A stretch of 37,700 nt of DNA, from assembly GCA_027014125.1 (NCBI GenBank), contig JALWEI010000018.1:1-37700 (forward strand), in the 5' to 3' direction. Each line of letters begins with the position of its first letter. Positions within the stretch are counted from its first letter, which is position 1. Made by a program: the position numbers and the translations under genes. Of the stretch, positions 1 to 37,700 are shown piece by piece. The notes under the pieces were generated by a model that worked only from the letters and a program-made list of their open reading frames with translations, had not been told where the DNA came from and ran no database searches. The stretch is from Acidilobaceae archaeon. GTDB taxonomy: Archaea; Thermoproteota; Thermoprotei_A; Sulfolobales; Acidilobaceae.

Positions 1-634
1 CCCTAACCCTCCCCCCACCAATCACGGCAAGCCTAGTAGAGACCCTAAGTACCTCAGACACAACGTGGCTCGAGACCAGTATGGTCAAGCCCCTCTCAGA
101 GTTGAGGCGGGCGAGTAGCTCTAGTATCCTAGCCCTCTCCACCGGGTCAAGGTTACTAGTGGGCTCATCGGCGATGAGGACCTCTGGATCAGCGACCATG
201 GCATGGGCTATGGCGGCCCTCTGCTTCAGCCCCGCGCTGAGCATGCTAAACCTCTTCCACTCGTGACCCCCGAGCCCTGCAACCTCGATGGCCTCATCAA
301 CCATACCCCTCCCGCTGCCATGGATCCTAGCCGCATGCTCCAGGAGCTCCCTGACAGGCATGGAGTCGGGGAGGGTGGGCCTCTCGAAGATCACCCCGAC
401 CCTCCTCCTAGCCCTGGGGCTCCTGAGGGGGTCCACCCCGAGTAGCTCCACCCGGCCCCGATCCCTCCTGGCCAGGCCCAGGACTACCTTGAGGAGCGTA
501 GTCTTCCCGGCGCCGTTGGGGCCTAGGAGGCCCAGTATCTCCCCCCTCTCCAGGGTCAGGCTGGCGCCCCTCAGCGCCTCTACCCTGCCGTACCTCTTCC
601 ACACGTCCTCCACCAGTAGCACAGTGCTAGCCAA
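1..634 (-). CDS. ABC transporter ATP-binding protein (3' end outside window)
   Basis: Nucleotide-binding subunit of an ABC transporter; the C-terminus lies beyond the window edge. Reading the minus strand shows Walker A GPNGAGKT around residue 40, a divergent signature region (LSAGLKQRAAIAHAM), Walker B VLIADEPTSNLD and a switch His in SSHVVSE. The layout is typical of ABC-2 exporter ATPases (CcmA/DrrA-like), whose membrane partner usually lies downstream, here off the window. I chose the TTG at 634 because it overlaps the stop codon of the upstream ATP-NAD kinase-like gene (TTGGCTAG), which suggests translational coupling, and places LLVEDVWKRYG at the N-terminus. The substrate cannot be told. 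Family is certain; transport direction is inferred. Confidence 0.88.
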   Translation of the reverse strand, partial: MASTVLLVEDVWKRYGRVEALRGASLTLERGEILGLLGPNGAGKTTLLKVVLGLARRDRGRVELLGVDPLRSPRARRRVGVIFERPTLPDSMPVRELLEHAARIHGSGRGMVDEAIEVAGLGGHEWKRFSMLSAGLKQRAAIAHAMVADPEVLIADEPTSNLDPVERARILELLARLNSERGLTILVSSHVVSEVLRVSTRLAVIGGGRVR

Positions 635-1736
635 TCCTAGCCACCCTGTACCTGGCCCAGCCGGTCAGGACCTTAACGTGCCTCCCCCTAAGCTCCTCGT
701 CCAGACTGGGGTCGCCCGTGTCGACCCTGAGCCTGGGTATCCTGGCTAGCTTGAATGGGCTCGCCACTATTATTATGTTCTCGAGGCCCACCCTCCTGAT
801 CACCCTCGGGCTTATCTGCTGGTTCCCCCTCCCCAGTATGTAGCCCTGGCCGCCTATAGGGGATAGTATTATCGCCGCCCTCCTATAGCGGTCTAGGAGG
901 GATAGGAGCCCCTCCTCGTCCAGGTCCCTGCCCACGAGCCTGCCATTATGAACAGCATCAACCCCCAGGAGGGTCTTCTCAACCCCCAGCCTCCTGGCGA
1001 CAGCCGCGACAGTCCCCCCGGGTCCTAGTATGTAGAGGGTGCACTTCTCCATAACCTCCTCCACGATATAATCAGCGATCTCCCCCAACGCATCCTCCTT
1101 GTCCCTGGGCGACGGCTGCTTGCTCACCCCAACCATGCCCGGGTGCACGGGGGTCCTCGCAACACCATAGAGGCGGAGCCTCAGCTCGCCCCTCCTAAAG
1201 TAGTCCTCATCAACATCAACAATCTCCCCCTCACCCAGCGATGCATGGCCCCGGAGAAGGTCCTCGAGCACCCTGGCAGCAGCTACAGGGTCCTCGGCGA
1301 AGACGCTACTATACACCTTAACACCGCTAGGCACACCAAGCAGGGGCACCCTCCCCCCAGTAGCGGTGTAGACGTCCCTAGCCGTCCCATCGCCCCCGAC
1401 GAACACTATCAGATCTACACCTGCCTCAGCCATGGCCCTAGCACACCGCCTCGTGTCAGCTGCCGTCGTAGGCCAGATCCGCTCCGACACACAGGCCAGG
1501 GGCTCCCCATCATGCCCGGTCTCCTCCACCAGCCTCCAGCCCATAACACCCCTCGGAGCGAGGAACCGGGGCCTAGCCCTAAGCGCCTCTAAGAAAGCCC
1601 TAGCCCTACCGGGAGCCACGAGCTCGGCGCCCCGGAGGAGGGCTGTGATGCCATAAGCCCCGTCGCTGCCCTTAAACCCCAGCCTCCCACCTATACCGGC
1701 GATCGGGTTAACAAGGAACCCTACCAACCCAGACAA
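627..1736 (-). CDS. ATP-NAD kinase-like protein (COG3199 type)
   Basis: Soluble protein of the NAD kinase/diacylglycerol kinase fold. The N-terminus has GFLVNPIAGIGGRLGFKGSDG and there is a clear GGDGT motif (VFVGGDGTARD), the nucleotide/metal-binding hallmark of the superfamily. The length, about 369 aa, fits the archaeal COG3199 group, annotated as predicted polyphosphate/ATP-NAD kinase, rather than the shorter canonical NadK. The open frame runs upstream to 1814, but the first 26 residues are Trp/Pro-rich and cover a likely TATA element, so I place the start at TTG 1736, just before GLVGFLVNP. It is divergent from the UMP kinase gene and overlaps the following ABC ATPase gene. The exact substrate is unproven. 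Confidence 0.8.
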   Translation of the reverse strand: MSGLVGFLVNPIAGIGGRLGFKGSDGAYGITALLRGAELVAPGRARAFLEALRARPRFLAPRGVMGWRLVEETGHDGEPLACVSERIWPTTAADTRRCARAMAEAGVDLIVFVGGDGTARDVYTATGGRVPLLGVPSGVKVYSSVFAEDPVAAARVLEDLLRGHASLGEGEIVDVDEDYFRRGELRLRLYGVARTPVHPGMVGVSKQPSPRDKEDALGEIADYIVEEVMEKCTLYILGPGGTVAAVARRLGVEKTLLGVDAVHNGRLVGRDLDEEGLLSLLDRYRRAAIILSPIGGQGYILGRGNQQISPRVIRRVGLENIIIVASPFKLARIPRLRVDTGDPSLDEELRGRHVKVLTGWARYRVARIG

Positions 1737-1793
1737 CCATGGGCACCAACCCCACCAGGGGGCTGCCGGGGGGTATAATGCTGGCGCCCGGAA

Positions 1794-1804
1794 CCTACTA
1801 TTTA
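1794..1804. promoter_or_regulatory. Possible shared TATA element between divergent genes
   Basis: The AT-rich patch CTACTATTTAT lies between the divergent ATP-NAD kinase-like and UMP kinase genes. Read on plus, it predicts a start near 1825 and about a 15-nt leader to ATG 1841. Read on minus (ATAAATAG), it predicts a start near 1770. Only the sequence match and the spacing support this. Confidence 0.4.
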
Positions 1805-1840
1805 TCCCCTCCACAGGGGCAGTCCACCCCTTGGGGACGC

Positions 1841-2524
1841 ATGGTGGGGCAGGGGGTCGTGGTTAAGATCAGCGGGAGCCTTCTGGACTCCATGGAACCA
1901 GGCTACTACTCCAAGCTGGTCGGGGCGCTGTTAAGCCTAGCCTCCCGGGGCCCCCTGGCAGTTGTCACAGGGGGCGGAGCCCCAGCCAGGAGGGGGGTCA
2001 GGCTCCTCCAGGAGCTGGGGGCCACGAGGGGGCTCCAGGACCTGGCAGGCATATGGGCCTCAAGGCTCCACGCAATCACACTATCCCTGGCACTCTACCC
2101 CAGGTCCCCGCCCCGGGTATTAGTGACGCTGGAGGAGGTCCTAGAGGTCCTAGCCCAGGGCCTCATACCCGTAACCGGGGGGTTCCAGCCGGGGCAGAGC
2201 ACCAACGCGGTTGCAGCGGCGATAGCAGAGGCCATGGGGGCAGGGCTACTAGTCAACATGCTCCACGGCGTCGAGGGGGTGTATGAGGACAAGCCCGGGG
2301 GCAGGCTGGCCAGGAGGCTGTGCTACAGTGACTTGAGGAGGATCATAGCAAGGTTCAGCCAGGAGCCCGGGGGATACAAGCTCTTCGACAGGGTCGCACT
2401 CGATATAGTAGAGAGGAGCCATGTGAGGGTGGTGTTCATAGACGGCTCCGACCCCAGCAGGCTCCCTAGGGTGGTAGATGAGCCAGGGTCGATGGGGAGC
2501 CTGGTAGGCCCCTGCCACTCCTAG
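1841..2524 (+). CDS. pyrH: Archaeal-type UMP kinase
   Basis: Probable uridylate kinase (UMP + ATP to UDP), amino acid kinase fold, pyrimidine nucleotide synthesis. Visible features: N-terminal VVKISGSLL (phosphate-binding Lys), glycine loop VVTGGGAPARR, GIWASRLHA helix, GGFQPGQSTNAVAA in the nucleotide-binding region, HGVEGVY, and a C-terminal YKLFDRVALDIVERS segment. All follow the order of archaeal PyrH, and the 227-aa length is usual. The frame is open from 1739, but that extension would cover the promoter element; ATG 1841 gives a typical N-terminus just before the first strand. Some positions differ from common archaeal PyrH (a shortened DGVY-loop insert). Isopentenyl phosphate kinase is less likely because of the PGQST motif. 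Confidence 0.82.
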   Translation: MVGQGVVVKISGSLLDSMEPGYYSKLVGALLSLASRGPLAVVTGGGAPARRGVRLLQELGATRGLQDLAGIWASRLHAITLSLALYPRSPPRVLVTLEEVLEVLAQGLIPVTGGFQPGQSTNAVAAAIAEAMGAGLLVNMLHGVEGVYEDKPGGRLARRLCYSDLRRIIARFSQEPGGYKLFDRVALDIVERSHVRVVFIDGSDPSRLPRVVDEPGSMGSLVGPCHS

Positions 2525-2546
2525 GCGGTATAACACAGTTAACCCT

Positions 2547-2600
2547 CCCCTGGTGCATGGTGTGCCAGGGGGATGACGTGACCGCCAGTGTATGAGCGGT
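2547..2600. other. Two adjacent hairpins in a convergent intergenic gap
   Basis: Between the convergent stops of the UMP kinase and the radical SAM gene there is a perfect 7-bp stem CCCCTGG/CCAGGGG (2547-2553 and 2565-2571, loop 11). A 5-bp stem ACCGC/GCGGT (2581-2585 and 2596-2600) follows. No T-tract follows either stem on plus. They could act as 3' end structures for both transcripts or belong to a small RNA. I see no tRNA features and no complete C and D boxes. Confidence 0.35.
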
Positions 2601-2615
2601 GATTGGGGCCCTCCT

Positions 2616-4181
2616 TCAGCGGGCCGACCCGCACCGTGGAGGCTTGGACTCGATGCTCCTCCCACTGTGGACTCCTGTCACCCTCACGCTGGGTATGTAG
2701 CTACCCGGCGGTAGGGTGCATGGGATCACGTTCATGAGGGGGTAGCTCCCGGGCTGGCGGGCGTAGCACTTGCCCCCTGTGCACTCCTCCACCCATAGTC
2801 CCTTGAGTATGGTTCCCGGGGGTGTTATGCGGCGGAGCATCTCCTTGTCGAAGACGTTCCTGACCCAGTGTGTGAAGGACCTTGCCAGGGGCTCGTTCCT
2901 CCCCTTCACACCGGGCTTCATCCTGCTGGCCCTGGTTGTTGGTAGGGGGAGGATCCTCCTCACGTTTACCCTCCTAACCAGTAGGCCCCGGGCTAGGACC
3001 TCCTCTAGGAACCCCTTGTTTAGCCTATACGTCTCCCTGGTCTCGCCGGGGAGGCCTAGTATGAAGTTTATCCCGGGCAGGAGGTGTGGGAGCCCGTTCC
3101 CGCCCCTGTGGGCCCCGACCTTGTTCACTACCTCTATAGCGGTGAGGGCCTCCTCCGCCGTGGTGTTCAGGTTGTTGATCCTAGAGACCCTGTCGTCGGC
3201 GGTCTCCAGCCCCATCGCCGCCACGTCCCCAGGCGTGTGGAGCTCTACTATAGCCTTCAGCGCCTCCACGCTAGCCTTGGGGTGCCTTGCTATGGTTCCC
3301 GGGTTCACGTTGTCTATGTGGAGGGTCACTAGCCCGGGGGCCACGCTCCGTATCCCGGTTAGGAGCCTCCTCAGCGCCCCTGGGTCGGGGCGGGGCCACT
3401 CCTCAGCCCCCAGCCCGGGGGAGCCGTAGACTAGTATATCGGCCTGCCTGCCGAGCCTGAAGTTCCTGGCCCCGGCTCTGTATAGGGCCTCGACCTCGGC
3501 CACTATCGCCTGGGGGCTCCTCTGTATCGGCCTGCCCCTGAGGGGCTCAACGCAGAAGCTGCACCCGCCGGAGACCCACCTGGTGCACCCCCTATAGGTC
3601 TCCAGCTCCACCATCAGGTTCCTCCCATGGTTTGGGTGCTGCCTTATGACTCGTGCCCCTAGGGGGGCGACCTTGTCTACCAGCTTGTAGCTGGTCCTAA
3701 CCCTGTAGGGGTCCGCCTTCTCCTCCCCGTGTGCGAAGAGGTCGGTGAAGTACTCCTCCGGGTCCCCGAGGAGGAGCACGTCCACGCCGCTCCTCCTCAG
3801 CTCCCGTGCCCCCACGGGGCCGCGGGGCCCCATCATACCCCACCTTGCCGCTGGGCCTACTAGGACCTTGAGGGGGCCCCTGATCACCCTGCTCCACTCC
3901 ATCAGCTCCTGGGGCTCCATGGGGCGGGCCCCTATGTAGCGGCCCGGCACCACCACCCCGGCTATGAATACGACCACGTCGTAGCTGTGGGCCCTCTTGA
4001 GCCACCCCTTGTCGGCCCTGAACTGGTCCACGGTTACATAGTCTATCCTGATGGTCTTGTCGACGCTCCACGCTGCCCCGGCAATGTAGCGGGGGTACAC
4101 GTCTATGTAGGGGGGCACCCCCAGGCCTCCCGGCTCGTCGTTGTACCCGTCGAGTATTAGCATGCTCCTGGGGCGGGGCAC
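2616..4181 (-). CDS. Radical SAM protein, COG1031 type
   Basis: Uncharacterised radical SAM enzyme of 521 aa. The N-terminal about 180 residues form a domain containing ILDGYNDEPGGLGVPPY. The radical SAM core begins at ETYRGC. Cluster cysteines appear to be C199, C207 and C210, a CX7CX2C spacing instead of the canonical CX3CX2C; this spacing is a trait of the archaeal COG1031 family. Later motifs include a GLETADD segment and INFILGLPGET, typical of the radical SAM/MiaB-like core. The last about 60 residues, with TILKGLWVEEC, may form a small TRAM-like beta domain. GTG 4181 is preceded by a GGGTGG ribosome site; ATG 4163 is an alternative. The gene is alone on its strand. The reaction is unknown. 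Confidence 0.8.
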   Translation of the reverse strand: MPRPRSMLILDGYNDEPGGLGVPPYIDVYPRYIAGAAWSVDKTIRIDYVTVDQFRADKGWLKRAHSYDVVVFIAGVVVPGRYIGARPMEPQELMEWSRVIRGPLKVLVGPAARWGMMGPRGPVGARELRRSGVDVLLLGDPEEYFTDLFAHGEEKADPYRVRTSYKLVDKVAPLGARVIRQHPNHGRNLMVELETYRGCTRWVSGGCSFCVEPLRGRPIQRSPQAIVAEVEALYRAGARNFRLGRQADILVYGSPGLGAEEWPRPDPGALRRLLTGIRSVAPGLVTLHIDNVNPGTIARHPKASVEALKAIVELHTPGDVAAMGLETADDRVSRINNLNTTAEEALTAIEVVNKVGAHRGGNGLPHLLPGINFILGLPGETRETYRLNKGFLEEVLARGLLVRRVNVRRILPLPTTRASRMKPGVKGRNEPLARSFTHWVRNVFDKEMLRRITPPGTILKGLWVEECTGGKCYARQPGSYPLMNVIPCTLPPGSYIPSVRVTGVHSGRSIESKPPRCGSAR

Positions 4182-4285
4182 ACGCTAGCCACCCTACAGG
4201 CATGTAGAGTGGGAAGGCTAATTAACCCGGGTAAAAGGATACATGCTATACCTGGCATAGAAGGGGTAGGCCCATAACGCCCCAG

Positions 4286-4366
4286 ATGGGGGCTGGGATG
4301 AGTGGGCCTCTCCCGGCCTTCCTAGCCTCTATCCTTGGGGGTGCTGCGGCCTGGATGATGGGGTAA
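4286..4366 (+). CDS. Possible 26-aa hydrophobic leader peptide before cdd
   Basis: A short frame starts at ATG 4286 and stops at TAA 4364-4366. The last A of the stop is the first base of the cytidine deaminase ATG (TAATG). The peptide is mostly Gly, Ala, Leu and Met and contains LPAFLASILGGAAAWMMG, which could be one membrane helix. Tight stop/start overlap is common in real operons of this window. Against it: no clear ribosome site and the length is too short for composition to decide. Could be a leader peptide, a small membrane protein or chance. Confidence 0.3.
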   Translation: MGAGMSGPLPAFLASILGGAAAWMMG

Positions 4367-4761
4367 TGGTGTCGAGGCTGAGGAGCATCATAGAGAGGTC
4401 CTACAGCCCCTACTCGGGCTTCAGGGTGGCCTCGATCGTGGTGGACGAGGAGGATAGAGCATACCCTGGGGTCAACGTCGAGAACGCCAGCTACGGCCTG
4501 ACGGTGTGCGCGGAGAGGATTGCAATATTCAATGCAATAACCAATGGGGCCAGGAGGATTAAGAAGATCTATGTGGCCAGCGAGACCAGAGAGCCGGTGC
4601 CCCCCTGCGGGGCCTGCCTCCAGGTAATGGCAGAGCACGGCAGCCCTGATATGGAGGTAATCCTAGTATCCCTAACCAGCGGGGCTATAAGGAGGTACAG
4701 GCTTAAGGACCTCCTACCCCACGCATTCACCCCAGACATGCTAGGGAGGGGCAAGAAGTGA
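4366..4761 (+). CDS. cdd: Cytidine deaminase
   Basis: Hydrolytic deamination of (deoxy)cytidine to (deoxy)uridine in pyrimidine salvage; cytosolic, zinc-dependent. The small homotetrameric family is recognised by C48-A-E50 (zinc ligand and proton-shuttle Glu) and PCGAC with C81 and C84 as the other two ligands. The substrate-binding segment NVENASYGLTVCAERIA is typical. Length 131 aa is normal. ATG 4366 overlaps a possible leader-peptide stop, and the stop codon overlaps the GTG start of the next gene (GTGA), so the two following genes are very likely co-transcribed. Together with PyrH nearby, pyrimidine metabolism is the common theme, although the genes are separated by the radical SAM gene. 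Confidence 0.95.
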   Translation: MVSRLRSIIERSYSPYSGFRVASIVVDEEDRAYPGVNVENASYGLTVCAERIAIFNAITNGARRIKKIYVASETREPVPPCGACLQVMAEHGSPDMEVILVSLTSGAIRRYRLKDLLPHAFTPDMLGRGKK

Positions 4762-5231
4762 GCGAGGGAATACCTGCCGGGGGCCCATATAGGGCGGCCG
4801 TCGGAATGCACGAGGCCCTAACACTGGAGCACCTAAGGGCTGCACGGGAGATGCTATCCACATACTGCCGGGCCCCAGACTACTGCCAGGGCTACCTGAA
4901 GATCCTCAGGGAGTCCTCAGCCCTGGTCGCTAGGGCCAGGGCATACGACCTGCCAAGCGACTACAAGGGCGTGGACAGGGGCGTGCTAGAGGCCCTAGAC
5001 AGGCTACTAGCATTCTACGCCCGCTACCTGGCCGGGGAGTATGTGGCCAGCGGCGAGCAGGTCCTAGTGGAGGTGCTGGAAGCCTTCACCCTCCGTGGCG
5101 TGGGCTACATGCCCGGCGAGATAACACTCCTCCCACCCGGTGAGGCTGCATCCCTATACTCGGCAGGCCTAGTAAAGCCGGTGGAGAGCCTAGCCCTCAG
5201 GACCGCCCAGGCCGGTGGGCCTGGGTCTTGA
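4758..5231 (+). CDS. Small helical protein, GINS-like (tentative)
   Basis: 157 aa, starting at GTG 4758, which overlaps the cdd stop. Residues about 20-120 are strongly helical (LEHLRAAREML, LKILRESSALVARARAY, VLEALDRLLAFYARYLAG). The last about 40 residues look like a small beta domain, with GYMPGEITLLPPGEAASLYSAG. A helical part followed by a C-terminal strand segment with LPPGEA and GLVKPVE resembles the A-then-B order of archaeal Gins51 (Sld5/Psf1-like) of the replicative helicase complex. This is similarity by eye only. If wrong, it is a conserved hypothetical. Its 3' end overlaps the convergent LUD gene by 35 nt. Two Cys at about residues 37 and 43 are not a known motif. Confidence 0.4.
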   Translation: MSEGIPAGGPYRAAVGMHEALTLEHLRAAREMLSTYCRAPDYCQGYLKILRESSALVARARAYDLPSDYKGVDRGVLEALDRLLAFYARYLAGEYVASGEQVLVEVLEAFTLRGVGYMPGEITLLPPGEAASLYSAGLVKPVESLALRTAQAGGPGS

Positions 5232-6396
5232 GCCACCTTATCAGCCTAGAGAGGGGTATCTCCACCGGGCAGGCCTCATCACACCTGCCACAGCCCAGGC
5301 AGAGGAAGGCTAGCTTGGAGGCCTCCTCCATGCTCCAGGTTATGGCTGTCCAGTTCAGCCCCATGGGGCCACCATACACCGGGCCTCCCCAGTTATTTGC
5401 GGTGTGGACCCACACGGGGCACTCGAACTGGCAGCGGCCGCAGCGTATGCACCTGAGCTGGTCCCTCAGCGGCGTCTCCCTAGCCCTGAGCCTCCCGTTG
5501 TCTAGGAGGACTACGTGTAGCTCCTTGGGGCCTTGGGCGCCCCATACCCTGACCTGCTCTATGTCAGCAGTGCTGCTGGGGCCTGCTATCACGTTTATGT
5601 AGGTTGGGGGGTAGAGGCCCGCGTATCCCGCCTGGGCTATCGCCACTGTTAGGGCGTCCTGGAGTGTGGGCACGATCTTGTCTACCGGCACCACTGCTAT
5701 GTGTATGGGGGACGCTGTTGTGACGAGCCTTATGTTACCCTCATTCTCCACCAGCACTATGGCGCCGGTGTCAGCCGCTAGCGCGTTGGCCCCGCTTATG
5801 CCTACGTCCGCCTTGACGATCTTCTCCCTGAGGAACCTCCTGGCGGCCCCAGCTATCTCCTCTATCCCAGCATCCTCCGGCAGGTTGGCCCCAAGCTTCT
5901 CGTTGACTAGCCTCAGGGCCCTCTCCCTGGTCATGTGGACTGCCGGGGCTATCGTGTGCATTGGCCTCCCGCCCTCGAGCTGTACTAGGAGCTGGCCGAG
6001 GTCCGTCTCCCACACCTCGTTACCAAGCTCCTCCAGGTACTCCCTTATCCCAGCCTCCTCCGCCGCCATGCTCTTAGACATGACCACCAGCTTCCCACTG
6101 CCCACGATCCTAGCCACCGCCTCCCGGGCCTCCTCGGGGGTCTCAGCGTAGTGTGGCTCCGCGTTGATCGCCCTCAGGCTCCTCATTGCCTCGTCTATAA
6201 GCTCCTCCAGCCTTCCTATAGCCTCATCCTTCGCCCTCCTAGCCCGCCTGGCGGCCTCAGCCAGCTCGGGCCTCTCGCGGAGGAGGGACTCAACCTTAAC
6301 CTGGTTGTTGGTTGCGGCCCTCAGCAGGGCCTCCTGGAGCCCCTCATCCATTAGGGCACTCCTAACCCTATCCAGGGGGCTAGGCACCGGGCTCAC
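5197..6396 (-). CDS. lutB: LUD-domain iron-sulfur protein (LutB-like)
   Basis: Probable electron-transfer/oxidation subunit of a lactate utilisation-type complex. Residues about 20-285 form a LUD domain (VVMSKSMAAEEAGI, WETDLGQLLVQLEG, ISGANALAADTGAIVLVENEGN). The C-terminus carries two [4Fe-4S] motifs, CIRCGRCQFECPV and CLGCGRCDEACPV, each CX2CX2CX3CP. The order LUD then ferredoxin and 399 aa match LutB/YkgF, slightly short. GTG 6396 lies 17 nt inside the end of the upstream CCG-domain gene, so they form an overlapping pair. The partner flavoprotein GlcD is 4 kb away on the same strand. The physiological substrate (lactate, glycolate or another 2-hydroxy acid) cannot be told from sequence. 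Confidence 0.88.
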   Translation of the reverse strand: MSPVPSPLDRVRSALMDEGLQEALLRAATNNQVKVESLLRERPELAEAARRARRAKDEAIGRLEELIDEAMRSLRAINAEPHYAETPEEAREAVARIVGSGKLVVMSKSMAAEEAGIREYLEELGNEVWETDLGQLLVQLEGGRPMHTIAPAVHMTRERALRLVNEKLGANLPEDAGIEEIAGAARRFLREKIVKADVGISGANALAADTGAIVLVENEGNIRLVTTASPIHIAVVPVDKIVPTLQDALTVAIAQAGYAGLYPPTYINVIAGPSSTADIEQVRVWGAQGPKELHVVLLDNGRLRARETPLRDQLRCIRCGRCQFECPVWVHTANNWGGPVYGGPMGLNWTAITWSMEEASKLAFLCLGCGRCDEACPVEIPLSRLIRWLKTQAHRPGRS

Positions 6397-7378
6397 CTAG
6401 GACCAGGGCCAGATCTACGACCTCCACCCCCTCGGGGGCCACGCTGGATAGGTTGGCGTAGCATATGGGGCACATGACCACGATCCTACTTGAGACCCTG
6501 CGGAGCTCGTCCATCCTGATCCTAGCAATCCTCTTGGAGAGGCTAGGGGCTAGCCCCTCTATGGGGCCCCCGCAGCAGTAGGTCATCCTCCTACTCCTCC
6601 TCGGCTCCTTAGCCTCCACACCACTCCTGGAGAGCAGCCTCCTGGGCTGCTCCACCACGCCCTCGAACCGGGCGTAGAGGCAGGGGTCGTGGATCACAGC
6701 CTCCCCGCCTGACTTGGCCTGGTAGCCGGCCTCGTCTAGGAGCTCTATGTAGGTCTTGACCTCGAGGCTGTAGCCGTCCACGTACTTGGGGTAGACGCTC
6801 CTGAGCATGTGGGTGGTGTGGGGATCCACGGTGATAACCGATTCAACCCCCCTCTCCCTCAGCCTCCTGTAGACCATGTTGGCGTGCCTGGTGAAGTCCT
6901 CGTCCAGGCCGAGGTCGTGGAGGATCACGCCGCTATACAGGTCATCCTCGTAGAGGTAGGCGTACTCAACCCCGGCCCTCCTCAGGTGGCCCGCTATCCC
7001 TCTGAGCACGGACTCCGAGTAGGCTACGAGCCCCTTATCAGGCCTGGCCACAGCCTTAGCAAGACCCCCCAGCCCGGCGAGCCTGCCTGCTAGGCCTAGG
7101 GCCAGCCTCCCGGCCCTACCCTCCTCCATCTTCTCCAGGTACTTCACCATGGCCTGTATGTAGGGCATGAGCTGGTATAGGCCGCCAGTGTAAAGGTACC
7201 TGGGCCCCTCGCGGGGGAGGCGCAGGGGCTCGGCCCATCTATAGAGGGCCTCCTTGGGGGCTGGGACGGGGAGGCCGGTGTCCCTCATATACCGTGCTAC
7301 TAGGTCCGAGACCAGCTTGGGATCCAGCAACTGTGGATACACCCTCGGGGCGGCTTCACCACATACAATACCGTCCAC
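6380..7378 (-). CDS. CCG-domain Fe-S oxidoreductase subunit (LutA/GlcF/HdrB-like)
   Basis: 332-aa cysteine-rich domain protein. The C-terminal part has HDPCLY, then CCGGP near residue 267, and ends with CPICYANL; this Cys pattern is the CCG domain that binds an iron-sulfur cluster in LutA, GlcF and HdrB. No ferredoxin motif is present in the protein, unlike GlcF. The first about 150 residues (PKEALYRWAEPLRLP, GGLYQLMPYIQAMVKYLEKM) I do not recognise. It overlaps the LUD gene downstream and sits 26 nt after the GH114-like gene. A TATA-like run on minus at about 7383-7393 may give it its own promoter; then a start at GTG 7342 is possible instead of GTG 7378. It may supply the half of GlcF missing from the ferredoxin at 9978-10262. 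Confidence 0.78.
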   Translation of the reverse strand: MDGIVCGEAAPRVYPQLLDPKLVSDLVARYMRDTGLPVPAPKEALYRWAEPLRLPREGPRYLYTGGLYQLMPYIQAMVKYLEKMEEGRAGRLALGLAGRLAGLGGLAKAVARPDKGLVAYSESVLRGIAGHLRRAGVEYAYLYEDDLYSGVILHDLGLDEDFTRHANMVYRRLRERGVESVITVDPHTTHMLRSVYPKYVDGYSLEVKTYIELLDEAGYQAKSGGEAVIHDPCLYARFEGVVEQPRRLLSRSGVEAKEPRRSRRMTYCCGGPIEGLAPSLSKRIARIRMDELRRVSSRIVVMCPICYANLSSVAPEGVEVVDLALVLGEPGA

Positions 7379-7404
7379 GGGATAATAATATAATGCCCCC
7401 CGGG

Positions 7405-9897
7405 CTACTCGCCGCTGTACTCAACGACCTCGATGTACGGGTTCGGGCCCCTCTTCTCTACTATAAGGATCACGTCAACGCTACCGTCCGGGGGTATGTA
7501 TCCTGTGTGCCCCGCTGGCGTTACCCTATACAGGCCCCCGCCTAGGTCCTCAGCCACGCCACCAACCACGTGGATGATCCTGCTGCTAGTGTTCAGGGTA
7601 ACCTGCCACCACGTCGCCGGGCCCGGGCCGCTGTTGGATACCGTGAGCCTGGCCCTGTAGCCTGTGCCCCAGTCCCTATCCACGGTTACGTCTACCGATA
7701 GGTTGGGAGGCTCCTTCACCCACCTATCCACGACTGTGCCGTTCACAACCAGCAGGGCCTCGGTGATGACGGGCCTGTCCCCGGCCACTACTATGATCCC
7801 GCGGGCGTTGGGGCCCCTATTCCAGGGCTGGGCCTCTAGTATATAGTAGCCGTCCTCCTCCCCGGCCAGCGTGGCCCCTGTGGCTGAGATTATGGCCCCA
7901 TCCCTAACCTTGACCTTTAGGCTCCAGCGGGCCTCCTCGTCGAGGCTTATGGTGTACTTGTGTAGGGAGCCCTTGCCCCAGTAGGCTACTACCTCGATCT
8001 CCACGCCCCCACCCGGCTCGCCTCCAGCCAGTATAGTTATGCTCCTGTTCACCTCCCCGCCAGGGCCCCAGGCGTATATGTAGAACGTGGTGTCCCTGTC
8101 TATCGTCACGGCGGTCCTGCCGCTGGGCTTCATGATAGCCTCCAGCGTGCCGTAGTATATCGCGAAGCTCCCCCGGGCCCTACAGGGATTCACCACGCCT
8201 ACATCCATCAGGCCGATCTTGGCTATGTACACGGGGTTCATATACCTGGAGTTGAGCCCGCACACTGTCTCCAGTATGCTGCTCCACGTCTCCTGCTCAG
8301 GGTCGCCATAGGCTAGGCCTAGGACCTTGAAGCCGTGGGCCTTGGAGTACTCCATTGTGGAGCGCAGGGTCTCCTCTATCCACCTCAGGTCCACACCAGT
8401 GTATGGCTTGTACTGGCCGGTGGAGAAGTCGTAGTAGGAGCCGTAGCCTTCGAATAGTAGAGCGTCTATATAGGGTGCTATGCTATCTAGTACTGTGAAG
8501 CCCCTGTTAACCATGATTACTAGGCCGGGGTAGGACTCTCTAATCTCCTGGATAAGCCCTATGACGCCCTCAGTTAGCTCGGGGTACACGTCTACCATGT
8601 CGAGGTTGTCGAGCATCACGCCATCAAAGCCTTGGGACAGCACGTAGGGTATGGCCTCCCAGAGTATGATCTCGTGCCAGCGGGGGTCGCTGGCGTTCAC
8701 CACAGCATCCCCCCAGCTGGTGTACCCTATGATCATGTCGCTACTCACACTACCAGCCCAGGGCTCCCAGCCCCCAACGGTGGTTAGGCTGACATAACCC
8801 AGGGTATACCCGACACCGGGCGACACCCTGGAGGCGTCTACCAGGGGGCTCAGCACCAGGTAGTCCACGCCCGGGATCCCGGCCCCGGGTATGTTGGTGA
8901 CCCACCCGGTGGCGCCGCTGACACTCCAGTCAAGCACCACTACACCTCCAGGCTCGACCACGGTGCTGCTCGCGACGAGATCAACGCTAACCCCGGGCGC
9001 GCTGGTGCACCAGGAGGCTAGCGGGGGCATCTCGTAGTCCATAGCCCAGGCTGGCTGGGGTATCGGGACAAAGCCCCTGCTCCAGGCGGTGCTGCATAGG
9101 GCCTCGGCCTCCTCCCCTGTCCTGGCCGGGTCTGCTACCAGTATCTCCTTGCCAGCGTTATGCGCGTACTCTAGGGCGGCTAGCGCGCTCCTCGTCTCAT
9201 CGGGGTCCTGGGGTGTGGTCTCATTCACCCCTGCCCAGGCTGTCCAGAGCTCCTCCCTCAGCACCCCGTCTATGCAGTCTAGGAGGGTCTGGTTGTATAG
9301 CATGTCATAGGCTCCACCAATGTTTATGTAGACCTTGTAGCCCGGGTCTAGGGATTTAATGTAGCTGCTTATGTCGCATACGAGGTTTATCATCTCGCTC
9401 CTGGTATCGACTCCGGAGGCCCATGAGGGATTCATCTCCTCTATGATCTCGGCAGCGTCTATATTATCGAGGTAGATCCCCTCGAAGCCCATGTCTAGGT
9501 ACTGCGTGGCCATCTGCTTCATGATCTCGTGCCACTCGGGCCTCCAGTACTCTATGTAGTACTCGCCCTCGTACTCCGTGGGCCCGTGAACCCAGGGGGC
9601 CCCGGATATGTTGCTCCAGTAGCTCCTCCACTCCTCCGCGTAACCCGCATTCAGGTACGCCAGGAGTAGGCTAGACCAGTTCAAGCCGACCTCTACAACG
9701 CTTTCCCCGGACTCGTCGGGCTCCAGTACTAGGACCTTCCAGTAGTGCCACTGTATCTTACCCGGGTCAATCATGGTTAGGTAGTAGGCTGCTATAACCG
9801 GCTCGCCCTCCTCCCCGGCCTGGTCGGTTAGGAGGAGTGCTGCCACGGCAACTAGCACGATTAGGGGTATTGCGGCCACGATTATCCTAGCAGCCAT
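7405..9897 (-). CDS. Membrane-anchored protein with two GH114-like domains
   Basis: 830 aa. Residues 4-23 are one hydrophobic helix (signal or anchor), so the rest is probably outside the cell. Residues about 35-290 and about 330-565 look like two copies of the GH114 fold (endo-alpha-1,4-polygalactosaminidase/TM1410 family, a TIM barrel). Each copy has the RPEWHEI or DPRWHEI segment and a strand with the putative catalytic Asp: GIYLDNID (D144) and GVMLDNLD (near 424). The last about 265 residues are beta-rich (GVEIEVVAYWG, ARLTVSNSGPGPATWWQV), probably carbohydrate-binding or stalk domains. Many N-x-S/T sites fit a glycosylated S-layer-associated protein. It has its own promoter (9950-9957). 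It sits inside the lactate/glycolate gene set without obvious metabolic link. Substrate unknown. Confidence 0.8.
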   Translation of the reverse strand: MAARIIVAAIPLIVLVAVAALLLTDQAGEEGEPVIAAYYLTMIDPGKIQWHYWKVLVLEPDESGESVVEVGLNWSSLLLAYLNAGYAEEWRSYWSNISGAPWVHGPTEYEGEYYIEYWRPEWHEIMKQMATQYLDMGFEGIYLDNIDAAEIIEEMNPSWASGVDTRSEMINLVCDISSYIKSLDPGYKVYINIGGAYDMLYNQTLLDCIDGVLREELWTAWAGVNETTPQDPDETRSALAALEYAHNAGKEILVADPARTGEEAEALCSTAWSRGFVPIPQPAWAMDYEMPPLASWCTSAPGVSVDLVASSTVVEPGGVVVLDWSVSGATGWVTNIPGAGIPGVDYLVLSPLVDASRVSPGVGYTLGYVSLTTVGGWEPWAGSVSSDMIIGYTSWGDAVVNASDPRWHEIILWEAIPYVLSQGFDGVMLDNLDMVDVYPELTEGVIGLIQEIRESYPGLVIMVNRGFTVLDSIAPYIDALLFEGYGSYYDFSTGQYKPYTGVDLRWIEETLRSTMEYSKAHGFKVLGLAYGDPEQETWSSILETVCGLNSRYMNPVYIAKIGLMDVGVVNPCRARGSFAIYYGTLEAIMKPSGRTAVTIDRDTTFYIYAWGPGGEVNRSITILAGGEPGGGVEIEVVAYWGKGSLHKYTISLDEEARWSLKVKVRDGAIISATGATLAGEEDGYYILEAQPWNRGPNARGIIVVAGDRPVITEALLVVNGTVVDRWVKEPPNLSVDVTVDRDWGTGYRARLTVSNSGPGPATWWQVTLNTSSRIIHVVGGVAEDLGGGLYRVTPAGHTGYIPPDGSVDVILIVEKRGPNPYIEVVEYSGE

Positions 9898-9949
9898 ACC
9901 CGGCCTAACCCTCCCATTCTGTATGGAGGAGGCTAGCCGGGCGTACTAG

Positions 9950-9957
9950 TATAAAAG
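9950..9957 (-). promoter_or_regulatory. TATA box for the GH114-like gene
   Basis: On the minus strand the sequence CTTTTATA lies about 55 nt upstream of ATG 9897. It is close to the crenarchaeal consensus TTTATA and predicts a start near 9925 with about a 25-nt leader containing GGGAGGGT as a possible ribosome site. The purine-rich BRE position next to it is less clear. Confidence 0.6.
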
Positions 9958-9977
9958 TGGGCCGTGACGCCTATAGG

Positions 9978-10262
9978 CTATTTCATCCTGAGCAGGCTCC
10001 TTGACGCCCTAACCACGCCTACTATATCAATCTTGGAGGGGCACACCTCCATGCATGCACCGCATAGCAGGCAGGTGTATATGGACTCCTCCAGCTCCCG
10101 GGAGGTGTAGCCGTCCCTGGCAAGGATCAGGGACAGGTTGACCCTGCCCCGGGGCCCGTATCCCCTATGCTCCCCGGGTAGTGTGGGGCATACGGGCTCG
10201 CAGAAGCCGCAGAATATGCACTTGGTGGCCTCCTCCAGTATCAGGTCCCTCGGGCTATTCAG
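9978..10262 (-). CDS. Two-cluster ferredoxin subunit with CTG start (GlcF N-terminal half)
   Basis: A 94-aa frame with no ATG, GTG or TTG start. It reads CIFCGFCEPVCP at residues 15-26 and CLLCGACMEVCP at 64-75, two [4Fe-4S] sites of the CX2CX2CX3CP type, separated by GPRGRVNLSLILARDG. This spacing and the GPRGR segment match the N-terminal ferredoxin domain of the glycolate oxidase iron-sulfur subunit GlcF. The frame is closed by TGA shortly upstream. The only sensible initiator is CTG 10262-10260, preceded by AAGGTGGTC with about 6 nt spacing and overlapping the stop of glcD by 8 nt. It ends in RMK and lacks the CCG domains that complete GlcF. Probable role: takes electrons from the GlcD flavoprotein. 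Confidence 0.82.
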   Translation of the reverse strand: MNSPRDLILEEATKCIFCGFCEPVCPTLPGEHRGYGPRGRVNLSLILARDGYTSRELEESIYTCLLCGACMEVCPSKIDIVGVVRASRSLLRMK

Positions 10263-11676
10263 GGTCGACCACCTTCCCCGGGTTCAGTATACCCTTAGGG
10301 TCGAAGACCCTCTTTATACCCTTCATTATATCCAGCGCCTTGGCCGAGCCGCGGGCCTCCAGCTCCATCTTGAGGGCATCCTTCTTAAGCTTCCCTATCC
10401 CGTGCTCGCTACTAACAGTGCCTCCCAGCTCCACGGCTATCCTCATCACCTCCATGTACCACTCCTCCACCCTCTCCCCGATGCCGGGCTGGCCCTCCAC
10501 GTAGGCTACGGCGGGGTGGAGGTTACCATCACCTATATGCCCGCCTAGGAAGGTCTCGAGGCCGAGCCTCTCCTCCAGCTCCCTGAGCTTTACAACGGCC
10601 TCGGGGACCTTGGTTGGGGGGACTGAGATGTCCTCCATGTAGGCCATTATCCTCGAGGCGCCCCTCCTCTCTCGCAGGGCCTTGGCTACCTGGGCGGGGA
10701 AGAGGTTCCTCCTTATCTCGTACAGCCTCTTCTCCTCCGCCTCCCTGGTTGTCTTGGCTATGTAGACGCTCTTGGCCCCCATCTCCCTCATGACCTTCTC
10801 CAGCCACTCAGCATACCTGTCAGTGGCCTCGTGGTTCACATCTATACCCACGAGTAGCATGTGGCCCTCCACCGGTATCCTGGAGCCCACCACGGAGGCT
10901 GCTATCCTGGCGGTCTTCTCGTCCATGAACTCCATGACGAGGGGCTGGACGCCGGACTCCTTTATCCTAACCACCGTCTCCGCTAGGCTTACAAGGTCCT
11001 CGTAGAAGCCTAGACCCGTCACGACGTTCTCGGGCAGGGGGGTTATCCTCAGCGTGGCCTCCCCGACTAGGGCCAGTGTGCCCTCGCTCCCGACTATGAG
11101 CCTGACGAGGTCATAGCCCTGCCTGCACTTTAGGGTTCTGCACCCTATCCTCAGCACGGTGCCCTCGCTGTCGGGGAGGACTATGGTTAGGCCGAGCACC
11201 CAGTCCCTCATAACACCGTACTTGGCCCCCCGGAGCCCCCCGGCCCCGCTGTTTATCGCTCCTCCAACCGTTGCTATGGAGACGCTCCCCGGGTCGACGG
11301 GGAACATGTACCCCTTCTCTGCGAGTACTATATTGAGGTCCCCCAGCCTCACCCCCGGCTGGGTATCGACTATGGTGTCGCCAAGGCTTATCCCCAGGAT
11401 CCTGTTCATCCTCTCCATAGACACTATGAGGCCTCTCCTCTCGGGGACTGCTCCCCCCACCAGGTCGCTGGAGGAGCCCTGCGGGTAGAGGTATATCTCC
11501 CTCTTGTACGCGTAGGCTGCTATCCTGGATAGGTCCTCGACGGACTCGGGGAAGACGACTGCCATAGCGTCGCCCTCGAGCCCGCTGGGCTCCCTCGAGT
11601 AGAGCCTCAGTATGGCGGGGTCGTCTATCGCCCTGACCCCGAGCCTCCTCTCGAGCTCCTGGGCTGTGCTACCCAA
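10255..11676 (-). CDS. glcD: FAD-linked oxidase, GlcD / D-lactate dehydrogenase type
   Basis: Flavoprotein oxidising a 2-hydroxy acid such as glycolate or D-lactate. The N-terminal half is a PCMH-type FAD-binding domain with YPQGSSSDLVGGAVP, GIVSMERMNRIL-like FAD loop and PGSVSIATVGGAINSGAGG. The C-terminal FAD-oxidase domain shows GGHIGDGNLHPAV and SSEHGIGKLK, which carry the catalytic and FAD-contacting residues of the GlcD/DLD family. The frame opens at 11766 inside herA, but I prefer TTG 11676: it is preceded by AGGGTGACC with 7 nt spacing, and a TATA box at 11727-11736 predicts transcription starting near 11705. That gives 473 aa. Its stop overlaps the CTG-start ferredoxin, its probable electron acceptor. 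Confidence 0.9.
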   Translation of the reverse strand: MGSTAQELERRLGVRAIDDPAILRLYSREPSGLEGDAMAVVFPESVEDLSRIAAYAYKREIYLYPQGSSSDLVGGAVPERRGLIVSMERMNRILGISLGDTIVDTQPGVRLGDLNIVLAEKGYMFPVDPGSVSIATVGGAINSGAGGLRGAKYGVMRDWVLGLTIVLPDSEGTVLRIGCRTLKCRQGYDLVRLIVGSEGTLALVGEATLRITPLPENVVTGLGFYEDLVSLAETVVRIKESGVQPLVMEFMDEKTARIAASVVGSRIPVEGHMLLVGIDVNHEATDRYAEWLEKVMREMGAKSVYIAKTTREAEEKRLYEIRRNLFPAQVAKALRERRGASRIMAYMEDISVPPTKVPEAVVKLRELEERLGLETFLGGHIGDGNLHPAVAYVEGQPGIGERVEEWYMEVMRIAVELGGTVSSEHGIGKLKKDALKMELEARGSAKALDIMKGIKRVFDPKGILNPGKVVDPE

Positions 11677-11726
11677 AAGGGGGTCACCCTTGGAGTGTGC
11701 TCTAGAGGTTATGATGACGCCCCAGG

Positions 11727-11736
11727 CGATATAAGC
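11727..11736 (-). promoter_or_regulatory. TATA box for glcD inside the end of herA
   Basis: GCTTATATCG on minus lies just past the herA stop codon. It predicts a start near 11705 and a leader of about 29 nt to TTG 11676, with a good ribosome site at 11682-11690. So glcD is probably not simply read through from herA. Confidence 0.5.
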
Positions 11737-11737
11737 G

Positions 11738-13774
11738 CTACTGGGCTGAGGCATCGTAGTGCGCAACCAGGGGCAGGCTGGTCTGGGCCATCACGTATCC
11801 CTCCCTGTAGGCGTGGCTTGCCACGACCATCATCCTGTCCTGGAGGCGGGGGAGGAGGGGGGTTATATCGCCGGGGAGGTCTAGCCTCTCCGCGTGCCCC
11901 CTCTCGGTCCTCAGCACGATCCTAGTGTTTGCGAGCTGGAGTATGATGTCGTGCAGATCCCTGGGGCTGTGGGTGCTGAAGACCAGGCCTAGGCCCCGGG
12001 CCCTGCCCAGCCTGGCTATCCTGGAGATCATGGAGGCCACCTGCCTGTTAGCCTCCTGCTCCTCCCTGGCGCCCCTCTCCTGGGGGAAGAACTGGTGCGC
12101 CTCGTCTATGAACACGATAACCTTCTCGCCCGTGGACAAGCTGCGGGAGGCCCAGAGGCGCTGCCTCCACGAGATCAGCGCCTCGAGGATCCTGTACGCC
12201 GCAAGCCTAGGCCCCTCAAGGCCCCCCAGCCCCCTGTTAGCAGGCCACCCCAGATCCACCACCACAGGGGCCCCGGATTCCCTGGCAAGCCTCGAGACTA
12301 GGCCCCAGCCCGGCTCGGGGAGGGGGGTTAGGGCCCCGGTGCCTCCACCACCGGGCGGGGTGGAGACCAGTATATCAGCGACCCCGCTGTCGAGGATGGC
12401 CCCGATCCTCCTGTGTAGAGCCTCCACGCTCCCTGGGTGGGGCCTAACCCCCCTCACAACGGCTAGGACCTCTTGGGCGGCGTCGAGGAGGCTCATCCCC
12501 AGCTCGTTCACCTTGAAGGTGGTAACCTCGGCCTCGCTATAGCTCCCCGAGACTATGTGGGCTAGCAGTAGGTCCACTATATCCTCCTCCCCATGGTCTC
12601 TCCTCCTCTCGCTGTACTGGACCAGCGCTGCGTAGAGGGCCTGGAGTGGGGGGTAGTGGCCGTGGATCCTCCTGAACCTCTCCCTGATCCTCCTCAGCGT
12701 CTCCCGGGAGAGGCTCGTTAGGCCGGGCATGAGGGAGAGTAGGCTATCGGTGGGGAGCCTCATAGTGTTTATAGAGTATGGTATGAACACGACCTTGTCC
12801 TCCTCCGCTACGGGGGTTCCCTCCCTGGTTGCAACCCTCCACGGGCCCGGGGGGCCGGCTAGGGGCTCCAGGGAGTCTGCATAGTGGAGCCTTGCCAGGC
12901 TGAGGGTTATACCCTCCAGCCCGGAGGCCCCCTCCTCCACCGCCATCCTGGCCATCGTGGTGGTGACGGGGGTGAGAACCACCACCCTGCCCGGCGGTTT
13001 AACCCCCCGGTATACACTCTCATAGACAGGATCCCCGCTCGGCGGGCCCCCAGAGGGCTCGAGGGGGAGCTGTATAAAGTCCTGGTTCAGGTCCATGACG
13101 ACCAGTAGCGGGGGATTGGATAGCGACATCATGGAGGCGGCCATATTCTTCATAAGCGTAGTCTTCCCGCTACCAGTAGTCCCAATGATTAGCACGTGCT
13201 GTAGGAAAACCTTGAGGGGGAGCCTGACGGGGACCCTGCCACCCTTCACTAGGCCCCCAGGTGAGGCGAGGGCGCCTAGCGTAACGCCCTCCCCGGGCAG
13301 GTGGAGGAGCCTCTCTAGAAGGCCAGGCTCCGGGTCTATAACAGGGCTCTGCGGCTCTATTGCCGAGACCGCCGGGGCCGGGGGGCCTCCCTCGAGGGGG
13401 GCCTCGAGGAGGGGCTCCACGTCTATGAAGGTTAGGGTGAGCAGGCTCTGGGGGTCAGGGCTGCTCGTGTAGGGGCTCAGCGGCGGGTCCACCCCGAGCC
13501 CGGCTATCTCGTCCAGCCTGGTTATACCCGCCACCCTTGCCAGGACGGCGTTGAGGGTCTTCGGGTCTATTATGACCAGGTAGTCCCCCACCCTCCTATG
13601 GGGCCCCTCAACCCTGTAATACACCTCCGGGTCTACCTCAACCCTAACCCTGCCCCCGGCCTCGGTCCTAACCTCGCTATACCTGGAAACCCTGCCTATG
13701 AGGCGGCCATGCCTCTCAGCCTCCCGGTACGCCCTTGCAACCATGTCCTCTAGGTAGTCGCCCAGCCCCTTCAA
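11738..13774 (-). CDS. herA: HerA DNA helicase/translocase
   Basis: Hexameric FtsK/HerA-family ATPase that moves DNA ends to the NurA nuclease during end resection. The N-terminal about 90 residues form a HAS-barrel (GRLIGRVSRYSEV). Walker A is GTTGSGKT at 198-205. Walker B is VIVFIDEAHQFFP near 555, followed by MISRIARLGRARGLGLVFSTHSP (sensor region) and an ANTRIVLRT segment with candidate arginine finger. At 678 aa it is longer than the usual about 500-aa archaeal HerA; extra sequence lies between barrel and Walker A (about 100-180, Pro-rich) and in the middle helical region. The TTG start overlaps the NurA stop (TTGA), so the two are co-translated. No mre11 or rad50 is in the window. Confidence 0.88.
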   Translation of the reverse strand: MKGLGDYLEDMVARAYREAERHGRLIGRVSRYSEVRTEAGGRVRVEVDPEVYYRVEGPHRRVGDYLVIIDPKTLNAVLARVAGITRLDEIAGLGVDPPLSPYTSSPDPQSLLTLTFIDVEPLLEAPLEGGPPAPAVSAIEPQSPVIDPEPGLLERLLHLPGEGVTLGALASPGGLVKGGRVPVRLPLKVFLQHVLIIGTTGSGKTTLMKNMAASMMSLSNPPLLVVMDLNQDFIQLPLEPSGGPPSGDPVYESVYRGVKPPGRVVVLTPVTTTMARMAVEEGASGLEGITLSLARLHYADSLEPLAGPPGPWRVATREGTPVAEEDKVVFIPYSINTMRLPTDSLLSLMPGLTSLSRETLRRIRERFRRIHGHYPPLQALYAALVQYSERRRDHGEEDIVDLLLAHIVSGSYSEAEVTTFKVNELGMSLLDAAQEVLAVVRGVRPHPGSVEALHRRIGAILDSGVADILVSTPPGGGGTGALTPLPEPGWGLVSRLARESGAPVVVDLGWPANRGLGGLEGPRLAAYRILEALISWRQRLWASRSLSTGEKVIVFIDEAHQFFPQERGAREEQEANRQVASMISRIARLGRARGLGLVFSTHSPRDLHDIILQLANTRIVLRTERGHAERLDLPGDITPLLPRLQDRMMVVASHAYREGYVMAQTSLPLVAHYDASAQ

Positions 13775-14961
13775 CTCCTCAGGTCCACCTCGCTACTATA
13801 CGAGACGGGCACCCCTTGGATGCGTAGCCCACGGGCTACTAGTAGGCGGAGGGCCTTAGATATGCCCCGGGCCCTACGGTCGCTGGCCCTGATAGTCACG
13901 GGCTCCAGGCCGCCCCGGGCTATGCTATCAAGGGCTACAACGTGGTGTGGCTCCAGCCCGCGGGCCCTGAGCAACTCCAGGCTCCCCCTGCTATACTCCA
14001 GCCTGTACACCCTCGACGCCCTAGGGCTGTTCTGCCACCTACCCGGGGGGACTACCAGGTACTCCACGACCTTCTCCAGGGCCCCAGGCACGCTAGGCTC
14101 AACCAAGACTCTGGGTGTCACCAGGAGCCTGCCCGGGGAGCGGGTGGAGCACCTCGACTCCTGTAGCATGTGTATAAGCGCCCTATCCCCCTGCCCCTGC
14201 ACACCGGTACAGTCCTCAACCATCTCCCGCAGGCCCGGGGTCGTGGATAGGATCCTGCTCCTCTCAACCCTCTTCACAACCCCTACCACGGGGACCCCGA
14301 GGTCCTCGAGCCTGGCAACAGCTGAGGACCTAGCCCTAGAGAGGCTCCTCCACCCCTCCTCCTGCACCCTCCACAGGGCAGGGGTCAGGGGCCCGTCCAG
14401 TAGGGCCACCGCCCCGGGTAGGAGCCCCTCCTCCACCGCTACCGGAAGGACCTCGCCCAACACCCAGTTCTCCAGCGCCACCCTCCACTCATCCATAACG
14501 GCTTCCACACTATACCCAGGCCCATAGGGCCAACCCCCAGGCCCCCTACCGGTTAGGGGGTACCCGTAGTCGCCCCCGGGCACCACCGCTATGAACGGAG
14601 GCCCCCCGCCGGGGGATACCGGGTACCCGTAGACCTCCGGGTAGTCGTAGAGCTCCACTATGCTCCGGGAGGAGGCGGAGGCCACGGTTATTACTATAGA
14701 GTGGCTGGGGGTCTCCAGGAGCCTGCTGCTACTATCAACACCGACAACCTCAACCCTCGGCCTCCTACGGGGCAGGGGGAGGCGCTGGAGGAGGGGCCTG
14801 GAGCTGTGCTCGAATAGGCGGGACCTGAAGAGGCCCACATCCTCCACGCTATACCCCGAGAGGAGGTCCTCCAGTGTGAGTGCATCTCCGTGGCCCTGGA
14901 CCGTGTGGGGCCTGACCCTAGCTATCTCGCCCAGTAGCGACGGTAGATCCCTAAGCCTCAT
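13771..14961 (-). CDS. nurA: NurA nuclease
   Basis: 5'-3' DNA exo/endonuclease that works with HerA in end resection. RNase H-like core begins at VEVVGVDSSSR with the metal-binding Asp at D76; further candidate acidic residues are in VALLDGPLTPALW and VVALDSIARGG. The NurA family is low in sequence conservation, so the overlapping herA gene is strong support. 396 aa is longer than typical NurA (about 300-340). ATG 14961 lies about 17 nt after a predicted transcription start from the TATA at 15002-15010, so the mRNA has nearly no leader. The promoter is shared with the divergent prepilin peptidase gene. Confidence 0.82.
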   Translation of the reverse strand: MRLRDLPSLLGEIARVRPHTVQGHGDALTLEDLLSGYSVEDVGLFRSRLFEHSSRPLLQRLPLPRRRPRVEVVGVDSSSRLLETPSHSIVITVASASSRSIVELYDYPEVYGYPVSPGGGPPFIAVVPGGDYGYPLTGRGPGGWPYGPGYSVEAVMDEWRVALENWVLGEVLPVAVEEGLLPGAVALLDGPLTPALWRVQEEGWRSLSRARSSAVARLEDLGVPVVGVVKRVERSRILSTTPGLREMVEDCTGVQGQGDRALIHMLQESRCSTRSPGRLLVTPRVLVEPSVPGALEKVVEYLVVPPGRWQNSPRASRVYRLEYSRGSLELLRARGLEPHHVVALDSIARGGLEPVTIRASDRRARGISKALRLLVARGLRIQGVPVSYSSEVDLRS

Positions 14962-15001
14962 CCCAGCCCCAGGCCCCTAATACATGGGGGCGTATATGCA
15001 T

Positions 15002-15010
15002 CTATAAGTA
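15002..15010. promoter_or_regulatory. Bidirectional TATA between nurA and prepilin peptidase
   Basis: CTATAAGTA on plus reads TACTTATAG on minus. The 85-nt gap between ATG 14961 (minus) and TTG 15047 (plus) holds one good TATA patch. Spacing gives about 17-nt leaders in both directions, so one patch could serve both genes. Confidence 0.5.
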
Positions 15011-15046
15011 GCTACCCGGGGGGCCTTGCCACCTGGGGCCCGGGGT

Positions 15047-15709
15047 TTGGACTACCTCCCAGCCGTGGTGGCGGTCGTAGTGATGGGCGTGGCAGGGATA
15101 CTCGACCTGCTCTACAGGGAGATCGAGCCCCTATACTGGTTCTACGCCACCCTCCTGGGGGGCCTAGCCTACCTCAAGACCCACGGGGGCCTGCTAGGCC
15201 AGGCGGAGCCCATCCTGCTAGGCCTAGCCCTAGCCCCCGCCCTGGTCATGGCTGGACTCTACGCCGCCGGCCTCATGGGCGGGGCTGACGTCTTGGCCAT
15301 GGTATTCCTCTCCCTAGCCTACCCCCTGGCCCCGGGGAGCCTGCTCCCCGTGCCGGTCCTGGCAATACTATATGCTAGCCCCCTCAGCGTGGCCCACAGG
15401 ATATGGATGTTGTGTAGGGTCGTCAGGGGGCCCCGGTGCCTGGTCTCGGGGAGGATCAGGGTACCAGGCTACAGGCTGCTATCCGACCCGAGGCTCAGGT
15501 GGTGGCTGGTCTCGGACAAGAGGGCCGGGGGCCTGGATGTGGGTGGGGAGACGTGGGAGATCGTGGCCAAGCTGGGCCCCAGGGAGCCGGTCGAGGCCAC
15601 CCCCGGCCTCCCATATGTCACCCACCTGGCAGCTGGGACCATACTAGCGGTGATCCTGGGCGACGACCCGGTGCTAGGACTCGTAGAGCTGCTGGCAGGC
15701 AGGGGGTGA
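15047..15709 (+). CDS. Type IV prepilin peptidase (PibD/FlaK-like)
   Basis: Membrane aspartic protease that cuts class III signal peptides of archaellins and pilins. Two Asp regions are visible: GILDLLYREI early in the protein and GGADVLAMVF in the middle; the GGAD form replaces bacterial GXGD and is typical of crenarchaeal PibD. Four to six hydrophobic segments surround them (VVAVVVMGVAGIL, ILLGLALAPALVMAGLYAAG, and others). The C-terminal about 70 residues form a soluble part ending in a last hydrophobic segment. I chose TTG 15047 over TTG 15026 because the TATA at 15003 predicts a start near 15030. A GGGGTGA site at its end serves the next gene, 6 nt away. Confidence 0.8.
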   Translation: MDYLPAVVAVVVMGVAGILDLLYREIEPLYWFYATLLGGLAYLKTHGGLLGQAEPILLGLALAPALVMAGLYAAGLMGGADVLAMVFLSLAYPLAPGSLLPVPVLAILYASPLSVAHRIWMLCRVVRGPRCLVSGRIRVPGYRLLSDPRLRWWLVSDKRAGGLDVGGETWEIVAKLGPREPVEATPGLPYVTHLAAGTILAVILGDDPVLGLVELLAGRG

Positions 15710-15715
15710 CACGCC

Positions 15716-16141
15716 ATGGACCCGGGAGAGGCGAGGAGGATCCTAGAGGAGATCCTAGGAGACGCGTCCAAGGTCCCAGTCGTGAGGCTACCCATGAGGG
15801 GTAGGAGAGTGGACAGGCTGATAGCAAGGCTAGAGCCCTACAGGGCCCAGGGGCTAGTTGCATGGATACTATGCACCCAACTAGGCTGCAACGCCTGCAT
15901 ATCACGGGAACCATACAAGGTGGAGAGGGGCCTCACCACGGTGTACGACAGGCTGAGCGGACTAAGGCACCCCATACCCTGGGCCCGCGGGGTGACAGGG
16001 AGCGGGGAGGCCTGGAGGCTGGAGTGGAGGGGGGACATCTACGAGGTAGCATGGACAGGGTGCGGAGCCAAGCTGGGGAGCAAGGTGGAGTGTATAGACC
16101 AGGAGGTGTGCAGGGGTTGGGCTCCAAGCTCGAGAGGATGA
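15716..16141 (+). CDS. Hypothetical Cys-rich protein
   Basis: 141 aa, not recognised. ATG 15716 follows a good GGGGTGA ribosome site 6 nt upstream. The first 50 residues are charged and helical (EARRILEEILGDASKV). The middle holds CTQLGCNAC, and the C-terminal third has CGAKLGSKVEC and a last Cys in QEVCRGW. Six cysteines in pairs could bind a metal or cluster, or form disulfides. No signal peptide or membrane helix is seen. It lies between the prepilin peptidase and the phosphoribosyltransferase regulator, and its 3' end overlaps the start of the latter by 25 nt, so the three genes are likely one operon. Confidence 0.6.
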   Translation: MDPGEARRILEEILGDASKVPVVRLPMRGRRVDRLIARLEPYRAQGLVAWILCTQLGCNACISREPYKVERGLTTVYDRLSGLRHPIPWARGVTGSGEAWRLEWRGDIYEVAWTGCGAKLGSKVECIDQEVCRGWAPSSRG

Positions 16142-16830
16142 GGGCCAGGATACTAGCTGTTGAGGCGCTCAGGGCCGCCAAGGCCAGGATGACGTACAGG
16201 GAGCTCAGGATGATCACGGGCATAGACGAGACTGTTCTGGCAAAATACGTGAGTGGGGCCATGGTCCCCAGCGAGGAGCAGGCGAGGAGGATCATGGCAT
16301 CCCTCCTATCCAGGCTCAGCCCGGGCAGGGTAATCCTGGAGAGGGCCGCGGAGCTGGGAGGCGTCTTAGACCTCAACCCCGTACTCAGCGACCCCCTACA
16401 ACTCCACCTAGCCTCAGAAGAGCTCCTAAACAGGTTCAAGGGTGACAAGATAACCCGGATCCTAGTACCTGAGACCAGCGGGATAAGCCTCGCGACAGCG
16501 ATGGCGCTCCACCTGAAAGTAGGCATGGTGGTGGCTAGGAGGAGGAAGGAGAATCCCCTGCTAGACTACGAGGAGGAGCACCTAACACTACCCCCAGCGA
16601 TAAACAGGATATTCTACATACCCCGAGGCAGCCTAACAAGGTGGGACAAGGTCCTCATAGTAGACGATATAGTACAGACAGGGCTAACCCTAGCAGTAAT
16701 GGAGAAACTAGCAAAAAAAGCCGAGGCAACTATAGTAGGAGTAGCAGCCCTAGTAGTCGTGGGGGAAGAGTGGAGGAGAAGAACAGGGATCAGGAGAATA
16801 GAGGCACTAGTCAAACTAGCCAAACCCTAA
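16117..16830 (+). CDS. HTH + phosphoribosyltransferase-domain regulator (GfcR-like)
   Basis: 237 aa. The N-terminal about 65 residues form a helix-turn-helix (MTYRELRMITGIDETVLAKYVSG). The C-terminal part is a type I PRTase fold, with the PRPP-binding loop VLIVDDIVQTGLTLAVMEKL near residues 179-198. This HTH-PRTase architecture is that of the archaeal orotate-phosphoribosyltransferase-related regulators such as haloarchaeal GfcR, in which the PRTase part probably senses a ligand. The frame is open from 15862, but TTG 16117 has a perfect GGAGGTG at 16102-16108 with 8-nt spacing, whereas the extension only overlaps the previous gene. ATG 16138 is the alternative. Regulated genes are unknown. 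Confidence 0.82.
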   Translation: MGSKLERMRARILAVEALRAAKARMTYRELRMITGIDETVLAKYVSGAMVPSEEQARRIMASLLSRLSPGRVILERAAELGGVLDLNPVLSDPLQLHLASEELLNRFKGDKITRILVPETSGISLATAMALHLKVGMVVARRRKENPLLDYEEEHLTLPPAINRIFYIPRGSLTRWDKVLIVDDIVQTGLTLAVMEKLAKKAEATIVGVAALVVVGEEWRRRTGIRRIEALVKLAKP

Positions 16831-16985
16831 CAAGAGCCAATACCTACATAGGACACATTAGGGTATCCATGACGCCTTAGCTAGGCCTCCCACCACCCAC
16901 CAGCTGAAGACCCAACACCAACACAACATCTGGAAAAGACAAAACCTTAGAGGCTCTACGAGCCATAGGAAGACCGGGGATATGG
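16831..16985. other. Intergenic, nothing recognised
   Basis: 155 nt between the regulator and the DUF104 gene. It has C-rich, pyrimidine-biased sequence with ACC/CAC runs around 16885-16930 and no clear TATA, repeat, hairpin or tRNA. The run GGAAAAGACAAAACC near 16932-16946 is purine-rich and could be a weak promoter for the DUF104 gene. Confidence 0.3.
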
Positions 16986-17189
16986 TTGCCTAAAGTTGTC
17001 AGGGTTAGATACGAGAAGGGGGTATTGAGGCCTCTTGAGCCTCTAAGGCTCGAGGAGGGTGAGGAGGTTATGATCCAAGTACTACCTGAGGAGTTCCCGG
17101 AGCTGGTGGATAAGGTAAACGTAGAGGCAGGCGGAGACGTCGATAAGATTCTAAGGGAGGCTCGTGAGCGTTGGAAGAGGTGGTATTAG
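16986..17189 (+). CDS. DUF104 (AF2212-like) antitoxin, orphan
   Basis: 67 aa of the AF2212/DUF104 family, small proteins with an N-terminal beta-strand part (VVRVRYEKGVLRPLEPLRLEEGEEVMI) and a C-terminal helical tail (DVDKILREARERWKRWY). They usually serve as VapB-like antitoxins for a PIN-domain VapC toxin coded immediately downstream. Here the start is TTG 16986 and the expected toxin is absent. Instead the same frame after the stop stays open and holds a 53-aa ORF without PIN acidic motifs. It may be a remnant of a toxin-antitoxin locus or act in trans. Confidence 0.82.
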   Translation: MPKVVRVRYEKGVLRPLEPLRLEEGEEVMIQVLPEEFPELVDKVNVEAGGDVDKILREARERWKRWY

Positions 17190-17228
17190 AAGAGGGCTGG
17201 AAACCCCCGTCATAAAGCAAGAGACCTT

Positions 17229-17390
17229 GTGAAGACGCTCAAATCAAGTGATATAATCGTCCTCATCTCATATCCATCGATTAAGAAGCTGGTAAGACGA
17301 CTCTTCGGTGTTCTCAAGAGGAGGAATCCCCGAGTCGGGCCTGAGGATGTTGAGAGGGTTATAGAGGAGGTCGGGATTGGGGGTTCATAG
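17229..17390 (+). CDS. Small unrecognised 53-aa ORF after DUF104
   Basis: GTG 17229 to TAG 17388-17390. The protein is basic in the middle and amphipathic: SSDIIVLISYPSIKKLVRRL, then VLKRRNPRVGPEDVERVIEE, a plausible helix-turn-helix-sized fold. It is in the same frame as the DUF104 gene 39 nt upstream, with no stop between (residues KARDL could extend it upstream but without a usual start). No PIN-domain acidic tetrad is visible. It could be a degraded or replaced toxin, a second small antitoxin, or chance. Codon use (AAG, AGG, ATA) agrees with genuine genes here. Confidence 0.35.
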   Translation: MKTLKSSDIIVLISYPSIKKLVRRLFGVLKRRNPRVGPEDVERVIEEVGIGGS

Positions 17391-17533
17391 TTTTGCCTTA
17401 AACATAGATATTTTATGGAGGGCTATGAGGGCGTGGATCCGCAACACCCTGGCCTGTTGAGGGATCCTGGAACTGCTCCGGGTACAGGGGAAAGGGTTAG
17501 TGGACTCGTGGCATCGGGGGAGCACTGGCTGTA

Positions 17534-17800
17534 CTACTCTATCTCCAGGTATATCTTGTGTAGCATGGTTATTGCTTGCTCCATGCTGGGCCTCTCCTCG
17601 GGTTCCAGGGCTAGCATCTTCCCGATCACTAATCTGAGCCTGTTGTCCTCTACCTTCTGGAGGGCCTCCCATACCCTGGCCCTGTCTGCTGCCTCCTCCC
17701 CGTCCACGGTCTCCCCGGTGAGCATGTATAGTAGAAGGTTGCCCAGCTGGTACACGTCAACCCGGTTCTCATAACCCCTCTCAGAGGCCCTCCTCCTCAG
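17534..17800 (-). pseudogene. Protein kinase, C-terminal part in shifted frame
   Basis: Continuation of the kinase at 17797-18540 in the -1 frame. It is open from CTG 17800 and reads RRRASERGYENRVDVYQLGN, then LLLYMLTGET, and ends LHKIYLEIE. DVYQLGNLLLYMLTGE is kinase subdomain IX (DVYSLG-like) and RLRLVIGKMLALEPEERPSMEQ is subdomain XI with its conserved Arg. These complete the fold left unfinished by the first part. There is no ribosome site; GTG 17755 would start inside subdomain IX and could not give a kinase. Either the gene is broken, or the genome sequence lacks one base, or a -1 shift occurs during translation. Confidence 0.72.
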
Positions 17801-18540
17801 TCACTATAAGCCTGCTCCGGCGCCCTCCAGCCTGGAGTGTAGCTCAGCGCATGCCTGCTTGTCAGGGTTACAAGCCTCACGAGGCTGCTGAAGTCCCCGA
17901 GCCTGACAACCCCGTCCTTGATGAATACGTTCCCAGGCTTGACATCGCCATGAACCAGGCCCCTGCTATGGATGTAGCGTAGCGCATCTCCAAGCTGTAT
18001 CGCGGCCAACAAGGCATCCCTCATACTGGGCCTCCAGCCTTTAGCGAATTGCTGGTCTAGGCTGCCCATATCGGCATACTCATACACCAGGAGTGGGGCC
18101 CTAGTACTATAGGCTAGGAGGCGTAGGATATGGGGGTGGCTTAGCCTAGACACGGTGGATGCCTCATTAACCACACGCTTGAGGAGCCTCTCATCGACGG
18201 TAACCGCAACACCCTCCTCCACCAGCCCCTCCATACCCCGGGGAACCTTAAACACTACAAAACCATTGCCAGAACCACCCCTACTACAGCGATAAGCACA
18301 ACCCCAACCACCACAACCAAGCTTACAACAACTCCAGGACCCCTCGTAGCCCTCGGGGGCTACGGACTTGGGTAGATCCATCCTATAGCTACCCCTACAT
18401 GGGTCAATCTCCCGGAACCTCAGTCCTATACCCATGAGGCTAGTTATACTTTTTGAGCCAGTTATTGTAGACATAGCAATTTGTATCTCCTTGGAGGTTT
18501 TTGACTCCATAGGTATCTCTAAATCATTCTTAAGCTTCAT
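17797..18540 (-). CDS. Ser/Thr protein kinase, N-terminal part (frameshifted)
   Basis: Eukaryotic-like protein kinase. The first about 65 residues have no known domain. Glycine-rich loop LGCGGWGCAYR is at 74-83, the ATP-anchoring Lys is K98 (VVFK), and HSHPHILRLL-type helix C/strand 4 follows. The catalytic loop HGDVKPGN (197-204) has HGD in place of HRD. The magnesium loop is DFS (216-218) in place of DFG. GWRAPEQ is the APE motif. The frame then stops at TGA 17799-17797, before subdomain IX, which continues in the -1 frame. The DFS and HGD variants are compatible with activity. The start overlaps the small membrane protein gene (ATGA), so they are one unit. Confidence 0.78.
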   Translation of the reverse strand: MKLKNDLEIPMESKTSKEIQIAMSTITGSKSITSLMGIGLRFREIDPCRGSYRMDLPKSVAPEGYEGSWSCCKLGCGGWGCAYRCSRGGSGNGFVVFKVPRGMEGLVEEGVAVTVDERLLKRVVNEASTVSRLSHPHILRLLAYSTRAPLLVYEYADMGSLDQQFAKGWRPSMRDALLAAIQLGDALRYIHSRGLVHGDVKPGNVFIKDGVVRLGDFSSLVRLVTLTSRHALSYTPGWRAPEQAYSD

Positions 18541-18761
18541 AGACTTAGATGGGGGGTATCTGAATTGATGTCTGTGATTGCTCGATTCCTACCTCTAACT
18601 AAGTATACCACTACGGCTAGACCCAAAAGCCCTGCAATCGCTGCAATCTTTATGATAACGGTCATGCTGAAGCCCTTTTGTATTATAGACGATATTATAA
18701 TCGCTAGGGATAGTCCTATCAATTGCCCTATCCTAGACATTATTTTATCATAATCTTTCAA
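18537..18761 (-). CDS. Small two-helix membrane protein upstream of kinase
   Basis: 74 aa, not recognised. Two hydrophobic segments: IGQLIGLSLAIIISSIIQ and VIIKIAAIAGLLGLAVVVYL, then a basic RGRNR stop-transfer and a short polar tail. Composition is far more AT-rich than most genes here. TTG 18761 is the first start; ATG 18740 is an alternative. It overlaps the kinase gene by 4 nt, and a TATA-like AAATTTAAT at 18801-18809 (minus) would give a leader of about 20 nt. It may anchor or tether the kinase, or form the membrane part of a sensing unit; this is inference from coupling only. Confidence 0.55.
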   Translation of the reverse strand: MKDYDKIMSRIGQLIGLSLAIIISSIIQKGFSMTVIIKIAAIAGLLGLAVVVYLVRGRNRAITDINSDTPHLSL

Positions 18762-18769
18762 GCCTAAGA

Positions 18770-19010
18770 GACACCACTACTAACACCTATGTAATACCCT
18801 ATTAAATTTTCAAAAAACAGCCGCACTGAGATCTTTATAAAACCCTAGAGTTAATTCTGTGTTGTGTTAAAGCGATAAAATAAGCTCTTTTGGCTACGGT
18901 TATATCGTATATTTAATTTTTATGTTGTATATTAATTAATAGTTTAAATGATAGATTTAGTTTATATTAAATTAGTTTATAGTCTTTTTTATTATGTTTC
19001 GTGATTTTTG
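18770..19010. other. AT-rich stretch between two kinase genes
   Basis: From about 18770 to 19010 the sequence is dominated by A and T (runs such as TATATTAATTAATAG and TTTATATTAAATTAG), in strong contrast to the GC-rich remainder. It contains no gene apart from the last codons of the downstream-lying Bud32/RIO-like kinase gene (end 18972). The AT-richness also extends into the small membrane protein. It holds promoter-like boxes on minus (18801-18809; TTTATAAAG near 18833-18842). Candidates: foreign DNA boundary, replication or nucleoid element, or just a terminator plus promoter zone. No inverted terminal repeats or integrase are seen. Confidence 0.55.
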
Positions 19011-20327
19011 TACTATTATCGGTATGGATAGGAGGCCTATCCAGTTCCTCTCCCTCAGAGCCTCCTCTAGGGGGCCTTTGCCTATGGTGTCTTTGTAGCT
19101 GGCTAGGAGCGTGGTTATGAGGTCTTCGGGGGCGCCGTAGAATATGCTTGTTACTGTGAGTACGATTAGGTCCCATGCCATTCCCCTTGGTGTTGCCTCT
19201 CTGGCCTGTTCTGCGTCGATGACTCCGGTTTTGCCTGTTGGTGTTGCTAGTATGTTCCCGGGGTTTGTGTCTCCTAGTGTGTAGCCTGCCTTGTGTATGG
19301 ATGCGAGGCCCTTGCCTGCTTGGCTCCAGTCCTCGGGGCTTCTCGAGTGTAGTATTACTCTGCCCTCTAGGTAGCTTCTGACCATTTTTGTGTTGTATAG
19401 GTCTCCGCAGACGTGGTGTACTATTGGGGTCTCGACGGTGCCTCTGAGGGCTCGTAGGTACTTGTAGTCTGCCTCCATCCTCTCCCTGGGGCCTAGCCTG
19501 TAGCTGTAGACTGGGCTCGCTGCCAGGGCTGCTGGGATCCACTTGGGGGACATCCTCATGTAGCTCTTCACTATGACCCTGCCCCTGGGGCCTTGGCAGT
19601 CTAGGCTGGAGCTTATCGGGTTTGGGCTCCTGCACTTGTACCCGGGCCCGGCTAGGTCCTCCACTACCCTATCCACGGCCCCGCAGTCGAGGGATACCGT
19701 GCCCTCGGGCAGGGATAGGAGCCTCCACGGCTCCACCAGCAGCCTGTGGGGGGTGCAACCTGTGGCATGGTGGGGGAGCCTGGCTAGGAGTGCTACGGCT
19801 GGGTGGAGGGCTGAGTAGCCTGCCACGGCTACCCGTGCTACTGCTAGGCTCCTCTTGGCCCCCTGTAGGCCTTGTAGGGGTGCTTGGGGGTCTATGCCCA
19901 GCCTCCTGTGCTCCACAGTGTAGGCCTCGTCTAGGGCGCCTAGGTCCTCTAGGGCCTTGTTGTAGATGCAGGGGTAGAGCCTCCGGAGGAGGGACATCCT
20001 TGATACTGCCGGGTATGAGGGCCTGGCTCTGAGGAGCCTGGCTAGGCCGCCTAGCCTGGCCTCCGCCTCTGTGTATTCGTCGATGATCACCCTGGACCTG
20101 TAGGTCCTTGCAAGGCCCTCGAGCCACCCTACGTCTCCCCGGGGCTCCTCTATGGGTGGGAGTAGAAGACCAGCGGCGGTCTCCATCATCGTGGACCTCT
20201 GGGCGTCGGATTCTAGGATCGTGTCCCCCACGTGTAGGGCCCCGTCCTTGTAGTAGAGGGGGTGGAGGCCCCTGTGTATCCTTACCTCTAGCACGCCCCC
20301 GGCTAGGAACCTTGCCCTCTCCTCCAT
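18972..20327 (-). CDS. Bud32/RIO-like atypical kinase with large N-terminal region
   Basis: 451 aa. The last about 200 residues resemble the compact kinase fold of Bud32/RIO or lipopolysaccharide kinases. VIVKSYMRM (near 262) holds a candidate ATP-binding Lys, IHKAGYTLGDTNPGNIL (near 345-360) the catalytic Asp and Asn, and GVIDAEQA (near 368) the metal-binding Asp equal to DFG. The N-terminal about 230 residues (WLEGLARTYRSRVIIDEYTEAEA, LHPAVALLARLPHHATG) I do not recognise; it has no signal peptide. The C-terminal end becomes AT-rich (QKSRNIIKKTIN). ATG 20327 overlaps the DUF504 gene by 25 nt. It is a second kinase beside the broken Ser/Thr kinase; a functional tie is possible but not shown. 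Confidence 0.62.
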   Translation of the reverse strand: MEERARFLAGGVLEVRIHRGLHPLYYKDGALHVGDTILESDAQRSTMMETAAGLLLPPIEEPRGDVGWLEGLARTYRSRVIIDEYTEAEARLGGLARLLRARPSYPAVSRMSLLRRLYPCIYNKALEDLGALDEAYTVEHRRLGIDPQAPLQGLQGAKRSLAVARVAVAGYSALHPAVALLARLPHHATGCTPHRLLVEPWRLLSLPEGTVSLDCGAVDRVVEDLAGPGYKCRSPNPISSSLDCQGPRGRVIVKSYMRMSPKWIPAALAASPVYSYRLGPRERMEADYKYLRALRGTVETPIVHHVCGDLYNTKMVRSYLEGRVILHSRSPEDWSQAGKGLASIHKAGYTLGDTNPGNILATPTGKTGVIDAEQAREATPRGMAWDLIVLTVTSIFYGAPEDLITTLLASYKDTIGKGPLEEALRERNWIGLLSIPIIVQKSRNIIKKTIN

Positions 20328-20554
20328 ACAACCCTGCCCTCCCGGTCCTTCACCATGTAGACCCTGTGTAGGGGTATCACGGTGTCCCCGTCATCCAGAT
20401 ACAGGGCCCAGGAGGTTATCCTCTCCACCCTCCTGAGGGGTATGTCCTTGAGCCTTGCAACCCCCTCCTCGTCCCTGTCCAGGATTGAGACTAGGTAGTC
20501 CCTATCCTCGTACTTGAACCACTTCAGTATACTCCGTATCTCGCTCCTACCCAA
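20303..20554 (-). CDS. DUF504 / UPF0248 family protein
   Basis: 83-aa conserved archaeal protein. RSEIRSILKWF at the start, then YLVSILDRDEEGVARLKDI, and a C-terminal VIPLHRVYMVKDREGRVVWRR: the pattern of DUF504 proteins (IPxHRIxxI...G.VVWxR). Function unproven; an RNA-linked role is often suggested from conservation and neighbourhood. TTG 20554 is preceded by a bidirectional TATA at 20598-20607. It overlaps the kinase-like gene downstream. It is divergent from the HIT gene. Confidence 0.82.
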   Translation of the reverse strand: MGRSEIRSILKWFKYEDRDYLVSILDRDEEGVARLKDIPLRRVERITSWALYLDDGDTVIPLHRVYMVKDREGRVVWRRGQGS

Positions 20555-20597
20555 GGCCCCGGGGCCACCCTACACTCGATAGGTTGTCTGGTCTAAT

Positions 20598-20607
20598 GGT
20601 TAAAACC
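20598..20607. promoter_or_regulatory. Symmetric TATA box serving two divergent genes
   Basis: GGTTAAAACC is nearly its own reverse complement (GGTTTTAACC). On plus it predicts a start near 20629, giving a leaderless mRNA for ATG 20630 of the HIT gene. On minus it predicts about a 22-nt leader for DUF504. The next 20 nt on plus are a C-run, so this is the only TATA candidate. Confidence 0.6.
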
Positions 20608-20629
20608 TAGCCCCCCCCACCCGGGGTTG

Positions 20630-21100
20630 ATGCCCTTGGGGTGTATGTGGGTGGCGTGTATATTCTGTAGCATAGCGGCGGGTGAGGCGGAGTCATACCA
20701 GGTCTACAGGAGGCACGGGCTGATGGTTATACTAGACAAGTACCCCGTCTCGAGGGGCCACCTGCTGGTGATACCGGTGGAGCACTACGAGGCGGTGCAG
20801 GACACGCCCCCGAGGCTGCTGGCCAAGGCTTGGGTCGCCGCCTCTGCCCTAGCCCACGTTTATAGGTCTAGGCTGGGGGCACGGGGGGTGAAGGTCCTGA
20901 CTAACAGTGGGAGGATAGCTGGCCAGGTAATCTTCCACTTCCACATACACGTGATCCCCTACTGGGGCGACGGCCAGCTGGGCCGGGGCGTGCTCACGAG
21001 GGAGGAGGCCCTCTCCGTGCTGGAGATGCTGGAGCCCCATAAGGACGTTATAGAGGAGTACCTCCGGGGTGCAGGGCTAGTAGGCGAGGATGAAGCCTAG
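20630..21100 (+). CDS. HIT-family hydrolase
   Basis: Histidine triad protein, a nucleotide hydrolase or transferase (AMP-lysine type or Ap4A type). HFHIHVIPYW near residue 105 is the HxHxH triad. The N-terminal CIFCSIAAGEAES has a CX2C zinc pair; VILDKYPVSRGHLLVIPVEHYE is the usual HIT core; 156 aa is normal. Start: ATG 20630, expected leaderless from the TATA, though ATG 20645 would give a leader of about 16 nt and a family-like N-terminus. Its 3' end overlaps the convergent DUF1614 gene by 24 nt. Substrate unknown. Confidence 0.9.
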   Translation: MPLGCMWVACIFCSIAAGEAESYQVYRRHGLMVILDKYPVSRGHLLVIPVEHYEAVQDTPPRLLAKAWVAASALAHVYRSRLGARGVKVLTNSGRIAGQVIFHFHIHVIPYWGDGQLGRGVLTREEALSVLEMLEPHKDVIEEYLRGAGLVGEDEA

Positions 21101-21790
21101 GATAGCGGAGAGGTATATCCCATCGAAGACCCCCGCACCTCCTATGCTAACCAAGGGCGCGTTGATCCTCCTAATGTCCTTCAGTAGCCTCAGAACGTCT
21201 GCCCCCAGCAGGCTCCCCAAGGCTCCCCCAGTGAACGCTGCCACCCCCGCCTCGGGGCCACCGCCTAGGTAGATGACTGAGACTATGCTGGAGACCATGG
21301 GGGGTAGTATGGCGGGGACCACTATCCCAACCCCCGGCACGGTCCTCGAGGCTAGGAAGGTTATGAGCGCTGTGGATAGCGTGGAGGCCAAGCTGGCCTC
21401 CAGCAGCCTGGGGCCTGCGGCTGGGTAGAGGAGGGCTAGGAGGATGAGGGAGACTAGCACGGGTATCACCGCGCCGCCCACGTTAACCGCTATCAGGGTC
21501 CTCCTCCTAGTGTACCGGAGCCTGGGTACCGGTAGGGGGAGGCCATAGACTACCATATACTCTATATTCAGCTCCAGCACGTTCTCCCCCTCCACCTCCT
21601 TCACAACCACGTTAACAAAACTGAGGGCGGGGCTCAGGAGGACCAGCATGGAGACCAGGCCAGCGTAGAAGCCGCCGCCAGCGGCCTCCAGCACTATAGC
21701 GGAGGCCAGGAAGGCCAGCCCTATGGATAGCACTATGTAGGTCCCCAGCAGGAGGGGGTGCCCCGGCGGGTGGATCACGATCCTAACCAA
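21077..21790 (-). CDS. DUF1614 family membrane protein
   Basis: 237 aa integral membrane protein with about six to seven hydrophobic segments (GTYIVLSIGLAFLASAIVL, LVSMLVLLSPALSFVNVVV, VIPVLVSLILLALLYPAA, VPAILPPMVSSIVSVIYLGG, and the end). The C-terminal SIGGAGVFDGIYLSAILG is a DUF1614 signature. The family is known only from genomes. TTG 21790 has GGAGG 6 nt upstream and a TATA at 21830-21836 on minus. Convergent with the HIT gene (24-nt overlap), so the mRNAs are complementary at their 3' ends. Confidence 0.8.
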   Translation of the reverse strand: MVRIVIHPPGHPLLLGTYIVLSIGLAFLASAIVLEAAGGGFYAGLVSMLVLLSPALSFVNVVVKEVEGENVLELNIEYMVVYGLPLPVPRLRYTRRRTLIAVNVGGAVIPVLVSLILLALLYPAAGPRLLEASLASTLSTALITFLASRTVPGVGIVVPAILPPMVSSIVSVIYLGGGPEAGVAAFTGGALGSLLGADVLRLLKDIRRINAPLVSIGGAGVFDGIYLSAILGFILAY

Positions 21791-21829
21791 CGCCAGCCTC
21801 CACTACAATACGCTGGGGACGGCTAGAGA

Positions 21830-21836
21830 CTTTAAT
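21830..21836. promoter_or_regulatory. Shared TATA between DUF1614 and CBS genes
   Basis: CTTTAAT on plus and ATTAAAG on minus. It lies 34 nt before ATG 21871 and 40 nt before TTG 21790. Predicted leaders are about 12 nt (plus) and 15-20 nt (minus). Confidence 0.45.
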
Positions 21837-21870
21837 CTCCATCCCCATAGCATCTACATGGTGCAACTCT

Positions 21871-22296
21871 ATGGCCGAGGAGCCCTTGCTAGAGGATGTG
21901 ATGCGCACCCCCGTGGTGACGATGACGCCGATGGAGACGGTTAGAAGGGCGGCGGAGGAGATGAGCAACAGGGGGATAGGGAGCATAGTCATAGTAGACA
22001 GCAGGGACATGCTGCTCGGGATAGTTACCAAGACCGATATAGTAGCTAAGGTGGTGGCGAAGGGCCTAGACCCGAGCATGGTAAAGCTGGGTGACATAAT
22101 GACGGAGAACCCCTACTACATGTTCTCAGACGCCCCCCTGAGGGAGGCTGCGGAGCTCATGGGCACCAAGGGGATAGGCCACCTACCCGTCCTAGACCCG
22201 GAGACGAGGAGGATAGTCGGCATAATAACTAAGAGCGACATACTCAAGATAGCCCCCCACTACATAGACCTGGTATACACTCTGAGGGCAAGATAG
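21871..22296 (+). CDS. CBS-domain pair protein
   Basis: 141 aa consisting of one Bateman module (two CBS motifs) and little else. First CBS: VMRTPVVTMTPMETVRRAAE to GIVTKTDIVAKV. Second: IMTENPYYMFSDAPLREAAE to GIITKSDILKI. Such proteins bind adenine nucleotides or S-adenosyl compounds and act as energy sensors or regulators of partner proteins; the partner here is unknown. ATG 21871 after a possible 12-nt leader. It is followed by a second CBS protein with its own TATA (ATAATATAG at 22303-22311), so the two may be regulated apart. Confidence 0.92.
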   Translation: MAEEPLLEDVMRTPVVTMTPMETVRRAAEEMSNRGIGSIVIVDSRDMLLGIVTKTDIVAKVVAKGLDPSMVKLGDIMTENPYYMFSDAPLREAAELMGTKGIGHLPVLDPETRRIVGIITKSDILKIAPHYIDLVYTLRAR

Positions 22297-22343
22297 GCAA
22301 GATAATATAGTATGGGTAACACGGGGAAGCCTGGGGTGGTAAA

Positions 22344-23171
22344 GTGGCGCTCGAAGACCTAGGCCTGCGGAGGGCCGCCGAGGTCATGGCAAGCTACCCG
22401 CACCTAGACAAGGACTACAGCCTATCCGAGGTACTGAAGCAGATGGACAAGGCCAAGACCGATAGGGTCATGCTGACCGAGGACGGAAGCCTCAGGGGCA
22501 TAGTGACGCTGAGGGACATCCTATTCAAGTTGGGCACGGTGAGGACCAAGCAGGTCTCCCCCTCGGCTATGCACGCATCAAGCTTCATGAGCGAGCCCGT
22601 CGCATCCGTGGGGGAGGAGGATACCCTGCTAAGGGCAGTCAGCGAGATGGACAAGGGAGGCTTCACCAGCGTCCCGGTAACGAGGGAGGGCGAGCCAGTG
22701 GGTATGATCACCAGGTACGAGCTAGCCAAGATGATAGCAGAGTCCCCCAGGGCCTCCGATATCAGTATCAGGGACGTGATGAGGACCCCGCCAGTCAGCG
22801 TGGGCCTCCAGACCAGGATACTACACGTGAGGCAACTGATACAGCAGTACGACATGAGCGTGATACCCGTGGTTGAGGATGGCAGGATGGTCGGGGTCAT
22901 AGGCGTGGACGAGCTGGCAACGGTCTTCATAAAGTACTACGAGCTAGCCAGGGGAGAGCCTAAGAGGATAACACCGCTGAAATACGTGGTGGTCGCCGAC
23001 GCCATAAAGCTGAGGCCGCCAAGGGCGAGCCCAGACTCCTCGCTGGCGGAGGCGGCAGACCTAATGGCCAAGGCCAGGTACAGGGCCGTCGTGGTGGTAG
23101 ACCAGGACAAGCCCGTGGGGATCGTGACGGGTATAGAGCTCGCCAGAGCAATACTGAGGGTAGGAGGGTAA
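22344..23171 (+). CDS. Four-CBS-motif protein
   Basis: 275 aa with four CBS motifs (two Bateman modules): YSLSEVLKQMDKAKTDRVM to GIVTLRDILF; FMSEPVASVGEEDTLLRAV to MITRYELAKM; VMRTPPVSVGLQTRILHV to GVIGVDELATVF; and SLAEAADLMAKARYRAVVVV to GIVTGIELARAI. Linkers are short, so no enzyme domain is present. It probably senses adenylates and controls another protein. GTG 22344; a TATA at 22303-22311 gives about an 11-nt leader. The stop overlaps the ATG of the Mut7-C gene (TAATG), so the two are co-translated. Confidence 0.9.
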   Translation: MALEDLGLRRAAEVMASYPHLDKDYSLSEVLKQMDKAKTDRVMLTEDGSLRGIVTLRDILFKLGTVRTKQVSPSAMHASSFMSEPVASVGEEDTLLRAVSEMDKGGFTSVPVTREGEPVGMITRYELAKMIAESPRASDISIRDVMRTPPVSVGLQTRILHVRQLIQQYDMSVIPVVEDGRMVGVIGVDELATVFIKYYELARGEPKRITPLKYVVVADAIKLRPPRASPDSSLAEAADLMAKARYRAVVVVDQDKPVGIVTGIELARAILRVGG

Positions 23172-23671
23172 TGGAGGATAAGAGGTTCATAGCAGACGCC
23201 ATGATGGGCGAGGTCGCAAGGTGGCTCCGCATCCTCGGCTACGACACCCTATACAACAGGAACTACACGGACTACCAGATCCTAAGGATAGCAGAGAAGA
23301 CAGGCAGGATTATCATAACAGGAGACAGGGGCCTCCACAACAGGGCAAGGAAGAGGGGGCTCAGGAGCGTCTACATAACCAGCCACAGGGTAGAGGAGAG
23401 GCTAGCCGAGGTGGCTGCTAGGACAGGGATAAGGCTAGACGCCGACCCAGACAGGAGCAGGTGCCCAGAGTGCAACGGGCCCCTGAGGAGGGTCGAGGAC
23501 AAGAGCCTAGTAAAGGACAAGGTCCCCCCAAGGGCCCTGGAGGCCTACAACACCTTCTACATATGCACAGTATGCGGCAGGGTATACTGGAGGGGAGGCC
23601 ACTGGAGGAACATAGAGAGGATACTAGGAGAGGCAAGGAGCCTAGTATCCAGGATACAAGGCCCCCGCTAA
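23171..23671 (+). CDS. Mut7-C RNase domain protein with zinc ribbon
   Basis: 166 aa. Residues 1-90 form a PIN-like Mut7-C domain: FIADAMMGEVARWLRILGYDT, then IIITGDRGLHNRARKRG, with the acidic residues D6 and D in TGDRGL in the usual places for metal-dependent nucleolysis. Residues about 95-145 form a zinc ribbon with CPECNGPLRR and CTVCGRVYWRGGHW (two CX2C pairs). The architecture is common in archaea and fits an RNA-processing nuclease. It is coupled to the CBS protein by a 3-nt TAATG overlap; the meaning of this link is not known. Confidence 0.9.
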   Translation: MEDKRFIADAMMGEVARWLRILGYDTLYNRNYTDYQILRIAEKTGRIIITGDRGLHNRARKRGLRSVYITSHRVEERLAEVAARTGIRLDADPDRSRCPECNGPLRRVEDKSLVKDKVPPRALEAYNTFYICTVCGRVYWRGGHWRNIERILGEARSLVSRIQGPR

Positions 23672-23707
23672 AACCTATTACCCCCACAATCTCATAATCA
23701 ACACTAA

Positions 23708-23734
23708 CCGGGGCCGCAAGAGGGCCGGCCCCGG
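23708..23734 (+). promoter_or_regulatory. GC hairpin before the saccharopine-dehydrogenase-like gene
   Basis: An 8-bp all-GC stem CCGGGGCC (23708-23715) pairs with GGCCCCGG (23727-23734), loop 11, 18 nt before TTG 23753. It could be the 3' end structure of the CBS/Mut7-C mRNA or a leader structure controlling the next gene. There is no T-tract after it. It also contains the palindrome GGGCCGGCCC. Confidence 0.45.
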
Positions 23735-23752
23735 AGGCTACCCCGATCAAAG

Positions 23753-24841
23753 TTGAAGCCCGAGGTTGTCGTTATAGGCCTAGGCAATGTAGGCCTAAGG
23801 GTCCTCTGGGAGCTCTCCTCACGGGGCCACAGCGCCCTGGGCATAGATAGGAATGGGAGGGCCGTGGAGAGGGCCAGAAAGCTAGGCCTAGAGGCCAAGG
23901 TCGGCGACGCCACCAGCCCGGAGTCGCTCAAAAACCTAATGGCTGGGGCAAGGCTAGCGGCAACCGCAGTACCAGGCTCCCTGGGCCTGGAGGTCCTCGG
24001 AGTCCTAACAAGGCTGGGCGTGGACGTGGTCGACGTCTCCTTCTTCGACCCCAGGAGGGGCAGGGTGGAGCCCGGGCCGGGCCAGGCTATGGTCATAGAT
24101 GCAGGCATAGCGCCGGGCCTCTCCAACATGCTCCTCTCCATGCTAGCCTCCCGCGCCAAGGCGAGGAGGGGCGCTATATACGTGGGCGGCATATCAGAGG
24201 AGCCGGAGTGGCCCCTCGGCATCTCCGCCACGTGGAACGTGGAGGACCTCATAGAGGAGTACCTGAGGCCCGCTAGGATGATCCGCGGGGGCAGGGTAGT
24301 GGAGGTCGACCCCCTCGAGGGGGAGCCGGGCCAGGTAGAGGTCGAGGGAGTGGGCAGGCTAGAGTACTTCCCAACCGACGGCCTCAGGAGCCTGCTGGAG
24401 ACCCACTCATGGATGGAGGAGCTGGTAGAGTACACCCTCCGCTGGCCAGGACACATAGACACCATGAAGAGGCTCAAAGCCCTAGGACTACTCTCGGAAT
24501 CCCAGGTCAGGAGCAACGGGTGCCTAGTCCAGGCCAGGGGCTTCCTGGCAGGACTACTCAAGAAGAGGTACGGCGGTATCAGGGACATGCTAGTAATGAT
24601 AGTCAAGGCCATTGGGGACAGGGTGGCGGAGGCAAGGGTAGTGGTGAGGGCCGACGAGGAGTGGAGTGCGATGGCAAAAGCCACCGGGGGCTTCCAGGCA
24701 GCAGTGGCCCACCTAATGCTGGAGGGCAAGATAAGCGGCAGGGGGCTCATGTACCCCGAGCACCTGGCTGAGATGCAGGGAGTCCCTGGGAGGATCCTAG
24801 AGGAGCTGGGCAGGATGGGTGTAAGAGTGTCTATAGACTAA
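23753..24841 (+). CDS. Saccharopine dehydrogenase-like NAD(P) oxidoreductase
   Basis: 362 aa. N-terminal Rossmann fold: VVVIGLGNVGLRVLWELSSRG (GXGXXG type), with ID in GIDRNG as the nucleotide ribose contact. The middle has DVVDVSFFDPRRG, VIDAGIAPGLSNMLLSMLASR, and YVGGISEEPEWPLGISATWN, as in the lysine dehydrogenase/saccharopine reductase-like branch of the Sacchrp_dh family. The exact substrate (lysine, 2-amino acid or a nitrogenous intermediate) is uncertain. TTG 23753 is the start; the upstream 80-nt gap has a GC hairpin. The ABC-2 exporter follows 43 nt downstream. Confidence 0.78.
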   Translation: MKPEVVVIGLGNVGLRVLWELSSRGHSALGIDRNGRAVERARKLGLEAKVGDATSPESLKNLMAGARLAATAVPGSLGLEVLGVLTRLGVDVVDVSFFDPRRGRVEPGPGQAMVIDAGIAPGLSNMLLSMLASRAKARRGAIYVGGISEEPEWPLGISATWNVEDLIEEYLRPARMIRGGRVVEVDPLEGEPGQVEVEGVGRLEYFPTDGLRSLLETHSWMEELVEYTLRWPGHIDTMKRLKALGLLSESQVRSNGCLVQARGFLAGLLKKRYGGIRDMLVMIVKAIGDRVAEARVVVRADEEWSAMAKATGGFQAAVAHLMLEGKISGRGLMYPEHLAEMQGVPGRILEELGRMGVRVSID

Positions 24842-24884
24842 GGGGCTAAACCCCGCCAGTGCCAGCACCACAGGGGGCCTGACT

Positions 24885-25835
24885 GTGTACACTATAGAAG
24901 CCGAGGGGCTTGAGAAGGAGTACAGGATAGGCCTACTATCAAAGAGGAGGGTGAAGGCTCTACGAGGCGTGTCACTGAGGATACAGAAGGGAACCCTATA
25001 CTCCCTACTAGGACCCAACGGCGCCGGGAAGACCACGCTGGTCAAGATACTGGCAACACTACTCATACCAGACGCCGGGTGGGCCAGGGTCGCCGGGTTC
25101 GATGTTGCAAGGGAGGCGGTCGAGGTTAGGAAGAGGGTGGGCGTGGTGCTCGGGGGAGAGAGGGCCCTCTACTGGAGGCTCACAGGGTGGAGCAACCTCT
25201 GGTTCTTCAGCCAGCTCTACGGCATACCCCCGGCCGAGGCCAGGAGGAGGATAAGGGAGCTGATAGAGCTTGTAGGCCTCCAGGGCTGGGAGCATGTGAG
25301 GGTGGAGAACTACTCCAAGGGCATGAAGCAGAGGCTCCATATAGCCCGGGGCCTGCTCAACGACCCCGAGGTCCTACTACTAGACGAGCCGACGATAGGC
25401 CTAGACCCAGCCGCAGCTAGGGAGGTGCGGGGACTTATCAGGAGGATCGTGGCAGAGGGGAGGACGGTACTCCTAACAACCCACTACATGGCGGAGGCGG
25501 AGGAGCTCTCGGACAGGGTAGGGATAATCTCCGGGGGCAGGATAATAGCGGAGGGCAGCCCGGGCGAGGTGAAGAAGATAATAGGGGGCAGGATGGTCCT
25601 AGTAAGCCTCACCGGGCCCCCGGGGGAGGCCTCCAGGCTAGCGGCACTACTAGGCGCCAGGGCCAGGAGTATAGACAGGGTAACAACGATAGAGGCAGTA
25701 GTTGAGGATGAGGAGGAGTTCATAGACAAGGTCCTAGGGGAGGCCCTCAGGAGGGGGCTACGGGTCAGGAGGGTGGAGGTCAGGGAGCCCAGCCTCGAGG
25801 AGGCGTTCATAAAACTCACCGGTGGGCCACGGTGA
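24885..25835 (+). CDS. ABC-2 type transporter ATP-binding protein
   Basis: 316 aa ATPase subunit of an ABC-2 exporter. Walker A is GPNGAGKT at 43-50; the signature is YSKGMKQRL (near 147); Walker B is VLLLDEPTIGLD (near 164-175); switch His in TTHYMAEAEEL. A C-terminal regulatory tail of about 90 residues follows, as in DrrA/CcmA subunits that export drugs, lipids or polymers. GTG 24885 is the start (its first codons read YTIEAEGLEK). The stop overlaps the GTG of the first permease (GTGA). Distinct from the ABC ATPase at the window start, which lacks permeases here. Confidence 0.93.
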   Translation: MYTIEAEGLEKEYRIGLLSKRRVKALRGVSLRIQKGTLYSLLGPNGAGKTTLVKILATLLIPDAGWARVAGFDVAREAVEVRKRVGVVLGGERALYWRLTGWSNLWFFSQLYGIPPAEARRRIRELIELVGLQGWEHVRVENYSKGMKQRLHIARGLLNDPEVLLLDEPTIGLDPAAAREVRGLIRRIVAEGRTVLLTTHYMAEAEELSDRVGIISGGRIIAEGSPGEVKKIIGGRMVLVSLTGPPGEASRLAALLGARARSIDRVTTIEAVVEDEEEFIDKVLGEALRRGLRVRRVEVREPSLEEAFIKLTGGPR

Positions 25836-26662
25836 ACATAGTATACCATGCAAGGGTCATAAAGGCGGTCGCGGTCAGGGACTTCAAGATAAGGATAACG
25901 TACATACCATGGATAATGAACAGCCTCCTCCAGCCCATAGCATGGACCCTCATACTAGTATACGCCTACAGGAGCATAATGGGCCCCGGATCCAGCGAGG
26001 CCCTCGCCGCCCACGGCTGGGCCGGGGACCCCGTGGGGTTCCTAATCCTAGGCCAGGTCCTACTCAGCCTATTCAACGCCCTGAACTGGAGGGCTGGGAT
26101 GGCGATCCAGAGGGAGAGGTGGTACGGCACACTAGAGCTGATCCTCCAGGCCCCAGCCAGCAGGATAGCGGTGCTAGCGGGCTCCAGCCTCTTCGGCCTG
26201 GTAGATGCAGGGTGGGCCTCATTCCTCTCCGCCCTCGCGGTGATAGCGCTGACCGGGGCGACCTTCAACGTGGCAGACCCCCTGGCGGCGGTGGCTAGCA
26301 TACTCCTAGCAGCGGTGGGAGCCCTATCCATGGGCATCGGCCTGGCCGGGCTATACGTTTTGACCAGGTCGGCGGGTCCCATAGCAGTGGCTATACAGCA
26401 CCCCACTAGGTTCTTCACCGGCTCCTCCTTCCCCCTAACGATACTCCCGGCTGTCCTCCAGTACGTGGGCTACGCTATCCCCCTAACCTACGGCCTCGAG
26501 GCGGTTAGGAGGACCATGCTCCAGGGGGCAGGGCTGGGCGACGTGGGGCCCCTCCTCTACAGGCTGCTCCTGCTCAGCATCGCATCTACAATGCTTGGGG
26601 TAGCTATGGTTAGGTGGGCAGAGGGGGTGGCTAGGAGGAATGGGTGGCTACACACCTTCTAA
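25832..26662 (+). CDS. ABC-2 permease subunit 1
   Basis: 276 aa with about six membrane segments (VGFLILGQVLLSLFNAL, LVDAGWASFLSALAVIALTG, ASILLAAVGALSMGIGLAGL, LTILPAVLQYVGYAIPLTYG, LLLSIASTMLGVAMV). It contains the GLEAVRRTML motif with YAIPLTYG, the ABC-2 superfamily signature at the end of the fold. GTG 25832 overlaps the ATPase stop, and its end overlaps the second permease by 23 nt. The three genes form one operon, a heterodimeric exporter. Substrate unknown. Confidence 0.9.
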   Translation: MNIVYHARVIKAVAVRDFKIRITYIPWIMNSLLQPIAWTLILVYAYRSIMGPGSSEALAAHGWAGDPVGFLILGQVLLSLFNALNWRAGMAIQRERWYGTLELILQAPASRIAVLAGSSLFGLVDAGWASFLSALAVIALTGATFNVADPLAAVASILLAAVGALSMGIGLAGLYVLTRSAGPIAVAIQHPTRFFTGSSFPLTILPAVLQYVGYAIPLTYGLEAVRRTMLQGAGLGDVGPLLYRLLLLSIASTMLGVAMVRWAEGVARRNGWLHTF

Positions 26663-27464
26663 GCTACAAGTGCTCCGGGCCAGCCTCTCTGCCTATGCCA
26701 GGGATGTGCTGGCCCTCTACTCAGCCTGGGGCTTCATACTGGTCAGGCTCAGCGTACCGGTCTTCATGGTAGCGACGGCGTGGGCCCTCTCCAAGATAGC
26801 CTCTCCCAGCGGGCTGGTCGCCAGCCTTGGCTACGTGGATTACGTGGGGTACGTCGCTCTAGGCTTCGCATTCTTCACCATGCTCACCACAACACTCTTC
26901 GAGGTGGGGGAGAGGATCCACAGGGAGATGGTCCAGGGGACCCTGGAGACGGTGCTCCTCACCCCGGCTAGCAGGCTTGCATGGCTAATCGGAGGCGCCC
27001 TAGGGAGCCTCATGATAAGCATGGCAGACGTGGCACTGGTCACGGTGTACTACGTTACACTCTTCAGAGGCGAGGTACACCTAGGGGGCGCGCCATACGC
27101 CCTAGCCGGGCTCCTCCTCTCCCTGGCAGGGATGACTGGTATGGGGATAGCCCTTGCCGGCATAGTCGTCAACCTTAAGGAGCCCCACGCATTCAACGTC
27201 ATGCTGACCCCATTCCTCATGCTCCTCTCAGGCATGATGTTCCCCGTAGAGGCCCTCCCAGGCCCCGTGGAGGCTGTGTCACGACTCATACCCGTGACTC
27301 ACGGGATAGAGGTTGTGAGGTCCTCGCTCCTCCAGGGGGAGCCCGCTATCCACCTCCTTGGGATCCTAGCACTTGAGGCCATAGCCTATACGGTGGTCGG
27401 GTATACGGTCTTCAGGCTGCTGGAGGCTAGGGCCAGGAGGCTGGGGGGCCTAGGCTCATTCTAG
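26640..27464 (+). CDS. ABC-2 permease subunit 2
   Basis: 274 aa paralogous partner of the first permease. Membrane segments include VGYVALGFAFFTMLTTTLF, LMISMADVALVTVYYVTLF, YALAGLLLSLAGMTGMGIAL and the signature block AVSRLIPVTHGIEVVRSSLL that parallels PLTYGLEAVRRTML of subunit 1. EVGERIHREMVQGTLETVLLTPASR parallels the REMVYGTLE cytoplasmic motif of ABC-2 permeases. ATG 26640 lies inside the end of subunit 1. Its stop codon shares the palindrome CTAG with the convergent MscS gene stop. Confidence 0.9.
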   Translation: MGGYTPSKLQVLRASLSAYARDVLALYSAWGFILVRLSVPVFMVATAWALSKIASPSGLVASLGYVDYVGYVALGFAFFTMLTTTLFEVGERIHREMVQGTLETVLLTPASRLAWLIGGALGSLMISMADVALVTVYYVTLFRGEVHLGGAPYALAGLLLSLAGMTGMGIALAGIVVNLKEPHAFNVMLTPFLMLLSGMMFPVEALPGPVEAVSRLIPVTHGIEVVRSSLLQGEPAIHLLGILALEAIAYTVVGYTVFRLLEARARRLGGLGSF

Positions 27465-28312
27465 CCCTCCCCCCTGAGCCTCACCCTGAGGTCCTCCTCC
27501 TGGTCCACTATGTGGAGGTCTAGCTGTGGGTATGGTATCTTTATCCCGGCCTCATCCAGGGCCTTCTTCAGCCTGGTCTGCAACTCTATCTTGGTGGCGA
27601 ACCACGCCTGCGGGGGCGCCCAGCACCTCATCTTAATCACTATCGCTGAGTCGGCGTACTGGTCCACGAAGGCCTCGGGGCCCGGGTTGACTAGGCACAG
27701 GGGATGGCTCTCCATGAGCCTCTTAACCGTCTCTATAGCCTTGTCTATATCCGTGTCATAGTGGATCCCTATCGCTATCTCAACCCTCCTAGCCCTCATC
27801 CTGACGTAGTTGGTTATGATCTCGTTGAAGACAGTGTTGTTAGGGATCCTGACTATGGGCCCGTCCCACGTCCTTATCCTAGTCGAGAATATATTGATCC
27901 CCACCACGACACCCGAGACGCCCGCGACGTTGACAGGATCCCCGATCCTTAGGGGCTGTTCTATGAGGAGCATGACCCCGCTAACCAGGTTACCCAGAGT
28001 GTTCTGGGCGGCGAGGCCGACTACTATGCCGGCGAAGCCGCCCGCTATGAGGAGGCCGGAGAGGTTTATCCCGAAGGGGTAGAGTGCCGCTATGCCTGAG
28101 ACCGCCAGGAGGCTGTAGAATACTAGTAGCTCGAGGGGCCTGTACACGTGAGGCGGCAGCTTTGGCTTGAGGCTCCTCCTCATCAGGCTCCTTACGAAGT
28201 ATGCTATGATGAGGCCTGCGGTGAATACTAGGATCGCGATCACAAAGTTCTCTATACTCCCCCTTATGGCTCCAGCCAGCCCGGAGAGTATGTCCTCAGC
28301 CACCACATACAC
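27461..28312 (-). CDS. MscS-family mechanosensitive channel
   Basis: 283 aa small-conductance mechanosensitive channel. N-terminal membrane helices (ENFVIAILVFTAGLIIAYFV, PLELLVFYSLLAVSGIAALY), then the pore-lining TM3 helix with small residues LLIAGGFAGIVVGLAAQNTLGNLVSGVMLLIE, and the beta/alpha-beta cytoplasmic domain with RIGDPVNVAGVSGVVVGIN and VRIPNNTVFNEIITNYVR. These are the MscS core features. GTG 28312 is just after the DUF432 stop, so it is translated with DUF432. Protects against osmotic down-shift. Confidence 0.92.
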   Translation of the reverse strand: MYVVAEDILSGLAGAIRGSIENFVIAILVFTAGLIIAYFVRSLMRRSLKPKLPPHVYRPLELLVFYSLLAVSGIAALYPFGINLSGLLIAGGFAGIVVGLAAQNTLGNLVSGVMLLIEQPLRIGDPVNVAGVSGVVVGINIFSTRIRTWDGPIVRIPNNTVFNEIITNYVRMRARRVEIAIGIHYDTDIDKAIETVKRLMESHPLCLVNPGPEAFVDQYADSAIVIKMRCWAPPQAWFATKIELQTRLKKALDEAGIKIPYPQLDLHIVDQEEDLRVRLRGEG

Positions 28313-28315
28313 CCC

Positions 28316-29065
28316 CTACTGTGTAGCCAAGCTCCTCTTCTGCACCTGCACCCTCATGACGAAGGGCTGGGTCTGCTGGAGGAACGCTGCTATGTGCCTC
28401 CTAGCCCTCCTGACCTCCACTACCTCCCTCAGCCCCTCCAGCGGGGGGTCACCGCTGGTCTTAACCACCACGCCGCCATTGCTTGCCTCGACCGTCAGGG
28501 TGGGGTAGTATATGAGGCCGGTATTGTCGACGTAGAACCTTGTGCTCACAGCGTTGAAACCCACGCCGGGGAGGAGTATGCTGGTACCCCTGACTATGAA
28601 CCTAACCACCGCGGTGCCCACGGGGTCGGGCAGCTCCTCCTTTGTGTAGGCTGCTATACTCTTATAGTACCTGGCTAGGAGGCCGTCAACTATGTCGCCG
28701 ACCAGTGTGAACTTGACCTCGACCGGGCTCAGCCTCGCCACGGCTATGTCCCCGACGTAGACCTCTACCTCATATGGGGCCAGGGCCCAGTAGTCCTCAC
28801 CGTCCTCGATGTATACGCTACTCTCGAAGTCGACGTAGATGTAGGGGGTCGCAGTGAGCACCCTATAAATCGCAGGTATCGGGGCCGCGTAGACAGGCTG
28901 GCCCTTGGGGATCCTGGCAGTGGCACACCCATACCTATCACAGGCCTCCAGGTCCCCGTTCTCCCTCCTCTCGATCCGTGCATCGCCAATCTCGATCCAC
29001 TGCCCCGCCTCAATCCTCCACGGAACCCTTAGGAGGAGCTCGTTATCGCTAGCATGAATCGGCAT
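28316..29065 (-). CDS. DUF432 family protein
   Basis: 249 aa from ATG 29065. Beta-rich (EVEVYVGDIAVARLSPVEVKFTLVGD, YYPTLTVEASNGGVVVKTSG) with the segment LLARYYKSIAAYTKEELPDPVG and a basic C-terminal helix. I match it to DUF432, a family seen in archaea beside MscS-type channels; function is unknown. The frame opens at ATG 29116 but that would cover the TATA at 29113-29122. No membrane helix is visible. The spacing to mscS (3 nt) suggests a protein that works with the channel, for example as a cytoplasmic cap; this is inference. Confidence 0.68.
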   Translation of the reverse strand: MPIHASDNELLLRVPWRIEAGQWIEIGDARIERRENGDLEACDRYGCATARIPKGQPVYAAPIPAIYRVLTATPYIYVDFESSVYIEDGEDYWALAPYEVEVYVGDIAVARLSPVEVKFTLVGDIVDGLLARYYKSIAAYTKEELPDPVGTAVVRFIVRGTSILLPGVGFNAVSTRFYVDNTGLIYYPTLTVEASNGGVVVKTSGDPPLEGLREVVEVRRARRHIAAFLQQTQPFVMRVQVQKRSLATQ

Positions 29066-29112
29066 ACCCCTACACCAGCCCTTAGACCCCCGGGGGATCG
29101 GGAGCATGCTAG

Positions 29113-29122
29113 GCATATATAC
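29113..29122. promoter_or_regulatory. Bidirectional TATA between DUF432-mscS and RNA ligase
   Basis: GCATATATAC includes a TATATA palindrome that reads as a TATA box in both directions. Predicted starts near 29142 (plus) and 29092 (minus). The plus leader contains a 6-bp hairpin GCCCGG/CCGGGC (29130-29135 and 29144-29149) and the GGAGG site for the ligase. Confidence 0.55.
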
Positions 29123-29170
29123 CGTGCACGCCCGGCAGCCCCTCCGGGCTTCAAAGGAGGCCCGTGAGGG

Positions 29171-30367
29171 TTGAACCAGCAGCGGCTAGTCGAGGTCCTG
29201 GGCAGCTGTAGCAGGGTTAGGGAGGCAAGGGTTAGGTGCGCCTCCTACCCGTGGGCAAGGTACTGCGTCTACACGTACAAGACTGCTGACTGGAGGGTAT
29301 TCAGGGAGAAGCCCTGCCTCCTCTACTCCCGGGGCACAGTCGTCGTAGAGGATAGGAGCGGTGGGATCCACGTGTACCTCCCCTTCACGAAGTTCTTCAA
29401 CGCTGGGGAGACCGATTACACGCTCTACAACAGGCTATCCAAGCTCCAGGTTGGGAGCGTCTATGAGAAGCTAGACGGGACCCTGGTGGTAGTATGGCGC
29501 GACCCCGTCACCGGGGAGCTGAGGGCGAATACGAGGGGCTCCCTATGGAGCCACCCCGGGGGCAGGGGAAACCCGGACCCTAGGGCTAGGGTCGTGAACC
29601 CCTTCGTCAGGGGCCTCATGAGGTACATCGAGGAGAACGAGCTCAGGAGGAGCCTTGAGAGTATCATTGATGAAAAGTGGACGGTGATGCTAGAGCTGGT
29701 GGCCCCCGGTATGGCGGCCAGCAGAGCCCACCACGACCCCGAGGAGTACATGGAGGCGATCCAGGGACGTGGTGTGGCCTACCTACTAGCCTATAGGGGC
29801 AGGGATGGCAGTCTCGAAGAGCCTGGCGAGAGCGAGTGGCCCCACCAGCCCTCCAGGCTTAGCGTGCCACGTTCGCCGGAGGAGCTAGGGGGCGTGGTGG
29901 AGGGCCTGGGTATAGAGGGTGTAGTTGCCTGGTACAGGGAGAGCCCCTACCAGGGCCCCCTGGAGGGCATAGATCCCCTGGTCAAGTTCAAGTCGAGGAG
30001 CTACCTATTCAGGGTCACGGGGCTCCAGTCCAGGAGGTCTATACTAGCATACACCCTACAGGGCGGCGTGGACGACCTAGCCGGAGTGGTGGAGCCGGGG
30101 GAGCTTGAAGTCCTAAGGAGGATCCATGCCGAGTACCAGCGCCTCCTCCAGGGGATAGAGGAGCTGAGGCGGAGGAGGGATGAGCTTAGGAGGAGGGGGA
30201 TCAACGTTAGGGGCCTCATAGCACGGGGCATAGAGAGCCCGGATAGGCTGCACGGCGAGGTGGTTTCAAGGTCGCCGAGGGACTACTGGAAGGCGCTCAG
30301 ATTCCTGGAGAGGCTCAACAGGACCCTGGAGAGGATACTAGAGAAGCTGGAGGGCCAGCCCGCCTAG
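29171..30367 (+). CDS. T4 Rnl1-type RNA ligase
   Basis: ATP-dependent RNA ligase of the nucleotidyltransferase superfamily; joins 5'-phosphate and 3'-hydroxyl RNA ends through a covalent Lys-AMP. Motif I is KLDG at 100-103 (K100 the adenylated Lys) inside VYEKLDGTLVVVW. PFTKFFNAGETDYT, just before, matches the KFFNxxE block of T4 RNA ligase 1; RGSLWSHP and VMLELVAPG (near 172-180) match motif III-like blocks; EGVV (249-252) is motif IV and VKFKSRS (271-277) motif V. The C-terminal about 110 residues are helical and Arg-rich (RLLQGIEELRRRRDELRRRG), as expected of an RNA-specificity domain. TTG 29171 has GGAGG 10 nt before it. A T-tract (30384-30389) follows the stop. Archaea usually seal tRNA with RtcB, so this is an extra activity. 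Confidence 0.88.
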   Translation: MNQQRLVEVLGSCSRVREARVRCASYPWARYCVYTYKTADWRVFREKPCLLYSRGTVVVEDRSGGIHVYLPFTKFFNAGETDYTLYNRLSKLQVGSVYEKLDGTLVVVWRDPVTGELRANTRGSLWSHPGGRGNPDPRARVVNPFVRGLMRYIEENELRRSLESIIDEKWTVMLELVAPGMAASRAHHDPEEYMEAIQGRGVAYLLAYRGRDGSLEEPGESEWPHQPSRLSVPRSPEELGGVVEGLGIEGVVAWYRESPYQGPLEGIDPLVKFKSRSYLFRVTGLQSRRSILAYTLQGGVDDLAGVVEPGELEVLRRIHAEYQRLLQGIEELRRRRDELRRRGINVRGLIARGIESPDRLHGEVVSRSPRDYWKALRFLERLNRTLERILEKLEGQPA

Positions 30368-30438
30368 GCGCCCATTATAAGGTTTTTTAAGATGACAATG
30401 CACGCTGGTGGATGGTGCTCTAGGGCAGGGGATAAATA
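30368..30438 (+). promoter_or_regulatory. Terminator-like T-run and promoter region
   Basis: The 71-nt gap after the RNA ligase stop has a six-T run at 30384-30389, a common archaeal termination signal. GATAAATAG at 30431-30439 looks like a TATA box; it would give a transcript starting near 30460, so the PhoU-like gene might begin at GTG 30463 without leader. Confidence 0.45.
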
Positions 30439-31122
30439 GTGTACGCCGGGAGCAGTATAAGCGTGGCAGCGATAGTGGAGCACCTACTCAACATGGCCAG
30501 GGACCTGGAGGACCTGGCGCACCTGGCCTGGAAGCTGTCGAGCCAGAACCCGGAGGTCGAGGTCCTAGAGAAGGCCTACAGGCAGGAGGTGGTTACTAGG
30601 AAGGACAAGATAGAGGAGATGAAGTCGAGGCTATTCGAGTACATGGCCTCAGGCAGGATAGAGGTGGTCGAGCACAGCGGCTTCTACCTGACCATCGCAA
30701 TATCCCTCGAGAGGGCCGCCCAGAGCCTAGATGCGGCGGTATACAGGATGCTCCTATTCACAAGCATAGCCAAGGAGCAGGGAGGAGAGCCGCTAGCCCA
30801 GGTATCGGGGCTATTCTCCAGCATGAGGGAGGCGCTAAGCCACCTATCCTCAGCCTTAAGGGTAGTGCAGAACATGAGCGGGGCCAACAGGGACCAGTAC
30901 AAGCTACTGGACCAGAGGGTGTCGAGGGTTAAGGTGGCGGAGGAGGATGCGGATAAGCTGTACAGGAGGGTGATAGCCTATGCACTGGAGAAGTACAGGG
31001 GCGACTGTAGCCTGCTAGTAGCCCTGAAGGACCTGGCGGATAGCGCAGAGAATGCGATGGACCATATAGCAGAGGCCGGGGACTACGTTAGGGCGCTGGG
31101 AGTGGCGATATACTCGAGGTGA
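30439..31122 (+). CDS. PhoU-like / DUF47 family protein
   Basis: 227 aa helical protein of the DUF47/PhoU-divergent group, which usually accompanies Pit phosphate permeases and binds metals. It is entirely helical: [37 protein letters not shown] and the C-terminal signature [22 protein letters not shown] (acidic residues for metal clusters). No Pit transporter is near. GTG 30439 is the first start; GTG 30463 is possible. The gene leads into endA with a perfect ribosome site covering its own stop, so these two are co-transcribed; a role in phosphate regulation is not evident from the neighbourhood. Confidence 0.75.
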
Positions 31123-31126
31123 AGCC

Positions 31127-31678
31127 TTGAGCCAGGCAAAGTACAGGGGCCTCCTCCTCGGCGACTCGATAGTAGTCCCAGACATCGAGGAGTCCCGCAG
31201 CCTATACAGCCAGGGCTTCTACGGGAAGCCCATAGGCGTGGAGAAGCCACGGGGGAGGGACTTCGACGCCCCCCTAAAGCTGAGCCTAATGGAGGCCCTC
31301 TACCTGGTAGAGAAGGGGATGCTGGAGGTATACAAGCCCGACGGCTCCCCGGTGGGGGTGGGGGAGCTGAGGAGCATCCTAGAGCGTCACCCACGCTTCA
31401 GGCTGCTCTACAGGGTCTACGTGGACCTCAGGGACAGGGGCCTAGTAGTGAGGCCCGGGCTCAAGTTCGGCGCTGACTTCACAGTGTACAGGATCGGGCC
31501 AGGCATAGATCACGCCCCCTTCATAGTAAACGTTGTGGGCTTGGACGAGGAGATAGACCCGATAGAGATAGTCAGGGCAGGGAGGCTAAGCCACACGGTG
31601 AGGAAGACATTCACCATAGCATCACCCCTCCCCGGCGGCAGGGTCCAGTACATCATGTTCAAGTGGTACAAGCCCTAG
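31127..31678 (+). CDS. endA: tRNA-splicing endonuclease catalytic subunit
   Basis: 183 aa, cuts introns from tRNA and other RNA at bulge-helix-bulge motifs, leaving 2',3'-cyclic phosphate and 5'-hydroxyl. The catalytic triad is Y121 (TVYRIGPG), H129 (GIDHAPF) and K160 (VRKTF), in the usual order. [18 protein letters not shown] precedes it. Crenarchaeal enzymes are heterotetramers, so a structural partner is expected elsewhere. TTG 31127 follows GAGGTGA (31116-31122), a perfect ribosome site overlapping the PhoU-like stop. The T4-type RNA ligase two genes upstream is suggestive, though the end chemistry differs. Confidence 0.93.
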
Positions 31679-31756
31679 CAGGCATACCGTTTACTATATC
31701 AACCTCCAACAACACTATCCAAGCCTCGGCGGTACATCGAAGCCAGAGGGGTGTCA

Positions 31757-32125
31757 ATGGGGTTGAGCCAGCCTAGAAGAGGACCCCGAGGCTACGGTAG
31801 GCACAGGGAGCCAAGGCCAATGCCCATAGGAGACAAGTGCAACCCCCTATGCCCCTTCTTCAGGTGCGGCAAGAAGGCGCTCAGGATAAGCAGGGACCAC
31901 TACAGGGGCAGGTCCTTCAAGACCGCCATGTGCGCCTGGATAGGGGACAAATGCATAGGGGCGACATGCAGATTCGCATACTGCGAGAAGAGGGCCATAC
32001 TCCCTGACGGAAGGTGCGCATTCGCGGTCAAGAGCAAGCAGGACACCGACTTCGAGGAGGAGCTTAAGAGGGATACAGGGCCGAAGATAAGGGGCAAGCT
32101 AAGGCTAGACGAGGACTTCCTCTAG
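31757..32125 (+). CDS. Cys-rich conserved hypothetical protein
   Basis: 122 aa from ATG 31757 (GTG 31751 is an in-frame alternative). The N-terminal 25 residues are Arg/Pro-rich ([18 protein letters not shown]) and could bind nucleic acid. Then come cysteines in four groups: [34 protein letters not shown] and GRCAF, about nine in total, fitting one or two zinc or Fe-S sites. The tail is acidic. A TATA at about 31689-31701 (TTTACTATATCA) and about a 30-nt leader precede it. Not recognised. The stop codon shares CTAG with the convergent ubiX stop. Confidence 0.65.
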
Positions 32126-32697
32126 CCCGGCCCCCTCCACCTCCTATAGAGGCTAGACTCGACACCCATAGCATCAAGAACCTTACCAGCGGCGAACCCA
32201 ACCATATCATCAATACTCCTAGGCTTATTATAGAAGGCCAGAGTGAGGGGGACCACGATCCCCCCAGCCTCAGCTACCCTAAGCAGGTTCCTCAGCTCCA
32301 GCACCCCCAGAGGCGTCTCCCTAGGCGCGACGACAAGCCTCCTGCCCAGGCGGAGCATCGCCATGGCGGCCCTAACCACCAGGTTAGAGGGTATACCAGA
32401 CGCGAGGAGGCCCACCGTCTTCATGCTGGCAGGGACTATAGCCATAGCATCCGGCTGGCTGCTAGAGCTGGCCAGGGGGCTAGCCATGTCGTCCTCCATA
32501 TACACCCTGGAGTAGGCTGCCAGGCTGGAGAGGAACTCCTCCTCGCCCATACCCTCCTCTAGCCTAGCAACCTGCACGGCACCCCTAGTCACTATGACCC
32601 CGGTAACCTCTACCCCGGCCCCTCTCAGGCCCTCTAGGACTCTGAGGGCCACCCGGATCCCGCTACTCCCGGTGACGGCTATGGAGGCCCTCAACAC
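32122..32697 (-). CDS. ubiX: UbiX-family flavin prenyltransferase
   Basis: 191 aa of the UbiX/Pad1 family: makes prenylated FMN, the cofactor for UbiD decarboxylases, from FMNH2 and dimethylallyl phosphate. [17 protein letters not shown] is the phosphate/flavin loop; [15 protein letters not shown] is the SMKT motif; [16 protein letters not shown] is RETPL. The C-terminal [21 protein letters not shown] is the usual DDMV tail. GTG 32697 overlaps the macro-domain gene stop by 7 nt. No ubiD is in the window. Confidence 0.93.
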
Positions 32698-33236
32698 TCA
32701 GCCCCTTCTAGGCCCAGGGAGCGGGCTGCATCTACAGCTGCCTCATAGGCCTCCCTCCCCCACGCGACTAGTACTATCCTAGCTGGCAGCCTGCCCCTGT
32801 AGCTTGTTATGGTCTCAAGCATGGCCCTGAAGGAGTCCCTGGGGCTTATGCCCCCCACCCCAGCGCCCATGGCTGGGATTGCAAGGCTCTCAACGCCCAG
32901 CCTCTCGGCCTCCTCCAAGGCGGCCCTGGTAGCCTTGTATACGTTCTCCAGAGGGATCCTCATTGCAGGCATCTCCATGGTAGGAGCATGGATCACGTAC
33001 CTAGCCCTGAGCCTCCCCGCCCCTGTGGTTACTGCCTTGCCCACGGGTACTGGGGCATGCTTCAGGGCCTCCTCCTCTATCTCCCTGCCTCCCCTCCTCT
33101 TGATCGCCCCAGCGACGCCGCCCCCCATGATCATCCTACTGTTAGCCGGGTTCACTATCGCATCCACGTCCAGCTGGGTTATATCGCCCTCCAGTACCTC
33201 AACCAGGGTTCCGCCTACCTTGAAGCACCTAGACAT
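32691..33236 (-). CDS. Macro-domain (ADP-ribose-binding) protein
   Basis: 181-aa macro domain binding ADP-ribose; may remove ADP-ribose from proteins or hydrolyse ADP-ribose derivatives. [19 protein letters not shown] is the family start with the catalytic-region Asn; [13 protein letters not shown] is the phosphate loop; [16 protein letters not shown] is the second loop. The frame opens at ATG 33266, but ATG 33236 has GGGGGTG 6 nt upstream and a conventional N-terminus, and a TATA (CTTATCCCC on minus, about 33274-33283) lies upstream. Coupled by overlap to ubiX; the reason is unknown. Confidence 0.92.
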
Positions 33237-33289
33237 GCATAGCACCCCCATGGTAGTGTGGTGCATGGATGGGGATAAGGGTTACACCC

Positions 33290-33679
33290 TTACCCCTTCC
33301 TGCTCATTAGCCTCCTAGCCTCGCCCCTGAGCTCCTCTACCTCCCTCAGGTCGCCTCTGGTGTCAACCAGCTTGGAGGCCTTCTCCAGCGCCCTCTCCTC
33401 CCGCCTAGACCCTGCTTCTAGGTAGAAGCCTGCCAGGGCCCAGGCATCCTCTAGATCCTCCCCCTCAAGCCCTGCCTCCTGTAGGCTCCTTATGTCGTCT
33501 AGGATCCTCCTCCTGAGGCTCCTGAGGCTCTCCAGCTCCTCGGATAGCCTGGTGTGGTCCCCGGTGGCCATGGAGGCCATGGCCGTGTTCTCTAGGCTAT
33601 TAACTAGGTCGACGTGGGCCTGGAGGAGGGCGGCCAGCCTGTCTATAAGGTCCTGGGCCCTGGGCATGGGGTTGGGCAC
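33290..33679 (-). CDS. Hypothetical helical protein
   Basis: 129 aa, not recognised. It is probably all alpha-helical with coiled-coil stretches (QDLIDRLAALLQAHVDLVNSL, RLSEELESLRSLRRRILDDI, EVEELRGEARRLMSRKG). No Cys, no signal and no catalytic motif. GTG 33679. It lies 8 nt after the 138-aa gene upstream on the same strand, so it is probably in one operon with that protein. Confidence 0.55.
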   Translation of the reverse strand: MPNPMPRAQDLIDRLAALLQAHVDLVNSLENTAMASMATGDHTRLSEELESLRSLRRRILDDIRSLQEAGLEGEDLEDAWALAGFYLEAGSRREERALEKASKLVDTRGDLREVEELRGEARRLMSRKG

Positions 33680-33687
33680 CCTTCCCT

Positions 33688-34095
33688 CTAGACGTTTAGC
33701 CTCACTCCAGCCTGCTCCGTGCCCTTGTAGGCCCTAACCGTCGCTATGCTCCTGTCAGCAACCCCGTGCTCCTCCATCAGGTCCGGGTTTACGTGTACAT
33801 TGTTGTAGTCGACGTCCTCGTCTATTATGGCGTAGAAGACGAACCGGTGCCTACCGGCTACCACGACCTCTATCATCTCCTCGACGCCAAGCTCCTTGGC
33901 CAGCTGCTGGTTTATCCTGGCCTGCTCCGGCTGTAGGGAGGCGTCGTAGCGTAGGCGTATCCTCTTCTCCCTTATCCTCTTCTCCCTGGCCTTGAGGGCG
34001 GAGGCTGGGGGCACCGCCTCAAGTAGCTTCGAGATCGATCCCTTAGGCCTCTCGGGCATCAGCTCCTCGAGAGTCTCCTCCCTCTCCTCGGCCAT
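33688..34095 (-). CDS. Conserved hypothetical protein, basic helix plus beta domain
   Basis: 135 aa from ATG 34095. It begins acidic (EEREETLEELMPERP), then a basic helical stretch ALKAREKRIREKRIRLRY, and a C-terminal domain (QLAKELGVEEMIEVVVAGRHRFVFYAIIDED) that looks like a small beta-barrel. I do not recognise the family. A TATA (CCTATACTAC on minus, about 34114-34123) predicts a transcript starting almost at ATG 34095, which is leaderless and better than the first open start at 34104. The basic helix could bind RNA or DNA. Confidence 0.6.
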   Translation of the reverse strand: MAEEREETLEELMPERPKGSISKLLEAVPPASALKAREKRIREKRIRLRYDASLQPEQARINQQLAKELGVEEMIEVVVAGRHRFVFYAIIDEDVDYNNVHVNPDLMEEHGVADRSIATVRAYKGTEQAGVRLNV

Positions 34096-34144
34096 GCCAG
34101 GCACCGTTAGAGTGTAGTATAGGGCGGGGGCTTAATGAACCTAC

Positions 34145-34831
34145 CTATACCAGCCCAAGGATCCTCTCGGCGCTGTAGAGGAGCCTCCCCGCAACCCCCC
34201 AGGCCTTGAGGGGCCTGCCCCCTGCTATGCTATACGCCTCGACAGCCTTCCTCAGGGTGCTCCTCTTGAAGTCCCCCCTAGGGAACATGCCTATACCAAG
34301 CGGCATACCCGTTGCCAGGGCCCTCGCCACCACCTCGCCAGGCCTCCGGGCCTTCCCCTTTTCCCAGAGGAGTATGAGGCCCATCTCCCCTGCAAGCTCC
34401 CCTAGGCTACTATACTCGACCCATACCAGGGGCTCTCCCCTCGGGGGCACCCGGCCTTCCTCGAGTAGCTGGGCCATGAGGCCCTTGAACCTCTCATAAT
34501 TCTTGGGCAGCCTGACATTGGGTGATAGCCTGAACACCCTGCCGTCAAGCACGTGTATGTAGACCTCGAGCATGCCCTGGGGGAGGAGGGTGTCCTGTAG
34601 CACCATCAGGGTGGTATGGACTATATCGGGCCTACCCCTCTTCCACTTCTGGGGCAGGACCTCCATCGCATTGTAGTGGAGGCTCTTATCTAGGAGCAGC
34701 CTCCCGGGCTCAACGCCATACCTCCTGGCGCTCCTAGCAACTTGGGGGTGGCTCCACAGCTCCCGGGGCACGGTCTCTAGCGGGGCTTCAAGGAGTACGA
34801 GCCTCAGCCTCCACTCCCGGGTATTGTCCAA
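34145..34831 (-). CDS. nep1: Nep1/Emg1 rRNA pseudouridine methyltransferase
   Basis: 228 aa SPOUT-class methyltransferase (S-adenosylmethionine-dependent), N1-methylation of a pseudouridine in the decoding-side helix of 16S rRNA. LLLDKSLHYNAMEVLPQKWKRGRPDIVH is the Nep1 signature; TTLMVLQDTLLPQGMLEVYIHV, RLPKNYERFKGLMAQLLEEG and PLGIGMFPRGDF (SAM-binding knot region) follow. TTG 34831 as start. The TATA GGTTATATAGT on minus is only about 4-14 nt upstream of it, so initiation further inside (near 34807) cannot be excluded. It stands alone on this strand. Confidence 0.9.
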   Translation of the reverse strand: MDNTREWRLRLVLLEAPLETVPRELWSHPQVARSARRYGVEPGRLLLDKSLHYNAMEVLPQKWKRGRPDIVHTTLMVLQDTLLPQGMLEVYIHVLDGRVFRLSPNVRLPKNYERFKGLMAQLLEEGRVPPRGEPLVWVEYSSLGELAGEMGLILLWEKGKARRPGEVVARALATGMPLGIGMFPRGDFKRSTLRKAVEAYSIAGGRPLKAWGVAGRLLYSAERILGLV

Positions 34832-34832
34832 T

Positions 34833-34843
34833 ACTATATAACC
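34833..34843. promoter_or_regulatory. Bidirectional TATA between nep1 and DsbA-like gene
   Basis: ACTATATAACC on plus reads GGTTATATAGT on minus. On plus it predicts a start near 34866 and about a 10-nt leader to GTG 34876. On minus it lies so close to TTG 34831 that the true nep1 start might be downstream. Confidence 0.5.
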
Positions 34844-34875
34844 TCCCCCAGCCCCCCGGGTCTTAACCCGGTGTC

Positions 34876-35595
34876 GTGGTAGTGGCTAATAAGACCCTGG
34901 TCAAGGCATTCTCAATACTACTAGTCATACTCATGGCCGGGAGCGCTATAATGATGCTAGCGAACGGCGCCCTGGGTGGAGGCGGCAGCGGCGAGGTTGA
35001 GGTAAAGCCGGTGGAGGCCCCCGAGGGAGGGGTTGTCCTAGACACCGGCTCCAGGCTCTTCCCCAACATACCTGTACCCGCGGTGGGGCCGGCTGATGCA
35101 AGGTTGCAGGTATACATATTCTACAGCATGTTCTGCCCCCACTGCGCTAACGAGATACTGAACAACCTAGACTACTACCTACAATTGGCCTCGGAGGGCA
35201 CCGCTAGAATATACTTCGTCGACTACCCCCAGCAGGGGGCCCAGGAGTTGCATGCAGCCCTAAGGTGCCTAGCCAAGAATAACGGCCCCTTCCTGGAGGC
35301 GATGACAAGCCTGTACCGGATACTAGCGGAGGACAAGACGCTCCCCACGATGGATGATATGAATAAGTTCCTCGAGGAGAAGGGTATTACCCTGGACCAG
35401 GCCTGCATAGAGGAGGAGCTACAGAACGTGGCTAGGGTGGCCTCTATAAGCTATAGGACCTACAACATACAGGGGACCCCGACAATAGTAGTATACGACA
35501 CGGTATCGGATAAGGCCTACATGGTTGTAGGGGAACAGGAGAGGGAGCAGCTGGTTCAGTTTATAAATGACGTGTTGGAGGGCAGGGCTGGATAA
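34876..35595 (+). CDS. Membrane-anchored DsbA-like thiol oxidoreductase
   Basis: 239 aa. N-terminal hydrophobic segment AFSILLVILMAGSAIMMLAN is a signal-anchor (about 11-30), so the domain is outside the membrane. The thioredoxin-fold active site CPHC is C87-C90 in VYIFYSMFCPHCANEI; GTPTIVV near residue 200 contains the cis-Pro. A long helical insert (about 115-175, QELHAALRCLAKNNGPFLEAM) is the DsbA-type insertion. It is probably a disulfide oxidant for secreted proteins, which crenarchaea use for protein stability. GTG 34876. A T-rich GTGTTTTATGACC follows the stop. Confidence 0.88.
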   Translation: MVVANKTLVKAFSILLVILMAGSAIMMLANGALGGGGSGEVEVKPVEAPEGGVVLDTGSRLFPNIPVPAVGPADARLQVYIFYSMFCPHCANEILNNLDYYLQLASEGTARIYFVDYPQQGAQELHAALRCLAKNNGPFLEAMTSLYRILAEDKTLPTMDDMNKFLEEKGITLDQACIEEELQNVARVASISYRTYNIQGTPTIVVYDTVSDKAYMVVGEQEREQLVQFINDVLEGRAG

Positions 35596-35778
35596 CGGTT
35601 CAAGGTGTTTTATGACCTATCCCCCGCCTCCTGTAACATGTATACCTTAAATACTGGCCCATTAACGCGTCCACGATATAAATAGTTATTCCCACGAGAA
35701 TGGGGGCTAAACCTGTATTAATTGTGCCCGGGTTTGGGTATGTATCTACATGGTACAATATGTGTCTGGTGGACAGGG
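35596..35778 (+). promoter_or_regulatory. Leader and promoter region of the KamA-family gene
   Basis: The 183 nt after the DsbA-like stop are AT-richer than average. A T-run at 35611-35616 may end the previous mRNA. GATATAAATAG at 35675-35685 is a good TATA, predicting a start near 35707. A second AT patch (GTATTAATTG, 35714-35723) is close behind. Confidence 0.5.
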
Positions 35779-37671
35779 TTGGAAACAATCAAGGAGGCCC
35801 ATGTGGATATACTGGGCGAGGTCCCCTGGCGCTATGACCCCATCGACAGCTTCGCAATAAACAGGATGTGGGCCGAGGCCCCCGAGCTCCGCAAAACCCT
35901 CCTCGAGGCCGAGGACCTGGAGGAGGCAAGGAGGCTAGCCTACTTCTACGCCAGCGAGCTGGAGTGGAGGATAAGGGAGGAGCAGATCAGGCTAGAGCCC
36001 CTAGACCAGTGGCTAGCGCTAGAGGCGATCAGGGTCTTCAAGAGCATCATATCCAAGAGGAACGAGAAGATAGCAACATTCAGCACACTCTACTACCTAC
36101 TCCTACTAGCCAGAGAGGAGCCCAAGGCATTCGAAGAGATAGGCATGGGATTCGTAGAGGAGTTCAGGCACCTCTTCAAGGCCATGCACGGAAGGGCGGA
36201 GTACAGCAAGGGCTGGCTAGGCCCCAGGCTGGGCGGAGTCGAGGCCACCAGGGAGTTCCTCAGGATGAGGGGCAGGAAGGCCGCCATAAAGAGGAGCGAG
36301 TACCTAGACAGGCTGTCCAGGGAGGTGAAGAAGTACTTCAACAAGTACACCTTCGGCCTGGACCCGAAGGTTATAGAGGAGAGGAAGAAGAACAGGCAGA
36401 AGATCCTAGACTACTTCGGCGCCACCCTAGACGACTGGAACGACTGGAAGTGGCACTTCAGGCACATATTCAAGAGGCTCGAGCACATAGAGGACCTCAA
36501 GAACTTGGTACCCCTAACACAGGAGGACATAGAGAATATGGAGCTCGCCATAAAGCTCAGGGTACCATTCGGCATAACCCCCTACTACCTACACCTCTTC
36601 GACTTCACAAGGGCAGACAGGAAGAGGGATCCACAGGTCAGGAGCCAGGTCATACCCCCCAGGTGGTTCGTCGAGAAGATGGCCAAGCACAGGAAGGAGA
36701 GGTTCTACGTATTCGACTTCATGAGGGAGCACGACACAAGCCCCGCACACCTCATAACCAGGAGGTACCCCATGGTAGCGATACTAAAGGCGGCGGACAC
36801 ATGCCCCCAGATATGCGTATACTGCCAGAGGAACTGGGAGATAGAGTCCGCAATGTTCGCAGAGGGCATACTGCCCCTCCCAGTCATAGAGAAGGGCATA
36901 GAGTGGTTCGCCGAGCACCCGGAGATAATGGACGTGCTCATAACCGGCGGCGACCCGCTAATCCTGGGCGACAAGAAGATCGATAGGATACTAAGCAAGC
37001 TAGCCCAGCTGGATCACATAAAGCTGATAAGGATAGGGACGAGGATCCCCGTCACCGTGCCTATGAGGATCACAGAGGAGCTGGGAGAGATACTGGGAAG
37101 CTACATAGAGCCGGGCAAGAGGAACGTGACAGTCTCGACACACGTCGAGAGCGCCGAGGAGGTGACCCCCGAGATGGCGCAGGCGGTGGCCAACCTGAGG
37201 AAGAACAAGGTATACGTCTACAACCAGCAGGTCTACACCTTCACCACCAGCAGGAGGTTCCAGTACGTCCTAACCAGGATAGCCCTGAAGATGGTCGGCA
37301 TAGACCCGTACTACAACTTCTACCCCAAGGGCAAGTTCGAGCAGAAGGACTACCTGGTTCCCGTGGCGAGGATAATGCAGGAGAGGAAGGAGGAGGCAAG
37401 GCTCCTACCCGGGAGCTTCAGGACCGACGAGCCGGTATTCAACGTGCCAGCACTAGGAAAGAACCACATAAGGGCATGGCAGGACAGGGAGCTGATAGCA
37501 GTAATGCCCAAGTACGGCAACAGGATCTACCTATGGCACCCATGGGAGAAGGGCATAGCACCCGTCGACCCCTGGCCATACGTAGACGTGCCCATATACG
37601 ACTACCTCAAGAGGCTAGAGGAGATAGGGGAGGACCCCAAGGAGTACGAGACAATCTGGTACTACTACTAG
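35779..37671 (+). CDS. KamA-family radical SAM aminomutase-like protein, long form
   Basis: 630 aa from TTG 35779. Radical SAM cluster Cys are C342, C346 and C349 (CPQICVYC, canonical CX3CX2C), followed by QRNWE and DVLITGGDPLILGDKKIDRIL, the lysine 2,3-aminomutase pattern. GTRIPVTVPMRITEEL and NVTVSTHVESAEEVTPEMAQAV complete it. Normal KamA is about 400-470 aa; here about 330 helical residues precede the core. Pyridoxal phosphate Lys is not clearly seen. The frame opens at GTG 35722, but the first 19 residues look non-coding and GGTGG precedes TTG 35779. True substrate unknown: lysine, glutamate or protein. Confidence 0.8.
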   Translation: METIKEAHVDILGEVPWRYDPIDSFAINRMWAEAPELRKTLLEAEDLEEARRLAYFYASELEWRIREEQIRLEPLDQWLALEAIRVFKSIISKRNEKIATFSTLYYLLLLAREEPKAFEEIGMGFVEEFRHLFKAMHGRAEYSKGWLGPRLGGVEATREFLRMRGRKAAIKRSEYLDRLSREVKKYFNKYTFGLDPKVIEERKKNRQKILDYFGATLDDWNDWKWHFRHIFKRLEHIEDLKNLVPLTQEDIENMELAIKLRVPFGITPYYLHLFDFTRADRKRDPQVRSQVIPPRWFVEKMAKHRKERFYVFDFMREHDTSPAHLITRRYPMVAILKAADTCPQICVYCQRNWEIESAMFAEGILPLPVIEKGIEWFAEHPEIMDVLITGGDPLILGDKKIDRILSKLAQLDHIKLIRIGTRIPVTVPMRITEELGEILGSYIEPGKRNVTVSTHVESAEEVTPEMAQAVANLRKNKVYVYNQQVYTFTTSRRFQYVLTRIALKMVGIDPYYNFYPKGKFEQKDYLVPVARIMQERKEEARLLPGSFRTDEPVFNVPALGKNHIRAWQDRELIAVMPKYGNRIYLWHPWEKGIAPVDPWPYVDVPIYDYLKRLEEIGEDPKEYETIWYYY

Positions 37672-37700
37672 CCCCCTCCAGCCCCACAGGGGCCCCGAAG

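What the first reader, a model, noticed from the sequence alone, without database searches (positions are those of the whole stretch)
29171..31678. T4 Rnl1-type RNA ligase close to tRNA-splicing endonuclease
The sequence shows an Rnl1-like ligase (K100-LDG, KFFNAGE block, EGVV, VKFKSRS) two genes upstream of endA, on the same strand. The known archaeal tRNA exon ligase is RtcB, which uses 2',3'-cyclic phosphate and 5'-OH ends; an Rnl1 ligase needs 5'-phosphate and 3'-OH. So an RNA healing step would be needed, or the ligase serves another RNA, such as repair or intron circularisation. The neighbourhood could mean an alternative splicing or repair route in this lineage.
Basis: partly seen in the sequence, partly recalled or inferred. 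Interest (0 to 1): 0.65.

Follow-up and report, generated by a model that had tools for sequence, protein, structure and literature searches.

The report
Archaeal T4-Rnl1-type RNA ligase, not splicing-linked
This heat-loving archaeon carries an intact relative of the phage T4 RNA-repair ligase, but its place next to the tRNA-splicing gene is a local rearrangement seen in only two close relatives, so it is better read as a patchily kept RNA-sealing enzyme than as a new tRNA-splicing route.

Summary
The gene is real. Window 29171-30367 (+) encodes a 398-aa protein of the T4 Rnl1 family with its nucleotidyltransferase motifs intact; endA lies two genes downstream (31127-31678). The inferred link to tRNA splicing does not hold. 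In 20 relatives' endA loci plus G002, the recurring unit is [coiled-coil gene]-endA-[124-aa gene]; the ligase is beside it only in the window genome and one congener, G002 (82% identity). A third congener, G003, has both flanking blocks apart, with other genes in the ligase's place. The other family ligases (37-44% identity) sit in unrelated neighbourhoods. Ligase and endA unit each have their own TATA-like box. The genome also has RtcB and a separate PF09414 (Rnl3-type) ligase. Best reading: an accessory, chromosomal, ATP-dependent 5'-P/3'-OH single-strand RNA ligase of old archaeal lineage, probably repairing broken structured RNAs. A side finding may be more unusual: a sister family (24 sequences aligned, six archaeal families) resembles the Rnl1 catalytic domain but has lost the catalytic residues, the AMP-accepting Lys always being Arg.

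The parts
29171..30367 (+). Rnl1-family ATP-dependent RNA ligase (398 aa)
29468..29479 (+). motif I KLDG, nucleophile Lys = K100
   Evidence: codons 100-103 of the ORF; invariant K, D, G
29693..29695 (+). motif III Glu E175 (LELVAP)
   Evidence: invariant
29915..29926 (+). motif IV EGVV (E249-V252)
   Evidence: E, G invariant
29984..29992 (+). motif V KFK (K272, K274)
   Evidence: invariant
30029..30364 (+). C-terminal all-helical domain (about residues 287-398)
   Evidence: model (pLDDT about 65-88 here); sequence match to Rnl1 profiles ends near residue 331
29121..29129 (+). TATA-like box (about CATATATAC) between DUF432 gene and ligase, conserved in G002
30377..30393 (+). TATA-like stretch (about TTATAAGGTTTTTTAAG) between ligase and next gene; own promoter of the endA unit (inferred)
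   Evidence: conserved in G002; TTATATAG at a similar place in G003, which has no ligase there
30439..31122 (+). helical/coiled-coil protein of unknown family, next to endA in 13 of 20 relatives' loci
31127..31678 (+). tRNA-splicing endonuclease subunit EndA
   Evidence: PF01974/PF02778
28316..29116 (-). DUF432 protein; with the MscS gene forms a block found apart from endA in other genomes

Best explanation
The gene encodes a stand-alone, catalytically competent Rnl1-type RNA ligase: K100 takes AMP from ATP, passes it to a 5'-phosphate RNA end and seals that to a 3'-OH, on single-stranded RNA or loops (chemistry inferred from intact motifs and family). It most likely mends endonuclease-broken structured RNA (tRNA or rRNA loops), with the helical C-terminal domain helping to select substrate (inferred). 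It is an accessory chromosomal gene of old archaeal lineage, kept in some lineages and missing in most, and is not part of the tRNA-splicing pathway. It sits near endA because a rearrangement joined the MscS-DUF432 block, the ligase and the coiled-coil/endA block in the ancestor of two species (different arrangement in relatives shown; direction of events inferred).
For: Catalytic motifs intact and invariant; T4 Rnl1 closest by profile and fold. Different neighbourhoods in other genera of the family and in other archaeal families; G003 has both flanks without the ligase. Separate TATA-like boxes. RtcB and a PF09414 ligase present in the same genome. Found in only 5 of 48 family genomes sampled (window-type hits). 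Tree: the family ligases form one clade (100/97), apart from a clade (100/99) that holds all viral sequences sampled; G+C of the gene matches its surroundings.
Against: No substrate evidence at all. Sequence match to Rnl1 profiles fades in the C-terminal domain, so tRNA preference cannot be carried over from T4. The AF2 model is only moderate (mean pLDDT 63.5). G003 is 76% complete, so absence of the ligase from its whole genome is not proved (absence at both flanks is). No T4-type 3' phosphatase was found, so breaks with 2',3'-cyclic phosphate ends might not be usable.
Confidence: 0.72

Rival explanations
1. The ligase works with EndA and a kinase (Clp1 type) in a second, healing-and-sealing tRNA splicing or intron-circularising route.
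For: Two genes from endA on the same strand in two species; Clp1-family kinase in the genome.
Against: Adjacency absent in G003 and in all other loci read; RtcB present; no Pnkp-type 3' phosphatase found; Clp1-type kinases also occur in control archaea such as M. jannaschii and S. acidocaldarius, so their presence says little; a TATA-like box of its own before the endA unit.
Confidence: 0.07
2. Counter-toxin or counter-defence tRNA repair: the ligase reseals tRNAs cut by PIN-domain or other anticodon nucleases, as T4 Rnl1 does. This is a narrower form of the best explanation.
For: T4 Rnl1 rejoins tRNA halves after Pnkp healing (PMC3400036); in one other archaeal genus (G517/G518) the ligase gene lies convergent to a PIN-domain gene (PF01850 E=4.8e-4, just under the cut-off), 16 bp apart in L166.
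Against: No toxin gene beside it in the window or in the other family genomes; VapC products are reported as 5'-OH in mycobacteria (PMC6459853), which would need healing; the association is from a single genus.
Confidence: 0.3
3. A recently acquired viral gene parked in the chromosome.
For: Rnl1s are typical of tailed phages; distribution is patchy.
Against: Viral homologues are only 17-23% identical and lie in a separate clade; the five family ligases form one clade although found in three genera; the genes around it are ordinary chromosomal ones conserved in relatives; G+C matches.
Confidence: 0.08

Closest known systems
T4 RNA ligase 1 (Rnl1/RnlA; PDB 2c5u, 5tt6; PF09511)
   Same: Nucleotidyltransferase motifs, KFFN block, domain order NTase then helical C-terminal domain; top fold match.
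   Different: About 16% identity in the fold alignment; far under the TIGR02308 cut-off (20.4 vs 242.25 bits); C-terminal domain diverged; chromosomal in a hyperthermophile lineage; no Pnkp-type partner found.
Archaeal Rnl3 (Pab1020 / MthRnl / TkoRnl; PF09414)
   Same: ATP-dependent archaeal ssRNA ligase; weaker fold match 5d1o, 2vug.
   Different: Different family; a separate PF09414 gene is already in this genome. In T. kodakarensis the Rnl3 makes C/D box sRNA circles (PMC9014305).
Fungal tRNA ligase Trl1, adenylyltransferase domain
   Same: Same superfamily; next best fold and sequence match.
   Different: No kinase/cyclic-phosphodiesterase domains here, and archaea use RtcB for splicing.

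Membership tests
Rnl1 family (PF09511 / PHROG 562) | significant profile match | tested here: met
   PHROG 562 1.8e-21; PF09511 27.9 vs cut-off 28.3, 28.7 over the cut-off: borderline by Pfam, clear by PHROG and by family profile
Rnl1 family (PF09511 / PHROG 562) | motif I KxDG, motif III Glu, motif IV EG, motif V KxK all present | tested here: met
Rnl1 family (PF09511 / PHROG 562) | T4 Rnl1-like fold with helical C-terminal domain | tested here: inconclusive
   T4 Rnl1 is the top match, E 9.3e-10, but TM 0.53 on a model of mean pLDDT 63.5
Rnl1 family (PF09511 / PHROG 562) | adenylation and sealing of 5'-P/3'-OH RNA | not testable with these tools
   needs enzyme assay
T4 RnlA equivalog (TIGR02308) | score over curated cut-off 242.25 | tested here: not met
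   20.4 bits: not a T4 RnlA equivalog
Splicing-linked ligase | conserved neighbourhood with endA | tested here: not met
   adjacency in G000 and G002 only
Splicing-linked ligase | RtcB missing, or a full set of healing enzymes present | tested here: not met
   RtcB present; Clp1 kinase present; HAD_PNKP phosphatase not found; other phosphatase types not searched

The most novel reading that the evidence does not exclude
Two sister families of Rnl1-type proteins are chromosomal in this archaeal order: a rarer active ligase (the window's) and a commoner, uniformly inactive-looking one (Lys to Arg in motif I; motif III, IV and V residues lost). The inactive one would be an RNA-end or broken-tRNA sensor or binder made from a ligase, and the active one a matching repair enzyme, giving archaea a home-grown RNA-damage sensing and repair layer besides RtcB and Rnl3.
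Probability: 0.12. Interest if true: 0.75.

Novelty: new member of a known kind. Interest (0 to 1): 0.38.

Why it matters
The review of archaeal RNA ligases read here describes archaeal ATP-dependent ligases of the P. abyssi/MthRnl type only (PMC4606414), and the T4-Rnl1-type enzymes characterised from thermophiles come from moderately thermophilic phages with optima up to 75 C (PMC10423840). An intact Rnl1 from a hyperthermophile lineage could be a useful enzyme and raises the question of what a third RNA ligase does in a cell that has RtcB and Rnl3. The work also removes a tempting but unsupported inference of an alternative splicing route.

Tried and rejected
Operon with endA: rejected on neighbourhood and promoter evidence. 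DNA ligase or capping enzyme: rejected by profile and fold order. Recent viral origin: no close viral, phage or plasmid relative. Sequence-only PDB search with the single protein found nothing useful. THUMP identity of the gene downstream of the ligase in G040/G050/G470, suspected by eye, was not confirmed (only a weak match to 1rki). VapC toxins as a source of ready-to-seal ends: undecided, since one paper reports 5'-OH products (PMC6459853). Defence-system models: no match.

Full report
What is there. The ORF at 29171-30367 (+) encodes 398 residues. Against viral Rnl1s, K74, K100, D102, G103, E175, E249, G250, K272 and K274 are invariant. By profile it is Rnl1: PF09511 at 27.9 bits, just under the 28.3 cut-off (28.7 in the genome search), and PHROG 562 at 1.8e-21. 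A profile of it and relatives finds T4 Rnl1 at 3e-30. A moderate AlphaFold2 model (mean pLDDT 63.5) has T4 Rnl1 structures as its top three PDB matches, then fungal tRNA ligases, then archaeal Rnl3. It is not a T4 RnlA equivalog by NCBI's cut-off. EndA is confirmed at 31127-31678.

Neighbourhood. endA was located in 40 of 48 genomes of the same family; 20 of those loci were read with flanks of several kb where contigs allowed, plus G002. The recurring unit is a helical protein (window 30439-31122) directly before endA (13 of 20 loci) and a 124-aa gene after it, often followed by UbiX-like and macro-domain genes. The ligase lies beside it only in the window genome and G002, whose proteins are 82-99% identical across the region. 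In G003, a third species of the same genus, the MscS-DUF432 pair and the helical-protein/endA pair lie on different contigs, each with other genes where the ligase would be (L121 and L058). The ligase's own relatives lie elsewhere: next to an enoyl-CoA hydratase gene in G380 and G429, next to a DUF123 gene in G032, and in other settings in G040, G050 and G470. An EndA profile finds endA in none of these loci. Upstream sequences show a TATA-like box before the ligase and another between the ligase and the endA unit, both conserved in G002; G003, without the ligase there, has a TATA-like box at a similar place before the endA unit. So the ligase and endA are probably separate transcription units brought together by rearrangement.

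Pathway context. The genome has RtcB (599 bits), a PF09414 archaeal ligase and a Clp1-type polynucleotide kinase, but no T4-Pnkp-type 3' phosphatase by PF25109. RtcB joins the 2',3'-cyclic-P/5'-OH ends that EndA makes, so splicing needs nothing from this ligase (established knowledge; PMC3400036). In T. kodakarensis the Rnl3-type ligase makes C/D box sRNA circles (PMC9014305), a job likely covered here by the PF09414 gene (inference). What remains for an Rnl1 is sealing of 5'-P/3'-OH breaks in single-stranded or loop RNA (inference).

Distribution and descent. PF09511 hits occur in 8 of 398 genomes of the phylum sample. Intact ligases of the window's type occur in 5 of 48 family genomes (G000, G002, G032, G380, G429). 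More distant ones with intact motifs, where read, occur in genus g19 (hits in five genomes, three read) and genus g202 (two genomes). In a maximum-likelihood tree the five family ligases form a clade (100/97), and the viral sequences sampled fall in another (100/99) that also holds two sequences from archaeal assemblies. The viral homologues are 17-23% identical. This fits an old archaeal gene lost often, though old transfers cannot be excluded.

A stranger sister family. The same searches turned up proteins of about 435 residues in six families of the order: 29 genomes with hits at E<1e-90 among 214, 24 sequences aligned. Profile comparison to the ligase alignment gives 96% probability over about 205 columns, and each family's profile finds the other. 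In every one of the 24, the motif I Lys is Arg (RxDG), the motif III Glu is gone, the motif IV EG is RS, PS or PA, and the first motif V Lys is Glu. They form one clade (100/100), the four scanned have no Pfam match, and no consistent neighbour was seen. A literature search for an archaeal RNA-ligase pseudoenzyme returned nothing (one narrow query). Uniform loss with good conservation points to a retained non-catalytic role; what it is remains unknown. The window genome lacks it.

Verdict. Observation confirmed; interpretation half right. It is an intact, uncharacterised archaeal Rnl1-type ligase. The endA association is local to two species and carries little functional weight.

Noticed in passing
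L131:6878-8173(-), L134:6280-7551(-), L149:6058-7371(+), L152:6685-7971(-), L157:5610-6977(+) and about 19 others: Conserved family of about 435-aa Rnl1-like proteins in six archaeal families with the catalytic residues lost: motif I Lys always Arg, motif IV EG to RS/PS/PA, first motif V Lys to Glu. No Pfam match in the four scanned. Looks like a ligase-derived pseudoenzyme.
   Followed up: partly
L019:10127-10510(+), L020:8005-8373(-), L165:3311-3685(-): In genus g19 the ligase is followed at once by a conserved gene of about 123-128 aa of unknown family (51-54% identical; weak match to structure 1rki), a likely two-gene unit.
   Followed up: partly
L166:1636-3421 and L167:3791-5646: In genus g202 the Rnl1-type ligase lies convergent to a PIN-domain toxin-like gene; in L167 the PIN gene is shortened and a small antitoxin-like gene lies nearby.
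   Followed up: no
window 30439-31122 and relatives: A helical protein of no known Pfam family is the true conserved neighbour of endA in this archaeal family (13 of 20 loci); its stop lies 4 bp before endA in the window.
   Followed up: partly
L124:5976-7439(+) and 14556-15722(-): In the window's own genome RtcB and the PF09414 (Rnl3-type) RNA ligase lie about 7 kb apart on one contig.
   Followed up: no
L135:1339-1551(+), L132:2098-2388(+): A ribbon-helix-helix antitoxin-like gene (PF01402 9e-12 in L135) lies beside the ligase-like pseudoenzyme gene in two genomes.
   Followed up: no
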